From the NCBI RefSeq assembly GCF_026341125.1, contig NZ_JAPEOR010000001.1:744001-808000 (forward strand): a stretch of DNA of 64,000 nt, given 5' to 3'. Of this stretch, positions 1-64,000 are shown one piece after another (the stretch's first letter is position 1; each line of letters starts with the position of its first letter). The notes beneath the pieces are model-generated. The model ran no database searches and was not told the DNA's origin. It saw only the letters and a list, made by a program, of their open reading frames with translations. A program made the translations under genes and the position numbers. The DNA is from Streptomyces sp. NBC_01142 (GTDB lineage: Bacteria; Actinomycetota; Actinomycetes; Streptomycetales; Streptomycetaceae).

Positions 1-2
1 AG

Positions 3-3000
3 ATCTGGCTCGCCAACCGCGCCACCTCACTCACGCCGTCCTACGCCTTCGACTACTTCATCGACGAAGGCAAGGAGGTCGCGGTCCGCTCCCAGACCCT
101 GGACAACTCCGGGGCCCAGCTCGCCTCGTACACGATCCTCGACGGCTTCCTGCGTGAACGGCAGACCCAGGCCCCCGGACCCGGCGGGGGACGGCTGCTG
201 ACCGACAACTTCTACGACGAGCGCGGCCAGGTCGCCAAGACCTTCGCCACGTACTACACCGAAGGCGCCCCCAACCGGCAGCTGTTCCTGCCGGAGAACG
301 CGCTGAGCGTGGAGACCCAGACCCGCCACAGCTTCGACGGCCTGGGTCGGGAGACCGAAGCGAAGCAGCTCGCCGGCAACGGCGACGGCGGCACCGTCCT
401 CGGCGTCACGCAGACCATCCACGGCGGAGACCACACCACGGTCATCCCGCCCGAGGGTGGCACCGCCACCACCACGCTGACCGACGCCCGCGGCCAGACC
501 ACCCAGCTGCGCCAGCACCACTCCCGCAACGCGGCCGCCCCCTACGACACCACGACCTACACGCACACACCCGCAGGCAAGCTGGCCAAGGTCACCGACC
601 CGGAAGGCAACGACTGGACGTACGCCTACGACCAGCTCGGCCGCCAGACGACGACCAAGGATCCCGACAAGGGCTCCATCACCAGCACCTACGACGACCG
701 CGGCCAGCTGGTCACCACCACGGACGCACGCAACACCCTGCACCACGTCTACGACGGCCTCGGCCGACAGACCCAACTGCGCGACGGCAGCGCCACCGGC
801 ACCCTGCGTGCGGAGTGGACCTACGACACTGTCACCGGTGCCAAGGGCCAACTGGCCTCGGCCACCCGTCACGTGAACGGGTCCCCGTACACCACCAAGG
901 TCACCCAGTACGACCAGCTCTACCGACCGATGCGCACAGCCGTGGTCATCCCCGCGTCCGAAGGAGACCTGGCCGGCACCTACCAGACCGGCACCTCGTA
1001 CAAGACCTCCGGTCTGATCGCGGGCGTCTCCTACTCGGCGGCGGGATCCCTGCCGGGCGGCTCCTACGCCTACAACTACGACGACATCCTGCGCCCCGTC
1101 TCCGTCCTCGGTGACGGCTTCAAGGCCGACACCAGTTACTCGCTGACCGGTAAACCGCTGCAGTACCAGTACGCCTCGACCGCCGACGGCGCGAAGAAGG
1201 CCCAGGTCACCAACACCTATGAGTGGGGAACCCAGCACCTGGCCACCTCACGTGTGGACCGTGAAGGAGTCGCCGGAGTCGACCGGCACAACACCTACCG
1301 CTACGACCAGGCCGGCAACGTCCTGGCGATAGCCGACGCATCCCGCGACGGTGCCGACACCCAGTGCTTCACCTACGACTACCTGCGCCGTCTCACCTCA
1401 GCATGGACCGAAGGCGACGCCACCTGCTCCACCACCGCCTCCGGCAGTGCCATCGGCGGTGTGGCCCCCTACTGGCACTCCTACACCTACGACAAGACCG
1501 GCAACCGACTCACTGAAACCCTCCACGACACCGCCGGCGACACTGCCAAGGACACCAAGCGCGCCTACAGCTACCCGCCCGCGGGCAGCAGCCGGCCGCA
1601 CGGCCTCACCCAAGTCGCCCAGAGCGGCCCGTCCGGTACGTCGAAGACCACCTACGGATACGACGCCACAGGCAACACTCACTCCCGCGTGAACCCGGGA
1701 GACACCCAGAAGCTGGCCTGGGACGCCGAAGGCCACCTTGCCAAGGTCACCAAGTCGGTCGAGGGCAAGCCCGACGACGTCACCGAGTACCTCTACGACA
1801 CCGAAGGCAACCGCCTCATCGCCCGCACCGCGGCCGAAACCACCCTCTACCTCGGCCACACCGAACTTGTCCTGCCCAAGGGCGCCACCAAGGCAAAGGC
1901 CACCCGCTACATCGACCTCGGCAGCGGCAGCCAGGCAGTTCAGGCCGACGACCGCAAGGTCACCATCACCGTCGCTGACCACCAGGCAACCGGCCAACTC
2001 GCCATCACCGCGGACTCGCTGGCACTGACACAGCGGCGCTCCCTGCCCTTCGGCGGTACGCGCGGCACCACGCCGGAAGCCTGGGCCGGAACGAAGGGAT
2101 TCGTCGGCGGCACCGACGACACCGGTACCACGGGCCTCACCCACCTCGGAGCGCGCGAATACGACTCCACGATCGGCCGTTTCCTCTCCGTCGACCCGCT
2201 GATGGACCTCGCGGATCCGCAACACCTCAACGGCTACACGTACTCGGAGAACAACCCCGTCACCTACTCCGACCCCACGGGCCTGAGGAAGGCCGACTGT
2301 GAGGGCGGCTGGGGTAAATGTGGCCCCGGACCCAAGGTCGCTGGGTCAGCCGACAGTGGCGGTAAAAGTAAAGGTAGGACAAGGGGCAGCAGCGACAACG
2401 GAAACGGCGGAAAGATCACCGTTACCGTAAAGGTTACGGCCCAAGCACCGGACTGCCCCTATTCCGGTCACCTGGCAGATGCGTGCCACGTGTCGGAGAC
2501 GATGTTCAAGGCAGGCTACATACGGAGCGAAGGCCAAGTCAGTGCCTGGGAGATCACCAAGACTCTGATCCTTCCTGACACCAAAGCGTGGTCCGAGTGC
2601 CTCAACGGTGAGAGTCTCGAAAGCTGCGCATGGGCAGCCACCGACCTGCCTACCCCCGGCAAAATCCTCAAAATAGTCAAACTCACCAAACTCAAGAAAA
2701 CAAAGAAAGTCACCTCCGAGTGTCAGTGCTTCCTTGCCGGGACCGACGTCCTCATGGCCGACGGAAGCACAAAGAATATCGAAGAAGTTGAACTCGGAGA
2801 CAAGGTCCTCGCCACCGACCCGAAGACTGGGGAAACCGGTGAGCGCGAAGTCACGGCCACCATCGTCACCGATGACGACAAGTACTTCACCGACCTGACG
2901 ATCTCCACGCCGGTCGGCACCGAGCACCTCACCGCTACGTACGAGCACCCATTCTGGGCCGTCTCCGAACAAGACTGGATCGAGGCCGGCGACCTCAAGC

Positions 3001-3458
3001 CCGGCATGACCCTGCGCACCGACGACGGTCGCACTGTCAAGGTCACGGCCACCCGTCAGTTCCAGGACCACGCCCGCACTTACAACCTCACCATTGCCGA
3101 CCTGCACACGTATTATGTGCTGGCTGGGGCTACGCCGGTCCTGGTTCATAACTGCGACCGGGCCGGTTTGGATTTCACTGATGCTGAGCGGCAGAAGGTT
3201 TATGACGCCAACGAAGCGAAGAATGACAGCGTCCTGAAGTGTGATTACTGTGGGCGAGATGTGGTACGTCGACCCTCAACGCGAGGTGTCCCAGGACGCC
3301 CGGACGATGCTCAGATTGATCACATAGAGCCGAGGGCCGGTGGCGGGCACGGTGGCGCGCACAATGGAGCAGTCGCCTGTCGTCGATGCAACAGGGATAA
3401 GTCCACGAAACCTCTGGAGGATTGGGACGATGAGCTCAGAGAATTCCTTGAGCCCTAG
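3..3458 (+). CDS. RHS/YD-repeat polymorphic toxin with HINT and HNH nuclease C-terminus (5' end outside window)
   Basis: The reading frame is open from the window edge, so the N-terminus, with any secretion region, is missing. The visible part carries many YD repeats (motifs such as YDxLGRQT and YDDRGQ) and then the RHS core around 2130-2285, with GAREYDSTIGRFLSVDP and NNPVTYSDPTGL. A HINT (intein-like) autoprocessing domain runs from the Cys at about 2727 to the LVHNC junction at about 3140-3155. The last ~100 residues form the toxin: a zinc-type HNH nuclease with CDYC and CRRC knuckles and an IDHIEPRAGG core. In this family the RHS shell encapsulates the tip and HINT is thought to release it at the Asn-Cys junction; DNA cleavage is inferred from the HNH motif. 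The segment after the core (about 2330 onward) is less GC-rich than the shell, as expected of an exchangeable tip. The gene overlaps the next one by 29 bp, marking a toxin-immunity pair. Confidence 0.93.
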   Translation: MWLANRATSLTPSYAFDYFIDEGKEVAVRSQTLDNSGAQLASYTILDGFLRERQTQAPGPGGGRLLTDNFYDERGQVAKTFATYYTEGAPNRQLFLPENALSVETQTRHSFDGLGRETEAKQLAGNGDGGTVLGVTQTIHGGDHTTVIPPEGGTATTTLTDARGQTTQLRQHHSRNAAAPYDTTTYTHTPAGKLAKVTDPEGNDWTYAYDQLGRQTTTKDPDKGSITSTYDDRGQLVTTTDARNTLHHVYDGLGRQTQLRDGSATGTLRAEWTYDTVTGAKGQLASATRHVNGSPYTTKVTQYDQLYRPMRTAVVIPASEGDLAGTYQTGTSYKTSGLIAGVSYSAAGSLPGGSYAYNYDDILRPVSVLGDGFKADTSYSLTGKPLQYQYASTADGAKKAQVTNTYEWGTQHLATSRVDREGVAGVDRHNTYRYDQAGNVLAIADASRDGADTQCFTYDYLRRLTSAWTEGDATCSTTASGSAIGGVAPYWHSYTYDKTGNRLTETLHDTAGDTAKDTKRAYSYPPAGSSRPHGLTQVAQSGPSGTSKTTYGYDATGNTHSRVNPGDTQKLAWDAEGHLAKVTKSVEGKPDDVTEYLYDTEGNRLIARTAAETTLYLGHTELVLPKGATKAKATRYIDLGSGSQAVQADDRKVTITVADHQATGQLAITADSLALTQRRSLPFGGTRGTTPEAWAGTKGFVGGTDDTGTTGLTHLGAREYDSTIGRFLSVDPLMDLADPQHLNGYTYSENNPVTYSDPTGLRKADCEGGWGKCGPGPKVAGSADSGGKSKGRTRGSSDNGNGGKITVTVKVTAQAPDCPYSGHLADACHVSETMFKAGYIRSEGQVSAWEITKTLILPDTKAWSECLNGESLESCAWAATDLPTPGKILKIVKLTKLKKTKKVTSECQCFLAGTDVLMADGSTKNIEEVELGDKVLATDPKTGETGEREVTATIVTDDDKYFTDLTISTPVGTEHLTATYEHPFWAVSEQDWIEAGDLKPGMTLRTDDGRTVKVTATRQFQDHARTYNLTIADLHTYYVLAGATPVLVHNCDRAGLDFTDAERQKVYDANEAKNDSVLKCDYCGRDVVRRPSTRGVPGRPDDAQIDHIEPRAGGGHGGAHNGAVACRRCNRDKSTKPLEDWDDELREFLEP

Positions 3459-3972
3459 CGGCAGAGAGTCCGCGCCGGAGAGTAAGCCTGAGAGGCTGTA
3501 CAAGGTAGCCTTCGACCTCCCTGACAAGACTGCCGATTGGGCTCATGCCTCTGCGGAGCGGCTCTGGACTGGGAAGACCTTTGTGAAGATGGAGGTTCAG
3601 GTCCGGAACACTCCCTTCTACGTGAAGGGGATCGCCTTTGGTGACATTGTGCGAGTCAGGGCTGATCACGAGCGCAGAGAGTTCGTGTTCGAGGAGTTTG
3701 TGTCGGAGTCCGGGCATTCAACGGTCCGCGTCATCATCAAGGATGACGACGCGGGAGACATGGTCGATGCCATGCTCCGCAGCTTTGACTGCTCCTGGGA
3801 GATTGATACGACTGGATACTTGTGGGCAATCGACGTGCCGCCGCATGTTGATTACGCATCCATGAGAGTTGCACTCCTTGATGTTGTCAATGAAGGGAAA
3901 ATTGGCATCGAAGAGGGTGCGCTTGCAAGTGCTCATCGCGATGGGCTGGGATTGCCAGAGTCCGATCGTTAA
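3430..3972 (+). CDS. DUF4265-like immunity protein for the RHS-HNH toxin
   Basis: This 180-residue cytoplasmic protein starts at ATG 3430, preceded by GGAGG nine bases upstream; an earlier in-frame ATG at 3340 lies deep inside the toxin gene and has no such site. The central part (KVAFDLP, SAERLW, NTPFYVKGIAFGDIV, SGHSTVRVII) resembles DUF4265 proteins, which often sit next to RHS or other polymorphic toxins. It begins before the toxin stop codon, so translation is probably coupled and antidote is made with toxin. Neutralisation of the HNH tip is inferred from position and family. The coding sequence is less GC-rich than the genes beyond this locus, which fits acquisition together with the toxin tip. 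Confidence 0.8.
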   Translation: MSSENSLSPSGRESAPESKPERLYKVAFDLPDKTADWAHASAERLWTGKTFVKMEVQVRNTPFYVKGIAFGDIVRVRADHERREFVFEEFVSESGHSTVRVIIKDDDAGDMVDAMLRSFDCSWEIDTTGYLWAIDVPPHVDYASMRVALLDVVNEGKIGIEEGALASAHRDGLGLPESDR

Positions 3973-3983
3973 TCGGGTTCGCG

Positions 3984-4019
3984 AGAAGCCCCGCCGGGTT
4001 CTATTCCGGCAGGGCTTCT
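3984..4019. terminator. Hairpin after the immunity gene
   Basis: AGAAGCCCCGCCGG at 3984-3997 pairs with CCGGCAGGGCTTCT at 4006-4019, with one mismatch and an 8-base loop. It lies 12 bp after the immunity stop codon and just beyond the 3' end of the integrase remnant on the other strand, so it may serve both directions. A related hairpin occurs at 4300-4341. Confidence 0.7.
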
Positions 4020-4287
4020 GGGGTGTTTGACGACAACGTCGGCGGACAGCTGCTGTGACGGGTGGGTCATCGGTGCTGAGGACGTCGTTCAGGGTGTCGA
4101 TGGCTTGGCGGTGGGGGCGGAGTCGGACGTGGGCGTAGCCGGCGGGGACGCCGATGTGGGCGTGGCCGAGGAGCTCTTTGATCACCACAAGGTCGCCGCC
4201 CTGCTCCAGGAGCAGGGCGGCTGTCGACGAGTGGTGCAGGTCATGGAAGCGGATGCGGCGGAGCCCGGCCGGTCGAGGAATCGGACC
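4009..4287 (-). pseudogene. Tyrosine recombinase (integrase) C-terminal remnant
   Basis: Minus-strand translation gives a recognisable end of a phage-type integrase: RIRFHDLHHSSTAALLLEQG, then VVIKELLGHAHIGV and YAHVRLR. The active-site box normally reads HDLRHS; here Arg is replaced by His. The GVTAxxYAHV segment also looks shortened by a residue, and the frame has no start or proper stop, so this is a decayed fragment. It sits between a toxin/immunity cassette and an orphan immunity-like gene. This suggests that an integrative element, or recombination that reshuffled toxin tips, once worked at this site. Confidence 0.7.
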
Positions 4288-4296
4288 CATGCCGCT

Positions 4297-4446
4297 GCAC
4301 CAAAGAAGCCCCCGGGGAGGTTCCCGGCAGGGCTTCTTTGGTGCTTTGGCGGCAACGTCAGCGGACGACTGCTTGTGGCGGGTGGCGCTTCGGGGCCGTC
4401 CTCGATCTGGCTGAAGGCGTGTTGAGGGGTGTCGATGGTCTTGGTG
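4297..4446 (-). pseudogene. Second, more decayed copy of the same integrase 3' end
   Basis: The stretch 4327-4446 repeats 4008-4115 imperfectly: hairpin arm GGCAGGGCTTCT, then CAACGTC-GCGGAC, the GGGTGTCGATGG block and the same order of intervening sequence. In the shared minus frame, APKKPCREPPRGL here aligns with TPQKPCRNRTRRGF in the first copy. It therefore looks like another integrase tail with its own terminator hairpin (4300-4341). Only about 50 codons are left and the active-site part is missing. Two stacked integrase ends suggest successive insertions at one place or a local duplication. Confidence 0.5.
4300..4341. terminator. Hairpin repeated from 3984-4019
   Basis: CCAAAGAAGCCC on the left (from 4300) pairs with GGGCTTCTTTGG on the right (to 4341), with inner CGGG/CCCG pairing. 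It belongs to the second integrase-end copy and resembles the hairpin at 3984-4019. Confidence 0.55.
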
Positions 4447-4486
4447 CTGCCGCACAGTCATGACGATGAGACGATCTTGGGAAGAT

Positions 4487-4912
4487 ATGAGTGAAATCCG
4501 TGCCGACGACATGCCCCTGTTGATGCTTCGAATGGTCCCGGAGTCCGCAGAGTTCATCGCCGAGAAGTACGGGATGCCTGCGGATCATGCTGTCGTGACG
4601 CGGGATGCGATGCTGGACCTGTACGACCTGCTGACCGAAGCTTTCATGGACCCGATTTTGCTGCCACAGTTGCGGAGTTCCGCTCCTGACACCGAACTCT
4701 TGCAGCGATGTTTCGATTTGGTGGAGAGGCTTATGGAAAGTCCTGATGAATCCCTTAGGGGAGCGGTGTATTTTCAGGTTCTCGAGCAGTTCCTGAACCC
4801 CGGGACTCTGATCGAAGACTCCTTCCCGTACATGAGGGAGCGGACCCGGAAGCGCACCGTCATGATGCTAAAGGGGTACGGAATCACACTGCCTGGCATA
4901 ACTGACGTTTGA
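4487..4912 (+). CDS. Orphan immunity-like helical protein
   Basis: The preferred start is ATG 4487, with a GGGAAG-like site just upstream; ATG 4460 is an in-frame alternative with a poorer context. The protein is about 141 residues, has no signal peptide or membrane segment, and looks all-helical, with Leu-rich amphipathic stretches and an acidic N-terminal half. I do not recognise a named family with confidence. Its size, helical character, lower GC content and place directly downstream of an RHS toxin/immunity pair fit an orphan immunity protein kept after loss of its toxin tip. That role is inferred from context only. Confidence 0.6.
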   Translation: MSEIRADDMPLLMLRMVPESAEFIAEKYGMPADHAVVTRDAMLDLYDLLTEAFMDPILLPQLRSSAPDTELLQRCFDLVERLMESPDESLRGAVYFQVLEQFLNPGTLIEDSFPYMRERTRKRTVMMLKGYGITLPGITDV

Positions 4913-5241
4913 CTACGAGTTCGTGACGCGATCCTTTTGAGGCGTCATGGGCTTGAGTCGTCGATGCGTCAATTCGACCCTCTGTGCACTCGGTGGATCG
5001 GGGTCATGATCTGCTTCGGCAAGACGTACTACCTCGGGCCGAGGGCAAAGAGATCCCGTTTGGGTGGCTGACTGCGGACGCTTCCCACGACTACAGCAAG
5101 GGCCGGCGGCACGAACTCGATCAGGCCGATGTCCTTCATGCCGCAGTCATCGACCACCCGTCCGCGACGTGATCGTCCCGGGCAGAGAAGCGGCCCGCCC
5201 GGCGGGGGACACCAGGCGGGCCGCAGTCTCGAGGGAGTGGA
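4913..5241. other. Gap without a convincing gene between the RHS locus and the peptide cluster
   Basis: About 330 bp. A 62-codon open frame at 4984-5172 has no ribosome-binding site and no recognisable family, so it is not called. The segment is less GC-rich than the cluster to the right and looks like decayed sequence. The only clear structure is the hairpin at 5190-5224. Confidence 0.5.
5190..5224. terminator. Hairpin downstream of sbnB-like gene
   Basis: GCGGCCCGCC at 5190-5199 pairs perfectly with GGCGGGCCGC at 5215-5224 across a 15-base loop. It lies 18 bp past the 3' end of the minus-strand sbnB-like gene, the expected place for its terminator, and marks the left edge of the peptide cluster. 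Confidence 0.7.
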
Positions 5242-6258
5242 CTACCAGCGGGTCGTCTCGCCGAAGAAGTCCTCGATCTCCACCGCCCGGCCCGACTCCT
5301 GGGCCTCGCGGTAGATGTGCAGGCCGACCGCCAGGTCGAGCACCCCGAGCCCGAACGGGGAGAAGATCACCGGCTTGTCCGTGCCGACGGTCACCTCGCC
5401 CTTTACCACCTGCGCGAGCGTGCCGGTGATGAAGTCGCGGCTGCCGTACTTCTGCTCCGCCAGGTGCGGTGACGTGTTCGCCTTCAGGCAGTGGTCCACG
5501 TCGTCGAGGATGTTGTACGCCCCGTCGATCAGCTCCGGGCCGATGTCCCGCAGCGAGATGTTCAGCACCACCTGGCCGGGGACGAAGGACTCCAGGTCGA
5601 CGATGTACGGCTCCGCGGCCGTCGTCGCCAGTACCACCACGTCCGCGTCCTTCAGCGCCGACGGCAGCGAGGACTCCGTGGAGGCCTGGTAGCCGAGGGA
5701 CTCGGAGGCGTACGACGCCAGGGCGGCGCCGTACTCCTCGCTCTTGTCGTGGACCGTGACCGAGGAGACCGTCCAGTCGCGGGACTTGAAGAACTCCAGG
5801 ATGTTACGGGCGATGATGCCCGCGCCCACCACCGTCAGTTTGCCGGCCGTGCGGCCGCCGGTGAGCTGTTCGGCGGCGAGCACCGCGGAGGCCGCCGTGC
5901 GGGCCGCGCTGATCTGGGAGGCCTCCAGGCACGCGAACGGGTAGCCCGTCTCGTAGTCGTTGAGCAGCAGGGCCGCCGACGCCCGCGGGATGCCGCGCTC
6001 GATGTTGGCCGGGAAGCTGCTGATCCACTTGATGCCGGAGACCTCCGTGGAGCCCTCCGTACCGCCCAGGTGCGCGGGGAGCGCGATGATGCGGGCGTCG
6101 GGCTTCTCGGGGAAGCGCAGGAAGTAGCTGTCGGGGTTCACCGAGTCGCCCGCGTGGTGGGCGAGATAGGTGTCGCGCACCACGTCGACGATCTGCGGGC
6201 GCGACGCGCCGATGATCTCCCGGGCGGTCTTTCCGCCGATGACGCTGAACTCGTACAT
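5242..6258 (-). CDS. sbnB: 2,3-diaminopropionate biosynthesis protein, SbnB-type dehydrogenase
   Basis: The 338-residue protein belongs to the ornithine cyclodeaminase/mu-crystallin family. The Rossmann motif is VVGAGIIARNIL and an SAARTAASAVLAAEQL segment precedes it. The sequence reads as the SbnB subgroup. In staphyloferrin B biosynthesis SbnB oxidatively cleaves N-(1-amino-1-carboxyl-2-ethyl)-glutamate to L-2,3-diaminopropionate and 2-oxoglutarate, using NAD+. Its SbnA partner is at 10647-11750 and two adenylation domains in the cluster have acidic pockets suited to Dap, so the assignment fits the context. It is transcribed away from the NRPS genes, downstream of the MMPL exporter (18-bp gap), probably as a two-gene unit from the promoter region at 8518-8775. 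Confidence 0.92.
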   Translation of the reverse strand: MYEFSVIGGKTAREIIGASRPQIVDVVRDTYLAHHAGDSVNPDSYFLRFPEKPDARIIALPAHLGGTEGSTEVSGIKWISSFPANIERGIPRASAALLLNDYETGYPFACLEASQISAARTAASAVLAAEQLTGGRTAGKLTVVGAGIIARNILEFFKSRDWTVSSVTVHDKSEEYGAALASYASESLGYQASTESSLPSALKDADVVVLATTAAEPYIVDLESFVPGQVVLNISLRDIGPELIDGAYNILDDVDHCLKANTSPHLAEQKYGSRDFITGTLAQVVKGEVTVGTDKPVIFSPFGLGVLDLAVGLHIYREAQESGRAVEIEDFFGETTRW

Positions 6259-6276
6259 GTTCCGGATCCTCGGTAT

Positions 6277-8517
6277 TCAGTGGTTGACGAGAGGGGTGCG
6301 GTGCGCGGAGGCGGTCTGCGAGGTCCGCTCGGGGGCCTCGGCCGCCTCCTCCTCGCCGTGCGACAGTTCCGGCAGCCACTTCAGCCAGCGCGGCAGGTAC
6401 CAGTTGGACTTGCCGAGCAGTGCCATCACGGCCGGCAGCAGGACCGCCCGCACCAGCGTCGCGTCGAGGAAGACGGCGACGGCGAGGCCGATGCCCAGCT
6501 GCTTGAAGTCCTGCATGGACAGCGTGCCGAAGACCGCGAAGACGGCGACCATGATCATGCCCGCGCTGGTGACGACGCCGGCGGTGGAGCGGATGCCGTG
6601 CGCGACCGCCTTGATGTTGTCCGCGCCGCGGTCGTGGGCCTCACGGATCCGGGAGACCACGAAGACGTGGTAGTCCATCGACAGACCGAACAGCACCACG
6701 AAGACGAAGAGCGGCATCCAGGACTCGATCGCGCCGACCGCCGTCGTGCCGACGAGCTCGTCGCCCCAGCCCTTCTGGAAGACCGCGGTCATCACGCCGT
6801 ACGCGGCGGCCACCGACAGCAGGTTGAGGATGATCGCGGTGATCGCGATGACGATCGAGCGGAAGCAGAGCAGCATCAGCAGGAAGCTGACGCCCATGAC
6901 GAAGGCGAAGACCGGCACGATGCTCGACTTGAGCTGGTCGTTGTAGTCGGTCGAGAACGCCAGGTCGCCGCCGACCGGGGCGTCGGAGCCCGCAGCCTTC
7001 GTCAGCGTCGCCGGGATGATGTCCTCGCGCAGCGTCTCCAGCGCCTTCACCGAGGTCGCGCCACGGCCGTCGCCGGCCAGCGGGGCGCTGATCACCGCGA
7101 TGTTCTCGCCCTTGTGGACAGTGACTTCGATCGGGTTCATCACCTGCTTCGAGGCGAGGGCCTGCTTCTTGAAGTCCTCGATGGCCTGCGTCGCGGCGGG
7201 CGAGCCGATGGAGGACGCCTTGTAGACGATCTGGGCCGGGGCGGGCGCGCCCGGGAAGGCCTTCTCGATCCGCTGGGCGGTGGTGACCATCGGGTTGTCC
7301 GCGGGCAGCAGCTGGTCGAAGCCCAGCTTCTCGGTCTTCATGGACAGCGCCGGCGCGGCGAGAGCGAGCAGCGCGGCGATGCCGATAAGGGCGAACAGCG
7401 AGGGCACCTTCAGCACGGCACCCAGCAGCTTGCCGGGACGCTCGTTCGCGTGGCGTACGCGCGCCTTGCGGCGGAAGCCGGGGATCCTGCCGAGCTCGAC
7501 CTTGTCGCCGAGCATCGCCATCACGGCGGGCAGCACGGTCATCGAGCCGAGCACCGCGATCAGCACGACCTCGATGGTGGCGATGGCGAAGCCCTCGAAG
7601 ACCGTCAGACCGGAGAAGAACATGCCGGCCATGGCAACGGCGACCGTGATGCCGGAGATCAGCACCGAGCGCCCCGACGTCGCGGCGGCGATGCGCAGCG
7701 CAGTCTCCTTGTCCCGTCCCGCCGCACGCTCCTCGCGCTCGCGGCGGATGTAGAAGAGGCAGTAGTCGACGCCGACGGCCAGACCCATCAGCAGCATCAC
7801 CGAGTTGGTCATCGCGTCGACCGGCACCAGCTGGCTGGAGAGCGCGAGCAGGCCCATCGCCGCGACACAGGCGGTGATCGCTAGAATCAGGGGCAGTACG
7901 GCGGCGAGCAGTGCGCCGAAGACCACCAGCAGGATGCCGAGCGCGACCGGCACGGCGGTGAACTCGGCGCGGGTGAAGTCCTTGCCGAGTGAGTCGTTGA
8001 TGCCCTTCAGGCCGCTCGCCGCGCCGTACTCGCCGAGTGTCACGGACGCGTGTGCCGCATCCGTCTTCGCGATGGCGTCGATGACCGGCTTGATGCGGTC
8101 GGCGGCCGTGTCCGGGTCGCCCTTCACCGCGAACTGGATCAGCGCGTCGTGCTGGTCCTTGGAGACCGCGCCCGTCTTGTACGGGTCGCCGATCTTCTCG
8201 GCCAGGCCCGTGCCGTCGACCGCGGCGACCGCGTCGGCCACGGCCTTCTTGAACTCCGGCTTGTCCGCGGTGAGTTCATCGCTGTGCACGAGAACCATCT
8301 CGGGCGCCGGAGTGCGGATGTCCGCGTCGACCAGGATCCGGGCGGCGCGCCCCGATTCCCCGGTGCCGTAGTCGGCCTCCGTCAGATTCTGCTGTCCGGC
8401 CATACCGCCCAGCACCGTGAGCGCGATGACGGCGAAGAGCCACCCGAAAACCGCGGTCTTGCGGTGCCGGGCGCTCCAGCCTCCCAGTGAAGCCGCCAGA
8501 TTGCGTTGACTCGCCAT
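6277..8517 (-). CDS. MMPL/RND-family exporter (ActII-3-like)
   Basis: The chosen start is ATG 8517, preceded by GGGAGAGG, giving 746 residues; the frame runs open 26 codons further upstream without a ribosome-binding site. The N-terminus (SARHRKTAVFGWLFAVIALT) is a first membrane helix and is followed by a large extracytoplasmic domain. Two blocks of about five helices follow, with the signature segments LLMGLAVGVDYCLFYIRR and VLFGLSMDYHVFVVSRIRE, typical of actinobacterial MMPL proteins. Family members export lipids or antibiotics using the proton gradient. It is divergent from the DrrAB-type ABC exporter and co-oriented with sbnB, so it probably exports the cluster product or an intermediate. 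The cluster thus encodes two unrelated exporters. Confidence 0.93.
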   Translation of the reverse strand: MASQRNLAASLGGWSARHRKTAVFGWLFAVIALTVLGGMAGQQNLTEADYGTGESGRAARILVDADIRTPAPEMVLVHSDELTADKPEFKKAVADAVAAVDGTGLAEKIGDPYKTGAVSKDQHDALIQFAVKGDPDTAADRIKPVIDAIAKTDAAHASVTLGEYGAASGLKGINDSLGKDFTRAEFTAVPVALGILLVVFGALLAAVLPLILAITACVAAMGLLALSSQLVPVDAMTNSVMLLMGLAVGVDYCLFYIRREREERAAGRDKETALRIAAATSGRSVLISGITVAVAMAGMFFSGLTVFEGFAIATIEVVLIAVLGSMTVLPAVMAMLGDKVELGRIPGFRRKARVRHANERPGKLLGAVLKVPSLFALIGIAALLALAAPALSMKTEKLGFDQLLPADNPMVTTAQRIEKAFPGAPAPAQIVYKASSIGSPAATQAIEDFKKQALASKQVMNPIEVTVHKGENIAVISAPLAGDGRGATSVKALETLREDIIPATLTKAAGSDAPVGGDLAFSTDYNDQLKSSIVPVFAFVMGVSFLLMLLCFRSIVIAITAIILNLLSVAAAYGVMTAVFQKGWGDELVGTTAVGAIESWMPLFVFVVLFGLSMDYHVFVVSRIREAHDRGADNIKAVAHGIRSTAGVVTSAGMIMVAVFAVFGTLSMQDFKQLGIGLAVAVFLDATLVRAVLLPAVMALLGKSNWYLPRWLKWLPELSHGEEEAAEAPERTSQTASAHRTPLVNH

Positions 8518-8775
8518 TACCTCTCCCGATGAGGACGTTTCAGGACCGTGCAGGACCGACGGTTCTGCAATGTCATTCAGCGTAGGGAAAACCAAAGGTC
8601 AACACCTGTCGCAGAACTGGCAGTTCAGTGCCGCTGCAACATCCTGCCAACCTCCTGTTGCAGGAACCTGCACCGGCAATCTTCGGACATCAGGAACGCG
8701 TTCCTTCCGGCCATACGGCCGGTTACGTTCAATTCCCGTCGGAAGATTCACCGAATTCCAAGAAGGGGGGAAGGC
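8518..8775. promoter_or_regulatory. Divergent promoter region with several palindromic operator-like sites
   Basis: This 258-bp spacer separates the MMPL exporter from the ABC exporter and probably holds promoters for both halves of the cluster. It contains: GCAGGACCG-A-CGGTTCTGC at 8550-8568 (one mismatch); GAACTG-G-CAGTTC at 8614-8626; TGCAGGAACCTGCA at 8659-8672 (perfect); AGGAACGCGTTCCT at 8692-8705 (perfect); and a CCGGCC/GGCCGG hairpin near 8708-8723. Several share GCAGGAMC/GKTYCTGC-like halves, as would repeated binding sites for a dimeric repressor such as the TetR-type proteins that control ActII-like exporters. No such repressor gene lies in the window. Binding is inferred; the palindromes are seen directly. 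Confidence 0.6.
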
Positions 8776-9825
8776 GTGAATACCGCGATCGAGGCCGAAG
8801 GTCTGACGAAGCAGTACGGCAGCCACCGTGCCCTGGGGGGCGTGGACCTGTCGGTCCGTGCGGGCACCGTGCTCGGTCTGCTCGGGCCCAACGGCGCCGG
8901 CAAGACCACCACGGTCAGAATGCTCGCCACCCTGCTCGAACCGGACGCGGGCTCGGCACGCGTCGCCGGTTTCGACATCGTCAAGCAGCAGCGCGAGGTC
9001 AGACGGCGGATCGGTCTGGCCGGCCAGTACGCAGCCGTCGACGAACTGCTCACCGGGCGGGAGAATCTCGTTCTGCTCGGCCGGCTGCTGCGGCTCGGCC
9101 GCAAGGGCGCCCGCGCCCGCGCCGCCGAACTCCTCGCGCAGTTCGAGCTCGAGGCCGCCGCCGACAAGCCCGCCAAGGAGTACTCCGGCGGTATGCGCCG
9201 CCGGCTCGACCTCGCGACCTGCCTGATCGCCTCGCCCGAGGTGCTCTTCCTCGACGAGCCGACCACCGGTCTCGACCCGGCCAGCCGCGCCACCCTGTGG
9301 CGGATGGTCCAGGAGCAGGTCGACAGCGGTGTGACCGTCCTGCTCACCACCCAGTACCTCGAAGAGGCCGACTTCCTGGCCGACCGCATCCTCGTCATCG
9401 ACCGCGGCACGGTCATCGCCGAGGGCACCTCCGACGAGCTGAAGCGGAAGGTGGGCGGCGAGCGCCTGGAGGTCTCGGTCAGCGAGGCCGCGTCGCTGGC
9501 GACCGCCGCGTTCGCGCTGGCCCCGCTGGCGCTCCAGCCGCCGCAGCTGGACGAGCGCCAGCGCACCGTCTCCGTACAACTGCCGGACGGAATGGGCGCA
9601 CTGGCCTCGGCGGCCACCGCGCTGGAGTACTCGGGAGTCACCGTCGAGGAGTTCGCGCTGCGCCGCCCCTCGCTCGACGACGTCTTCTTCCACCTCACCG
9701 GAGAGTCCGCGACAGGTCAGTCCGCGACCGGTCAGCCTGCGACAGGTCAGTCCGCGGCCGGCGAATCCGCGACCGGTCAGCCCGCCGGTAGCCCGGAGTT
9801 CAAGAAAACGGAGGCTGCGCGATGA
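8776..9825 (+). CDS. ABC transporter ATP-binding protein, DrrA-type
   Basis: Start GTG 8776 follows AAGGGGGGAAGG; upstream in-frame codons run through the palindromic promoter region and are unlikely to be translated. The protein has 349 residues: Walker A LGPNGAGKTT, ABC signature YSGGMRRRLDLA, Walker B VLFLDEPTTGLDP, then the DrrA-type C-terminal domain ending RRPSLDDVFFHLTG. DrrA-type ATPases power export of antibiotics with a DrrB permease, and the next gene (4-bp overlap) is one. The last ~35 residues are a low-complexity tail of SATGQ-like repeats. Likely role: export of, or self-resistance to, the cluster peptide. Confidence 0.93.
   Translation: MNTAIEAEGLTKQYGSHRALGGVDLSVRAGTVLGLLGPNGAGKTTTVRMLATLLEPDAGSARVAGFDIVKQQREVRRRIGLAGQYAAVDELLTGRENLVLLGRLLRLGRKGARARAAELLAQFELEAAADKPAKEYSGGMRRRLDLATCLIASPEVLFLDEPTTGLDPASRATLWRMVQEQVDSGVTVLLTTQYLEEADFLADRILVIDRGTVIAEGTSDELKRKVGGERLEVSVSEAASLATAAFALAPLALQPPQLDERQRTVSVQLPDGMGALASAATALEYSGVTVEEFALRRPSLDDVFFHLTGESATGQSATGQPATGQSAAGESATGQPAGSPEFKKTEAAR
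9709..9785 (+). repeat. 15-bp tandem repeat in the C-terminal tail of the DrrA-type ATPase
   Basis: About five imperfect copies of a 15-bp unit (GAGTCCGCGACAGGT-like) encode (S/P)A(T/A)G(Q/E) pentapeptides after the last conserved residues of the ATPase. Number and sequence of units look free to vary. Confidence 0.75.
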
Positions 9826-10625
9826 GCTCGGCGCTCACCCACGGCAGCGATGTCCTGGCGCTCACCGGCCGCCATCTGCGCCATCTGCGCCGCACCCCGG
9901 AGAAGATCATCGGGGTGGCGCTCACACCGGTCGCCATGGTCATCATCCTCGGCTATCTCTTCGCCACCGTCGTCAAGGTGGAGAACAGCGGCGGCGAGTA
10001 CCGCGAATACATCATGGCCGGGGTCTTCGCCCAGGTCGGGCTCTCCTGCATCGGCATCACCGCGATCGGGGTGGCCGGTGATCTGGGCAAGGGCCTGATC
10101 GACCGGTTCCGCTCGCTGCCGATGGGCCGGGCGACCGTACTGGTCGGCCACACGCTCGCCGACCTGGTCACGGCCGCCATGAGCATCGCGGTGGTCGCCC
10201 TCACCGGACTGCTGGTCGGCTGGCGCGTACACGGCACGTTCGGGGAGACCCTCGCCGGCTTCGCGCTGCTGCTCGCCTTCGCCTACGCCATGCTCTGGGT
10301 CGGCGCCCTGCTCGGCATGGTGATGCGCAACCTCGAGGCGATCAACGGCGTGGCCGCACTGCTGCTGGTCCTCTTCTCCTTCCTCTCCAGCTCGTTCATG
10401 CCGCTCACCGGGCTGCCCGGCTGGCTGCGGGCGGCGGCCGAGTGGAATCCGGTCAGTGCCGTCTCCGAGGCCTGCCGCCAGCTGTGGGGGAACACCGGTG
10501 CCGTCAGCTCGGGGAGCTACCCCGTCGAGCACCCGGTGATCGTTTCGCTGATCACTCTCAGCGTTCTCATTGCAGTTCTTGTACCGCTGAGCCTGCGTGT
10601 GTACCGCACGTCGGCCGCGCGATGA
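9822..10625 (+). CDS. ABC transporter permease, DrrB-type
   Basis: The 267-residue integral membrane protein overlaps the ATPase gene by ATGA. It has a short cytoplasmic N-terminus and about six hydrophobic segments, including MVIILGYLFATVV, TAAMSIAVVALTGLLVGW and VAALLLVLFSFLSSSFMPLT. The FMPLTGLPGWLRAAAEWNPV segment is typical of the ABC-2 (DrrB) permease family. With the preceding ATPase it should form a complete drug-export pump in the cell membrane. A 21-bp gap with GGGGGAG separates it from the sbnA-like gene, so exporter, precursor and assembly genes are probably one transcript. Confidence 0.92.
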   Translation: MSSALTHGSDVLALTGRHLRHLRRTPEKIIGVALTPVAMVIILGYLFATVVKVENSGGEYREYIMAGVFAQVGLSCIGITAIGVAGDLGKGLIDRFRSLPMGRATVLVGHTLADLVTAAMSIAVVALTGLLVGWRVHGTFGETLAGFALLLAFAYAMLWVGALLGMVMRNLEAINGVAALLLVLFSFLSSSFMPLTGLPGWLRAAAEWNPVSAVSEACRQLWGNTGAVSSGSYPVEHPVIVSLITLSVLIAVLVPLSLRVYRTSAAR

Positions 10626-10646
10626 TCTGGTCGATTTGGGGGAGTC

Positions 10647-11750
10647 ATGCCGGTCATATCGGCGCCGCAGGAATTCAACACCGAAGACCTGTACGTAAAT
10701 CTCCGGGAGATGTACGGATACCCACTGCACTTGAAATGCGAGGGATTCAATTTCGCGGGGTCCATCAAACTCAAGGCAGCCGCCAGCATGATCGAGGCGG
10801 CCGAACGCAGCGGTGAACTCACCCAGGAATCGATCCTGGTGGAGTCCTCCTCGGGAAACCTGGGAGTGGCGCTCAGCGTCATCGCCGCCGCGAAGGGCTA
10901 CCGCTTCATCTGCGTGGTCGACTCGCGCACGAACCTCGCCACCCGCAAGGTCATCGAGTCGCTCGGCAGCGAGGTCCACACGATCTCCGAGCCGTCCGCG
11001 GAGGGGGGATTCCTCGCGGCACGGCTGGCGTACGTCCAGGGGCTGCTGGCCGACGACCCGCGCTACGTCTGGCTGAACCAGCACGCCAACCCCGACAACT
11101 GGCGGGCCCACTTCCGCACCACGGCCCCGCAGATCGAGAAGCAGTTCCCGGATCTGGAGCTGCTGTTCATCGGCGCCGGCACCACCGGCACCCTGATGGG
11201 CTGCGCGCGCTACTTCAAGGAGCAGCCCCGCCCGGTCACCGTCGTCGCCGTCGACAGCGCCGGCTCGGTCACCTTCGGCGGCCCCGCGGGCCGCCGCATG
11301 ATCCCGGGTCTGGGCACCGGTGTACGTCCCGCGCTGCTCGACACGTCGTACGTCGACGATGTCGTGCACGTGCCCGAGGCCGACACCCTGCGCGCCTGCC
11401 ACACACTCGCCCGCGGCGGATTCCTCTTCGGCGGCTCCACCGGAACGGTCGTCAGCGGCGCGCTGCGCTGGCTCGCCGAGCACCGGCCCGGACAGGACGT
11501 CACGGCGGTCGCCATCGCGCCCGACCTCGGCGAGCGCTACCTCGACACCGTCTACCAGTCGAGCTGGGTCCGCGATCTCTACGGCGACCTCGACGAAGCG
11601 GACACGGGCGCCGGCGTCGGCGCGGACGCCGGCACGGGTGCCGGCGCCAGGCCGCACGCCGAGCCGGACGCCGACGGCGGCACCGACGGCACCGACGGCG
11701 CCGACGGCCAGGAACTGACCGATCTCTCTTCTGGAGCACTGCAGTCATGA
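10647..11750 (+). CDS. sbnA: 2,3-diaminopropionate biosynthesis protein, SbnA-type PLP synthase
   Basis: The 367-residue protein is of the cysteine-synthase fold, with start ATG 10647 after GGGGGAG. The segment FAGSIKLKAA carries the likely PLP lysine (K41); SSSGNLGVALS binds substrate carboxylate and GAGTTGTLMG the cofactor phosphate. Sequence and context match SbnA, which condenses O-phospho-L-serine with L-glutamate to N-(1-amino-1-carboxyl-2-ethyl)-glutamate, the substrate of SbnB. SbnB is at 5242-6258 and a SerA-like gene for phosphoserine supply is at 32665-33744. The last ~45 residues (after about 320) are a low-complexity Gly/Ala/Asp tail absent from typical members. It overlaps NRPS1 by 4 bp. 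Confidence 0.92.
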   Translation: MPVISAPQEFNTEDLYVNLREMYGYPLHLKCEGFNFAGSIKLKAAASMIEAAERSGELTQESILVESSSGNLGVALSVIAAAKGYRFICVVDSRTNLATRKVIESLGSEVHTISEPSAEGGFLAARLAYVQGLLADDPRYVWLNQHANPDNWRAHFRTTAPQIEKQFPDLELLFIGAGTTGTLMGCARYFKEQPRPVTVVAVDSAGSVTFGGPAGRRMIPGLGTGVRPALLDTSYVDDVVHVPEADTLRACHTLARGGFLFGGSTGTVVSGALRWLAEHRPGQDVTAVAIAPDLGERYLDTVYQSSWVRDLYGDLDEADTGAGVGADAGTGAGARPHAEPDADGGTDGTDGADGQELTDLSSGALQS

Positions 11751-14700
11751 CCCCCAGTCACCCCGCGCGGCAGCTGCCGCTCTCCGCCGCGCAGCGCGAG
11801 ATGTGGTACGGGCAGCAGGCGGACCCGGGCAACCCCGTGTTCACCATGGGCGACTACCTCGAGCTGCACGGCCCGCTCGACGACGCCCGCCTGGCCGCGG
11901 CCTGGCACCGGACGCTGCGGGAGGCCGCCACGCTCCGCGCCCGCTTCACCGAGCACGACGGCGAGCCGCGCCAGAGCTTCAGCCCCGTCGAGGACTTCCC
12001 CGTCGAGACGCTGGACCTGTCCGGCCAGGACCGTCCGCGCCGTGCCGCCGAGGAGTTCATGCGGCAGGATCTGCTCACCCCGCCGGACCTCACCGTGCCC
12101 ACGCTTCGCTCGGTGATGCTCCGGCTCGGCCCGGACCACGCGGTCTTCTACATCCGCGTCAACCACATCCTGGTCGACGGCTTCAGCCGGGTCCTCATCT
12201 ACAACCGGCTCGCCGAGCTCTACGCGGACCCGGACGCCGAGGGCGGCTTCCCCGCCCCGCAGACGCTGCTGGACGACGAGGCCGCGTATGCCGCCACCGC
12301 CAAGTACGCGAAGGAACGCGCCTTCTGGCAGGCCCGGTTCGAGACGACGCCGGAGCCCGTCAGCCTCTCCGCGCGGCCGCTCGTCCCCGCCCGCCGCTCG
12401 CTGCGGCGCGAGGCGCTGCTGCCCGCGGCGACCGTCGAGCGGCTGCGGACGCTCGCCTGGGACATGAGGATCACCTGGCAGACGCTGCTCATCGCGGCCA
12501 CCGGGGCGTACGTCCAGCGGGCGGCGGGCGTCGAGCGTGCCCTGCTCACCCTCGCCGTGCCGGCCCGCGCCACCGCGGCCGCCCGTGCGGTGCCGGGCAT
12601 GCGCGCCAACTTCCTGCCGCATCCGGTGCGGGTGCGTCCCGGCCAGAGTGTGGCCGAGTTCCTGCGCGAGAGTGCCGGCGAACTGCGCGCCACGCTGCGG
12701 CACCAGAACTACCGCGGCGACCAGGTCCGCCGCGACCTCGGCTTCACCGGCGACGCGGGCCGCTCACTCGGCCCGACCGTCAACGTTCTGGAGTCCGGCT
12801 TCGACTTCACGTTCGGCGCATGCGCGGGACGGCTGCACAACCTGTCGACGGGCCCCGTCGACGACATGCAGATCATCTATCTCGACGCGGCCGCCGACGG
12901 ATACGCCGTACGCCTGGACGCCAACCCGTCCCTCTACACCGAGGACGAGCTGGAGCTGCACCAGCGGCGGCTCTTCGGCTGGCTGGAGACGATCGCCGAG
13001 GCCGGCGCGGACGCCGTCCTCGGGCAGCTGGACATCCTGCTGCCCCACGAGCTGGGTGTGCTGAGCGAGGAGTGGGGAGCGACCGCGGCCGAGGACGGCG
13101 GCGAGCGCATCGGCGTGGTGGAGCGGGTACGCGCACACGCGGCCCGGCAGCCCGAGAAGATCGCCGTTCAGGATGAGCGTGGTTCGGTCACGTACGGCGA
13201 GTTGGTGGGTCTGGGGTCGGCGTTGACGCGTCGGTTGAGGGCTGTGGGTGTGGGTCCTGATGGTCGGGTGGCGGTGCTCTGTGAGCCGGGTGTGCCGTTT
13301 GTGGGTGGTGTGTTGGGTGTTCTGGGTGTGGGGGCTGCGTGGGTGCCGCTGGATCTGCGGGCTCCGGTGGCCCGTACGGCCGCGCTGCTCGACGACAGCG
13401 GAGCGGACGTTCTGTACGCGGGACCGGGCCAGGAGGACCTGGCCAAGGAGATCGTGGACCGGGCGACGCACACACCGAAGGTGGTGACCTGGGACGGGTC
13501 GTGCGATGGCCGGACGGCTCTGGTGGAGCCGGCGGGTGCTGACGACGACCTGGCGTATGTGATCTTCACGTCGGGTTCGACGGGCAGGCCGAAGGGGGCG
13601 ATGGTGCACCGGCGGGGGATGGTCAATCATCTTCTGGCCAAGGTGCAGGACCTGGGTATGTCGGCGTCGGACGTGGTGGTGCACAACGCGCCTGTCACTT
13701 TCGACATTTCGGTGTGGCAGATGTTGTCGCCGCTGGTTGTGGGGGGCCGGCTGGTCGTCGTCTCCCGCGAGACCGCGGCCGACCCGCAGGAGCTGTTCGG
13801 CCGGGTGGTCACCGATGGTGTGACCGTGCTCGAGGTCGTGCCGTCGCTGCTGCGTGCGGCTGTCGATTCCTGGCAGGCGGGCACGCCCCAGCCGTCGCTC
13901 GCGCCACTGCGCTCGCTGATGGTCACGGGCGAGGCGCTGCCTGCGGATCTCGCACGTATCTGGGTCGAGCTGGAGCCCACCATTCCGTTGGTCAATGCGT
14001 ACGGTCCTACGGAGTGTTCGGACGATGTGACGCATGCGGTTATCGGTGTGGGCAGTGAGCTGGGTGCGCGGGCTCCGATCGGTCATGCGGTGCGCAACAC
14101 CCGGTTGTACGTTCTTGATTCGGGGCTGCGGCCGGTGGTGCCTGGGGTTCCGGGTGAGCTGTATGTGGGCGGGGTGGGGGTCGGTCGCGGCTATCTGGGC
14201 GACACCCGTAAGACGGCGGTCACGTTCCTCGCTGATCCGTACGCTCCCGGGCCCGGTGCCCGGATGTACCGGACCGGTGACCGGGTGGTGCAGCGTCCGG
14301 ACGGGCAGCTGGAGTTTTTGGAGCGGGTCGATCATCAGGTCAAGATCCGCGGTCACCGTATCGAGCTCGGTGAGGTCGAGGCCGCGCTGCGTACGGTCGA
14401 GGGTGTCACCGATGCCGCCGCTGCCGTGCACGACGGCCGGCTCGTCGGCTACATCGTGGGCAGGCCGGAGGAGGTCAAGGCAAGTCTGGCGGCCGTGCTG
14501 CCCGACTACATGGTGCCCAGTGCTCTCGTCACCCTGCCCGCGCTCCCCCTGACCGCCAACGGCAAGGTGGACCGCAAAGTCCTCCCCGCCCCCGACCCCG
14601 CGGCAGTCTCCGCGGATCTGCGCGCCCCGCGCACCCCGCGCGAGCAGGCCCTCTGCGAGATATTCGCCGAGGTCCTCGGGCTTCCCGCAGTGGGCATCGA

Positions 14701-17700
14701 CGACAACTTCTTCGACCTCGGCGGGCACTCCCTGCTCGCCACCAAGGTCGCCGCCCGGATCCGGACCCGTCTCGGCGTCGAACTCGCCATCCGCATCTTC
14801 TTCCAGGCGCCCACCGTGGCCGAACTCGCCGACCACCTCGCCGGTGTCGGCGACGGTGCCGTACGTCCCGCGCTCGCCGCCGCCGCACGCCCCGATGAGC
14901 TTCCGCTCTCCCCGGCCCAGCAGCGGCTGTGGTTCCTGAAGCAGCTGGAGAACGGCTCGGCGACCTACCACCTCCCCTTCGCCGTACGGCTGACGGGCGC
15001 CTTGGACACGGACGCACTCACGGCAGCGCTCCGCGACGTCGTCGCCCGGCACGAGGCCCTGCGCACCGTCTTCCCCGACACCGGTGGCCGGCCCCGCCAG
15101 CAGGTGCTGCCCGTCGCCGCCGAGGCCGCACAGGTCGCCCTGCCCGTCACGGCGATCACTGAGGAGACGCTGCCGGACGCCCTGACCGCCACCGCGGTCC
15201 GCGGCTTCGACCTCGCGGCCGAACTCCCGCTCCGCGCCGAGCTGTTCACGCTCGCGCCGGGCAAGCACGTCCTGCTCCTCGTCCTGCACCACATCGCCTC
15301 GGACGGCTGGTCGATCGGCCCGCTGGCCCGCGATCTGGCCGAGGCCTACTCCGTACGACGCGAGGGCACCGCCCCCGCGTGGGAGCCGCTGCCCGTCCAG
15401 TACCCCGACTACACCCTCTGGCAGCGCGAGCTGCTCGACACGGTCGCCGACGACCAGCTCGCCTACTGGAAGGAGACCCTGTCCGGTCTCCCCGAGGAGC
15501 TCGAGCTGCCGACCGACCACCCCCGGCCGGCTGTCTCCACCCACCGGGGCGGAACGGTCGAGTTCCGTATCGACGGCGAACTGCACAGCGCCGCGGTCCG
15601 GTTGGGGCGACAGCAGGGCGCCAGTACCTTCATGGTGCTTCAGGCCGCCCTCTCCACGCTGCTCTCCAAGCTGGGCGGCGGCACCGACATCCCGCTCGGC
15701 ACACCGGTCGCCGGCCGCACCGACTCCGCCCTGGACGAGCTCGTCGGGTTCTTCGTCAACACGCTCGTGCTGCGGGCCGATCTGTCCGGCGACCCGACCT
15801 TCCGGGAGCTGCTCGACCGGGTCCGCGGCGCCGACCTGGCCGCGTACGCCCACCAGGATCTGCCGTTCGAGGCCCTGGTCGACGCCCTCGCACCCAGCCG
15901 GTCGCTGGCGCGGCAGCCGCTGTTCCAGACGCTGCTGGCCTTCCAGAACAACGCCGCCGCCGAACTGACCCTGCCCGGCCTGGACCTCGAAGTGGCCCCG
16001 GTCCGCACCGGCGCCGCCAAGCTGGACCTCGCCTTCGAGCTGACCGAGCGGCACACCGCCGACGGGTCGCCGGACGGCATCGACGCCGTACTCGAATACA
16101 GCACCGACCTCTTCACCGCCGACACGGCCCGATCCATCGCCGACCGCCTCACCCATCTCCTGGGCATCCTGGTGGGCGACCCCGATCGGCACCTGGGACA
16201 GGCCGACGCGCTGCTGCCCGACGAGGCCGCCCGCATCCTCGGTGAGTGGGCAGGGCCGACCCAGGAGGTCGCCCTCGCGCCCGTGCACGAGCTGTACGCG
16301 GCCAAGGCCGCCCAGCAGCCCTCCCATCCGGCCCTCGTCCTCGGTGAACTCACCCTCACCTACGCGCAGCTGGACGCCCGCGCCAATCAGCTCGCCCATG
16401 AACTGATCGCCCGCGGCACCGGACCCGGTGATCTGGTCGCGCTGCTGCTGCCCCGCTCGCCCGACATGGTGATCGCGCTCCTCGCCGTACTGAAGGCGGG
16501 CGCTGCTTACCTCCCGGTCGACGCCGCCTATCCGCCGGACCGCATCGCCTACATGCTCGAGGATTCCCGGCCGGCGCTCGCGCTCACCATGGCCGCCGAA
16601 TCCGCGAGCCTCGGCGACTCGTCCGTACCGCGCCTCCTCCTCGACGACCCGCACGTGCGCACCGAGGTTGCCGCCCGCCCCGAGCGGGCACCTGCCGACG
16701 CCGACCGGACCGCCCCGCTGACCGCACGCCACCCGGCGTACGTCATCTACACCTCGGGCTCCACCGGCCGCCCCAAGGGCGTCGTCGTCGAGCACCACAC
16801 GGTCGCCGTGATGGTTGCCGACCAGGGCCCGCGCATGGGCATCGGACCGGCGACCCGCTGGCTGCAGTTCGCGTCCTTCAGCTTCGACGCCGCCACCTGG
16901 GAGCTCTCCATCGGACTGCTGTCCGGGGCAACCATGGTGCTGTCGACGGCGGAGGACCGCGGACCCGGCGAGCCGCTCGCCGACCTGGTCGCCCGCAGCG
17001 GCGTCACCATGGTCTGCCTGCCGCCGACCGTCCTCTCCGCCTGGCCGCAGGACCGGCCGATGCCCGAGGGCATGCAACTGGTCGTGGCGGGGGAGGCCTG
17101 CCCGCCCGAGCTGGTCGAGCGCTGGTCGCGCGGGCGCGTGATGCTCAACGCGTACGGCCCGACCGAGGCGACCGTCTGCTCCAGCATCAGCCTGCCGCTG
17201 TCCGGCGCGGTCAAGCCGTCCATCGGCTACCCGCTCTTCAACACCCGGCTGTACGTCCTCGATACGCGGCTGCGCCCGGTGCCGCCCGGCGTCACCGGCG
17301 AGCTGTACATCGGCGGCGCCCAGCTGGCCCGCGGCTATCTCCGCCGGCCCGCGCTGACGGCGGGACGCTTCGTCGCCGACCCGTTCGCCGTCGAACCGGG
17401 CGGACGGATGTACCGCTCCGGAGACCTGGTGCGCTGGAACGCCGACGGCAGCCTCGACTACGTGGGCCGCGTCGACGACCAGGTGAAGCTGCGGGGCTTC
17501 CGTATCGAACTCGGCGAGATCGAGGGCGTGCTGCTGGCCCGCGACGACATCGCGCAGGCCGCGGTGATCGTCCGCGAGGAGCGTCCCGGCGACAAGCGAC
17601 TGGTCGCCTACGCCGTACCGGCCGCCGGCGCCGACCACGGCGACGCGCGGGAACTGCGGTCCCAGCTGGCCGCCTCCCTGCCCGAGCACATGGTGCCGGC

Positions 17701-19522
17701 GGCCGTCGTGCTGCTGGACGAGCTGCCGCTCACCGGCAACGGCAAACTGGACCGCCGCGCCCTGCCCGCCCCCGACTACACGGCGGTCACCTCCGGCCGC
17801 GCCCCCGCGAACGAGCGGGAGGCCGCGCTCTGCCAGGCGTACGCCGAAGTCCTCGGCCTGGAGACGGCCGGCGCCGACGACAGCTTCTTCGACCTCGGCG
17901 GCGACAGCATCAGCTCCATCCAGCTGGTCAGCAAGGCCCGGGCCGCGGGCCTCGCGATCACCGCGCAGGACGTCTTCGTCCACCGCACCCCGCAGGGGCT
18001 CGCCCTGGCGGCCCGCGCCGCCGAGCAGGTCGAGATCGTCGGCACCGGGAACGGCACCGGCACCCTCCTGCCCACGCCGATCACCAGCTGGCTGGACGAG
18101 ATCGCAGGACCGGTCGACGGCTTCCACCAGGCGGCGGTCGTACGGACCCCGCCGACGGCGACGGCCGAGCGGATCACCGCCGCGCTCCAGGCGCTGCTCG
18201 ACCACCACGATGTGCTGCGGCTGTCCACAGGAGCCGACGGCGCGGTGATCGGTGAGCCCGGTTCCGTACGGGCCGAGAACGTACTGCGCCATGTGGATGC
18301 GGCCCAGGTCGCCGATGCCCAACTGCCCGCCCTGGTACGGCAGGCGGCCGACCGCACCTGGCGCGAACTGGCCCCGCGCGAGGGCGCCGTACTGCGCGCC
18401 GTCTGGATCGACGCGGGCCCGGGCCGTGCCGGTCGGCTCCTGCTCACCCTGCACCACCTGGTGGTGGACGGCGTGTCCTGGCGCATCCTGCTGCCGGATC
18501 TGGCGCAGGCGTACGAGCACCCGGACACGCCGCTCGCCCCGGTCGGAACCTCGTTCCGGCAGTGGGCTCAGCTGCTCCACCAGGAAGCCGCGAGCAACGA
18601 CCGGATCGCCGAACTGCCGCTGTGGCAGCAGGTGCTGGAAGGCGGCGAGGCCCTGATCGGGCGACGTCCGCTCGACCCGGCCCAGGACACCGCCGCCACC
18701 GCGCGCCGGCTGCGCCTGGAGCTGTCGGCCACGTCCACCGCCGCGCTGCTCACCGAGGTCCCGGCGGTCTTCCACGCCGAGATCAACGATGTGCTGCTGA
18801 CCGCGCTCGCGCTCTCCGTCGCCGACTGGCGTCGGCAGCGGAACGAGCCGCAGGACGTCCTGCTGGAGCTCGAGGGCCACGGCCGCGAGGAGATCGTGCC
18901 GGGCACGGACGTCTCCCGCACGGTCGGCTGGTTCACCAGCGTCCACCCCGTACGACTCGACGTGGGGCTGCCGGACTGGGACGACATCCGGGCGGGCGGG
19001 CCGGCCGTCGGCCAGGCGCTTAAGGAGATCAAGGAGCAACTGCGCCAGGTGCCCGACCACGGCATGGGCCACGGCCTGCTGCGTCACCTCAACCGGGACA
19101 CGGGCGAGCGGCTGCGCCGCCATCCGGCGCCGCAGCTCGGCTTCAACTACCTGGGCAGGATGCCGCTCCCCGAGGCCGCCGACTGGCAGCTCGCCGCCGA
19201 GTCCCTGGACGTGGCGGCCGGCATGGACCTGGGCATGCCGCTGCCGCACGCGCTGGGCGTCAACGCCCGCACCGAGGACCGGCCGGACGGTCCGCGCCTG
19301 GTCGCCGACTGGGCATGGGCGGGGCTCGCGGTGCCGGACGCGGACGCGGAGGCCATCGCCCGCGGCTGGCTCCGCGCGCTGGAAGTCCTGGTCGAGCATG
19401 CCGGGCGCCCCGACGCCGGGGGCTTCACGCCCTCGGACCTGTCGCTGGTCGACGGCCTGGACCAGGGCGAGATCGACGAGTTCGAGAACGAGTTTGCTGA
19501 TGAGTGGGGGACGGAACAGTGA
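11747..19522 (+). CDS. Nonribosomal peptide synthetase 1 (C-A-T-C-A-T-E)
   Basis: 2591 residues. C1 (about 10-440) has NHILVDG at 139-145 instead of HHxxxDG, and with no upstream module it is a probable starter C domain that takes an acyl chain. A1 (about 455-955; TSGSTG at 608) has pocket residues read as D-I-W-E-M-T-A-D-D-K; the acidic E/D/D fit a short diamino acid, here Dap. T1 has Ser995. C2 (about 1050-1480, HHIASDG at 1181) looks LCL type. A2 (about 1510-2010; TSGSTG at 1669) reads D-A-W-C-V-A-A-V-C-K, close to phenylalanine codes. T2 has Ser2054 in GGDSI. E (about 2095-2560) shows HHLVVDG at 2236, RTVGWFTS and FNYLGR, so residue 2 should be D. The acidic C-terminus ([13 protein letters not shown]) probably docks with the basic N-terminus of NRPS2. 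Domain calls are firm; substrates are by-eye inferences. Confidence 0.93.
13163..14604 (+). repeat. Adenylation-domain duplication, copy 1 (matches 24316-25757)
   Basis: This stretch of A1 in NRPS1 aligns without gaps, at a constant offset of 11153 bp, to the second A domain of NRPS2. Long blocks are almost identical at DNA level (about 13163-13401, 13550-13797 and 13981-14604), separated by two diverged blocks. The near-identical blocks are rich in GGT, GTG and TTG codons unlike the rest of both genes. Both copies read the same specificity residues. Confidence 0.9.
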
Positions 19523-22500
19523 GCGGGACGAAGAGAGATCCACAGAAGGCGGGTGCCCGGCGGACGGGCGGCGGCGGCCTCAGTGACGTACTGCCGCTGA
19601 CACCGCTCCAGGAAGGCCTGCTCTTCCACGCCGTCTACGACCGGCAGCAGCTGGACGTGTACAGCGTGCAGCTCGTCCTCGACCTCGAAGGACCGCTCGA
19701 CCGGGCGGCCCTCAAGGCCGCAGCCGCGGGGCTGCTGCACCGCCACGCCAACCTCCGCGCCGGCTTCCGCTACCGCAAGAACGGGCAGCCCGTACAGCTC
19801 GTCCCGCGCGAAATCCCCCTTCCCTGGCGGGAGTTCGAGGAGACCGGTGACCTCGAGGGGGCCACCGACCGCGACCGCGCCGAGCCCTTCGACGTCGGCC
19901 GCCCGCCGCTGATCCGCTTCACGCTGATCGGTACGGGCACGGACAGCCACCGTCTCCTCATCACCTGCCACCACATCCTGCTGGACGGCTGGTCGATGCC
20001 GATCCTGCTCCAGGAGCTGTTCGCCGCGTACGCGGCCGGGGGCGACGCCACCGGTCTGCCCGCGGTCACCACGTACAAGACGTATCTCTCCTGGCTGGCC
20101 GGCCAGGACCAGCAGGCCGCCGCCACCGCCTGGCAGCAGCTGCTGACCGGCCTGGAGGAGCCCACCCGGCTCGTCCCGGCGCCGCCCGGGCGCACCCCCG
20201 TCCTGCCCGAACGCCATGTCGCCCGGCTCGACGAGGACGCCACCCGCCGCATCACCGCCTGGGCGCGCGAGCGCGGAGTGACGCTCAGCAGCGTCCTCCA
20301 GGGCGTGTGGGCGGTCGTCCTCTCCGCGCTGACCGGCCGCGACGACATCGTCTTCGGCACCACGACGTCGGGCCGTCCGCCGGAGATTCCGGGCGTCGAG
20401 TCGATGGTCGGGCTGTTCATCAACACGCTTCCGGTACGGCTCACCGCCCCGGCGTCGCGCACCCTGGCCGAGGTCGTCGCCACCGCCCAGGCGCAGCACA
20501 CCGAGCTGCTTCCCCACCAGCACCTGGGCCTGTCCCGCATCCAGCAGGACGCGGGGCACGGTGAACTCTTCGACACCGTACTGATCTTCGAGAACTACCC
20601 GCTCGACCCGAACGCCCTGCGCGACGCCGTCCCCGGCCTCACCGTCACCGGCATCCAGGGCCGCGACGCCACGCACTACCCGCTCTCGCTGCTCGTCCTG
20701 CCCGGAGAGAAACTGACGCTCCGCCTCGACCACGCGCCGGACCTGGTCACCGCGGAAGAGGCGGCGGCGATCTGTGGCCGGGTGCTGCGGCTGCTCGCGT
20801 CGCTGCCGGACACGGCGGATCTGCCGCTGGCCCGGCTGGACCTGCTCAGCGCACAGGAGCGGGCGCAGCTGCTGCGCACGTACAACGACACGGCACGCGA
20901 CTACCCGACGGCCCCGCTGCGGGAGCAGTTGGCATGGCAAGCCCGTCCGGCGACTGAGGACACGCCCGAAGAGCGTGCGCTTCAGCCGTTCCGAGCCGAG
21001 GTTTCCGCCGCGGGTGCGCGCGTCCGTGGGGGCTCCGCCCCGAACCCCGCGCCTCAAACGCCGGCGGGGCCGGATGCGCCCGGCCGCGTCGACGGCGCAG
21101 GAGGTCAAGCCCGTCCGGCGACCGAGGACCGGGGGGCCGGGGGCGATGCGCCCGCACTCCGCTGCGGCGACGAGCGGCTGACCTACGCCGAACTGCACGC
21201 CCGCGCCGACCGCCTCGCCCACGAGCTCGCCGCCCGCGGCGCCGGCCCCGGCACGCTGGTCGCCATCGCCCTGCCGCGCTCGACCGACCTCATCGTGTCG
21301 ACCCTCGCCGTCGTCAAGTCCGGCGCCGCCTATCTGCCGCTCGACCCCGACTACCCGGCCGACCGGATCGGCTACATGCTCGACGACGCCGGCCCGGTGC
21401 TCGTCCTCACCACCACCGCGGTCGCCGAGGTGCTTCCGGCCGTCACCGAGCGCCCGTACCTCGCACTCGACACGGCATACGCGGCGGAGCTGATCGCGGC
21501 CCGTCCCACCGGGCCGGTCGCCACCCCGGCGCCCGATCCGCAGGACACCGCGTACACGATCTACACCTCCGGTTCGACCGGCCGCCCCAAGGGCGTCGTC
21601 GTGCCGCAGGGCGCGCTGATCAACCTGGTCCACGACATGGCCGAGCGGTTCCGGATCGGCGCGGCGGACCGCTTCCTGTCCGTCACCACCTTCGGGTTCG
21701 ACATCTCCAACCTGGAGATCTTCGTGCCGCTGCTGGCCGGCGCCGAACTGGTTCTGGCCGAGCGCGACACCGTACGCGACCCCGCCGCCCTCGCCCGGCT
21801 CATCACCGACAGCGACGCCACCGTCATGCAGGCCACGCCGACCCTGTGGCACGCCCTGGTCACCGAGCAGCCCGAAAGCCTCGGCGCACTGCGGGTGCTC
21901 ATCGGCGGCGAGGCCGTCGGCGAGCCGCTCGCCGACGCGCTGCGGGCAGCGAGCCGCGAGGTCACCAATGTGTACGGGCCGACCGAGACGACCATCTGGT
22001 CGACGGCCGCGACCCTCGACGGCGTACGCGGCGGAGTGCCGCCCATCGGCCGCCCCATCGCCAACACCCAGGTGTACGTCCTCGACGACGCCCTGCGCCC
22101 CGCCCCGACCGGCGCGATCGGCGAGCTGTACATCGCGGGCGACGGCGTGGCCCGCGGCTACCACGGCCGTCCCTCGCTCACCGCGACCCGCTTCGTGCCC
22201 GACCCGTACGGCCCGGCCGGCAGCCGCATGTACCGCACCGGAGACGTCGTGCGGTGGGGCGCTGACGGCCAGATCGAGTACATCGGCCGCGCCGACCACC
22301 AGGTGAAGATCCGCGGTTTCCGGATCGAGCTCGGCGAGGTCGAGTCCGCGCTGGCCGCGCATGCCGATGTCGCGCAGGCGACCGTGCTGGCTCGCGAGGA
22401 CCGGCCGGGCGACACCCAGTTGGTGGCCTACACGGTCGCCGTGGAAGGGCGTACGGCCGACCCGGCGGAGCTGCGGGCGCACCTCGGCGACAGCCTGCCC

Positions 22501-25500
22501 GCACACATGGTGCCCGCCCTGTACGTCGCCATGGACGCACTGCCCCTCACCGCCAACGGCAAGGTCGACCGCAAGCTGCTGCCCGCGCCCGACCCCGCCC
22601 TGCGCACGGCCGGACGCGCCCCGCGCACCCCGCAGGAGCAGTTGCTGTGCGAGGCGTTCGCCGAGGTGCTGGGCCTCCCGGCCGCCCCCGGCCCGGAGGA
22701 CTCCTTCTTCGACCTCGGCGGGCACTCGCTGCTCGCCACCCGTCTGGTCGGCCGGATCAGGGCCGCGCTCGGCGCCGACCTGCCTGTCCGTGCGGTCTTC
22801 GAGTCCCCGACCCCGGCGGCCCTTGCGGCCCGTCTGGAGGGGGCGGGCGAGGCCCGGACCGCCCCGGCTCCTCGCGTACGGCCCACGGTGCTGCCGCTCT
22901 CGCCCGCACAGCAACGCCTGTGGTTCCTCGGTCAGTTGGAGGGTGAGAACCCGGCGTACAACATCCCCGTCGCCGTCCGGCTGACGGGAGAACTGGACAC
23001 GGACGCGCTGGCGGCGGCGGTGCGGGACGTCGTCGGGCGGCACGAGGCGCTGCGCACCCGCTACCCGGACACGGAGGGCCGGCCGCGGCAGGAAGTGCTG
23101 GACGCCGACGCCGTACGGATCGACCTGCCGGTGACCGAGCTGAGGGAGGGCGCGGCGCAGGCCGCGGTGGAGACCGCGGCCCGCCGGGGCTTCGACCTGG
23201 CGACCGAACTGCCGCTGCGGGCCGAGCTGTTCACGGTTTCGGCGACGGAGCACATCCTGCTGCTGGTCGTGCACCACATCGCCGCGGACGGCTGGTCGAT
23301 CGGCCCGCTGGGCAGCGATCTGGCGAAGGCGTACGAGACACGCCGCGAAGGCGCGGCACCCGCCTGGGCCCCGCTGCCCGTCCAGTACGCCGACTACACG
23401 CTCTGGCAGCGTGACCTGCTGGACGCGGTCGCCGAGGAGCAGCTGACGTACTGGCGCGAGGCGCTGGCCGGGCTGCCCGAGGAGCTGGAGCTGCCGACCG
23501 ACCACCCGCGGCCCGCGGCCCCCACCTACCGGGGCGGCACCGTCGAGTTCCGTATCGACAGCGAACTGCACGCGGCAGTGGGGAAGCTGGCGCGGTCGTC
23601 GGGGGCCAGCACCTTCATGGTGCTCCAGGCGGCGCTCGCCACCCTGCTCTCCAAGCTGGGCGGCGGCAGCGACATCCCGCTCGGCACGCCCGTCGCGGGC
23701 CGTACGGACCCGGTGCTCGACGACCTCGTCGGCCTGTTCGTGAACACGCTCGTCCTGCGCACCGACCTGTCCGGCGACCCGACCTTCCGCGAACTGCTCG
23801 AGCGGGTGCGGTCGGGCGACCTGGCGGCGTACGCACACCAGGACCTGCCGTTCGAGGCGCTCGTCGACGCCCTCGCGCCGGCCCGCTCTCTCTCCCGCCA
23901 CCCGCTGTTCCAGACGATGCTCACCCTGCACAACACGCCGGACACGGCGGTGCGGCTGCCCGGCACCGAGTCCGAGCCGCTGCTGATCACCACGGGGACG
24001 GCCAAGGCGGATCTCGCCTTCGAGCTCTTCGAGCGGCGTACGGCCCAGGGCACACCGGGCGGGATCGACGCCGTACTCGAGTACAGCGGCGACCTCTTCG
24101 GCGCCGGGACCGCGCAGTCCCTCGCCGACCGGCTGACGTATCTGCTGGGCGTACTGGTCGGCGCCCCGGACCGGCGGCTCGGCGAGACCGACGCGCTGCT
24201 CCCCGCCGAGCGTCGCCGGATCGAGGACGACTGGTCGGCGACCACCGTCGACGACACGTACACCGGTGTGGTCGAGCGGATCAGGGCGATTGCCGCCGTG
24301 CGCCCGGACGACCGCGCCGTTCAGGATGAGCGTGGTTCGGCGACGTACGGCGAGCTGGTGGGTCTGGGGTCGGCGTTGACGCGTCGGTTGAGGGCTGTGG
24401 GTGTGGGTCCTGATGGTCGGGTGGCGGTGCTCTGTGAGCCGGGTGTGCCGTTTGTGGGTGGTGTGCTGGGTGTTCTGGGTGTGGGGGCTGCGTGGGTGCC
24501 GCTGGATCTGCGGGCCCCGGTGGCCCGTACGGCCGCGCTGCTCGACGACAGCCGCGCCGACGTTCTGTACATCGGCCCCGGCCAGGAGGACCTCGCCCGG
24601 GAGATCCTCGCTCTGGCCGGTGCGACGCCGACCGTCGTCTCCTTCAACGGCGCGCAGGACCCGCTGGACGGACTCGCCCCGCTCGCCGGAGAGCCCGACG
24701 ACCTGGCGTATGTGATCTTCACGTCGGGTTCGACGGGCAGGCCGAAGGGGGCGATGGTGCACCGGCGGGGGATGGTCAATCATCTTCTGGCCAAGGTGCA
24801 GGACCTGGGTATGTCGGCGTCGGACGTGGTGGTGCACAACGCGCCTGTCACCTTTGACATTTCGGTGTGGCAGATGTTGTCGCCGCTGGTGGTGGGCGGC
24901 CGGCTGGTCGTCGTCTCCCGCGAGACCGCGGCCGACCCGCAGGAGCTGTTCGGCCGGATCGCACAGGACGGCGTCACGGTCCTGGAGGTCGTCCCCTCCC
25001 TGCTGCGCGCGGCCGTCGACTCCTGGCAGGGCGGTCTCGCGCAGCCCGGACTCGCCCCGCTCGTCTGGCTGATGGTCACGGGCGAGGCCCTCCCCGCCGA
25101 TCTGGCCCGCCAGTGGCTGGAGATCGCCCCGCACATTCCGTTGGTCAATGCGTACGGTCCTACGGAGTGTTCGGACGATGTGACGCATGCGGTTATCGGT
25201 GTGGGCAGTGAGCTGGGTGTGCGGGCTCCGATCGGTCGTGCGGTGCGCAACACCCGGCTGTACGTTCTCGATTCGGGACTGCGTCCGGTGGTGCCCGGGG
25301 TTCCGGGTGAGCTGTATGTGGGCGGGGTGGGGGTCGGTCGCGGCTATCTGGGCGACACCCGTAAGACGGCGGTCACGTTCCTCGCTGATCCGTACGCTCC
25401 CGGGCCCGGTGCCCGGATGTACCGGACCGGTGACCGGGTGGTGCAGCGCCTGGACGGGCAGTTGGAGTTCTTGGAGCGGGTCGATCATCAGGTCAAGATC

Positions 25501-28230
25501 CGCGGTCACCGTATCGAGCTCGGTGAGGTCGAGGCCGCGCTGCGTACGGTCGAGGGTGTCACCGATGCCGCCGCTGCCGTGCACGACGGCCGGCTCATCG
25601 GCTACATCGTGGGCAGGCCGGAGGAGGTCAAGGCAAGTCTGGCGGCCGTGCTGCCCGACTACATGGTGCCCAGTGCTCTCGTCACCCTGCCCGCGCTCCC
25701 CCTGACCGCCAACGGCAAGGTGGACCGCAAAGTCCTCCCCGCCCCCGACCCCGCGGCCATCGCCTCCACCGGCCCGGCCCGCCTGCCCCGTACGGACGCC
25801 GAACGCGACCTGTGCGCGGTGTTCGCAGCGGTTCTCGGTCTGCCCGAGGTCTCCATCGACGACAACTTCTTCGACCTCGGCGGCGACAGCATCCGCTCCA
25901 TCGAGGTGGTCGCCCGCGCCCGCCGGGCCGGTCTGCGCGTCACCGCGGCCGATGTCTTCACCTACAAGTCGGTCGCCGCCCTGGCCGCGGCCGTCGGCCG
26001 GGCGGAAGCCGTCCCGACCGTCGGCACGGACGACGGTGTCGGCGTCTTCGCCCCCACCCCCGTCATGCTGCGCATGCTGGAGGAGGGCGGCCCGGTCGAC
26101 GGCTTCAACCAGTCCGTCGTCCTCACCACCCCGCCCGGCCTCGACCTCGACCGCCTGACCGCCGCACTCCAGACGGTCCTCGACCACCACGACGCCCTGC
26201 GCCTGCGCCTGTCCGGCGAAGACCCGGCGTCCTGGCGGCTGGTGACCGGCGCCCCCGGCTCCGTACCGGCGCATCCGCTGCTGAGCCGCATCGACGCCTC
26301 GCACCGGGCGTACGAGGACGAGGCGCTGCTGCGGCACGCCGTGGCCGCCCAGTCGATCGCCGCCCGCGACCGGCTCGCCCCCCGCCGGGCGGTCAACGTC
26401 CAGGCGGTCTGGCTCGACCGCGGCCCCACCCGGCCCGGACGGCTGGTGCTGATGCTGCACCACCTGGTGGTGGACGGAGTCTCCTGGCGCATCCTGCTGC
26501 CGGACCTGCTCAGCGCGTACGAGAGGCCGGCCACGGCGCTCGACCCGGTCGGCACGTCCTTCCGGCACTGGTCGCAGCTGCTGCACACCGAGGCCGCCGA
26601 GGGAGTCCGAACCATCGAACTCCCGCTCTGGCAGACCCAGTTCGGTGCCGACCAGCCGCTGCTCGGCAGCCGTCCGCTCGATCCGGCGCGCGACACCCAC
26701 GCCACCGCCGCCAAGCTGCGGCTGACCCTCCCCGCCGAGCACACCGCCCCGCTGCTCGACCGCGGTCCCGGCGCCTTCCACGCAGAGATCAACGACCTCC
26801 TGCTGGCCGCGCTCGCGCTCGCCGTCGAGGAGTGGCGCCCGGCCGCCCGGGGGACCGGCACGCTCGTCGAGGTCGAGACCCACGGCCGCGAACAGCTCCA
26901 CCCGGGCGTCGATCTGTCCCGGACGGTCGGCTGGTTCACCAGCACCCACCCGGTGCTGCTGCGGGCCGCCGGACTTGGTGCGGAACAGGCGGTCAAGGAG
27001 GTACGCGAACAGCTCGCCGCCCTCCCCGCGCACGGCCTGGGCCACGGCATCCTGCGCCACCTCGCCCATGAGCCGGCGCTTGCCGTCAACCCGCAGTTCG
27101 GCTTCAACTACCTCGGCCGCTTCACCGGGGTGGAGTCGTACGGCGGGCAGTGGTCGGCCGCCCCCGAGTCCCGGGAGGCTTTCGCGCCGGCCGCCGACGC
27201 CATGCCGCTGGGGCATGTCGTGGAGCTGGACGCCCTCGTGGAGGACGGCCCGGACGGTCCCGAGCTGGTCGCCAACTGGACGTGGGCGAGCGGGCTGCTG
27301 GACGCCGAGGCCGCCGAGGCGCTCGCCCACGGCTGGTTCCGCGCCCTGCGGACGCTGGCCGTACGGGCGGAGGAGCTCGCCGAGTCCGGGACCGCCGCGC
27401 CGCAGCGGCCCGCCCTCCTGGTGGAGGCATTCGAGACGGTGCTGCCCATACGGCCCGGGGGCACACGGGCGCCGCTGTTCTTCCTGCACGGCGGCGTCGG
27501 ACTGAGCTGGCCGTACCTCGGTCTCGTCGAGCATCTCGCCCAGGAATTCCCGGTCTACGGATTCCAGACGTCCGGAATTGTCGCGGAATCACCTCTTCCG
27601 ACGTCCATTGCGGAAATGGCCCAGGAATACGTACGGAGAATTCTGGAAATCCAGTCCGAGGGGCCTTACTATCTTCTTGGCTGGTCGTTCGGCGGACTTC
27701 TCGCCCACGCCGTGGCCACTCGCCTCGAAGTGCTCGGCCACCGGGTCGCCTTCCTCGCGAACCTCGACAGCTACCCCGTACCGGAGCCCGACGGCATCCC
27801 GGACGACCGGGCGCTGCTCGCGAAAATCCTGGAGTACTGCGGGTACGATCCCGAGCTCTTCCAGCACCGCGAGCCGCAACTCTCCGAGGTCCTGGACCTG
27901 TTCAGGCGGGATGCCAACCCGTTGGCCGGCCTCGACGAGGAGCAGCTGGGCCGGCTGCTGCGGATCGTGCGCAACCACGCCGTCCTCAGCGCCGAGTTCA
28001 CTCCCGACCGTTTCGGTGGGGACGTTCTCTTCCTCTCCGCCGCGCACGGAACCGACGAGAACTCCCCGACCCTCGCGCAATGGGCCCCCTACATCGGTGG
28101 CCGCATTTCCCACCACAGCATTGAATCCGACCACGACGGAATGATGCGCCCCGAACCGCAGGGGGCGATCGGACGCATCATCGCCGCGCACCTTTCAGGC
28201 ATCGCAGAATTCACGGAGGACACAGCATGA
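19519..28230 (+). CDS. Nonribosomal peptide synthetase 2 (C-A-T-C-A-T-E-TE)
   Basis: Start GTG 19519 overlaps the NRPS1 stop as GTGA, with GGGGGA upstream; GTG 19504 is an alternative. 2903 residues. C1 ([18 protein letters not shown] at 151) is DCL type, matching the upstream E. A1 (about 545-1010; TSGSTG at 683) reads D-I-L-Q-L-G-V-I-W-K, essentially a glycine code. T1 has Ser1070. C2 (HHIAADG at 1252) looks LCL. A2 (TSGSTG at 1735) reads the same D-I-W-E-M-T-A-D-D-K as NRPS1 A1, predicted Dap. T2 has Ser2124 in GGDSI. E has HHLVVDG at 2314, RTVGWFTS and FNYLGR. TE (about 2645-2903) has GWSFGG with Ser2723, likely Asp2750 and His2872. Expected chain: acyl-L-Dap-D-Phe(like)-Gly-D-Dap, released by hydrolysis, cyclisation or dimerisation. 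The C1-A1 linker (474-541) contains an inserted repeat. Confidence 0.93.
20938..21129 (+). repeat. Interspersed GC-rich repeat inside the NRPS2 C1-A1 linker
   Basis: Two 24-bp direct repeats, differing at one base, lie at 20938-20961 and 21106-21129 (core AGCCCGTCCGGCGAYYGAGGAC). Between them, at 21028-21070, is a reverse-oriented 43-bp element; its complement reads CCGGCGTTTGAGGCGCGGGG then TTCGGGGCGGAGCCCCC. The same family occurs at 31846-31925 and 47597-47760. The insertion adds about 65 in-frame Ala/Gly/Pro/Arg-rich residues between two NRPS domains. Confidence 0.85.
24316..25757 (+). repeat. Adenylation-domain duplication, copy 2 (matches 13163-14604)
   Basis: This is the second copy of the Dap-type adenylation segment, in module 2 of NRPS2. 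The near-identical blocks are about 24316-24554, 24703-24950 and 25134-25757. The intervening parts (24556-24702 and 24958-25133) have the ordinary GC-rich codon usage of this gene and differ from copy 1. The pattern points to partial gene conversion or recent domain transfer. Confidence 0.9.
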
Positions 28231-28436
28231 AGAACAACCCGTTCGACGACGAGAACGGCACTTTCCTGGTCCTGGTCAACGACGAGGGACAGCACTGTGT
28301 CTGGCCCGAGTTCGCCGCCGTGCCCGACGGCTGGACCACCGTGCTCCCGGCCGGCAGCCGCGAGGCCGCCCTGGACCACATCGAGCGCACCTGGACGGAC
28401 ATGCGCCCCACGTCGCTGATCCGGAACGCCGCCTGA
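28227..28436 (+). CDS. MbtH-family NRPS accessory protein
   Basis: The 69-residue protein has the MbtH signature [20 protein letters not shown], a WP-F motif, a DGWTTV segment and the C-terminal WTDMRPTSL. MbtH-like proteins bind adenylation domains and are often needed for their folding or activity. The gene overlaps the NRPS2 stop codon by 4 bp (ATGA) with GGAGG upstream, so it should be made in step with the synthetases. Confidence 0.96.
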
Positions 28437-28496
28437 ATGCCCGCCACCGACAGCCCAGCCCGACCCCTCATCACCGACTGATCCGAGAGGCATCCC

Positions 28497-28754
28497 ATGA
28501 CTGTCAATGCTCCTGCCGACGTGGCGGCCGTCCGGGCCATCATCATCGACGTCCTCGAGCTGGAGGACGAAGAGCTCACCGCCACCAGCCTGTTCATCGA
28601 GGATCACGGCGCGGACTCGCTCGGCGCCATCGAGATCCTCTCCCGCATCGAGAGCGAGCTCGGCGTGGTCATCCCGCAGGAGGACCTGGTCAAGCTGGTC
28701 CATCTGGAGGCCGTGCTCGAGGTGCTCACCACAGCCGAGGGGCGGCAGCCGTGA
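28497..28754 (+). CDS. Acyl carrier protein, type II
   Basis: An 85-residue discrete carrier protein with the phosphopantetheine site GADSLGAIEIL (Ser41) and an acidic helical character. It starts at ATG 28497 after GAGAGG and its stop overlaps the GTG of the ketosynthase gene. With the following KS, KS-beta and ketoreductase it forms a small type II fatty-acid/polyketide set inside the NRPS cluster. The simplest role is to carry the acyl group delivered to the starter C domain of NRPS1. The Sfp-type enzyme at 31820 could load its phosphopantetheine arm. Confidence 0.93.
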   Translation: MTVNAPADVAAVRAIIIDVLELEDEELTATSLFIEDHGADSLGAIEILSRIESELGVVIPQEDLVKLVHLEAVLEVLTTAEGRQP

Positions 28755-29992
28755 CCACAGAGCAACGCCGGGTCGTACTCACCGGCTGCGGGGTGCTGTC
28801 CAGCATCGGCACCGGCGTCGCGGAGTTCACCGCGTCCCTGAAGGCCGGCCGGGTCGGCACCTCCGACATCACCGTCTTCGACACCGCCGGGTTCCCCGGC
28901 ACCCGAGGCCACCAGGTCCACGGCTTCGACGCGGCCGCCCGGCTGCGTACCGTACGGCCCGAAGAGATTGGGCGGGCCTCGCAGTTCTCGGCCGCGGCCG
29001 CCCGGATGGCGCTCGAGGACGCCGGACTGACCGAGGAACGGCTGCGCGAGCGGCGCGGCACCATCGTCATCGGTACCACCGACGGCGAGGTCGGCGAGCT
29101 CGACCTGCTCACCGAGTCGGCGCTCGCCATCGGGCTCAGCGCCTTCACAGGCCGTGCGATGTCGCGGACCGCCACCGGCAGCCTCGCGCTGAACATCGCC
29201 CGCGAACTGGGCCTGTCCGACGTCGAGACCAGCACCGTCGCCACCGCCTGCGCCGCCGGCAACTACGCCATCGGCAGCGGCTTCGACGCGGTGCGCAGCG
29301 GCGAGGCCGAGTGGGCGCTCGTCGGCGGCGCGGACGCGCTGAACCGCAAGACCTTCGCCGGTTTCTCGCGGCTCGGCCTGATCGCCCCGGACGAGTGCCG
29401 CCCCTTCGACTCCGAGCGCAAGGGCCTGCTCACCGGAGAGGGTGCGGGCCTGCTGCTCCTGGAGACCGAGGAGTCGGCCCTCGCCCGCGGCGCACACATC
29501 TACGCCGAAGTGCTCGGCTACGGCCTCAACTGCGACGCCGCGCACCCCACCGCACCCGAGGAGGACAGCGTCGCCCGCTGCATCCGCCTCGCCCTGCAGA
29601 ACGCCTCCGTCAAGCCCGAAGAGGTCGACCTGATCTCCGCGCACGGCACCGGCACACCGACGAACGACACCACCGAGATCGCCGCGATCCGCCAGGTGTT
29701 CGGGGACGAGGTGCCGCGCACCGTCGGCCTCAAGGCAATGATCGGACACACCATGGGCGCGGCGAGCGCGCTGGGCGCCATCGCCTCGGCGCTCGCGATC
29801 CGGCACGGCTTCATCCCGCCGACGGCCAACCACCGCACCACCGACCCGACGTGTGACGTGGATGTGGTGCCCAACGAGTCGATCGCCGCGGATGTGCGGA
29901 TCGTGCAGAACAACGGCCTCGCGTTCGGCGGCAACAACGCCGTCGTGCTGCTCGGCCGCCACCAGAACCCCCGAGGGGAGTACGCCCGATGA
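28751..29992 (+). CDS. Beta-ketoacyl-ACP synthase, KS-alpha (FabF-like)
   Basis: The 413-residue condensing enzyme has all three catalytic residues: Cys167 (VATACAAGN), His298 (SAHGTGTPTND) and His333 (KAMIGHTMGAASAL). It resembles FabF and the KS-alpha subunits of type II polyketide synthases. It overlaps the ACP gene and, by ATGA, the downstream partner lacking catalytic residues, as KS-alpha/KS-beta pairs do. It should elongate a short acyl chain on the ACP for the NRPS. No AT, KSIII, dehydratase or enoylreductase is encoded nearby, so those steps must come from primary metabolism or be skipped. Confidence 0.93.
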   Translation: MTTEQRRVVLTGCGVLSSIGTGVAEFTASLKAGRVGTSDITVFDTAGFPGTRGHQVHGFDAAARLRTVRPEEIGRASQFSAAAARMALEDAGLTEERLRERRGTIVIGTTDGEVGELDLLTESALAIGLSAFTGRAMSRTATGSLALNIARELGLSDVETSTVATACAAGNYAIGSGFDAVRSGEAEWALVGGADALNRKTFAGFSRLGLIAPDECRPFDSERKGLLTGEGAGLLLLETEESALARGAHIYAEVLGYGLNCDAAHPTAPEEDSVARCIRLALQNASVKPEEVDLISAHGTGTPTNDTTEIAAIRQVFGDEVPRTVGLKAMIGHTMGAASALGAIASALAIRHGFIPPTANHRTTDPTCDVDVVPNESIAADVRIVQNNGLAFGGNNAVVLLGRHQNPRGEYAR

Positions 29993-31083
29993 GCACCACC
30001 GCGGTCATCACTGCGTGGTCGGCGGTGTCGCCGTACGGCATCGGCAGTGAGGCACTGACCGACGGCCTGCGCTCGCGCACCGCTGTCGACCCCGTCCCGG
30101 CGCCCGAGGAGTGGCTGTCCGCCCCTTCCGCCACCGCTCGCATGGTGCCCGACTTCGACGTCCGCGAGGCGCTCGGCAAGGCCGGCACCCGCGGCATGGA
30201 CCGGATGACCGGACTGACGGCCGTGGCGGTACGGGAACTGCTCGGCGACGACGCGGGCGGCCCCGGCACCGGACTGGTCCTGGGCACCGCGTCCGGCAGC
30301 GTCCAGGGCTTCCTCGAGTTCACCAAGGCCTCGCTGGAGGGCGACCGGCCCATCGACGTACCGCCGTCGAAGGTCCCCAACATGGCCATGAACAGGGCGG
30401 CTTCGGCCAGTGCGATCCGCCACCACCTCAAGGGCCCGAACTCCACGGTCGCCGCCGGCCGGCTGTCCGGCCTGATAGCCCTCGCCCACGCCCGCAGGCT
30501 GCTGGCCGACGGCCGGGCGGAACGGGTGCTGTGCGGCTCGGTCGAGGAGTACTCCGCGACCCGCGCGCACCTGGCCCATCGTGCGTACGACGACGAGGCG
30601 GTCCTCGGCGAAGGCTGCGCGATGCTGCTGCTGGAGCACGCGGGCTCAGGACCGGGGGAGGCGCTCGCCGAAGTCCTGGCCGTACACCACCGGGTCGCTC
30701 TCACCGGTGACTTCGCGGAGGCCCTCACGGCCACCCTGCACACCGCGCTCGAAGCGGCGGCCGTCCGCCCCGACGAGGTCTGGGCGACGGCACCGGGAGG
30801 CGCACCGGGTCCGGCGGGCGAGCAGGAACAGCAGGTGCTCCAGGCCCTGTTCGACCCTGCCGTACGCAACCGGGTGCCTTCCCCGGCCCTGCTGGGCGAC
30901 ACGGCCGCGGCCACGGGAGCCTTCCAGATAGCCTCCCTGCTGGCGGCCCCGGCCGGAGCGGGCAGGATCGCGGTGATCACGGCGACGGACCCGGACGGCC
31001 CGGTGGGTGCGGCGGTGCTCAGGCTCCTGACGAACGGCACGCCCGCCAACGGCTCAGCCGACAGTGCGGACGGTGCCCGGTGA
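29989..31083 (+). CDS. KS-beta / chain-length-factor-like protein without catalytic residues
   Basis: The 364-residue protein follows the ketosynthase fold but is shorter than its partner. The active-site Cys is replaced by Arg158 (TVAAGRLSGL aligns with TVATACAAGN). No HGTGT motif is recognisable, and the GHTxGAA segment reads GDTAAATGAF with Asp for His. It therefore cannot condense by itself. In type II polyketide and aryl-polyene systems such subunits pair with KS-alpha and limit chain length. Gene order (ACP, KS, this, KR, all overlapping) supports that role. Arg is unusual at this position, where Gln is common. Confidence 0.85.
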   Translation: MSTTAVITAWSAVSPYGIGSEALTDGLRSRTAVDPVPAPEEWLSAPSATARMVPDFDVREALGKAGTRGMDRMTGLTAVAVRELLGDDAGGPGTGLVLGTASGSVQGFLEFTKASLEGDRPIDVPPSKVPNMAMNRAASASAIRHHLKGPNSTVAAGRLSGLIALAHARRLLADGRAERVLCGSVEEYSATRAHLAHRAYDDEAVLGEGCAMLLLEHAGSGPGEALAEVLAVHHRVALTGDFAEALTATLHTALEAAAVRPDEVWATAPGGAPGPAGEQEQQVLQALFDPAVRNRVPSPALLGDTAAATGAFQIASLLAAPAGAGRIAVITATDPDGPVGAAVLRLLTNGTPANGSADSADGAR

Positions 31084-31823
31084 GCGCCGACCACATCCGC
31101 CCCGTCGCCCTCATCAGCGGCGGATCCCGCGGTATCGGGCGGGCCGTCGCGTTGCGGCTCGCCGAGGACGGGTACGACATCTCCTTCTGCTACCGCGGCG
31201 ACGAGCAGGCGGCCGCCAACCCGGAGAAGGAGCTGACCGGCACCGGTGCCCGCTCCCTCGCCGTGCGCGTCGACGTCACCGACGCCGAGGGCGTGCGTGC
31301 CTGGGTGAGCCGTACGGAGAAGGACTTCGGGCCGATCGCGCTCGCCGTCACCTCCGCCGGCATCACCCGCGACAAGCCCCTGCTGATGATGTCCGACACG
31401 GAGTGGCACGAGGTCCTCGACACCAACCTGGACGGCGTCTACCACGTCTGCCGGGCCGTCGTCTTCCCCATGCTCAAGCGGCGGGCGGGCAGCATCGTCA
31501 CCGTCTCCTCGGTCGTGGGGCTGCAGGGCAACGCGGGCCAGACCAACTACGCGGCTTCCAAGGCCGGGATCGTCGCGTTCTCCCGCTCCCTCGCCAAGGA
31601 GGTCGGCCGGCGCGGCATCCGCGTCAACGCGGTGGCGCCCGGCCTGATCGACACCGACATGTCGGCCGCCCTCGACGACTCGGTCAAGGACCAGGTCGCC
31701 GAGCGCACCGCGCTCGGCCGGGCGGGCCTTGCCACCGAAGTCGCCGACGCGGTGGCCTTCCTGGCCTCCGGCCGCGCCACCTACATCACGGGCGCGGTCC
31801 TCCCGGTGGACGGAGGCCTGTGA
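31080..31823 (+). CDS. 3-oxoacyl-ACP reductase (FabG-like ketoreductase)
   Basis: The 247-residue short-chain dehydrogenase has the NADPH motif GGSRGIGRAVA, the catalytic Ser in VSSVVGLQGN, Tyr/Lys in TNYAASKAG, and the FabG end YITGAVLPVDGGL. It starts with GTG overlapping the KS-beta stop. It should reduce the beta-keto group formed by the KS pair to a beta-hydroxyacyl-ACP. As no dehydratase is present in the cluster, the acyl starter may stay 3-hydroxylated or be dehydrated by a housekeeping enzyme. Confidence 0.92.
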   Translation: MSADHIRPVALISGGSRGIGRAVALRLAEDGYDISFCYRGDEQAAANPEKELTGTGARSLAVRVDVTDAEGVRAWVSRTEKDFGPIALAVTSAGITRDKPLLMMSDTEWHEVLDTNLDGVYHVCRAVVFPMLKRRAGSIVTVSSVVGLQGNAGQTNYAASKAGIVAFSRSLAKEVGRRGIRVNAVAPGLIDTDMSAALDDSVKDQVAERTALGRAGLATEVADAVAFLASGRATYITGAVLPVDGGL

Positions 31824-32668
31824 CCCCCGACCGGGCGCTCCGCCCCGGAAATCAGCCCCTCGGGCGATCGAGGAGCGGGGTCCGGGGCGGAGCCCCGCTG
31901 ACGGGAAGGGGCGGGGAGGGGGAACATCCCGCGGTCCCCGCGCTGGAACCCGGCCAGTGCCAGCTGTGGTGGGCCTCGGCCGCCGACGCCCACCCCGCCC
32001 TGCACCAGCTGCTGGACACGCGGGAGGCGACCCGCCACGCCGCTCTGCGCAACCCCGCCTCCCGGGCCCTCCACCTCACGGCGCACGCGCTCGCGCGAGC
32101 CGTCGCAGCCCCCCAACTCGGCCTGGAACCACATGAGCTGGAGCTCACCGTGGTGTGCAAGCACTGCGGCGGCCCGCACGGCAAACCGCAGCCGCCCGAC
32201 CCGCTGCGGCTCTCGTTGTCGCACTCGGGCGGCCGCGTCGTCGTCGCACTCGCGCACTCCACCCCGGTGGGCGTGGACGTGGAGGAGATCTCCCCGTACG
32301 TGAACGACGTGGCCGAAAGGGTCCTCGCCCCGCAGGAGCGCGTCGTCCTCGCCGCGCTCCCCGAGGCCGAGCGCCCGGCCGGATTCATCCGCTACTGGAC
32401 CCGCAAGGAGGCCCTGCTCAAGTCGACCGGGGACGGCCTCGCCGTCGCGCCCGACCTGCTGCGGGTCACCGCGCCCGACGCCCCACCGCGGCTGCTCGCC
32501 TGGGACGGCCCCGACCGCCCCCTGCTGCCGCTGCGGCTGTACGACCTCGACGCCGGGCCCGGTCACCGGGCCGCGCTCGCCGCCCTCGGCGCACCGCTGC
32601 GCCTGGCACAGCACGACGGCTCCGCACTGCTGCGTCTCCACACCACCGAAAGGGAACTGGCCCGATGA
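31820..32668 (+). CDS. Sfp-type phosphopantetheinyl transferase
   Basis: Start GTG 31820 overlaps the ketoreductase stop (GTGA). The 282-residue protein has the family motifs SLSHSGGRV, VGVDVEEI (Mg-binding acidic residues) and YWTRKEALLKSTG. It transfers phosphopantetheine from coenzyme A to the Ser of carrier domains and should activate the four NRPS T domains and the discrete ACP. The first ~35 residues, before the conserved CQLWWASAADA, are encoded by a GC-rich interspersed repeat (31846-31925) and are absent from ordinary Sfp proteins. Translation might instead start later, but no better site was seen. Confidence 0.9.
   Translation: MTPDRALRPGNQPLGRSRSGVRGGAPLTGRGGEGEHPAVPALEPGQCQLWWASAADAHPALHQLLDTREATRHAALRNPASRALHLTAHALARAVAAPQLGLEPHELELTVVCKHCGGPHGKPQPPDPLRLSLSHSGGRVVVALAHSTPVGVDVEEISPYVNDVAERVLAPQERVVLAALPEAERPAGFIRYWTRKEALLKSTGDGLAVAPDLLRVTAPDAPPRLLAWDGPDRPLLPLRLYDLDAGPGHRAALAALGAPLRLAQHDGSALLRLHTTERELAR
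31846..31925 (+). repeat. Interspersed GC-rich repeat at the 5' end of the Sfp gene
   Basis: It contains CGATCGAGGAGCGGGGTCC, GGGGCGGAGCCCC and GGGAAGGGGCGGGGAGGGG in that order. The same order and same reading frame occur in the MurJ-like gene at 47624-47760, giving related peptides (RSGVRGGAP and RSGAWGGAP, then GRGGEG in both). Confidence 0.85.
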
Positions 32669-33744
32669 GTACGTATGTCGCTCTGATCGCGGATGCCCTC
32701 ACGCCGTCCGCCGTGGCCGTGCTCGGCCGGAACGGCAACGTCGACGTGCGCCATGTCGACGGCACCGACCGCCCCGCCCTGCTCGCCGCCCTCGCCGAGG
32801 CCGACGCCGTGCTCGTACGCTCCGCCACCCGCATCGACGCCGAGGCGCTGGCCGCCGCTCCCCGCCTCAAGGTCGTCGCCCGCGCGGGCGTGGGCCTGGA
32901 CAACGTGGACGTACCCGCGGCCACCGCCGCCGGCGTCACCGTCGTCAACGCCCCCGCCTCCAACGTCGTCAGCGCCGCCGAGCACGCGGTGGCGCTGCTG
33001 CTCGCCGTGGCCCGCCATGTCCCGCAGGCCGATGCCGCGCTCAAGGCCGGCCGCTGGGCCCGCAGTACGTACACCGGGGTGGAGCTTGCCGGAAAGACGC
33101 TGGGTGTGCTCGGCCTCGGCCGGATCGGCTCGCTGGTGGCCCGCCGGATGGCAGCCTTCGACATGGAGGTCATCGCCTACGACCCGTACGCGACCGAAGA
33201 GCACGCCGCGGCCGTCGGCGTACGGCTGGCAGGCCTGAACGAGCTCCTCGCCCGCGCGGACTTCCTCACCGTGCACCTGCCGCGCACCCCCGAGACGACG
33301 GGCCTGATCGGCTTCGAGGCGCTCCAGCGGGTCCGGCCCGAGCTGCGGATCGTCAATGCGGCGCGCGGCGGAATCGTCGACGAGAACGAGCTGTACGCGG
33401 CGCTCAAGGAGGGCCGGGTGGCCGGCGTCGGCCTCGATGTCTTCGCGACCGAGCCCTGCACGGACTCACCGCTGTTCGAGCTGCCCAATGTCGTGGTCAC
33501 CCCGCATCTGGGCGCAAGCACCCCCGAGGCGCAGGAGCGCGCCGGAACCCAGGCCGCCGAGTCCGTACTGCTGGCACTGGCCGGCGTGCCCGTGCCCGAC
33601 GCGGTCAACACCCCGGGCCGGGCAACCGGCCAGGCATCGGACAGGGCGTCGGACAGGGCGTCGGACAGGACATCGGTCAAGGCATCGGACAAGGCATCGG
33701 ACCCTGCGTCGGACACGGTGCAGGCTCTCGCGGTCAGCCGGTGA
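32665..33744 (+). CDS. D-3-phosphoglycerate dehydrogenase-like enzyme lacking the regulatory C-terminus
   Basis: The 359-residue D-2-hydroxyacid dehydrogenase starts at ATG 32665, overlapping the Sfp gene. NAD-binding GLGRIGSLVARR, catalytic Arg in NAARGGIVDENEL, Glu in FATEP and His in TPHLGAST are all present. It matches the catalytic half of SerA but stops where actinobacterial SerA continues into its two regulatory domains; instead it ends in a low-complexity tail of ASDR/ASDK-like repeats. SerA makes 3-phosphohydroxypyruvate, the precursor of O-phosphoserine, which SbnA consumes. A copy without regulatory domains would raise Dap supply without serine feedback (inference). A different hydroxyacid substrate cannot be excluded. 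Confidence 0.85.
   Translation: MSTYVALIADALTPSAVAVLGRNGNVDVRHVDGTDRPALLAALAEADAVLVRSATRIDAEALAAAPRLKVVARAGVGLDNVDVPAATAAGVTVVNAPASNVVSAAEHAVALLLAVARHVPQADAALKAGRWARSTYTGVELAGKTLGVLGLGRIGSLVARRMAAFDMEVIAYDPYATEEHAAAVGVRLAGLNELLARADFLTVHLPRTPETTGLIGFEALQRVRPELRIVNAARGGIVDENELYAALKEGRVAGVGLDVFATEPCTDSPLFELPNVVVTPHLGASTPEAQERAGTQAAESVLLALAGVPVPDAVNTPGRATGQASDRASDRASDRTSVKASDKASDPASDTVQALAVSR
33622..33717 (+). repeat. 12-bp tandem repeats in the SerA-like C-terminal tail
   Basis: Imperfect repeats of GCGTCGGACAGG-like units encode consecutive ASDx tetrapeptides. The tail is unrelated to the SerA fold and looks like slippage-generated sequence. Confidence 0.7.
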
Positions 33745-33746
33745 CG

Positions 33747-34796
33747 TCACACGTCAACAGCGCCCGTATCCGTTCCCTCGCCCGTGCCCGCAGGTCCGAG
33801 CCAGCCTCGGCCCATCGCGAGAGCACCGGCCTGGAAGCGGCTGCGGGCGCCCAGGCGTGCCATCAGCTCCGCCGTGACGCGCCGGCCCGTCCGCACCGAA
33901 ACACCCAGTTTGCGGGCGATGACCTCGTCGGTGTGGCCCTCCATCAGCAGGTCGAGGACGGCCTGTTCCTGCGCGCTCACGCCCTCCGTCTCCTGCGGGC
34001 GGGTGCCGCCGATCGGTTGCGCCTGTTCCCAGGTCTGCTGGAACAGCGAGACCAGCGCGGTGATCACTCCCGTACCGTCGAGTACGAGGATTCCCTTGGC
34101 CGCGGCCTCGGGATCCGTCGGGACTATGGCTGTGCGACGGTCGTAGATGATCATGCGCAGCGGCAGTTGCGGGACGGTGCGCACCTCGCCGCCGCACTCC
34201 TGCAGCCAGCGCGCGTAGCAGAGCGTCGCGCGGTCGTTGCGTATGGAGTCGAGGTAGACGTAGCGCAGCCGGATGCCGCGGTCGAGGGCGTTCTGGTCGA
34301 GCGGCCGTGCCGCGTCCAGCGACGACTGGCTCTGTGCTCCGCGCGGCGCGAAGACCTGTATCTCGAACTCCGCGCTGTGCGAGAGGCGCTCGATCTGCGA
34401 GCCGATGGCGTCGAGTCCGGTGTACCGCCGCACCTCGGTGGTCGTGGCCGAGGGGCTGTCGTCGTACTCGGTGAGCATTCTGGTGATGGTCAGCCGGGTG
34501 GCCGCCATGGCTTGTTGGCGCTCGGCGAGCTCCTGCTCCTGGCGGTGCAGCAGACTCGCCAGCCCGAACTCCGGGTTGACGAGCCGCATTTTGTCCGGTT
34601 CCTCCGAGGACCGCCGTACCAGTGCGAGTGCTGCCAGCTCATTGAGCGTGTCCGTCACCCTCGAGGCGGGCCAGTCGAGCACCTGGGCGATTTCCGCCAC
34701 GCCTGCTCTGGGTGTCTTGAGAAGAACTCGATAAACCGATTCTGCATCAGAATCCAGACCTAACTGGTCCAACGTTCGCCCCCCGGAGAACTCCAT
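33747..34796 (-). CDS. TrmB/LuxR-type transcriptional regulator with a TTA codon
   Basis: ATG 34796 is preferred (349 residues); an open TTG start at 34844 exists. Residues ~10-75 form a TrmB-like winged helix (AEIAQVLDWPASRVTDTLNEL). The middle resembles PLD-like effector domains of Streptomyces regulators. The C-terminal ~65 residues are a LuxR-type helix-turn-helix (SAQEQAVLDLLMEGHTDEVI, then RKLGVSVRTGRRVTAEL). It converges on the SerA-like gene with a 2-bp gap, at the right edge of the cluster, and is the only regulator in it. Leu12 is encoded by TTA, so translation should depend on the bldA tRNA, coupling the cluster to developmental timing. Direct control of the cluster is inferred from location. 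Confidence 0.85.
   Translation of the reverse strand: MEFSGGRTLDQLGLDSDAESVYRVLLKTPRAGVAEIAQVLDWPASRVTDTLNELAALALVRRSSEEPDKMRLVNPEFGLASLLHRQEQELAERQQAMAATRLTITRMLTEYDDSPSATTTEVRRYTGLDAIGSQIERLSHSAEFEIQVFAPRGAQSQSSLDAARPLDQNALDRGIRLRYVYLDSIRNDRATLCYARWLQECGGEVRTVPQLPLRMIIYDRRTAIVPTDPEAAAKGILVLDGTGVITALVSLFQQTWEQAQPIGGTRPQETEGVSAQEQAVLDLLMEGHTDEVIARKLGVSVRTGRRVTAELMARLGARSRFQAGALAMGRGWLGPAGTGEGTDTGAVDV
34761..34763 (-). other. TTA leucine codon in the cluster regulator (bldA target)
   Basis: Reading ATG GAG TTC TCC GGG GGG CGA ACG TTG GAC CAG TTA from 34796, codon 12 is TTA. This codon is very rare in Streptomyces and is read by the bldA tRNA, which typically becomes active late in growth. Confidence 0.9.
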
Positions 34797-34913
34797 GCCA
34801 ACCGCGCGATCACACGCAGCGACGTATGCCACTATCTCAGCCAAAGACGATCAACAGCAACGTTACTCAGCAGTCTGCGGTTCGATTCAGCTGTCGTTCA
34901 TGGGGGCGCAATC

Positions 34914-35255
34914 ATGTTCCTGGTAACGGCCAGGGTGCCTGCACGAGCGCTGACCGGCGGCGATGCGCTCGATGACCGGATCCGCCGGGTCGTCACCACC
35001 GAGGACCGCCTGGAGCATCTTCATCTCCGCCTGACGGCCGACGGCGAGGCACAACTGGTGCTCTTTCTCGGCCATGCGGATGCCGCGCGCACCGAGGAGG
35101 CCGCCGCCCTGCTGGTGGCCCGTGCGCTGCCGTCCTCCTTCGACGTCCCCGCGATCGACTGGGAACCGGCAGTTCCGCTGTCGCTCGCCATGGAGCAGCT
35201 CGGACTGGTGCCGAGTGACAGGGAGTTGCCATCACAGGACCCTGACAGTCAGTGA
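34914..35255 (+). CDS. Small hypothetical protein
   Basis: A 113-residue soluble protein with start ATG 34914 and a GGGGGCG site about nine bases upstream. It has no signal peptide, membrane helix or cysteine. The composition is ordinary for Streptomyces coding sequence, with strong third-position G/C, so it is likely a real gene. I recognise no domain. It is divergent from the cluster regulator, sharing an intergenic region of about 117 bp, and is followed by a small secreted protein and a chorismate mutase in the same direction. Confidence 0.65.
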   Translation: MFLVTARVPARALTGGDALDDRIRRVVTTEDRLEHLHLRLTADGEAQLVLFLGHADAARTEEAAALLVARALPSSFDVPAIDWEPAVPLSLAMEQLGLVPSDRELPSQDPDSQ

Positions 35256-35350
35256 TGCAGACGGGGCGGGGTGTGACAGGCAAGACTCATGGCTGTCGGG
35301 ACGGAACGCCCGATCCGCACAGTTGAGACGTACCTGGGGGAGAAAGAGTC

Positions 35351-35587
35351 ATGGGGAACACCGCTCACCGTCGAGCACGGACCATCGCCAAGCCGGCAAC
35401 CGTCATGGGGATGACTGTTGCCGCGCTGATTGGCCTGGCGCCGGCGGCCACTGCCGTGGAGAGCACCACCGCACCGTCGACCGGGGCAACGGTTTCGGTA
35501 CCCGGCATCGTTGCGGAGATCATCTTGAAGCCGTTCGATCTCAGCAGTCCGATCCAGTTCACCCTCGACAACACCTGGGGACCGTGA
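35351..35587 (+). CDS. Small secreted protein of unknown function
   Basis: A 78-residue protein with start ATG 35351 after GGGGGAGAAAG. The N-terminus (HRRARTIAKPATVMGMTVAA) leads into a hydrophobic stretch ending in APAATAVES, a probable Sec signal peptide cleaved near residue 36. The mature part is only about 42 residues, ends in TLDNTWGP, and has no Cys and no known motif. Its stop codon overlaps the ATG of the chorismate mutase gene, so the two are probably co-translated. Confidence 0.65.
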   Translation: MGNTAHRRARTIAKPATVMGMTVAALIGLAPAATAVESTTAPSTGATVSVPGIVAEIILKPFDLSSPIQFTLDNTWGP

Positions 35588-35892
35588 TGCTCGCGCAGCA
35601 GGAAACGACCGCGCAGGCCACGCAGGCCGGGGAGAACGCACAGACCGTGGGTGAACTCCGCTCCGGCATCGACCAGGTCGACGCGGAGATCCGGGCCCTG
35701 TTCGAGCGCCGTCGTGAACTCTCGCACGCCGTGCAGCGCGCCCGGATGGCCGAGGGGGGATCGCGTACGGACACCGGCCGCGAGATGAAGGTCATCAAGG
35801 GGTATGCGGACGGCTTCGGCCGTCAGGGGACCACGATCTCGCTGGCGCTGCTCGAGATCTGCCGGGGCGTGTCCCCGTCGGCGACGAACTGA
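35587..35892 (+). CDS. Chorismate mutase, AroQ type
   Basis: A 101-residue all-helical protein with the AroQ pattern: LRSGIDQVDAEIRALFERRR in helix 1, a central VQRARMAEG segment, then REMKVIKGYADGFGRQGTTI and a final helix. AroQ mutases convert chorismate to prephenate in phenylalanine/tyrosine synthesis. It starts at ATG 35587, overlapping the previous stop. There is no signal peptide. Stand-alone copies in Streptomyces often sit in secondary-metabolite loci. Here it lies 0.8 kb from the NRPS cluster, in which one A domain looks Phe-specific, so a supply role is possible but unproven. Confidence 0.85.
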   Translation: MLAQQETTAQATQAGENAQTVGELRSGIDQVDAEIRALFERRRELSHAVQRARMAEGGSRTDTGREMKVIKGYADGFGRQGTTISLALLEICRGVSPSATN

Positions 35893-35987
35893 TCCCGCAC
35901 CTGTCACCGGAAGTCCCGGGCGCGGTCGGCGCTCTCACGCGCCCGGGACGTACGACCCCTCGGGCGACCCCTCGGGGCCGGGCCCGG

Positions 35988-36638
35988 TCAGGGCTCGTCG
36001 CACTCCTTCCACGCGAGCCGGTAGACGGTGTTGATCTCACCGTCGGTCGAGTCCATGGTCATGAAGCTGGTCGTCTTCTTCGGGTCCGAGGTCCCGGCGT
36101 TGACGCGTATCTCGGTGTTGATGTTGAAGTTCCGCTTGACCCCGCACGGGGCCCAGACCAGCTGGCCCCACTCGGTGGTGTCGGTCGCCTGCCAGTTGTC
36201 GTCGACCGGGCCTGTGAACGGATGGTTTCTGGACGCGGTGTCCGGAGAGCCCTGGAAGTAGTACGACGCCCTCTGCGACGCCGTGGCGCCGGACTGCAGG
36301 CTGGCATAGCCGCGGTAGTCGGCGCTGGCGACCGCGTAGGTGAAGCCCTGCGGGACATGCACGACGAGGTTGAGCTGACAGTTCTTCCGGAAGTCGGTCG
36401 CCCCGGCGCCCACGCCCACCTTGGCGAGGTAGTCGCTGTAGGTCACGGTGAAGGCCGTGTTGTCCTCGGACACGGCGATGGCGGCGGTCCCTTGGCGGCA
36501 CCCCGACCCGTTGACCGTCGCGATGTCGATCGTGATTTTGTCCGGGGGCGCGATGCTGACCGCGGAAGCGTTCTGAGCGGCGAGCAGCGAAGCGATAATC
36601 GCCGCTGTCGCGCCGCCCGCGAGAAGTGCACGGGACAT
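35988..36638 (-). CDS. DUF4360 secreted protein
   Basis: A 216-residue exported protein. The signal peptide is about residues 1-26 (LLAGGATAAIIASLLAAQNA ending SAV). The mature part matches the DUF4360 pattern: VNGSGCRQGTAAIAVSEDNT, FTVTYSDY, KNCQLNLVVHVPQGFTYAV and a late WAPCGVKRNFNINTEIRV. Four conserved Cys probably form two disulfides. The family is widespread in actinobacteria and fungi and has no known biochemical role. The gene is monocistronic; the upstream region holds a GGTCATG/CATGACC inverted repeat at 36679-36699. Confidence 0.9.
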   Translation of the reverse strand: MSRALLAGGATAAIIASLLAAQNASAVSIAPPDKITIDIATVNGSGCRQGTAAIAVSEDNTAFTVTYSDYLAKVGVGAGATDFRKNCQLNLVVHVPQGFTYAVASADYRGYASLQSGATASQRASYYFQGSPDTASRNHPFTGPVDDNWQATDTTEWGQLVWAPCGVKRNFNINTEIRVNAGTSDPKKTTSFMTMDSTDGEINTVYRLAWKECDEP

Positions 36639-37228
36639 GATTCTCCCATCGGGGAAATCTGAGGGGTCATCCGGAACAGGTCATGAAAAAGCCATGACCA
36701 TGTCAACCTTTCAAATATCTGAGCGGTTATTCGAAGGGCCGGATCGAGGGGAATCGTAGGCGGCGGGCGCGGAGGTTGGACAGTCCGTTATCGGCCGTGT
36801 GAAGGCGGCGTGAAGAAGGGGGCACGGTCTCCCCACAGCGGGACGTGCTCACAACGAGCTCACAACGACGGACGCCTGCGACGCCTTCAATGCCTGCTGA
36901 TGCGGCTCCCGGCCCGAGCCGGCCGGCGCGCTCGGCGCCGCATCACGGCGGTCGCGGACAGCGGCATCGCCCGGACCGCGCCTCACCACTGCTTCGACGG
37001 GTGGAGCGGGCGGACCGCCGTCTCGATCACTTCACGCCCTCGACTCCTGCGCTGTGATCCCCGGCCGCGGAGCTCCCGCAAGCGCCGTTCGCCGTTCGTC
37101 GCCCTCCGTGAACCGCCGCTGTTCTGACGCCTCGATCCGGCGGTCAGGCCCGAGCCGGCCGCAGGAGACGAGCCGTAATGCCTGGTGGAGAGGCCGCCGT
37201 GACTGCCAACCGGTCGCGTGACCGTGGG
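36639..37228. other. Intergenic region without a supported gene
   Basis: About 590 bp. Near 36660-36760 the sequence is AT-richer than its surroundings and probably holds the DUF4360 promoter; a perfect 7-bp inverted repeat GGTCATG/CATGACC spaced by 7 bases lies at 36679-36699. Open frames at 36810-37127 and on the other strand lack ribosome-binding sites and biased codon use and are not called. Confidence 0.5.
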
Positions 37229-37429
37229 CGCCGTGGAACTCGAATCCACCTGAATATCGAACCAGCCTATTAATCATCCACCGAGTCCCCAGAATTATGA
37301 ATGAAGGCCGAATGGGTGAATATAGATGCTGGGGCTGCTCTCGATTCGCAATCACGGTTTGGGCTGGGATACAAAGGTGAACGTTGCAGCCGGGCAATCC
37401 GGCTGGAACGCGAACGAAAGGAATGCAGG

Positions 37430-37672
37430 ATGTCTGCCGTTAACTTTGAGGAACTCAACAACCTCACGGGCGAGATGCTGCCCGAGCGTGCCGTGCTCTC
37501 CGCCTTCGGCCTGGGTGGCGACTACGGTTTCGAGGGTGGCAACGGTGGCCCCAACGGTGCCATCGTTTCGACCTGCACGGCGAGCTCCGGGTCGCCGCTG
37601 CTCATCGCTGGCCTGCCGGTCGGGTCGTACTACAGCTCCGTGACCTGCACCCCTTCCACGGTGGCCTTCTGA
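37430..37672 (+). CDS. Candidate ribosomal peptide precursor 1 (two-Cys, leader plus Gly-rich hinge)
   Basis: An 80-residue peptide with start ATG 37430 and AAAGGAATGCAGG upstream. It has no classical signal peptide. The N-terminal ~30 residues (MSAVNFEELNNLTGEMLPER, then AVLSAFGLGG) are almost identical to the second copy and look like a leader. A Gly-rich hinge follows (about 29-42), then a C-terminal core starting AIVSTC and ending GSYYSSVTCTPSTVAF, with two Cys 24 residues apart. Differences between copies concentrate in hinge and core, the pattern of RiPP precursors. I found no LanM/LanB-like or radical enzyme nearby; an M50 metalloprotease and a VKOR protein follow. A small self-exported structural peptide is the alternative. 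Confidence 0.7.
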   Translation: MSAVNFEELNNLTGEMLPERAVLSAFGLGGDYGFEGGNGGPNGAIVSTCTASSGSPLLIAGLPVGSYYSSVTCTPSTVAF

Positions 37673-37702
37673 GGTAACACTTGGTGGCAGTTGACCACCA
37701 TG

Positions 37703-37744
37703 AGTCGGGGAAGTGCTGACAATCGTGTCGGTGCTTCCCCGACT
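37703..37744 (+). terminator. Hairpin after precursor-like gene 1
   Basis: AGTCGGGGAAG (37703-37713) pairs perfectly with CTTCCCCGACT (37734-37744), followed by TTC. The second unit has the same hairpin at 38301-38343. Confidence 0.85.
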
Positions 37745-38034
37745 TTCATATGGGCGCCATGCGCGTAACGCTTCCCTGGGCAGGTCATAGCCGCCCTGAA
37801 GGGCCGGCACCTACTTGATGCTCTGGTGGAAAAGGCTCACTGGCACTCGAATCCACCTGAAGATCGAACCGGCTCATTAATCGCTCGCCGGCCCCGACGC
37901 CATGGGGGGGAGGCTGAATGGGTGAACATTGATGCTGTGACTGCTCTGGATTCGCCATCACGGTTTGGCTGCGATACAAAGGCTTACGTTCCAGCCGGGC
38001 CATCCGTCTGGGGCATGGAACGAAAGGAAACAGG

Positions 38035-38271
38035 ATGTCTGCGGTTAACTTTGAGGAACTCAACAACCTCACGGGCGAGCTGCTGCCCGAGCGTGCCGTG
38101 CTCTCCGCCTTCGGTCTGGGCGGCGGCTTCGGTGGCGACGGTGGCCACGGCGGCGGCGCCATCGTGTCGGCCTGCGCGGTGCAGTCCGGGTCGCCGGAGA
38201 TCATCGCTGGCCTGCCGATCGGGTCGTACTACAGCTCCGTGACCTGCACCCCCGCCGCGGTGATCTTCTAG
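38035..38271 (+). CDS. Candidate ribosomal peptide precursor 2 (two-Cys, leader plus Gly-rich hinge)
   Basis: A 78-residue paralogue of the previous peptide, start ATG 38035 after GAAAGGAAACAGG. The leader differs from copy 1 by one residue (Met to Leu at position 16). The hinge is shorter and more Gly-rich (GGGFGGDGGHGGG). The core starts AIVSAC and ends GSYYSSVTCTPAAVIF; both Cys and the IAGLP(V/I)GSYYSSVTCTP block are conserved. Two similar cores side by side could be a two-component peptide or a product family. It is followed by a hairpin and then the M50-type metalloprotease gene. Confidence 0.7.
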   Translation: MSAVNFEELNNLTGELLPERAVLSAFGLGGGFGGDGGHGGGAIVSACAVQSGSPEIIAGLPIGSYYSSVTCTPAAVIF

Positions 38272-38300
38272 GAACCACCTGGTGGCAGCAGACCATCATG

Positions 38301-38343
38301 AGTCGGGGAAGGGCTGGCAAATTCTGTCGGCGCTTCCCCGACT
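38301..38343 (+). terminator. Hairpin after precursor-like gene 2
   Basis: AGTCGGGGAAG (38301-38311) pairs with CTTCCCCGACT (38333-38343), the same element as at 37703-37744. It may attenuate rather than stop transcription into the metalloprotease gene. Confidence 0.85.
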
Positions 38344-38482
38344 TTCATATGGGCGCCCAGTGAGGTGCGTTTCCGATGCGCTGTGATCGGTCTTTCCGGG
38401 CCGGACTTCTCAGGAATTGCCGCTCTTGCTGGTTCTGCCGGGCTTCTTGTGTAACCAGGAGAACCCCACACTCGTTCATCTG

Positions 38483-40345
38483 ATGAAGGCTTCGGCGCCC
38501 TGCACCTGCCGCATCACCCGCATCCCTCTGGAGAGCACCATCAGCCCGCGAGTGTCGTCACCTGTGACAGTAAAATCCCGTCCATCCACCTTTTCGGTGC
38601 CCAGACTGACCGAAGGGACGGAGCTGGTCGGCGAGTTCGAAGGCTCCGGATACCGGGAGCCTCCCCAACTGGTCCGCCGCTTCGACGGACAGGTGGTCCG
38701 TCTACCGGAATTGTTGTACCTGCTTGCCAGGCTTACCCAAATCCAGCAGCAGTCGAACGCGATTCCGCAGAGCGCCCAGCAATACTTGTCCTGGCTGTCG
38801 GACGCCTTGAGCCGGGAAACCGGCCGTGAATTCGAGCCGAGCCACATTGTCTTCCTCATTGACAAGAAGCTGGCGCCCCTGGGCGTCACCACCTACAGTG
38901 ACGGCTCGCCTCCAGAAATCACCAAGGCCAACCCATTTCTTGCGCTGCGATTCCGGAAAGCCGTTTTCTCCGAGTCCGCATCCTGGAGCATCAGCGGCCT
39001 CTTCACCTGGCTGTTCCGTCCCGTCGTGATGCTATTGGCCGTCGGCGCTTTCGTATTCTGCGAGTCCTTGCTGTTCAGCAGCAGGAGCATGGCATCCGCA
39101 CTGCAACAGGCTCTCGTGACGCCCGCCAGCATCCTGCTGGTCGTCCTTCTGACCCTGGTCTCCTCCGCCTTCCACGAGATCGGTCACGCCGCCGCGTGCC
39201 GTTCCAGCGGGGCGCGTCCGGGAGCCATGGGGTGCGGCATCTATTTGGTGTGGCCCGCTTTCTACACCGACGTCACGGACTCGTACCGGTTGGGGCGCGC
39301 AGGTCGTCTGCGGGTCGATCTCGGAGGCGTCTACTTCAACGCATTGTTCATCGTCGGCCTCAGCTTCGCGTACCTCGCGACCGGCTGGTACGTGCTGTTG
39401 GTGGCGATTTTGGCCATCAACCTCGAAATCGTTCAGCAGCTCATTCCGTCGCTCCGGTTCGACGGGTACTACATCATCTCCGACCTGGTCGGCATCCCCG
39501 ATCTGTTCAAGTACATCGGGCCGATCCTGAAACGTGCCCTGCTCCGCCGGCCGGCCGACGAGAGTCTTCTGGCCCTCAAGCGCTGGCCCCAGGTCGTCGT
39601 CACCGTCTGGGTGCTGTGCGTCGTCCCTGCCCTGGCGATCCAGCTGGGCATCCTGATCGTCCGGGTCCCGGATCTCGTCAGGACCGGCTGGCACACCGTC
39701 GGAGCGCTCGCCGGGAGTGCCACCACATCGGGCAATCCAGTGCTGGGAGTCCTCTCCGCCGGCGTCCAGATCCTGTTGCTGCTTCTCCCCGTGGCCGGCG
39801 CCGTGATCATCGTGCTGCAACTGGTGCGGGGAGCCGTCCGCTTCGTTCGCAAGCGCCTGGGCGTCACCAGCGGCAAGCACGGACGCCGCCCGCCGTACTT
39901 GTTGTGGGGCGTTGTCATCATTCTGGCTCTCGCGCTCGCCGGGCTGACCTGGGGAATCACTCGGTCGGCGCACCAGCCGGCGTACCCCGTCGGCGGGCCG
40001 CCGATGCCCAGTACGGCCGAATCGAGTTCGCCGTCCGATACCTCTGCCCCGACCTCGGAGCCCGACCGACCCGCTGCCGTCGTACCTGTGCACCGGCCCA
40101 CCCCCGCGCCCACTGTCGCTCAATCGCCCCCGCCCGCCACGGACGGCTCCCGGCCCGTCGCTCGACAGGGGACCGGGCATGACGCGCCGACGGGTGCCCC
40201 GGGCACCAGCCTGCCCCCCAGTCCCGCCACCTCCGCCCCCGAGGACAGCGGCACACCTCAACCCGAGCCGTCGAAGAGTCCGCCGTGCGCGCTACGTCTG
40301 AACAACCTCCCCGTGCTGGAAGTCATCAGCGTGTCGTGTGACTGA
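38483..40345 (+). CDS. M50-type membrane metalloprotease with possible peptide-binding N-terminal domain
   Basis: ATG 38483 is a plausible start (620 residues); the frame is open from TTG 38417 and a later start near 38550 is possible. The N-terminal ~170 residues (VRRFDGQVVRLPELLYLLAR and on) recall the PqqD/RRE-like winged domain that binds leader peptides in related M50 proteins. Then come membrane helices with the zinc motif HEIGHA (His231, Glu232, His235) and the second-half motif RFDGYYIISDL (Asp327). After about six further helices there is a Pro/Ser/Thr-rich extracytoplasmic tail ending in a 20-residue segment with two Cys (CALRLNNL to SVSCD). It probably cleaves or exports the adjacent precursor peptides; this is inferred from order and domain architecture. 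Confidence 0.8.
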   Translation: MKASAPCTCRITRIPLESTISPRVSSPVTVKSRPSTFSVPRLTEGTELVGEFEGSGYREPPQLVRRFDGQVVRLPELLYLLARLTQIQQQSNAIPQSAQQYLSWLSDALSRETGREFEPSHIVFLIDKKLAPLGVTTYSDGSPPEITKANPFLALRFRKAVFSESASWSISGLFTWLFRPVVMLLAVGAFVFCESLLFSSRSMASALQQALVTPASILLVVLLTLVSSAFHEIGHAAACRSSGARPGAMGCGIYLVWPAFYTDVTDSYRLGRAGRLRVDLGGVYFNALFIVGLSFAYLATGWYVLLVAILAINLEIVQQLIPSLRFDGYYIISDLVGIPDLFKYIGPILKRALLRRPADESLLALKRWPQVVVTVWVLCVVPALAIQLGILIVRVPDLVRTGWHTVGALAGSATTSGNPVLGVLSAGVQILLLLLPVAGAVIIVLQLVRGAVRFVRKRLGVTSGKHGRRPPYLLWGVVIILALALAGLTWGITRSAHQPAYPVGGPPMPSTAESSSPSDTSAPTSEPDRPAAVVPVHRPTPAPTVAQSPPPATDGSRPVARQGTGHDAPTGAPGTSLPPSPATSAPEDSGTPQPEPSKSPPCALRLNNLPVLEVISVSCD

Positions 40346-40349
40346 GACC

Positions 40350-40382
40350 GAGGGCCGGCCGGTCAGGGGCCGGCCGGCCCTC
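40350..40382 (+). terminator. Hairpin after the metalloprotease gene
   Basis: GAGGGCCGGCCGG (40350-40362) pairs perfectly with CCGGCCGGCCCTC (40370-40382) across a 7-base loop, starting 4 bp after the stop codon. Confidence 0.85.
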
Positions 40383-40470
40383 CGAACCGCTCTGCCCGCG
40401 CGGCCGTGGAGAACCAGGGCCGCACGGGCAGGAGTGCCGACCCGTTCGCATCAATCCGTCGCATGCGAAA

Positions 40471-40503
40471 TCGGCGGAAGGCCTGGAGGAGGCCTTCCGC
40501 CGA
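40471..40503. repeat. Perfect 13-bp inverted repeat
   Basis: TCGGCGGAAGGCC (40471-40483) and GGCCTTCCGCCGA (40491-40503) with a 7-base loop. It has no T-run and lies about 250 bp before the VKOR gene. It may be a second terminator or an operator. Confidence 0.7.
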
Positions 40504-40758
40504 CGGGACGGACCGATGTCTCCGGGTGCGCCGTGCCAACAAGGAGGCGCGACTGCCCTACGACGCGATGCGTCGCCGGCTGGAGGCGTGCACCCGGAGC
40601 ACATCTCGTGCACGGTCTGCTCGACTATTTCATCATCCCCGGGCGGCCGCCGAGCGCCATATTCATCCATTTGCCGAATCGACTCAGCGGAACCGGAGTA
40701 ATTCCCCATTGGGGCACAATGAGGGCGTCCAGCACGCAACCGAAGGTGTGAGAACGAT

Positions 40759-41400
40759 ATGACAATTACGGCAGTCGGGCGTGTGTCCGTCGAGCGCGAG
40801 AGGGGGCGGCGGGCCGAAAGAAAGAATGTCGGTGGCAGTCGTGCCTTTGCCTGGTTGCTGGTGGTCACGGGCGCGGCGGGTCTGCTGGCCGCGTGGGTCA
40901 TCACGATCGACAAGATCAAGCTGGCGGAGGACCCGACGTTCAAGCCGGGGTGCAGCCTGAACCCCATTGTGTCGTGCGGCAACATCATGACCAGCGATCA
41001 GGCGTCGGCGTTCGGGTTCCCGAACCCGATGCTGGGTCTGGTGACGTACGCGATGGTGATCGCCATCGGTGTCGGTGTTCTCGCGGGTGCCCGCTACCGC
41101 CGCTGGTTCTGGCTCGGTCTCAACGCCGGCACGTTCTTCGGTGTCGGCTTCTGCACCTGGCTCCAGTACCAGTCGCTCTACAACATCAACTCGCTGTGCC
41201 TGTGGTGCTGTCTGGCCTGGGTCGCCACGATCGTGATGTTCTGCTACGTCACCCTGCACAACATCGAGCACCGGATCATCAAGGTCCCCGAGGGCCTGCG
41301 CAACGGACTGCTGGAGTTCCACTGGATGCCGCCGGTGCTGTGGACCGGGACCATCGGGATGCTGATCCTGACCCGCTGGTGGGACTTCTGGACCAGCTGA
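40759..41400 (+). CDS. Vitamin K epoxide reductase (VKOR) family protein
   Basis: A 213-residue membrane protein with start ATG 40759 and AAGGTG upstream. It has the bacterial VKOR layout: about five helices, a loop Cys pair (Cys65 and Cys73, GCSLNPIVSCG) and the quinone-side CxxC (Cys147 and Cys150 in SLCLWCCLAW). VKOR proteins form disulfides in exported proteins, normally via a DsbA-like or fused thioredoxin partner, and pass electrons to quinone. No fused thioredoxin is present. It follows the two-Cys peptide genes and the metalloprotease, so it might oxidise those peptides. It could equally be the general housekeeping VKOR, since it has its own upstream region and terminators on both sides. 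Confidence 0.93.
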   Translation: MTITAVGRVSVERERGRRAERKNVGGSRAFAWLLVVTGAAGLLAAWVITIDKIKLAEDPTFKPGCSLNPIVSCGNIMTSDQASAFGFPNPMLGLVTYAMVIAIGVGVLAGARYRRWFWLGLNAGTFFGVGFCTWLQYQSLYNINSLCLWCCLAWVATIVMFCYVTLHNIEHRIIKVPEGLRNGLLEFHWMPPVLWTGTIGMLILTRWWDFWTS

Positions 41401-41470
41401 CCCGCACGTGACAGCGCAAGGACCCCGACGTCCTGCTCGATGTCGGGGCCCTTGCGCTGTCACGTGCGGG
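41401..41470. terminator. Very long hairpin terminator between convergent genes
   Basis: The arms are 29 bp each (41401-41429 and 41442-41470) with a single mismatch and a 12-base loop; the outer ends are CCCGCACGTGACAGCG and CGCTGTCACGTGCGGG. It begins at the base after the VKOR stop codon and faces the secreted-protein gene on the other strand, so it probably ends transcription from both sides. Confidence 0.9.
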
Positions 41471-41551
41471 ATTCAGTTGCTGCCCGAAAGGGGAGGGGCC
41501 GCGGCCGCCGAAGGCCTGCCCCTCCCCAATACGCTGCGACAGGCGGCCGAT

Positions 41552-41851
41552 TCAGTCGCCCAGTTCGACGCCGCCCAGCCGGTGGGTGACCTCGCCGACC
41601 GAATCGAGGACCTCCTGCGGCTCATCGTGCTTGGAGTCGTTCCTCTCCACCACGCTTTTCGCGGCCTTGTGCACGTCCTCGGCCATGCGATCCGGAGCCG
41701 GTGCCGAATCGAAGGGCTGTGCAAGGTCGCTGTCGAGGCTCATGACAGGCATGGCAGGCACGAGTGTCGTGCTTGCGGCGTATGCGGAGGAACTCCCGGC
41801 CATCGCAACAACGGAGCCGGCAACGATCGTGGCAACCCTCAAGTACTTCAT
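41552..41851 (-). CDS. Small secreted protein of unknown function
   Basis: Start ATG 41851 follows GGGGAAAGGGAA; the open frame extends 60 codons further without support. The 99-residue protein has a signal peptide (MKYLRVATIVAGSVVAMAGS to AYA, about residues 1-25). The mature part is about 74 residues, acidic and Asp/Val/Pro-rich, with one helical segment (AEDVHKAAKSVVER) and no Cys. It is not similar to the precursor-like peptides. No family is recognised. Confidence 0.7.
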   Translation of the reverse strand: MKYLRVATIVAGSVVAMAGSSSAYAASTTLVPAMPVMSLDSDLAQPFDSAPAPDRMAEDVHKAAKSVVERNDSKHDEPQEVLDSVGEVTHRLGGVELGD

Positions 41852-42275
41852 CTTTTCGATTCCCTTTCCCCGGTGGCGTTCGTCGCCGCCGTCGACTTGA
41901 TAACGAGCCCTGGCCGTAGGGGAAACCCCTGCTCCCAAGGGCTGTGCCGACGCCACACCAACGTAGGGATGCGGAGATTCTCGTATCATCTGCTTTGTGG
42001 CCGAACGCCTTTGCATACTTCGGGTGTTCACATGCCGTGGCGGTCATCCTGACACCTCCCGCGCGCGGTCGGCGGTGAGCTGTGTGAGATCACCGGATGG
42101 GCTATTCCAGAAATGCACCGGTCCGATGTCCAGCAGGCAGTAGCGGGATGGGGAGACCGGTGTATTCGGGTGACCTCCAGATGGCGGTACGAGCGAGTCT
42201 GACGTGATTTCCAACTATCTTTCTGACACGGTGCACTCCTGTTGTGTCACGTTGATCGACCATGGAGAGCAACTC

Positions 42276-43367
42276 ATGTCGAAGTCGGTGGGATTCACCA
42301 CGCGCGGGGTCCTGGGCGCAATGGTCTGCCTGGCGCTCACGGTCGCTCCAATTCCGGCCACGGCTGCCCCGGCCGCACCGGAATCATCCAGAATTCCATT
42401 CAAGCAGCGCTACCGGGCCACGTACCACGGGGGCATCGTCCGGGCCGCCAACTCCGCGATCACCTGCCGGTCGCCGAAATCCTCCGCGGCCGCTTCGTGT
42501 TCCGCCGTCAAGAAGGGCGCCGCAGGTGCCAACAGTGACTTCGACATGTTCTATGTCGACGTCGACGACGACCCGAACACCTACAACTCGAGCCGTGCCC
42601 AGCTGGCCGTCCCGAAGAATTCACGGGTGCGCTACGCGCGTCTGTACTGGGGCGGGAATCTGCGGGTCGGTGAGCAGAAGCCGCCCAAGGACAACGGCCG
42701 GATCCTGATCGCCGAACCGGGCGGTGAGTACAAGGAAGTCCTCGCGGACACCCGCGTCGCCCACCGTGACGCCGACGGCAGCGACGCGTTCCAGGCCTCG
42801 GCCGATGTCACCCCCCTGGTGCGCCGGAGTGGTTCGGGCCTGTACACCGTGGCCCAGATCAATGTGGCGATGGGGCATTCGAAGGTCGGCTCGTGGGGCG
42901 GCTGGACGCTTGTCGTCGCGTACGAGAACAGCCGGGAACCGAAGCGCCACCTAGCGATCTGGGACGGCTTCGAGACGCTGAATGCCGCCCGGAAGAACCA
43001 TTCCCTGACCGTGAAGGGTCTACGTATTCCGGCGAGAGCGGGCGGACGTGCCGGTTTCGTTTCGTACGACGGCGACCGCGGTCTGCGTGACGGGGCAAGC
43101 GTCCGGGCCGGAAACCGCAAGCCCGTCGCCCTCACCAACAGTGCCAACCCGGCCAATGACGCGATGAATTCCACCATCACCGATGTAAAGCGCCCCGGCA
43201 TCAAGCGACAGCCCTCGTATGTGAATACGCTCGGGTACGACTCCGACGTATTCGACATCAAGCGGGCCCTGACATCGGGCGGCGGTTCCTTGACCTTCCG
43301 GTTCAGCGCCGAAAGCCGCGGGTATTTTCTGGGCGCTCTCTTCCTGCAGGCAGACTCTCGCCGCTGA
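42276..43367 (+). CDS. DUF3344-like secreted protein
   Basis: A 363-residue exported protein with start ATG 42276 after GGAGAGC; the frame extends upstream without a site. The signal peptide ends near APIPATAAPA (about residue 33). The mature domain contains SRVRYARLYWGGNLRVG, DVTPLVRRSGSGLYTVA, WGGWTLVVAYEN, LAIWDGFETL and the closing FRFSAESRGYFLGALFLQ, the pattern of DUF3344-type surface proteins, predicted beta-rich and lectin-like. Two Cys near the N-terminus (TCRSP and SCSAV) probably pair. No function is known. It lies just upstream of the exopolysaccharide genes, and a surface role would fit both neighbours. Confidence 0.75.
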   Translation: MSKSVGFTTRGVLGAMVCLALTVAPIPATAAPAAPESSRIPFKQRYRATYHGGIVRAANSAITCRSPKSSAAASCSAVKKGAAGANSDFDMFYVDVDDDPNTYNSSRAQLAVPKNSRVRYARLYWGGNLRVGEQKPPKDNGRILIAEPGGEYKEVLADTRVAHRDADGSDAFQASADVTPLVRRSGSGLYTVAQINVAMGHSKVGSWGGWTLVVAYENSREPKRHLAIWDGFETLNAARKNHSLTVKGLRIPARAGGRAGFVSYDGDRGLRDGASVRAGNRKPVALTNSANPANDAMNSTITDVKRPGIKRQPSYVNTLGYDSDVFDIKRALTSGGGSLTFRFSAESRGYFLGALFLQADSRR

Positions 43368-43430
43368 TTCTCCGAGTCGGCGCTGCTCGCCCGAGCAAGG
43401 TCTACAGTCCACGTACGAAGAGAGCCGCAC

Positions 43431-44615
43431 GTGCCGCAAAGAAGTTGGGCTGGGAAGAGTGAACTGACGGTATTTCATCTGGTGCAACCGGTGGAAGGGG
43501 GAGTCGCACGCGTCGTCACCGACCTGGTCCGGGCCCAGGTTGCCGAGGGCTTCCGCACGGTCGTGGCCTGTCCGCCGGGCGGGGTGCTGGCGGCGGACGC
43601 CGCCGAGGCCGGCGCACGCGTGCACCCCTGGCCCGCCGTTCGCGCACCCGGCCCCCGGCTGGCCGGGGAGGTCCTGACCGCGGCCAGGCTGATCCGCCGT
43701 ACCGAGCCGCACGTGGTGCACGCGCACAGCGCCAAGGCCGGATTGGCCGCACGCCTCGCCGTACGGGGACGGGTCCCCACCGTCTTTCAGCCGCACGCCT
43801 GGTCCTTCGAGGCGGTGGAGGGGCGTGCGGCCGCGCTGGCTCTGAAGTGGGAGCGGTACGGGACCCGTTGGAGCACCCGGACCCTCTGTGTCAGTGAGAC
43901 AGAGCGCCGGGTGGGGGAGCAGGCCGGCATCGCCGCCCGCTGGTCGGTGATCCGTAACGGAGTCGATCTCCAGCACTTCGCAGGCGACGACGGAACGGCC
44001 CGCCCTGCCGCCGCCCGTGCCGTCCTGCCGATGCTGAAGCGGATCCCGCCCGAGGTACCCCTCGTGGTCTGTGTGGGCCGTCTGTGCCGGCAGAAAGGGC
44101 AGGACATTCTGCTGACGGCTTGGCCGCAGGTGACCGCGGCCGTCCCCGATGCCCGGCTGGTGCTCGTCGGGGACGGGCCCGACAGGGAGGAGCTGATACG
44201 GCTCACCCCACCGGGCGTGCTGTTCGCGGGGGCGAGCAGGGACCCGCGGCAGTGGTACCGCGCGGCGGACGTCGTCGTACTCCCGTCGCGCTGGGAGGGC
44301 ATGGCCCTGGCCCCCCTTGAGGCGATGGCCTGCGGGCGGCCGGTCGTGCTGAGCGATGTCAGCGGAGCCGGGGAGAGCCTGCCCCCCGGCCACGAGGCCT
44401 TCGGACTCGTACCGGCCGACGACCCGCCGGCCCTCGCCGCGGCACTGACCGTGCTGCTGACCAACCGCGCACTACGCGACCGTCTGGGCCGCACGGCGCG
44501 GGATCACACCAGGGCGACCTGCGACGTACGGCAGACCACCGCAGCCGTCTCCGGCCTCTACCAGGAACTTCTGAACTCGCCCCAACCCATGACGAGGAAG
44601 CGCACCGAGCGATGA
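43431..44615 (+). CDS. Glycosyltransferase, GT4 type
   Basis: A 394-residue GT-B fold enzyme starting at GTG 43431. The N-terminal domain has the family's EGGVARVV glycine-rich motif and HVVHAHSAKAGL. The C-terminal domain has VGRLCRQKGQDILL, the nucleotide-binding LVGDGPDREEL, and the donor-binding LPSRWEGMALAPLEAMACG with the EX7E glutamates. GT4 enzymes transfer a sugar from a nucleotide donor with retention, here presumably to a lipid-linked exopolysaccharide repeat on the cytoplasmic face. It is the first gene of a tightly packed plus-strand run reaching 52953. Confidence 0.92.
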   Translation: MPQRSWAGKSELTVFHLVQPVEGGVARVVTDLVRAQVAEGFRTVVACPPGGVLAADAAEAGARVHPWPAVRAPGPRLAGEVLTAARLIRRTEPHVVHAHSAKAGLAARLAVRGRVPTVFQPHAWSFEAVEGRAAALALKWERYGTRWSTRTLCVSETERRVGEQAGIAARWSVIRNGVDLQHFAGDDGTARPAAARAVLPMLKRIPPEVPLVVCVGRLCRQKGQDILLTAWPQVTAAVPDARLVLVGDGPDREELIRLTPPGVLFAGASRDPRQWYRAADVVVLPSRWEGMALAPLEAMACGRPVVLSDVSGAGESLPPGHEAFGLVPADDPPALAAALTVLLTNRALRDRLGRTARDHTRATCDVRQTTAAVSGLYQELLNSPQPMTRKRTER

Positions 44616-46117
44616 CGACGGAGAGTGCACCAGCGCCCCATACCTCCCAGGCAACAGCCGTGCATCGCTCGGCTTCCTCGATCCATCCGCCACGGAGCGT
44701 CGTCCGCCGCGGGACCGCTCCCCCCGGCCCGCACGGGATCAGCTGGCGCGGATCCGTCATGGGCCTGCCAGCCGCCGGCCTCTTCGCCGCCGACCTGCTC
44801 GCCGTGGCACTCGCCCTCTCCCTGGTGCCCGGAGTGCACTGGCCACAGCTTGCCTTCGCCCTGCTCGCCGCGGTCCTGTCGGTGCTGCACACCTACCGCG
44901 GGCTCTACCGGCCGGGCCTGTCCCCTTCCGCGCTCGGCGAACTTCCCGCGCTGCTTGGCCTGGGGTTGTTGCAGTGGTACGGCACCGCGGAAGTCCTCAC
45001 CGCATACGACTCCCGCTACGCCGTCGACGGGACGGCCCTGGCCTGCGCGATCGTCGTCCAGTCGCTGCTCGCCTGCACGGGACGGGCCGTAGTACACCTG
45101 ACGCGCCGCGCCTGCGCCGCCCGCCGGCCGCAGCCGGCTCTCGTCGTGGGCCGGGGACCGGTCGCCCAGCAGGTCACCGCCGCCCTGTACGACCACGCCG
45201 GGTACGGACTGCGGCCGGTGGGCCAGGTCGACCCCGGCCACGTAGACCCCGGCCACGTCGTACCGCAGCCGGACACCGCACAACTGCCCGTCCTCGCCAC
45301 CCCGGAGGACGTCAGCCGCGCGGTCATCCAGAACGACGTCCGGCATGCCGTCTTCACCCGGCCGCCCGAATCGGCCCCCGAAGCCGCCGCGCTCGTCGGA
45401 CTGTTCGCCGAGCACGGCTGCCGGCTGTGGCTGGTCGACGGCGGCGCGGCGGAGGGGATCACCCACCGGCGGGTGCAGGGAACCGACCACCTGTGGGGAT
45501 TCGCCGTACAGCCCCTGCACAGCGGACCCCACCAGCCGTTCGCCCGGACCGGCAAGCGGGCCATGGACGCCGTGCTCGCCGCCGCCGCCCTGCTGGTGGC
45601 CGCGCCCGTGATGGCCGTCTGCGCACTCGCCGTACGGCTCTTCGACGGGCCCGGCGTCATCTTCCGGCAGGAGCGCATCGGCCTGGACGGACGGCCCTTC
45701 GTCCTCCTGAAGTTCCGTACGCTCTGCCCCGTCGACGAGCACGAGTCCGCCACGCGCTGGAGCGTCGCCCTCGACCGGCGGATGAGCTTCACCGGCAATC
45801 TGCTGCGCCGGACCTCGCTGGACGAGCTGCCGCAGCTGTGGAACGTGCTGCGCGGCGACATGAGCCTGGTCGGACCGCGGCCCGAACGCCCCTACTTCGT
45901 CGCCAAGTTCAGCCACGCCCACCCCGGCTACCAGGCCCGTCACCGGATGCCCGTCGGCATCACGGGACTCGCCCAGGTGAACGGGTTGCGCGGTGACACC
46001 TCGATCGAGGACCGCGCCCGCTTCGACAACCACTACATCGAGACCTGGTCGCTCTGGCAGGACGTGTGCATCCTCGCGCGCACCGCCGGTTCCCTGTTCC
46101 GGTTCGGAGGCAGCTGA
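44612..46117 (+). CDS. Undecaprenyl-phosphate sugar phosphotransferase (initiating PGT)
   Basis: A 501-residue polyprenyl glycosylphosphotransferase overlapping the previous gene (ATGA). The N-terminal half has about four membrane helices and a Rossmann-like domain (LVVGRGPVAQQV). The C-terminal half is the catalytic bacterial sugar-transferase domain: KRAMDAVLAAAALL, FRQERIGLDGRPFVLLKFRT, RRTSLDELPQLWNVLRGDMS, VGPRPERP and TGLAQVNGLRG. This enzyme type loads the first sugar-phosphate onto undecaprenyl phosphate and so starts the repeat unit. The sugar cannot be told from the sequence. Confidence 0.95.
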   Translation: MTTESAPAPHTSQATAVHRSASSIHPPRSVVRRGTAPPGPHGISWRGSVMGLPAAGLFAADLLAVALALSLVPGVHWPQLAFALLAAVLSVLHTYRGLYRPGLSPSALGELPALLGLGLLQWYGTAEVLTAYDSRYAVDGTALACAIVVQSLLACTGRAVVHLTRRACAARRPQPALVVGRGPVAQQVTAALYDHAGYGLRPVGQVDPGHVDPGHVVPQPDTAQLPVLATPEDVSRAVIQNDVRHAVFTRPPESAPEAAALVGLFAEHGCRLWLVDGGAAEGITHRRVQGTDHLWGFAVQPLHSGPHQPFARTGKRAMDAVLAAAALLVAAPVMAVCALAVRLFDGPGVIFRQERIGLDGRPFVLLKFRTLCPVDEHESATRWSVALDRRMSFTGNLLRRTSLDELPQLWNVLRGDMSLVGPRPERPYFVAKFSHAHPGYQARHRMPVGITGLAQVNGLRGDTSIEDRARFDNHYIETWSLWQDVCILARTAGSLFRFGGS

Positions 46118-46119
46118 GC

Positions 46120-47481
46120 ATGACCGTCACCTGGGGCGCCGCATCCGCCGCGCCCGCAGTGCCGCGCACCCGCCCGGGACAGTGGGGGGCCGGCCGGTGG
46201 CCGCTGCTGCCACTGATGGCGACCGTGCTGCTGCTCGCGGCTCCGCTCCCGGCGATGAGCGGGGCCGGCTGGGGCGGCGTGGTGCCGGCCGATGTGGCGT
46301 CGGGCGTGCTGGTGGCCTGCTGTCTGGCGCTCGTACTGCACCGCAGGGCGCGGCCGCTGACCCCGGCGGCCGCCCTCGTTTTCGGCATCCCCGCGGTCGG
46401 TTTCGCCGTGGCCACGATCACCGCGGCCGATCCGGCGGCGGGAGTGCCGGGGTTCGTGCGCTATCTGCAGGTGTTCGTCCTGGTGCCGGTCGCGGTCGTC
46501 CTCGTGATCCGTGACGCCCAGGGCTTCCGTATCGTTACCGGGTGCCTCGTCGCACTCGCGCTGGTGCAGGGCGGGCTGGGTGTCCACCAGTACGCGACAG
46601 GCACGGGCGCCTCCTACATGGGCGCGGACATCCGGGCCGTCGGCACCTTCGGCCCCACCGACGTCATGGGTATGGCGACGGTCGTCGCATACGGACTGCT
46701 CGCGGCCACCGCCGTCGCGCTGCGTACACCCCATGGCGCGCCCCGCCGGCTGCGGCCCTGCGCGATCGCAGCCGCCGCGGCGCTGGTCGTGCCACTGGCG
46801 CTGTCCTTCAGCCGCGGCTCGTGGATCGCCACCGCGGTCGCCACCCTTGCCGTGATCCTGCTGGCCGGACTGCGCCAGGCCGTGCGCGCCCTGGTGGTCC
46901 TCGCCGCCGTGGCCGTCGTTCTCGTCGGAGGCCTCGGCATCGGTTCCCAGATGATCTCCGAGCGGCTCAGCAGCATCACCCAGGTCGCCGAGACGCCCGA
47001 CCAGTCGGTCACCGACAGGTACACGATGTGGGCCGCGGCGGCGAGCATGTGGCGCGAGGAGCCCGTGACCGGAGTCGGCCTCAAGGGCTACCCCGCCCAC
47101 CGCGACGGGCACGTGTCGATCGGGCTCTCGGCGGGCAGCAACACGGCGGGCGCGGGCCGCGCCTTCCAGAAGCAGCCGCTGCTCTCGCCGCACAACATGT
47201 ATCTCCTCGTGCTCAGCGAGCAGGGGCTCATCGGGGTCACCGCGTTCGTCGGCAGCTGGGCGGCCGTGCTGACCGGCGGAGTGCGCCGGATGGTCCGCGC
47301 GAGGCGGCGGCGCGAGGCGGCGGCCGACTGCGGACTCGTGGCCGTCGGCCTGATGCTCTGGCAGACGATCGACTTCCTGTACGCGGACATCGGCGGTCCG
47401 TCGACGGTTCTGACCGGGGTCGTGCTGGGCCTCGGGGCGTGGTGGGCGCTGGCGGATCCGGACGGGGCGAGCGCTGCGTGA
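46120..47481 (+). CDS. O-antigen ligase/polymerase (Wzy/WaaL-like) membrane protein
   Basis: A 453-residue protein with start ATG 46120, 2 bp after the previous gene and a GGAGG within it. It has about ten to twelve membrane helices and the ligase-family stretches ALSFSRGSWIATAVATL and, after a long outer loop, SPHNMYLLVLSEQGLIGV (the conserved H-N-x-x-L motif). Such proteins polymerise or transfer lipid-linked repeats outside the membrane. Together with the flippase and Wzz-like gene it suggests a Wzx/Wzy-type exopolysaccharide pathway. The stop overlaps the next gene's GTG. Confidence 0.9.
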   Translation: MTVTWGAASAAPAVPRTRPGQWGAGRWPLLPLMATVLLLAAPLPAMSGAGWGGVVPADVASGVLVACCLALVLHRRARPLTPAAALVFGIPAVGFAVATITAADPAAGVPGFVRYLQVFVLVPVAVVLVIRDAQGFRIVTGCLVALALVQGGLGVHQYATGTGASYMGADIRAVGTFGPTDVMGMATVVAYGLLAATAVALRTPHGAPRRLRPCAIAAAAALVVPLALSFSRGSWIATAVATLAVILLAGLRQAVRALVVLAAVAVVLVGGLGIGSQMISERLSSITQVAETPDQSVTDRYTMWAAAASMWREEPVTGVGLKGYPAHRDGHVSIGLSAGSNTAGAGRAFQKQPLLSPHNMYLLVLSEQGLIGVTAFVGSWAAVLTGGVRRMVRARRRREAAADCGLVAVGLMLWQTIDFLYADIGGPSTVLTGVVLGLGAWWALADPDGASAA

Positions 47482-49319
47482 ACGACACGACGCCTGCCGC
47501 AGGTCCTCTCCCCACCCCGCCCCCTCCCGAACCGGGGGCAAGCGCCCAGACCCCCGTACTCCCCCCACGCCCGCAAGGCGTAGGGGGAGTGTCCGCGATC
47601 GCCGGACGGGCCCAGAACGAGCCCGTCCGGCGATCGAGGAGCGGAGCCTGGGGCGGAGCCCCCGCTCGGATGGCGCCCCATGCAGCCTCGCCGACGATCG
47701 AGGCGCGCGGTCCGGGGCGGAGCCTCGGTACGGGAAGGGGCGGGGAGGGGCAGGGGCCCACCGGAGACGCGAGGCTCGGCACCGTCCTCGCCCGAGCCGC
47801 CGCCGTGACCGCCGCGCTCACTGCCGCCGGGGCGCTCCTCGGACTCGTACGCGACCAGGCGATCGCCCAGATCTTCGGTGCGAGCATCGACAGCGACGCC
47901 TTCCTGATCGCCTGGACCGTGCCGGAGATGGCGTCCACGCTGCTCATCGAGGACGCGATGGCGCTGCTGCTGGTCCCCGCCTTCAGTCATGCCCTCGTGC
48001 GGCGCACGGCCGACCGCCGGCGCGACCCCGTACGGGAGCTGGTCTCGGCCACCCTCCCGCGGCTGTTCGCCCTGCTGGCGTGCGCCGCCGGACTGCTCAT
48101 CGTCGGCGCACCCGTGGTCGTACGGATTCTGGCCCCGGGCTTCGCCGACCCCCGACTGGCCGTCGACTGCACGCGCCTGACCGCGGTCACCGTCCTCACC
48201 TTCGGGATCGCCGGGTACTTCAGCGCCGCCCTGCGCGCACACGGCCACTTTCTGCCGCCGGCCTGCGTGTATGTCGCGTACAACGTCGGCATCATCGCCA
48301 CGACGCTGGCTCTGCACTCCCTGTGGGGGGTGCGCGCCGCCGCGGCCGGAGTCGCCGTCGGCGGACTGCTGATGATCCTGGCCCAACTGCCCATGTTCGT
48401 ACGTCGTGTGACCCGGGTGAGGCCGCGGCATACGAAACGGAGAGGCCGCGGCACCACGCCGTTCCTCGGAGCCGCAGTCCTCGCGCCCGTCATCCTCTTC
48501 ACGATCAGCAGGCAGTCCCAGGTCCTGGTCGAGCGCTTCCTCGCGTCATCGCTGCCCGGCGGTGCGATCTCCCATCTGAACTACGCGCAGAAGGTCGCGC
48601 AGTTGCCGATGGTGCTCTCCCTGATGATCTGTACGGTGACCTTCCCCGTGGTCGCACGGGCGATGGCCGACGGCGACCGGGAACGGGCCCGCCGCCGGGT
48701 CGAGCAGGACCTGGCGCTCGCGGGGGTGGTCGTCCTCCTCGGCACCGCCCTCGTCCTCGGATACGCCCCGCAGATCATCGAAGTCCTCTTCGAGCGCGGC
48801 GCCTTCGACGCGCAGGACACCGAGACCACCGCCACCGTCATGCGTATCTACGCCACCGGGCTGCTCGGCCACTGCCTCGTCGGCGCGCTGGGCCGCCCGT
48901 TCTTCTCCACCGGGCAGCCCACCTGGTATCCGGCCGCCGCCATGGCCGCCGGGCTCGTCGTCACCATCGCGGCGGGCGCGGCCGCCGTCGGCCGGTGGGG
49001 CGTCTACGGGATCGCCGCGGGCAACGCCGCCGGTATCACCACGACAGCGCTGCTGCTCCTCACCGGCCTCGGCTCACGCGTGGTCGCCATCCGGGTGCGT
49101 TCCATCAGCGTCACGCTCGGGCGCCTCGCCGTCGCCGCCGCGGTGGCTGCCGTGGCCGGCCGGCTGGCGAGCCCGCTGGTGGCCGACCCGCTGCTGAGCA
49201 CAGCCGTCGGCTGTCTGCTCGTACCCACCGTCTTCGTCCTCACCGCACTCGCGGTGAGAGCACCCGAAGTCGTTCATCTGCTGGCCCTCACCCGACAGAG
49301 GTGGCGTCATGACCGCTGA
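47478..49319 (+). CDS. MurJ/MviN-like lipid-linked oligosaccharide flippase
   Basis: From GTG 47478 (GTGA overlap) the protein would be 613 residues. The membrane part begins near residue 100 (VLARAAAVTAALTAAGALLG, then LVRDQAIAQIFGASIDSDAF) and continues through about 13-14 helices with NYAQKVAQLPMVLSLMICTV and VLFERGAFDAQDTETTATVM, characteristic of MurJ/MVF-family flippases. In this locus it probably moves the undecaprenyl-linked repeat across the membrane (Wzx role) rather than lipid II. The first ~95 residues are encoded by interspersed repeats and hairpins (47558-47760), are not seen in the family, and may be untranslated if a later start is used. The 3' end overlaps the deacetylase gene by 11 bp. 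Confidence 0.88.
   Translation: MNDTTPAAGPLPTPPPPEPGASAQTPVLPPRPQGVGGVSAIAGRAQNEPVRRSRSGAWGGAPARMAPHAASPTIEARGPGRSLGTGRGGEGQGPTGDARLGTVLARAAAVTAALTAAGALLGLVRDQAIAQIFGASIDSDAFLIAWTVPEMASTLLIEDAMALLLVPAFSHALVRRTADRRRDPVRELVSATLPRLFALLACAAGLLIVGAPVVVRILAPGFADPRLAVDCTRLTAVTVLTFGIAGYFSAALRAHGHFLPPACVYVAYNVGIIATTLALHSLWGVRAAAAGVAVGGLLMILAQLPMFVRRVTRVRPRHTKRRGRGTTPFLGAAVLAPVILFTISRQSQVLVERFLASSLPGGAISHLNYAQKVAQLPMVLSLMICTVTFPVVARAMADGDRERARRRVEQDLALAGVVVLLGTALVLGYAPQIIEVLFERGAFDAQDTETTATVMRIYATGLLGHCLVGALGRPFFSTGQPTWYPAAAMAAGLVVTIAAGAAAVGRWGVYGIAAGNAAGITTTALLLLTGLGSRVVAIRVRSISVTLGRLAVAAAVAAVAGRLASPLVADPLLSTAVGCLLVPTVFVLTALAVRAPEVVHLLALTRQRWRHDR
47558..47760 (+). repeat. Interspersed GC-rich repeats and hairpins in the 5' part of the MurJ-like gene
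   Basis: Two inverted repeats come first: 47558-47571 with 47577-47590 (14 bp, one mismatch), and 47597-47611 with 47621-47635 (15 bp, perfect, core GCCGGACGGGC). Two copies of the CGATCGAGG...GGGGCGGAGCC element follow, then GGGAAGGGGCGGGGAGGGG. The family matches 31846-31925 and, reversed, 20938-21129. Confidence 0.85.
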
Positions 49320-49995
49320 CCCATGGATTCTGATGTACCACTCGATCGCCGACCCGACCGACGACCCGTACGGCATCACCGTGGCCCGCGACCGGCTCGA
49401 CCTCCAACTGGGCTGGCTGCGCCGCCGCGGGCTCACCGGCGTCGACGTCGGCACGCTGCTGCGTGCGAAGCACCGAACCGGCCTCGTCGGGCTGACCTTC
49501 GACGACGGCTACACCGACTTCGTCCATGAGGCGCTGCCGGTGCTGCGCCGCCACGACTGCACGGCGACCGTGTTCGTCCTGCCGGGGCGACTCGGCGGCA
49601 GCAACGCATGGGACTCCGAAGGCCCGCGCAAACCGCTGCTGGCCGAGGACGACATCCGGGCCGTCTCCGCCGCCGGGATGGAGGTCGCCTCGCACGGCCT
49701 CTTCCACCAGGACCTCACCGGCGTCGACGAGGAGACCCTGCGGCGGGAGACCCGCGGCAGCCGGGAGCTCCTCGGCGAGATCACCGGGACGGTCCCGGGC
49801 GGCTTCTGCTACCCGTACGGCACAGTCGACCGGAGGGCGGTCGACGCCGTACGGAGCGCGGGGTACACATACGGCTGCGCCATCAGGCCGGGCGCGCTGG
49901 CAGGGGCGCACGCCCTGCCCCGTACACACATCAGCCATGCCGACCGGGGCCTGCGCCTGTGGGTGAAGCGGCTGCGCCACCGAGCGAACGTATGA
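49309..49995 (+). CDS. Polysaccharide deacetylase (NodB domain, CE4)
   Basis: A 228-residue protein without a signal peptide. NodB motifs are present: MYHSIAD at the start, GLTFDDGYTDF (motif 1, catalytic Asp and metal Asp), VASHGLFHQDL (motif 2, metal His pair) and GGFCYPYGTVD (motif 3). Such enzymes remove N-acetyl groups from sugars. Being cytoplasmic and embedded in the glycosyltransferase run, it most likely deacetylates a lipid-linked intermediate or adjusts the sugar before export. It overlaps both neighbours. Confidence 0.93.
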   Translation: MTADPWILMYHSIADPTDDPYGITVARDRLDLQLGWLRRRGLTGVDVGTLLRAKHRTGLVGLTFDDGYTDFVHEALPVLRRHDCTATVFVLPGRLGGSNAWDSEGPRKPLLAEDDIRAVSAAGMEVASHGLFHQDLTGVDEETLRRETRGSRELLGEITGTVPGGFCYPYGTVDRRAVDAVRSAGYTYGCAIRPGALAGAHALPRTHISHADRGLRLWVKRLRHRANV

Positions 49996-51137
49996 GGGCG
50001 CTCCACATCATTACCGGCCTGGGCGTCGGCGGCGCCGAGCAGCAGCTGCGCCTGCTGCTGCGTCATCTGCCGGTCACCTGCGACGTGGTGACCCTGACCA
50101 ATCCCGGCGCGGTCGCCGACGGGCTGGGCGAGGACGGGGTCGACGTCATGCATCTCGGGATGCGCGGCAACCGGGACCTGGCCGCGCTGCCGAAGCTGGC
50201 CCGGCTGATCCGGCGGGGGAAGTACGACCTCGTCCACACACATCTGTACCGCGCCTGCGTCTACGGGCGGATCGCGGCGCGGCTGGCGGGCGTCCGTGCC
50301 ACCGTCGCCACCGAGCACTCGCTGGGGCAGGCGGAGATCGAGGGGCGGCCCCTCACCCGCGGGACCCGCGCGCTCTATCTGGCCACCGAACGGCTCGGCT
50401 CGGCCACCGTCGCCGTCTCCACCACGGTGGCCGCACGGCTGCGCGACTGGGGTGTTCCGGCCTCGCGCCTCCATGTCGTACCCAACGGCATCGACGCCCG
50501 GCGCTTCCGCTTCGACAACCGGGAGCGACTCGTCACGCGTGCGCAACTGGGGGTCCCCGCCGACGCCTTCGTGGTGGGCGGCGTGGGACGGCTGGTGCCC
50601 GGCAAGCGCTTCGACGTCCTGGTCCGGGCGGTCGCCGCGCTGCCCGGGGCCTGGCTGCTGCTCGCGGGCGACGGGCCCGAGCGGGACACGCTGCGCGCAC
50701 TGGCCGTGCGGTGCGGGGCCGCGGACCGTATCCGTCTGCTGGGCGAGTGCGACGCGACACGCAGCGGTACGGACCGGCCGGGCATCCCCGCCCTGCTCTG
50801 GGCCATGGACTCCTTCGTCTCGACCTCCCGCGAAGAGGCCTTCGGCCTGGCCGTGGTCGAGGCGCTGGCCGCCGGGCTGCCCGTGCTGCACTGCACCTGC
50901 CCCGCCATCGACGATCTGCCGGCCGGCCAGTCGCCCCGCGCCCGGCGCATCGGCGACAGAGACGAGCCGGAGGAGCTGACGGCGACCCTGCGGCAGCAGA
51001 TAGCGGCCGGAGCACAGCGGCACCCGCCGCCCCCGGCCGTCGGCCACTACGACATCGCGCGCAGCAGCGAACGCCTGATGGACGTCTACGCACGCGCCCT
51101 CGCCCCCACCCCACCGAGCAAGAGAGCACACTCATGA
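49992..51137 (+). CDS. Glycosyltransferase, GT4 type
   Basis: A 381-residue GT-B enzyme starting at ATG 49992 (overlapping the deacetylase stop). The N-terminus MRALHIITGLGVGGAEQQLR is the classic GT4 opening. It then has DLVHTHLYRACVYGRIAARL, VVPNGIDARRF, GVGRLVPGKRFDVLVRA, LLAGDGPERD and the EX7E-type STSREEAFGLAVVEALA. It is the second GT4 enzyme of the locus, so at least a trisaccharide repeat (PGT plus two GTs) is possible. Donor and linkage are not predictable here. Confidence 0.93.
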   Translation: MRALHIITGLGVGGAEQQLRLLLRHLPVTCDVVTLTNPGAVADGLGEDGVDVMHLGMRGNRDLAALPKLARLIRRGKYDLVHTHLYRACVYGRIAARLAGVRATVATEHSLGQAEIEGRPLTRGTRALYLATERLGSATVAVSTTVAARLRDWGVPASRLHVVPNGIDARRFRFDNRERLVTRAQLGVPADAFVVGGVGRLVPGKRFDVLVRAVAALPGAWLLLAGDGPERDTLRALAVRCGAADRIRLLGECDATRSGTDRPGIPALLWAMDSFVSTSREEAFGLAVVEALAAGLPVLHCTCPAIDDLPAGQSPRARRIGDRDEPEELTATLRQQIAAGAQRHPPPPAVGHYDIARSSERLMDVYARALAPTPPSKRAHS

Positions 51138-51805
51138 CCGAGTCGCCCGAGCAGCAGCCGGCCCAGCCCGGACGGATCAGCGCACCTCTGGAGACGATCA
51201 CCCCACGGTTCCGCTGGTGGACGCTGCCTGTATGTGTCCTTCTCGGCACGGCCTGCGGAGTCGCGTACGGCGTGCTCAAGACGCCTCAGTACGCGGCAAC
51301 CAGCTATGTCGTCGCCGTACCCGCCAAGGACTCCGACCCGGGGGCGGCACTCGGCTTCGCCCAGGCGTACGGACGGATCGCCACCAGTGACTCGACGATC
51401 GCGTTCGCGCGCGTGGCGGCCGGAATGCCGGCGAAGACCCTGCGTACGCGGCTGCGGACCGAGACCTCGCCGGACTCGCCCATGATCGCGATCACCGGTA
51501 CGTCGGCCCGGCCGAGTGAGGCCGCCACCATCGCCAACGCCGTCGCCGACGCCGTGTTCGTGAGCAGCAATCAGGTGGCCAAGAGCACCGGCGTCCAACT
51601 GGTCAGCTTCGCCCCGGCGATCCCGCCGGCCGAACCCGTCTCGCCGTCGCCGCCGATCAGCGCGGCGGTCGGCGGCAGCGCCGGCGGGCTGATCGGCGGG
51701 CTGATCCTGCTCGTACGTCCGCGGCACGCCCGACGGGCCGCGGGGGCTGCCGTGCCCGCGCCGTCGCAGTCCTCGGAACCCGCCGGTGAACGGGAGCTGG
51801 TCTGA
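51134..51805 (+). CDS. Wzz-like chain-length / polysaccharide co-polymerase protein
   Basis: A 223-residue membrane protein with start ATG 51134. One helix lies near residues 28-48 (WWTLPVCVLLGTACGVAYGV), a periplasm-side domain carries the Wzz-like SEAATIANAVADAVF, and a second helix follows a Pro-rich segment (PAEPVSPSPPISAAVGGSAG). This two-helix layout matches Wzz/polysaccharide co-polymerases that set chain length with a Wzy polymerase. No tyrosine-kinase domain is fused. The stop overlaps the next ATG. Confidence 0.82.
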   Translation: MTESPEQQPAQPGRISAPLETITPRFRWWTLPVCVLLGTACGVAYGVLKTPQYAATSYVVAVPAKDSDPGAALGFAQAYGRIATSDSTIAFARVAAGMPAKTLRTRLRTETSPDSPMIAITGTSARPSEAATIANAVADAVFVSSNQVAKSTGVQLVSFAPAIPPAEPVSPSPPISAAVGGSAGGLIGGLILLVRPRHARRAAGAAVPAPSQSSEPAGERELV

Positions 51806-52953
51806 TGGCGGGAGAGCGGACGGCCATCTCCGTCAGGCTGTGCCGCGATCCCCACGCCTTCGCCGAACTCCGGCCGGAGTGGGACGAGCTGCAGCGCCGG
51901 TGCGCCACGGCCACTCCCTTCCAGAGCCACGCCTGGCTGCATTCCTGGTGGCTCTCGTACGGGGCACGCGGCCTGCTCCGCATCGTGCTCGTACGCCGCG
52001 ACGGGCAGTTGATCGCGGCCGCGCCCCTGATGCTCGTGCACCGGCCGATGCCGCTGCTGGTGCAGATGGGCGGCGCCATCTCCGACTTCAGCGACATCCT
52101 CGTCGACGACGAGCACGCGCAGTGCGCGATCAAAGCACTGGAGCGGGGGCTGCACCGCGCCGCCCGCCTGGCTGTGATCGATCTGCGCGAGGTACGGCCG
52201 GGAGCGGCGGCCGAGCGGCTGTACGAGTCCTGGACCGGCGCGCGACGGCGGCTGGCGGACTCGGTGTGCCTGGAGCTGCCCGCAGCCCCGATCGACGAGC
52301 TCGTCAAGCGGCTGTCGACGAGCCGGGCCCAGCGCATACGGGCCAAGCTGCGCAAGATCGACGCGCTGAAGATCGAGGACTACACGGTCCCCGGGCACGA
52401 GGTGCCCGACGCCGTACGGCATCTGCTGCGGCTGCACGAACTCCAGTGGCGTGGCCGCGGGATCACCGCGGAGCACCTCAGGCCGCGCTTCTCGGAGCAT
52501 CTGGTGCGGGCGACCCGGTGGATGGTGCGGGACGGGGACGCCGCGCTCACGGAGTTCCGGCTGGACGGCGAGGTGGTGGCGGCCAATGTGGCCCTGCAGT
52601 CCGGGCATCTGACGGGCGGCTATCTCTACGGCGCGCACCCGGAGCTGAGGGAGAGAAAGGTGGATGTCACGACGATGCTGCTGCGCCATGACGCGAACCT
52701 CGCCGCGAGCACGGGGCGGCGGGTGCTGAGCCTGCTGCGGGGCAACGAGCCGTACAAGAACCACTGGCGGCCCCAGTCGGTCGTCAACCAGCGGCTGCTG
52801 CTGGCCCCGGCCGCGCTCGAGCCCGCGCTGTGGCTGCGCGCGTCGCAGGCGGGCTGGCGCGGCCGCGCGGCGGGGGCCGTGAACACACGGTTCCCCGCCG
52901 CGCGGGAGTGGCGCGTCCGCCTGAACGACTGGCGGGCGGCCTTGCGCAACTAG
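51805..52953 (+). CDS. CelD/BcsL-like GNAT-family acyltransferase
   Basis: A 382-residue cytoplasmic protein of the double-GNAT type (CelD/FemAB-like): PEWDELQRRCATATPFQSHA, then WLHSWWLSYG near the start, DLREVRPG in the middle, and the second GNAT half with VVAANVALQSGHLTGGYLYG and DVTTMLLRHDANLA. Members occur in cellulose and exopolysaccharide operons and probably acylate a sugar or lipid intermediate. It is the last gene of the plus-strand run. Its TAG stop shares the palindrome CTAG with the stop of the convergent GH26 gene. Confidence 0.85.
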   Translation: MAGERTAISVRLCRDPHAFAELRPEWDELQRRCATATPFQSHAWLHSWWLSYGARGLLRIVLVRRDGQLIAAAPLMLVHRPMPLLVQMGGAISDFSDILVDDEHAQCAIKALERGLHRAARLAVIDLREVRPGAAAERLYESWTGARRRLADSVCLELPAAPIDELVKRLSTSRAQRIRAKLRKIDALKIEDYTVPGHEVPDAVRHLLRLHELQWRGRGITAEHLRPRFSEHLVRATRWMVRDGDAALTEFRLDGEVVAANVALQSGHLTGGYLYGAHPELRERKVDVTTMLLRHDANLAASTGRRVLSLLRGNEPYKNHWRPQSVVNQRLLLAPAALEPALWLRASQAGWRGRAAGAVNTRFPAAREWRVRLNDWRAALRN

Positions 52954-54818
52954 ATCGACCAGCTGACCGGCAAGGTGATCGTCACGTAGATCTTCCGGTC
53001 CGGCAACTGATTGATCAGGTCGCTCAGGTCCAGCGGGATGCACCAATGCTTGGAGTTCGTCTCCGTGGGAGGTGCGCTGGGGCTGGGCTTGGGCGTGGGC
53101 AGCTTGGCGGGTGTGGGTGTCGGCGTGGCCTGCGGAGTGGGCGGAGTGGGCGTTGGGGTCGGAGTTGGGGTCGGGGTCGAGGTCGGGGTCGGCTGGACCG
53201 GTGTGGGTGTCGGCACCGGCACCGGCACCGGCACCGGCGTCGGCGTCGGCGTCGGCTCGACAGGTGTGGGTGTCGGCACCGCCGGAGTGGGCGTCGCCGC
53301 CACGGGCATCGGCTGTGGCACCACAGGCGCCGGGCTCGGAGCCGGCACGGCCGGTGTAGGCGCCACCGGTGTAGGTACGGCCGGTGTTGATACGGCCGGT
53401 GTCGGCATCACCGGTGTAGGTACGGCTGGTGCAGGCGCCACTGGTGTCGGCACCGTCGGCGTGGCTGTGGGCGACACCGCCGGTGTGGGCATGGCTGGTG
53501 TCGGAACGGCCGGCGTGGGAACGGCCGGTGTGGGAACGGCCGGCGTGGGCGCCACTGGTGTCGGCACCGTCGGTGCGGGTGTCGGCGAGACGGTCGGTGC
53601 AGGCACCGCCGGCGTGGGCGACGGCTGCGGCACCGGCGTAGGTACGGCCGGTGTCGGCGGTGTCGGCACCAGCGGCGTGGGCGTCGGCGACACCGTCGGT
53701 GCAGGCGCCACCGGTGTAGGCGCCACCGGTGTAGGCACTACGGGTGTAGGCACCGCTGGTGTCGGCACCGCTGGTGTCGGCCCCGCCGGGGTGGGCGTCG
53801 GTGACACCGGCGTCGGATTTGCAAAGAGCTTCGCGCGAAAGACTTCCGACGACTTGGGGTTGTCATCACACTGCCAAACGCCATGCGGACAGTAGTCTGT
53901 GATGGTCTGATACAGCGGCTTGTGCCGTTCGATCCATTCGAGCATTCCGAGCACGTATTCGGGGTTGTCACCGTTCCGGAAGAGTCCCCACTCCGGATAC
54001 GAGATCGCCTTGTTGTGAGCGGCCGCGAAGTCGACCTGTTGCTGCAGTCCGTACGGAGTGTTCACCTGCTCGTCGAACGTCCTGCCGGGAGGCTGGTCGT
54101 AGCTGTCCATCCCGATGATGTCCACGACCTGGTCGCCGGGATAGCACTCGGTCCAGGGAATCGCGTCCACTCCGCGGTTCGGGGCGAAGTCGAATCGGAA
54201 TTTCTGGCCGGGGACGGAACGCATGGCCGTGACAATGCGATTCCAGTACGTCTTCCAGGATTCCGGGTCGGGGCCGCAGCGGTGCGAATATGTGCTGCCG
54301 TTCATCTCCCAGCCGAGGACGATCACCGTGTCCGGTACGCCCAGGTTGACCAGGCGCGTGGCCAGAGTCCGGAAGTGGTGGTCGAAGTAGCCCGCGGCTC
54401 CCGTCTGAAGCATCCGCCGGACCATCCGGTCCGACAGTCGGGCCTCGTTTCTTTCCAGCATCGGCACGTTGAGGACGAACATCCGGTCGTCCGCGCCGAG
54501 CCGCCACCGCGCCCAGTCGTCCAGGAAGTTGGACCCGCCCTCGATGTTGGACCAGAGATCGCCCGGCAGATACGTATGACCGACCCTCAATTTCGTACCG
54601 CCCAGCCAGCGGGACAGCTCCTCGATTCGCTGGACGCCGGCCGGACCGTAGCCGAGATACGCGCCCAAGGCGACGGACTCGGCACCCGGTGGACTCGGAT
54701 TTCCGTGGCCGGGCTGTGTCGCGCCCGCAGCCTGTTCTCCGAATACTGCACCGGAGACGAGGAGTCCGGCGGTGACCGTCCCGATACAGGTGCCGGTGAG
54801 ACGGCGCCGTTTGGGCAT
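52950..54818 (-). CDS. Secreted GH26-like glycoside hydrolase with long Pro/Thr-rich tail
   Basis: A 622-residue exported protein. A basic N-terminus (PKRRRLTG) and hydrophobic stretch form the signal peptide, cut near residue 33. The catalytic TIM-barrel (about 45-335) resembles GH26 mannanases: GWEMNG gives acid/base Glu171 and SYPEWGLF gives nucleophile Glu276; Asp238 in IIGMDSY and Trp315 in the CPHGVWQCDD segment line the cleft. Residues ~336-590 are PTPAVPTPV-like repeats, probably a wall-spanning or glycosylated stalk. A 30-residue end with one Cys follows (KHWCIPLDLSDLINQLPDRK and on). It converges on the exopolysaccharide run and may trim or release that polymer; its substrate is not known. 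Confidence 0.88.
   Translation of the reverse strand: MPKRRRLTGTCIGTVTAGLLVSGAVFGEQAAGATQPGHGNPSPPGAESVALGAYLGYGPAGVQRIEELSRWLGGTKLRVGHTYLPGDLWSNIEGGSNFLDDWARWRLGADDRMFVLNVPMLERNEARLSDRMVRRMLQTGAAGYFDHHFRTLATRLVNLGVPDTVIVLGWEMNGSTYSHRCGPDPESWKTYWNRIVTAMRSVPGQKFRFDFAPNRGVDAIPWTECYPGDQVVDIIGMDSYDQPPGRTFDEQVNTPYGLQQQVDFAAAHNKAISYPEWGLFRNGDNPEYVLGMLEWIERHKPLYQTITDYCPHGVWQCDDNPKSSEVFRAKLFANPTPVSPTPTPAGPTPAVPTPAVPTPVVPTPVAPTPVAPAPTVSPTPTPLVPTPPTPAVPTPVPQPSPTPAVPAPTVSPTPAPTVPTPVAPTPAVPTPAVPTPAVPTPAMPTPAVSPTATPTVPTPVAPAPAVPTPVMPTPAVSTPAVPTPVAPTPAVPAPSPAPVVPQPMPVAATPTPAVPTPTPVEPTPTPTPVPVPVPVPTPTPVQPTPTSTPTPTPTPTPTPPTPQATPTPTPAKLPTPKPSPSAPPTETNSKHWCIPLDLSDLINQLPDRKIYVTITLPVSWSI
53050..53820 (-). repeat. 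Pro/Thr/Val-rich repeat region of the GH26-like gene
   Basis: About 770 bp of degenerate repeats with a period of 15-18 bp (plus-strand units such as GGTGTAGGTACGGCC and GGTGTGGGAACGGCC) encode (A/V)PTP(A/V)VPTP units. A uniform CACCGG/GTCGGC subregion lies near 53215-53250. Length is probably variable through slippage. Confidence 0.9.
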
Positions 54819-54976
54819 GGCTGCTCCTTTGAACTGTGGACAGGGCAGTCGACATTGCGACGTATACGACAGTAGCCAGAAAGTGCTATTAAAGAGTTGT
54901 CTGACAGACCGTCAGTAGGCCATTCGCGACGCGGGGCGCGTTTTACAGGACCATCCAGGTGAAAGATGAGACTCGC

Positions 54977-56215
54977 ATGTCATCGTTCGATTCCGTGGTT
55001 CCCGCTCTTGTGCTTCGACTCGACCGGAACCCCTTTCACCACGGCACTCTGGGAGCCGTCCGGTCATTGGGGCGCGCGGGCGTCGAAGTGCACGCCGTGG
55101 TCGAGGCGGCGAACAGCCCGGTGGGCCGCTCCCGATATCTGCACCGGGCGCATCCGGGGCCGCGCGGGGCGATCACCGCGGAGTCGTTCGCCGAGATGCT
55201 GATCCGGATCTCGGAACGGATCGGCAGACGCGCGGTGCTGATCGCCATGGACGATCTCAGCGCCATCCACACCGCAGCGCAGGCACCCCTGCTCGCCCCC
55301 CGGTTCGTCTTCCCCGACCAGGGCTCCGACCTGCCGCGGCGACTCGCGGACAAGGCCGAACTGGCCGGCCTGTGCGCACAGGCCGGGATCGCGCACCCCG
55401 AGACCGTCATCCCGAGCAGCGCCGCCGAGGCCGGCGCGGCAGTGCGGCACCTGGGGCTGCCGCTGGTGGCGAAGTGGAGCCGTCCCTGGCTGCTCGGTGC
55501 CACCACCGGGCTGCGCAGTACGACCCTGGTGCGCTCCCCCCAGGACGCCTGCCGCCTCTTCGGGGAAAGCGAGCTCGCCTGCAGCCGGCTGCTGCTCCAG
55601 CGCTATCTGCCGGACGGGCCCGACACCGACTGGTTCTTCCACGGCTACTTCTCCGGCGACTCTCGCTGCCTGCTCGGCGGGTCCGGCCGCAAGGAACTGT
55701 CCTGGCCCACCCGCACCGGCCTCACCGCGCTGGGCCGCTGGCAGCCCAACGCACAGGTGGAGGAGGCCGCCCGGCGGCTGGTCTCCCATGTCGGCTACCG
55801 CGGAATCCTCGACCTCGACTTCCGGCGCGAGGAGGCCGGGGGCACCTATCAGCTCGTCGACGTCAACCCCCGGACGGGCGCGCAGTTCCGGTTGTTCACC
55901 GACCCGGGCGGCCTCGATGTCGTACGGACCCTCTACCTGGATCTCACCGGGCAGCGCGTACCGCGGCCGGTCAGCAGACCGGGCCGGGTCTTTGTCGCGG
56001 AGAACTACGCCCTGCTCTCCGCTCTCTTCTCCGTCGGCCGCACCAGGCCCCCGGCCACCGGCCACAAGGGGGGCGTCGAGACCGCTTGGTTCGCGGGCGA
56101 CGACATGCTGCCCTTCCTCGCCATGGCCCGCGCCTGGCTCGGGCGCGGTCTTTCCAAGGGGGTGCACCGTATGCGGACGCTCCTGCGCACCGCCGCCCTC
56201 AGACCCGCGAAGTGA
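54977..56215 (+). CDS. ATP-grasp family protein
   Basis: ATG 54977 gives 412 residues; GTG 54959 is an in-frame alternative. The N-terminal domain (LVLRLDRNPFHHGTLGAVRS) is followed by a pre-ATP-grasp region, then LPLVAKWSRPW, LLLQRYLPDGPDTDWFFHGY and the metal/ATP site DLDFRREEAGGTYQLVDVNP with RTGAQFR, the hallmark E/N-R arrangement. These enzymes couple a carboxylate to an amine or other nucleophile using ATP. No substrate is indicated. It lies next to an FAD oxidoreductase and the exopolysaccharide genes, and may decorate the polymer or a linked small molecule. Confidence 0.85.
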   Translation: MSSFDSVVPALVLRLDRNPFHHGTLGAVRSLGRAGVEVHAVVEAANSPVGRSRYLHRAHPGPRGAITAESFAEMLIRISERIGRRAVLIAMDDLSAIHTAAQAPLLAPRFVFPDQGSDLPRRLADKAELAGLCAQAGIAHPETVIPSSAAEAGAAVRHLGLPLVAKWSRPWLLGATTGLRSTTLVRSPQDACRLFGESELACSRLLLQRYLPDGPDTDWFFHGYFSGDSRCLLGGSGRKELSWPTRTGLTALGRWQPNAQVEEAARRLVSHVGYRGILDLDFRREEAGGTYQLVDVNPRTGAQFRLFTDPGGLDVVRTLYLDLTGQRVPRPVSRPGRVFVAENYALLSALFSVGRTRPPATGHKGGVETAWFAGDDMLPFLAMARAWLGRGLSKGVHRMRTLLRTAALRPAK

Positions 56216-56306
56216 CCCCCCGGCAGCGCGGCCCGGCGGTCCCGGACAGCGCTGCCACCCAGCCCGACCGGACGTCCCTGTCCTGACGCGAAGGAGCGAG
56301 AACCTC

Positions 56307-57572
56307 ATGTACGACTTGGCAGTGATCGGCGCCGGCCCGTACGGGCTGTCGGTCGCGGCGCACGCCGCGGCGGCCGGAATGAGGCTCCGGATGTTCGGCA
56401 GGACGATGGAGTCCTGGCGCGACCACATGCCCGCCGGCATGTTCCTCAAGTCGGAGCCCTGGGCATCGAATCTCTCCGACCCGGCCGGCATTCATACGCT
56501 CAGTCGCTACGGCACGGTCCGCGGCTTCGAGGCGGTGCACGGAAACCCGCTCCCGATCGGGACCTTCAGCGACTACGGCATGTGGTTCGCCGAGCGCGCG
56601 GCTCCGCCCGTCGAGGAGCAGACCGTCACCCTGGTCGCGCCCGCCGTGGGCGGCTTTCGTGTCGAGACCGCGGAAGGGGAGCGCCTGGCAGCCCGGGCGG
56701 TCGTACTCGCGGTGGGCGTGTTGCCGTTCGTGCACATCCCCGAGCCGCTGGCGGAGCTGCCCGCCCTCTACTGCTCGCACAGCAGCGGCCACGGGGATCT
56801 CAGTGGCTTCCGTGGCAAGGAGGTCCTCGTCGTCGGCGCGGGCCAGGCGGCGCTGGAGACCGCGACGTTGCTCGCCGAGGAGGGGGCGCGGCCGTGCCTG
56901 TTGGCCCGTACCGACAGGCTCACCTGGAACGCCGTGGCCGCGCCGCTGCGGCGAGGGCTCCTGCCCGCGCTCCGCAATCCCCACAGCGGACTCGGCACGG
57001 GATGGGCCAACTGGGCGTACTCCGAAATCCCCTGGGCGGTACGGCAGTTGCCCCCGGGTGTCCGGGAACACATCGCGAGCACGGCGCTCGGTCCCGCGGG
57101 AGCCTGGTGGCTCAGGGAGCGCTACGAGCAGCGGGTCCCTGCCCTGCTCGGGCACAGCCTGCACAGCGCCGTCGTCAGCAGGGGCCGGGTCAGGGTCGGT
57201 CTGCGCGCGCCGGACGGCAGCACGACGGCCATCGACACGGATCATGTCGTCGCCGCGACAGGGTTCACCCCCGACCTGGACCGGCTGGGGCTGCTCGACG
57301 CCGAACTGCGGCGCGTCATCGAGACGGTGGGCAGCGGCCGCGCACCGGAGCTGAACGCCGGCTTCGAGTCCTCGTATCCGGGGCTGTTCTTCGCGGGACT
57401 GCTGGCCGCGCCCTCCTTCGGGCCGTCCATGCGCTTCGTCCACGGCGCCACTTTCACGGCGGGCCGCCTGGTCGCGGGCGTGCGCAAGCGGCTGCGGGGC
57501 AGGACTCCGGCCCGGCTGCCGCACCCCGCCCCGCCCGCGTCCACGGCCGGGAGTAACGCGGTCCGTCCGTGA
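56307..57572 (+). CDS. FAD-dependent NAD(P)-binding oxidoreductase (monooxygenase-like)
   Basis: A 421-residue two-dinucleotide-domain flavoprotein with start ATG 56307 after AAGGAG. The FAD site is DLAVIGAGPYGLSVAAHAAA; a WRDHMPAGMFLKSEPWASNL segment follows; the NADPH site is VLVVGAGQAALETATLLAEE; and the late ATGFTPDL motif closes the fold. The pattern is that of lysine/ornithine N-monooxygenase-like and Baeyer-Villiger-like proteins (pfam 'Pyr_redox_3' type). Substrate unknown. It follows the ATP-grasp gene by 91 bp, so the two may act in one pathway. Confidence 0.88.
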   Translation: MYDLAVIGAGPYGLSVAAHAAAAGMRLRMFGRTMESWRDHMPAGMFLKSEPWASNLSDPAGIHTLSRYGTVRGFEAVHGNPLPIGTFSDYGMWFAERAAPPVEEQTVTLVAPAVGGFRVETAEGERLAARAVVLAVGVLPFVHIPEPLAELPALYCSHSSGHGDLSGFRGKEVLVVGAGQAALETATLLAEEGARPCLLARTDRLTWNAVAAPLRRGLLPALRNPHSGLGTGWANWAYSEIPWAVRQLPPGVREHIASTALGPAGAWWLRERYEQRVPALLGHSLHSAVVSRGRVRVGLRAPDGSTTAIDTDHVVAATGFTPDLDRLGLLDAELRRVIETVGSGRAPELNAGFESSYPGLFFAGLLAAPSFGPSMRFVHGATFTAGRLVAGVRKRLRGRTPARLPHPAPPASTAGSNAVRP

Positions 57573-57700
57573 TCGTTGACCCCTGTGTCGCATGGGAGTG
57601 AACGTCTCCCCACGGTGCAGCCCGAGGCCCGACACCGGCCTTGGGCTGCACCGTCTTGCGAGGCGACGGCATGCGGTGAGTCCGACGCGGCGAGTCAGGA

Positions 57701-57967
57701 TCAGGCCGGGTGCCGGTCGTGGAGCCAGCCCCTGCGCGGCGGCGGGGGACCGGGACGCACGTCGGCATCGCCCCCCGGTTGCGGCGGATAGCGGGAGAGG
57801 CGGGTCCACTCCGGGTCGAGTCTGCCCGGCAGGGTGCGGCCCGCGGCGGCCCACTCCCGCGCGAGCTGTTCGTAGATGGGGCTGGTGCCGGCGGGCGGAC
57901 GTGCCGGACTCGGGGCTGAGAGCGTCTGGACGCGCTGCCATCGGGCAGACGTGTTGGTCCTTGCCAT
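57701..57967 (-). CDS. Small hypothetical protein
   Basis: An 88-residue frame with clear coding character on the minus strand (strong G/C third positions throughout). The start (MARTNTSARW) has a poor ribosome-binding site. The middle IYEQLAREWAAAGRTLPGRL then DPEWTRLSRYPP reads as a short helical motif; the C-terminus is Pro/Arg-rich. No signal peptide, membrane helix or Cys. No family recognised. It is isolated between the FAD oxidoreductase and the lipoprotein gene. Confidence 0.5.
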   Translation of the reverse strand: MARTNTSARWQRVQTLSAPSPARPPAGTSPIYEQLAREWAAAGRTLPGRLDPEWTRLSRYPPQPGGDADVRPGPPPPRRGWLHDRHPA

Positions 57968-58120
57968 ATGACCGCCAACGCGCGCCCGCGGGCGAAGTCA
58001 CTGCCCAGGTAGGGCATTGGAGGGAAACGGTGGGATTCGGCCCCACGACACCATGCAAAGTGGCAGGCTTTCGCCGCTGCTGCCGTGAAGATACGGAAAA
58101 CAGCTCGCGGAAGGGGACCG

Positions 58121-58681
58121 ATGCGACAGGTGGCGTCCGCGTTGCTGCTGCCGGTGCTCCTCACGGGCGTCACGGCCTGTCAGAGCGGTGCGAGCAGCCC
58201 CGCCGAACAGACTTCGCGCACAGACGCCGACGAAACCGTGCCGGACGGGAAGGGCGGGGCAGGAAGCCGCAGCCGATCGGCGGTGGCACAGATCGGCGAC
58301 ACGACGGAGCTCGGCGGCGGGACCTTCGGTGAGCGCCTTCAGATCTCGGTGCGGGGCCTGGTGGATCCGGCGATCAGCAGACGGGCGACGATCGGGCCGC
58401 TCACCGGAAAGCGCTGGCTGGGTATCGACATCTCTCTGGCCAATGTGGGCGGCAAACCCTATGACACCCCCGTCCGGAATTCATGGGTCGTCGATGAGAA
58501 GGGCAGCCGCTATCCGGCCATCAGGACCGGGGAGATCACCACGGGCTCTCCGCTCGTCCTGAACAGGCTTCCGGTCGGCGAACAGGTGGAGGGCTGGCTG
58601 GTGTTCGAAGTACCGGAGAATGCACGGATCGTACAGCTCCACTGCACGGTGGGAACGACCGTGCGCACCTGGCAGATCTAA
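58121..58681 (+). CDS. Secreted lipoprotein, DUF4352-like domain
   Basis: Start ATG 58121 with AAGGGG upstream, 186 residues. The signal peptide ends in the lipobox GVTAC (Cys about 20), so the protein is lipid-anchored outside the membrane. A Ser/Asp-rich linker is followed by an Ig-like beta domain (KRWLGIDISLANVGGKPYDT, WVVDEKGSRYPA, LPVGEQVEGWLVFEVPENAR) that resembles the DUF4352 group. The stop TAA is half target site (TA) and half IS element (A). Without the insertion the codon would read TAG, so the protein length is unchanged by the IS. Confidence 0.8.
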   Translation: MRQVASALLLPVLLTGVTACQSGASSPAEQTSRTDADETVPDGKGGAGSRSRSAVAQIGDTTELGGGTFGERLQISVRGLVDPAISRRATIGPLTGKRWLGIDISLANVGGKPYDTPVRNSWVVDEKGSRYPAIRTGEITTGSPLVLNRLPVGEQVEGWLVFEVPENARIVQLHCTVGTTVRTWQI

Positions 58682-59558
58682 GGCTTGTCCCGTAAATGAT
58701 CTTGGGTGGGGTGCGGGCGTGGCTGGTGGCCGGTCCGGCCGCCCGCCTATCCGGCGAGGTTGAGGTTGTGGAGGCGGGCGATTCCGAGCATGGCGTGGTG
58801 GACGCCATCGCCCTTGAGGCGGCAGTCGCGGAGGATCTTCCAGGTCTTCATGCGGGCAAAAACGTGCTCCACGCGGGCGCGAACCTGTTTGTGGGACTTG
58901 TTGTGGGCCTGCTTCCAGTCAGGCAGTTCTTCACCTTTGCGCCGACGGTGTGGCATGACGAGTCCGGTGCCCGGATAGCCGCCGTCGGCGATCGTCATGG
59001 CCTTGCCGACGGCGGCCTTCGCGCCGGACTCCTCCCACGCCCTGCAGTCGTTGCGGTTGCCGGGCAAGGGCCGGCCGACCACGACGACCAGGCGGGTATC
59101 GGCGTCGATGACGACCTGGTGGTTCGTGGAGTACCGGTAGTTCTTGGACTGCTCGGCGATGCTGTGGTCGCGGGTGGGCACCAGGGTGCCGTCCACGATG
59201 AGCACGGTGTCCTTGCGGAACCGTTTGCGGGGCTGGAGCGCCAGCGACGGGCCGAGGTGGTCGATGATGCGGTCCGCCGCGGACTTCGATACACCGAAGA
59301 GCGGAGCGAGTTGGCGCATTGTCAGGTTCGTGCGCCAGTAGGCCGCGACGAGCAGAACCCGGTCCTCCAGCGGAAGTCCCCACGGGCGGCCCTTACGGAC
59401 CGGATCTGCACCTTCGCGGCGCAGTGCGGTCACCAACCTGCCGAAGGAACGCGGGCTCAGCCCGGTGAACGGGGCTATCCAGGACGGCTCCGACGCCGTG
59501 ATCACACCAGACACCCGAAGATCATCTCACCCGTGACCAGCAGTTACGGGACAAGTCT
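58681..59558. mobile_element. IS5-family insertion sequence (IS427-like group)
   Basis: An 878-bp element with terminal inverted repeats AGRCTTGTCCCGTAA at both ends (58681-58695 and, reversed, 59544-59558; one mismatch). A 2-bp TA flanks each side (58679-58680 and 59559-59560), the target duplication of the IS427 group. It carries a single intact transposase gene on the minus strand, so it may be active or recently active. It inserted into the stop codon of the lipoprotein gene and separates it from the P450 gene. Confidence 0.92.
58747..59514 (-). CDS. IS5-family transposase (DDE)
   Basis: A 255-residue protein with an N-terminal helix-turn-helix (MRQLAPLFGVSKSAADRIID) and a DDE transposase core: VLIVDGTLVPTRDH (first Asp), MTIADGGYPGTGLV (second Asp) and the ARVEHVFARMKTWKILRD segment (Glu). 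It is an intact single frame, whereas many IS427-group elements need a frameshift to join two frames. It cuts and pastes its own element; no function in the neighbouring pathways. Confidence 0.93.
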   Translation of the reverse strand: MSGVITASEPSWIAPFTGLSPRSFGRLVTALRREGADPVRKGRPWGLPLEDRVLLVAAYWRTNLTMRQLAPLFGVSKSAADRIIDHLGPSLALQPRKRFRKDTVLIVDGTLVPTRDHSIAEQSKNYRYSTNHQVVIDADTRLVVVVGRPLPGNRNDCRAWEESGAKAAVGKAMTIADGGYPGTGLVMPHRRRKGEELPDWKQAHNKSHKQVRARVEHVFARMKTWKILRDCRLKGDGVHHAMLGIARLHNLNLAG

Positions 59559-59654
59559 TAGGCAGCGCGGGCACGTCGTGCCGTGCCCCTCTTCGAGATC
59601 CTCGGTCCAGGTGAGCACCGAAAGAGCACGCGGTTCGCAGTTCGCGGTCAGCGG

Positions 59655-60878
59655 TCAGGACGTTTCGAAGGCGAAACGCAGCGCCCGCACCCGGTTGTCG
59701 AAACTGGAGTCGACCAGCTCGGGAAGTCCCACCGCACGCAGACCGCGGGGCCTGGTGAGCAGTTCATGGAACAGCGCCTTCATCTCCTGAAGCGCCAGAT
59801 GGGACCCCAGACAGTAGTGCGGCCCGCCGCCCCCGTACCCGAGATGCGGATTCGGGCTCCGGGTGATGTCGAAGGCGTCGGGGGCGTCGAAGACAGCTTC
59901 GTCGCGATTGGCCGATGCGTAGAAGAGCACCACCTTCTCGCCGGGGTGGAAAGTGCGCCCGCCCAGAGCGCATTCGGTCGTGACCGTACGACGGAACTGA
60001 ATGATCGGCGTCGAATGACGCACGATCTCGTCCACGGCTCCGTCCGCGTACCGATCGAAGTCGGACACCAGCAGGGCACGCTGATCGGGATGCTCGGTCA
60101 GCAGTGCCAGTCCATGGGCGATGGCATTGCGCGTGGTTTCCACACCGGCGACCAGCAACAGCGAGAAGAAAGCGCCGAGTTGACGTGAGGACAGAGCCTG
60201 GCCGTCGATGTCCGCGCACACCAGGGCGGAGATGAGATCCCCGGCGGGGCGACGGCGGCGCTCGCGGGCGAGCTTCGCCATCACCAGCTGCATATGGGCC
60301 AGGGCGCGCAGACCGCGTCCCGGCATCCGCAGACGCGCGCGGACGCCGCGCTTCACACCGACGTTCTCCGACGCCTGATCGATGCGGTCGGCGATTTCCG
60401 GCCGGTAGCGCTCCGGGATGCCCATCAGATTGCAGATGACCTCAAAGGGCATACGGGACGCGACGGAAGCGACGAAGTCGTCCGGCCGCGCGCTGATCAT
60501 TTCGTCCACGACGCGCCTGGCGACATCGCGGACGTCCTCCTCGGCGGCGGCGAGCAGCCGTGGTGTGAAGGCCCGCGAGACGATACGGCGCATCCTGGCG
60601 TGCTCCGCGCCATCCATGTTGACCATGGAATTGCCGAACACGGCCTTCGCCCAGGCGGCCGGTTCCGGAGTGGTCACCCCGGGTGCGCTGGCGAACTGCC
60701 GCGGCAGGCGGCTCGCCTCCTGCACATCGGCGTGCTTGACCAGAGCGGAAAACCCCCGCCCCGGAGCGTCGAAGTACACGGGGGCGTCCAGCTTCCGCAG
60801 TCGTGCGAAGGCCTCCAGGCGGGCGGCGCGCGGCAGCCGCCAGAACAGCGGGTCGGCGAGATCGACATCCTGCGACAT
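59655..60878 (-). CDS. Cytochrome P450
   Basis: Start ATG 60878 is placed 8 bp after AGGAGG (an ATG at 60884 lies too close to it). 407 residues, soluble bacterial class I type. The I-helix oxygen-binding segment is LLLVAGVETTRNAI (Glu in place of the usual acidic/Thr arrangement AGxET), the K-helix pair is EIVRHSTPIIQFRR, and the heme ligand is Cys356 in GYGGGGPHYCLGSHLA. It hydroxylates or couples an unknown substrate using ferredoxin partners not encoded here. No biosynthetic neighbour suggests the substrate; melC1-melC2 is divergent. Confidence 0.94.
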   Translation of the reverse strand: MSQDVDLADPLFWRLPRAARLEAFARLRKLDAPVYFDAPGRGFSALVKHADVQEASRLPRQFASAPGVTTPEPAAWAKAVFGNSMVNMDGAEHARMRRIVSRAFTPRLLAAAEEDVRDVARRVVDEMISARPDDFVASVASRMPFEVICNLMGIPERYRPEIADRIDQASENVGVKRGVRARLRMPGRGLRALAHMQLVMAKLARERRRRPAGDLISALVCADIDGQALSSRQLGAFFSLLLVAGVETTRNAIAHGLALLTEHPDQRALLVSDFDRYADGAVDEIVRHSTPIIQFRRTVTTECALGGRTFHPGEKVVLFYASANRDEAVFDAPDAFDITRSPNPHLGYGGGGPHYCLGSHLALQEMKALFHELLTRPRGLRAVGLPELVDSSFDNRVRALRFAFETS

Positions 60879-61333
60879 GGGCATTACCTCCTGGAGTCCG
60901 AGCTGGCCATGCTGGCCCACGCGACGTCACATGGCGGGATCACGTTGCTGCGGACAGGGGAACTTTGCGCTGATTCAGCCATCTGGCTCGTTGGTCCAGG
61001 GCAGCAGAGAGTCTGCGCGCACAGAGGGGGACGTACGGAGCAATGACGTGGACCACCTGCGGGTCTCCTGCGGCCTTCGTACCGTGCACGGCTACGGCTA
61101 CGGCTACGGCTACGGCGGCGGCCGCACCCGCTGTCGCCGGGCGTCCGTGGCCCGGGAAGCGACGCACCGGGCACCCCGGCCACCGATCCGCTGCTGCGCG
61201 GACGGGCCTCCGTTCGGGTGGCCGGAAGTACGCATCCCCGGCCACCCGAACGAGAACCCTTTCGCCGCCGTGTCGTTGTCACCATCGAAGCACGGCCAGT
61301 CACAGGAGCCGACGAACGTGAGGAGCGGACGGC
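60879..61333. promoter_or_regulatory. Divergent intergenic region between P450 and melC1
   Basis: About 455 bp that must hold the promoters for the P450 gene and the tyrosinase operon. It contains a hexanucleotide run, four GGCTAC units near 61089-61114 followed by GGCGGCGGCC. Open frames across it have no ribosome-binding site and low-complexity translations, so no gene is called. No clear operator was recognised. Confidence 0.5.
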
Positions 61334-61813
61334 ATGGGCCTGACCAGGCACAGCGGCGCCGAGGGTATGGGCGGTGCGGTCCTCACCCGGCGCCTCGCCC
61401 TGCGCGCGGTCTTCACCATCGGCGTGATCGCGGGCACGGCCGGGGTGCTCGCGCCGATCCTCGCCAGGAGGACGGGACCGAAGACCCGCGACACACGGAC
61501 ACCGGGACCCGGTCTTGAGCGCTTCACCGAGATGTACCGCGGCCGCCATATCCAGGGGACGGCGACCTTCGCGGTCCCCGCGAGCGGCGCCGACGATCGC
61601 GGCGGCACCCGGCGCGCGGCCGTCGTCGAGATGCCCAGCGTCGAGGTCCGTATCGACGGCCGCCCACTGCATGTCATGCGGCGGGCGGACGGCAGCTATC
61701 TGAGCGTGGTCAACCACTACGAGTCGTTTCCGACGCTGAGCGAGGTGGCCCGTGCCGCCGTTGACGAGCTCGGCTCCGCCCAGCTGTCGATGACTCCTTG
61801 GCACAGCGTCTGA
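61334..61813 (+). CDS. melC1: Tyrosinase cofactor/copper chaperone MelC1
   Basis: A 159-residue protein starting at ATG 61334 after GAGGAGCGG. A twin-arginine-like signal (LTRRLALRAVFTIGVIAGTA) opens the protein, followed by the MelC1 signature RFTEMYRGRHIQGTATF, then VEVRIDGRPLHVMRRADGSY and VNHYESFPTLSEVARAAVDE. MelC1 binds apo-tyrosinase, delivers copper and carries it through the Tat pathway. It sits 19 bp before melC2, the standard Streptomyces operon order. Its N-terminal extension before the RR is longer than in classical MelC1. Confidence 0.95.
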   Translation: MGLTRHSGAEGMGGAVLTRRLALRAVFTIGVIAGTAGVLAPILARRTGPKTRDTRTPGPGLERFTEMYRGRHIQGTATFAVPASGADDRGGTRRAAVVEMPSVEVRIDGRPLHVMRRADGSYLSVVNHYESFPTLSEVARAAVDELGSAQLSMTPWHSV

Positions 61814-61832
61814 ACCGGGAGGTCGAGCACCG

Positions 61833-62693
61833 GTGCACACCCGCAAGAACCAGCGGAATCTCACCCGTTCGGAAAAAAAGCGACTGGTCGCCGCGATCCT
61901 GGAGCTGAAGCGCTCGGGACGCTACGACGAGTTCGTCAGGATGCACGTCGAGTACTACGTGTCCGACGCCGAGGACGATCCGAGGCCGGCCCATATGACT
62001 CCCTCGTTCTTCCCCTGGCACCGCAAGTTCCTGCTGGAGTTCGAACGCGCTCTGCAAGCAGTCGATTCGGGGGTGTCGGTTCCGTACTGGGACTGGACGA
62101 AGGACAACACGCCCGCGTCGTCACTGTGGGCGGAGGACTTCCTCGGCGGCAACGGCAGAGCACGCGACCGGCAGGTGATGACGGGCCCCTTCGCCTACGC
62201 CCAGGGGAACTGGCGGATCAACGTCCGGGTCACCAGCGGCGCGTTCCTCACGCGCAACTTCGGCCGCCCCTCCGATCCCATCTCTCTGCCCACCAAGGCA
62301 AACGTGGCCAAGGCCCTGCGCGCGCCGCTCTACGACGCCGCGCCCTGGGACAGCACCTCGTCCTCGGGCTTCCGCAACGAGATCGAGGGGTGGGTGGCCG
62401 GCTCCGTCGACCGGCCGCGCAACCACAACCGGGTCCACGGCTGGGTCGGCGGCGCGATGCTGGGCGCCACCTCGCCCAACGACCCGGTGTTCTGGCTCCA
62501 CCACGCGTACATCGATCTCCTGTGGGTCCGCTGGCAGAGCGCACATCCGCGCGCCGGCTATCTGCCGCGCAAGAAGCTGCCGGAGACGGACCGGCAGTAC
62601 GGGCGGGTCTTCAGCCTCGACGAGCCGATGCCCCCGTGGAACGTGGCGCCTTCGGCGCTCCTGGACCACAAGAGCCTCTACCGCTACGGATAG
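61833..62693 (+). CDS. melC2: Tyrosinase MelC2
   Basis: A 286-residue type-3 copper enzyme starting at GTG 61833, ten bases after GGGAGG. CuA ligands His38 (VRMHVEYY), His54 (PAHMTPSF) and His63 (PWHRKFLLEFE), and CuB ligands His198, His202 (NHNRVHGWVGG) and His224 (FWLHHAYIDLLW), are all in place with normal spacing. It oxidises tyrosine and DOPA to quinones and so makes melanin. It has no signal peptide of its own and is exported with MelC1. All ligands are intact, so a melanin-positive strain is expected. Confidence 0.97.
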   Translation: MHTRKNQRNLTRSEKKRLVAAILELKRSGRYDEFVRMHVEYYVSDAEDDPRPAHMTPSFFPWHRKFLLEFERALQAVDSGVSVPYWDWTKDNTPASSLWAEDFLGGNGRARDRQVMTGPFAYAQGNWRINVRVTSGAFLTRNFGRPSDPISLPTKANVAKALRAPLYDAAPWDSTSSSGFRNEIEGWVAGSVDRPRNHNRVHGWVGGAMLGATSPNDPVFWLHHAYIDLLWVRWQSAHPRAGYLPRKKLPETDRQYGRVFSLDEPMPPWNVAPSALLDHKSLYRYG

Positions 62694-62718
62694 GCGGCTG
62701 CGCACAGCTGTGACACGA

Positions 62719-62756
62719 CTGCGGCCGCCCCCTTTCCCCAAGAGGGGCGGCCGCAG
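62719..62756 (+). terminator. Hairpin after melC2
   Basis: CTGCGGCCGCCCC (62719-62731) pairs perfectly with GGGGCGGCCGCAG (62744-62756) across a 12-base loop, 26 bp after the melC2 stop. Confidence 0.88.
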
Positions 62757-62910
62757 CGGGGGAGTGGGTGGCGGTGCACCGTGCGCTCCGGCGTTAGCGG
62801 TGCCACCTGACCGGAAACCGTCCCTTGTCGGCCGACCCGGATCCCCCAACAATGCGCATGACAAACCGAAGACCCCTTCGGTCGCAGAAGTCGCAAGAGG
62901 GGACCCCCAC

Positions 62911-63789
62911 ATGAAGAAGCCTCTCGTCGGCACGTCTCTCGCCCTGGCACTCCTCGGGGCAGGCGCGGCACCCGCGATCGCGGTCACCGCCGCGGACACG
63001 GCACCGGCCGGCACGACCGCCGCATCATCCCCGGCCACGGCCCGAGCCGACGCCAAAGCAGTCGACTTCGCCGGGACGGTAGCGCTCAGCAACTGCTCCG
63101 GATCGGTGGTGCGCCTGCCGGCCTCGGAGCCCGACGACCCCGCCCTCGTGCTCTCCAACGGGCACTGCATCGAGAGCGGTTTCCCGGCCGCGGGCGAGGT
63201 CATCGTCGATCAGCCCTCCAGCCGCAGCTTCGGCCTGCTCAACTCCGCGGGCAGCAGAGTCGCGACGCTGCGCGCGAGCAAGATCGCGTACGCGACGATG
63301 ACGGACACCGACATCTCGCTGTACCAACTCACCAGCACCTACGAGCAGATGCAGAGCCGGTACGGCATCAAGGCGCTCGAACTGAACGCCGCGCACCCGG
63401 TGCAGGGCACGGCGATCAAGGTCGTCTCCGGGTACTGGAAGCGGATCTACAGCTGCAACATCGACGGGTTCGCGTACCGCCTGAAGGAGGGTGAGTGGAC
63501 CTGGAAGGACTCGGTCCGCTACACCTCCGGCTGCAACACGATCGGCGGTACCTCGGGCTCGCCGGTCATCGACAGCACCACCGGCAAGGTCGTCGCCGTC
63601 AACAACACCGGCAACGAGAGCGGCGGGCGCTGCACCGAGAACAACCCGTGTGAGGTCGACGAGAACGGCGATGTCACGGTGCGCCGAGGGATCAACTACG
63701 CCCAGGAGACCTACGGGATCGTCCCGTGCGTCGGCCTCGACAGCAAGATCGATCTGGGCCGGGCGGGCTGCACGCTGCCCAAGCCGTAA
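62911..63789 (+). CDS. Secreted trypsin-like serine protease
   Basis: Start ATG 62911 with AAGAGGGGA upstream; 292 residues. The signal peptide is KKPLVGTSLALALLGAGAAP to AIA (about 1-24), followed by an Ala/Thr-rich pro-region. The S1-type triad is His in LSNGHCIE, Asp in MTDTDISLYQL and Ser in GGTSGSPVID. Extra Cys pairs (CNIDG/SGCN and CTENNPC) suggest disulfide-stabilised loops. It is probably an extracellular digestive or processing protease and appears monocistronic. Confidence 0.9.
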   Translation: MKKPLVGTSLALALLGAGAAPAIAVTAADTAPAGTTAASSPATARADAKAVDFAGTVALSNCSGSVVRLPASEPDDPALVLSNGHCIESGFPAAGEVIVDQPSSRSFGLLNSAGSRVATLRASKIAYATMTDTDISLYQLTSTYEQMQSRYGIKALELNAAHPVQGTAIKVVSGYWKRIYSCNIDGFAYRLKEGEWTWKDSVRYTSGCNTIGGTSGSPVIDSTTGKVVAVNNTGNESGGRCTENNPCEVDENGDVTVRRGINYAQETYGIVPCVGLDSKIDLGRAGCTLPKP

Positions 63790-63834
63790 CGCAGGGGGCC
63801 GCGACCCGGGCCCGTGGGGCCCGGTTGCGCAATC

Positions 63835-63848
63835 CGTTCGTATGTTCG
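63835..63848 (+). promoter_or_regulatory. LexA-box-like site upstream of alkB-like gene
   Basis: CGTTCGTATGTTCG matches 12 of 14 positions of the actinobacterial SOS box CGAACRNRYGTTCG; the right half is perfect and both mismatches are in the left half. It lies 22 bp before the alkB-like start, a sensible operator position for a DNA-repair gene. Confidence 0.4.
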
Positions 63849-63870
63849 AATAAAGGGGTACCCTGGAGGC

Positions 63871-64000
63871 ATGGCGGCACACCTCCAGGGTTCGCTCTTC
63901 GACCAGACCGACGAGATACGTCTCGGTCCGCTGAAGGACGTCCGGCGGACCGTGCTCGGTGACGGGGCGTGGATCGATCTGCTGCCCGGCTGGCTCGGCG
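63871..64000 (+). CDS. alkB: AlkB-family 2-oxoglutarate-dependent DNA repair dioxygenase (3' end outside window)
   Basis: Only the first 43 codons are visible, from ATG 63871 (GGAGG just upstream). They read LQGSLFDQTDEIRLGPLKDV, then RRTVLGDGAWIDLLPGWLG, which matches the N-terminus of actinobacterial AlkB-like alkylated-DNA dioxygenases. These Fe(II)/2-oxoglutarate enzymes remove methyl groups from 1-methyladenine and 3-methylcytosine. The catalytic HxD...H motif lies beyond the window, so activity cannot be judged. Confidence 0.75.
   Translation, partial: MAAHLQGSLFDQTDEIRLGPLKDVRRTVLGDGAWIDLLPGWLG

Follow-up and report, generated by a model that had tools for sequence, protein, structure and literature searches.

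Two-cysteine precursor peptides paired with an RRE-like membrane metalloprotease in Streptomyces, and the standing of an adjacent VKOR gene

How a small precursor peptide with a leader and a pair of cysteines might be matured, and by which of its neighbours, is the question raised by a locus of Streptomyces sp. NBC_01142 (genome G000, 10.1 Mb) in which two tandem peptide genes are followed by genes for an M50-type metalloprotease and a VKOR protein. A preliminary description of the 64,000-nucleotide stretch of DNA analysed here (contig NZ_JAPEOR010000001.1, positions 744,001 to 808,000; hereafter the window) had proposed a minimal pathway in which the protease removes the leader and VKOR closes the disulfide bond. 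Our analysis leads us to prefer, with moderate confidence, a two-part, modification-free unit for leader-guided maturation of an abundant surface or secreted peptide. The features of the locus are collected in Table 1.

Table 1. Features of the peptide-protease cassette and the neighbouring VKOR gene, in window coordinates
Feature	Position	Strand	Basis or remark
5' flank of unit 1	37227..37429	+	duplicated upstream of unit 2; direct repeats D3, D6
Precursor peptide A, 80 aa: leader, Gly-rich hinge, two-Cys core	37430..37672	+	
Terminator-like hairpin after peptide A	37703..37744	+	inverted repeat I2, terminator-pattern match
5' flank of unit 2	37834..38034	+	repeats D1, D3, D6
Precursor peptide B, 78 aa	38035..38271	+	
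Hairpin after peptide B	38301..38343	+	inverted repeat I3
RRE-like / site-2-protease-like membrane metalloprotease, 582 aa	38597..40345	+	seven hydrophobic segments
N-terminal RRE-like domain, residues 1-103	38597..38905	+	
Predicted extracellular Pro/Ser/Thr-rich tail ending in two-Cys motif	39968..40342	+	
VKOR, in our judgement part of the neighbouring polysaccharide locus	40759..41400	+	PF07884, E 5.7e-41

Tandem genes and the type-1 peptide family

The peptide genes belong to a tandemly repeated segment of some 600 bases, in which the 5' flank and the 3' hairpin are duplicated along with the gene. Two repeat pairs link the flanks, one at 37227-37275 and 37834-37882 (84% identical) and the other at 37305-37362 and 37911-37968 (88% identical), and the region holds five terminator-pattern matches where shuffles gave 3.3. 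Both duplicated reading frames of about 79 residues are present as first described, and so is their near-invariant N-terminus: the first 27 codons of A and B differ in three codons and one residue, and the last 40 differ in 14 codons. For the leader, dN was 0.017 and dS 0.107, and for the core 0.179 and 0.138; these values, based on few changes, fit a constrained leader and a freely varying core. Peptides A and B contain two Cys each, have no useful match in Pfam or NCBIfam, and have no further copy in the genome at E ≤ 0.01.

The protein database yielded 16 homologous proteins including the two of the window (14 others, E ≤ 0.01), and those named by organism are all from Streptomyces. Their alignment has 33 invariant columns and defines a conserved leader (MxAVNFEE...GE.LPERAVLSAF) followed by VS.C, with GLP.G and CTP flanking the second Cys. 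Of 392 Streptomyces genomes, 15 had a peptide match at E ≤ 0.001, that in G218 being weak and likely spurious; a locus from Actinomadura (L006) carries four copies. A leader profile collected 39 peptides, here called type 1, in 38 of which the part following the leader contains exactly two Cys, a count made without a two-Cys filter although the profile itself was built from such leaders. The spacing between the two Cys ranges from 12 to 29 residues and is mostly 23 or 27, the second Cys stands seven to nine residues before the end, and the hinge, said earlier to be variable and Gly-rich, runs from 5 to 67 residues with 32% Gly. Because 14 further homologues exist and 38 of the 39 leader-profile members keep the Cys pair, we consider the peptide frame real, and comparison of the sequences supports a precursor made of leader and core. 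In the 39th member (L030:9153-9320), which is a second type-1 frame of genome G228, a TAG interrupts the frame before the Cys pair. The open-licence literature searched contained neither the leader strings nor an earlier description of the peptide-protease unit, which may be published elsewhere.

Pairing with the protease, and the place of the VKOR gene

We compared 21 loci, namely the window and 20 fetched loci (L003, L004, L006 and L030-L046), with L005 set aside as coming from the same genome as L031. Nineteen of the 21 contain the M50 cluster. For the peptide cluster the gene caller gave 18 loci, to which tblastn and the leader profile added L033 and L044 for a total of 20. The two loci lacking an M50 gene are L032, whose peptide is an orphan although other copies exist in that genome, and L046, kept among the 21 for a weak peptide match (E 6.7e-4) that is probably false, as the leader profile finds no peptide there. 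An M50 search of the 392 Streptomyces genomes gave matches in 54 at E ≤ 1e-30. The scores formed an upper and a lower group, and the 14 genomes of the upper one (491-929 bits) all have the peptide. Peptides occurring mostly without the protease had been named at the outset as evidence against the pathway, and the reverse was found, so that pairing, like the precursor layout and the Cys conservation, finds consistent support.

No third gene was common to more than five of the 21 loci, the next commonest clusters occurring in five that all have one common chromosomal flank, and no immunity or export gene was common to most of them. The sites are otherwise unrelated, one being on a linear plasmid of S. 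changanensis (NZ_CP102333.1). The absence of modifying enzymes noted in the preliminary description agrees with our Pfam scan of 16 window proteins, which found no RiPP-modifying enzyme among them. Genome G129 has a cassette near both chromosome ends (L034 and L035), a third cassette (L044) and the orphan peptide of L032; L035, its second terminal-repeat copy, was left out of the peptide recount and of the M50 tree described below. In G000 and G228 the cassette adjoins polysaccharide genes.

The VKOR protein is correctly identified (Table 1), and its position argues for the dedicated oxidase of a minimal protease-plus-VKOR pathway as first proposed: the gene lies 0.4 kb after the M50 gene in the window and 0.8 kb before the peptide gene in L030, chance adjacency would be about 0.001 per locus on a rough estimate that assumes 1.6 VKORs per 8.5 Mb, and the two cassette-side copies fall in different parts of the VKOR tree. 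These are, however, the only two of the 21 loci (stretches of 16-18 kb) with a VKOR beside the cassette, so that peptides without an adjacent VKOR, also named beforehand as contrary evidence, are the rule, and no VKOR matched at 21 loci of the related type 3 (stretches of 6-13.5 kb). VKOR is moreover near-universal in the genus (97 of 101 sampled Streptomyces genomes); all 14 cassette genomes have one, and in 12 it occurs only at a distance from the cassette or on a different contig. In G129, at a site without the cassette, a VKOR gene is found next to homologues of the polysaccharide genes at 42546-47481 of the window. A DUF3344-like gene of the same kind of locus was found in 32 of the genomes G001-G090, none of which has a type-1 cassette; by a hand count from match coordinates, VKOR lies within 7 kb of it in 19, and in the remaining 13 it is elsewhere or on another contig in 12 and missing from one. 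Since these genes lie together in 19 of 32 genomes that have no type-1 cassette and at a cassette-free place in G129, VKOR belongs with the polysaccharide locus, which explains its place beside the window cassette, and a role as private oxidase of the peptide is very improbable. The lesson for genome miners is that a VKOR gene adjoining a peptide gene can be a bystander.

The polysaccharide locus of the window (42204-47481) encodes a DUF3344-like secreted protein, a glycosyltransferase, a sugar transferase and a Wzy-like protein. A second VKOR copy in G000 is 89% identical to that of the window and groups with it (97/97). Convergent recruitment of VKOR in the window and L030, whose copies stand apart in the tree, was considered and dropped, given the G129 VKOR that adjoins polysaccharide genes without a cassette.

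The protease, its tail and its known relatives

The start of the protease is best placed at the GTG at 38597, as judged from alignment to L031. The protein carries HEIGH at residues 193-197 and FDG at 288-290, and these HExxH and DG motifs fall within the predicted membrane core of a site-2-protease fold, among the hydrophobic segments seen by hydropathy. Its N-terminal region is predicted to form a winged helix of three strands followed by three helices, like solved RREs, and the best match of the N-terminal model was lasso B1. A PDB sequence search with the A3 profile returned five matches at E ≤ 10, neither an RRE nor a protease among them, and Foldseek with a 430-residue model gave a best E of 4.5. 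An M50-type protease with an RRE-like N-terminal domain, as first described, thus has support from prediction for both folds and for the topology.

The C-terminal tail with two Cys, also described earlier, is present and is predicted to lie outside the cell. We surveyed it in clade A, the best 120 of at least 4795 protease homologues (E ≤ 1e-20; identity 55% or more), of which 115 were parsed. A tail of at least 80 residues occurs in 30 of the 115, and 23 of these tails, that of the window protein among them, close with a pair of Cys flanking a short LPL/LPV-like stretch; this ending is missing from all 75 short clade-A proteins (under 480 aa). Among the fetched type-1 loci the two-Cys tail was restricted to the window and L033, so the protease that serves a two-Cys peptide mostly lacks such a tail. 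It was absent from all 21 type-3 M50s and from 19 others sampled across the phylum, four of these 40 running off the contig (L084, L087, L093 and L107) and L082 having masked bases; most of the 40 bear long Pro/Ser/Thr or acidic tails. Two clade-A proteins (P0036 and P0081) are fused to a MauE/DoxX-like domain by their Pfam labels, MauE being a redox-associated membrane protein. When the protease bears a redox domain or a pair of Cys, it goes with a product that has a Cys pair. These proteins are related, hence not independent cases, and the association hints at thiol chemistry outside the cell.

The protease might instead belong to a known RiPP cluster that is here incomplete, being of daptide or epipeptide type and acting on peptides modified by enzymes encoded elsewhere. 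The two best NCBIfam families are indeed daptide_HExxH (NF041824; E 1.9e-24) and YydH/LiaK (1e-11), and the daptide match in relatives extends into the N-terminal region; the scores, however, are 86.5 bits against a cut-off of 300 and 45 bits against 225. The available text on daptides describes likewise an intramembrane peptidase with a fused RRE and multiple short precursors that share a conserved leader, in clusters found mainly in Actinomycetota, and a need for C-terminal Thr (PMC10036551). Type-1 cores, in contrast, have a Cys pair and end in F, H, R, S, G, K or Y, and no DUF-RRE, Fe-dependent alcohol dehydrogenase, aminotransferase or methyltransferase is common across the loci; nor were the daptide oxidative decarboxylase, aminotransferase or methyltransferase found among the 16 scanned window proteins. 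The epipeptide YydH/EpeP/LiaK proteins are similar in being M50-type leader proteases, but the lack of a third gene common to more than five of 21 loci means that there is no fixed radical SAM epimerase or ABC transporter. By its sequence the protease is a distant relative of the daptide proteases in a unit that falls outside both the daptide and the epipeptide families, and we regard an incomplete cluster as unlikely. The RRE-family lists of the daptide study may include these proteases (PMC10036551).

The unit resembles the RRE-dependent leader peptidases of lasso peptides (B1/B2), where an RRE hands the leader to a peptidase, and differs in using a membrane metalloprotease and in having no cyclase as a fixed part. 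Like the chaplins ChpA-C, the type-1 products are small Streptomyces peptides with a Cys pair; chaplins, however, have a signal peptide, in place of which stand a leader and a private protease. Peptides A and B had no ChpA-C match at E ≤ 1, and no kinship of the type-1 core with chaplins was found (hhalign P 0.05 over nine columns, against a single-sequence chaplin profile).

Sister families and a proposed maturation route

A different peptide accompanies the proteases of the lower group in the M50 survey (50 places; 271-299 bits, 38-43% identical). Of its 50 places we fetched 20 (L089 and L107-L125), to which a plasmid record (L100) was added, and all 21 of these type-3 loci have one to three short reading frames near the M50 gene with the pattern ELEAESAELLPGREALGKLKFSF...NESLAxN..SP.AVAQS.A.Q.I.I.Q; among 37 counted peptides, 27 have no Cys and ten have one. 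Across a phylum sample, 37 of 396 genomes had an M50 match at E ≤ 1e-10, and of 26 places at E < 1e-50 outside type-1 genomes, 20 were fetched. Leader-type peptides were found at 12 of the 20: Cys-less repeats (NANVAAPVNAAVAANVLSDDSVAYANAEQ; type 2), chaplin-like cores at L097 and L098 (type 4), the type-3 locus L089, and singletons at L091 and L095. Seven of the eight places where none was seen form one protease clade, and the eighth, L092, falls among the type-2 loci.

In a FastTree phylogeny of 59 M50 proteins, whose midpoint root falls on the type-1 branch, all 19 type-1 loci group together (stem 0.49, and 1.0 on the other half of that branch), as do all 21 type-3 loci (1.0) and the two type-4 loci (1.0), and the type-2 loci, with L092, occupy one part of the tree; the protease clades thus largely track peptide type. 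Profile comparison related the cores of types 2 and 3 (hhalign P 4.7e-5) and, weakly, the type-4 core to a chaplin (P 2.5e-4, from two type-4 sequences and one chaplin sequence), and it related the type-1 core to no other core type. Sister proteases that stand beside precursors without a Cys pair make the system broader than first described.

An RRE domain is generally read as the mark of a peptide-modifying pathway. In the loci compared here, leader peptides repeatedly accompany an RRE-like domain fused to a membrane protease, and no modifying enzyme is a constant partner, so leader recognition may serve proteolysis and export alone. In the unit that we propose, the steps that we infer, from leader binding through cleavage and its site to export, disulfide formation and function, would run as follows. 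The shared front end of the precursors (about 25 residues, NFEELNNLxGExLPERAVLS) would be the recognition leader, bound by the cytosolic RRE-like domain, which would feed the chain to the site-2-protease-type active site. Leader removal would take place within the membrane or at its surface, the cut probably falling close to the conserved L-S/M-G step that directly follows LPER, and the freed Gly-rich hinge and two-Cys core would end up outside the cell. There the Cys pair would be oxidised by general oxidases, perhaps helped in some relatives by the two-Cys protease tail or the fused MauE/DoxX-like domain; a disulfide in the product is likely because the Cys are so strictly conserved. Precedents exist in the available accounts of the daptide peptidase MpaP, for which leader removal is RRE-dependent (PMC10036551), and of the M50 protease EpeP, which matures the antimicrobial EpeX and is thought to perform both cleavage and export (PMC10885120).

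The EpeP precedent, as available (PMC10885120), together with several tandem variants per locus and their changing cores, could suit antimicrobial products, that is, bacteriocins. Against this, no immunity or export gene is common to most loci, and the sister families could be surface proteins on the thin evidence of the type-4 to chaplin and the type-2 to type-3 comparisons given above. We think bacteriocins possible but doubtful, and rank a surface or structural peptide somewhat above them.

More tentatively, and as one joint reading that we would put forward as a speculation, the surface-peptide unit may be part of a general Actinomycetota route for modification-free, leader-guided export and maturation of surface peptides; a single RRE-protease scaffold would have taken on unlike cores (two-Cys, Cys-less repeat, type 3 and chaplin-like), each with its own clade, and in some proteases of the two-Cys clade the two-Cys tip on its long extracellular stalk would template, oxidise or pair with the product. 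The private pairing of protease and precursor makes an intramembrane protease testable as a signal-peptide-independent route for surface peptides.

The clade of L081, L083, L085, L088, L090, L094 and L096, with no leader peptide found nearby, consists of RRE-M50-like proteases, most of which have a long tail that is acidic or rich in Pro/Ser/Thr. At L097 (7342-7707) and L098 (7336-7620) the chaplin-like peptides bear leaders and lie beside the RRE-M50 gene; L097 alone matched ChpA-C, at E 0.03, below the cut-off. A second small protein family without a leader (NVAGDVNAAVTANVGE...SRQRIVQRNG) adjoins type-2 precursors and resembles the type-2 core region (L087:1804-2064, L086:8328-8555, L082:5212-5376 and L079:3830-3991). 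Upstream of the cassette, the window encodes a DUF4360 secreted protein on the minus strand at 35988-36638 (PF14273, E 1.9e-71) and, at 28793-31823, two ketosynthase-like proteins and a ketoreductase that form a small polyketide or fatty-acid-like set, 6 kb off, in which the short-chain dehydrogenase lies at 31080-31823.
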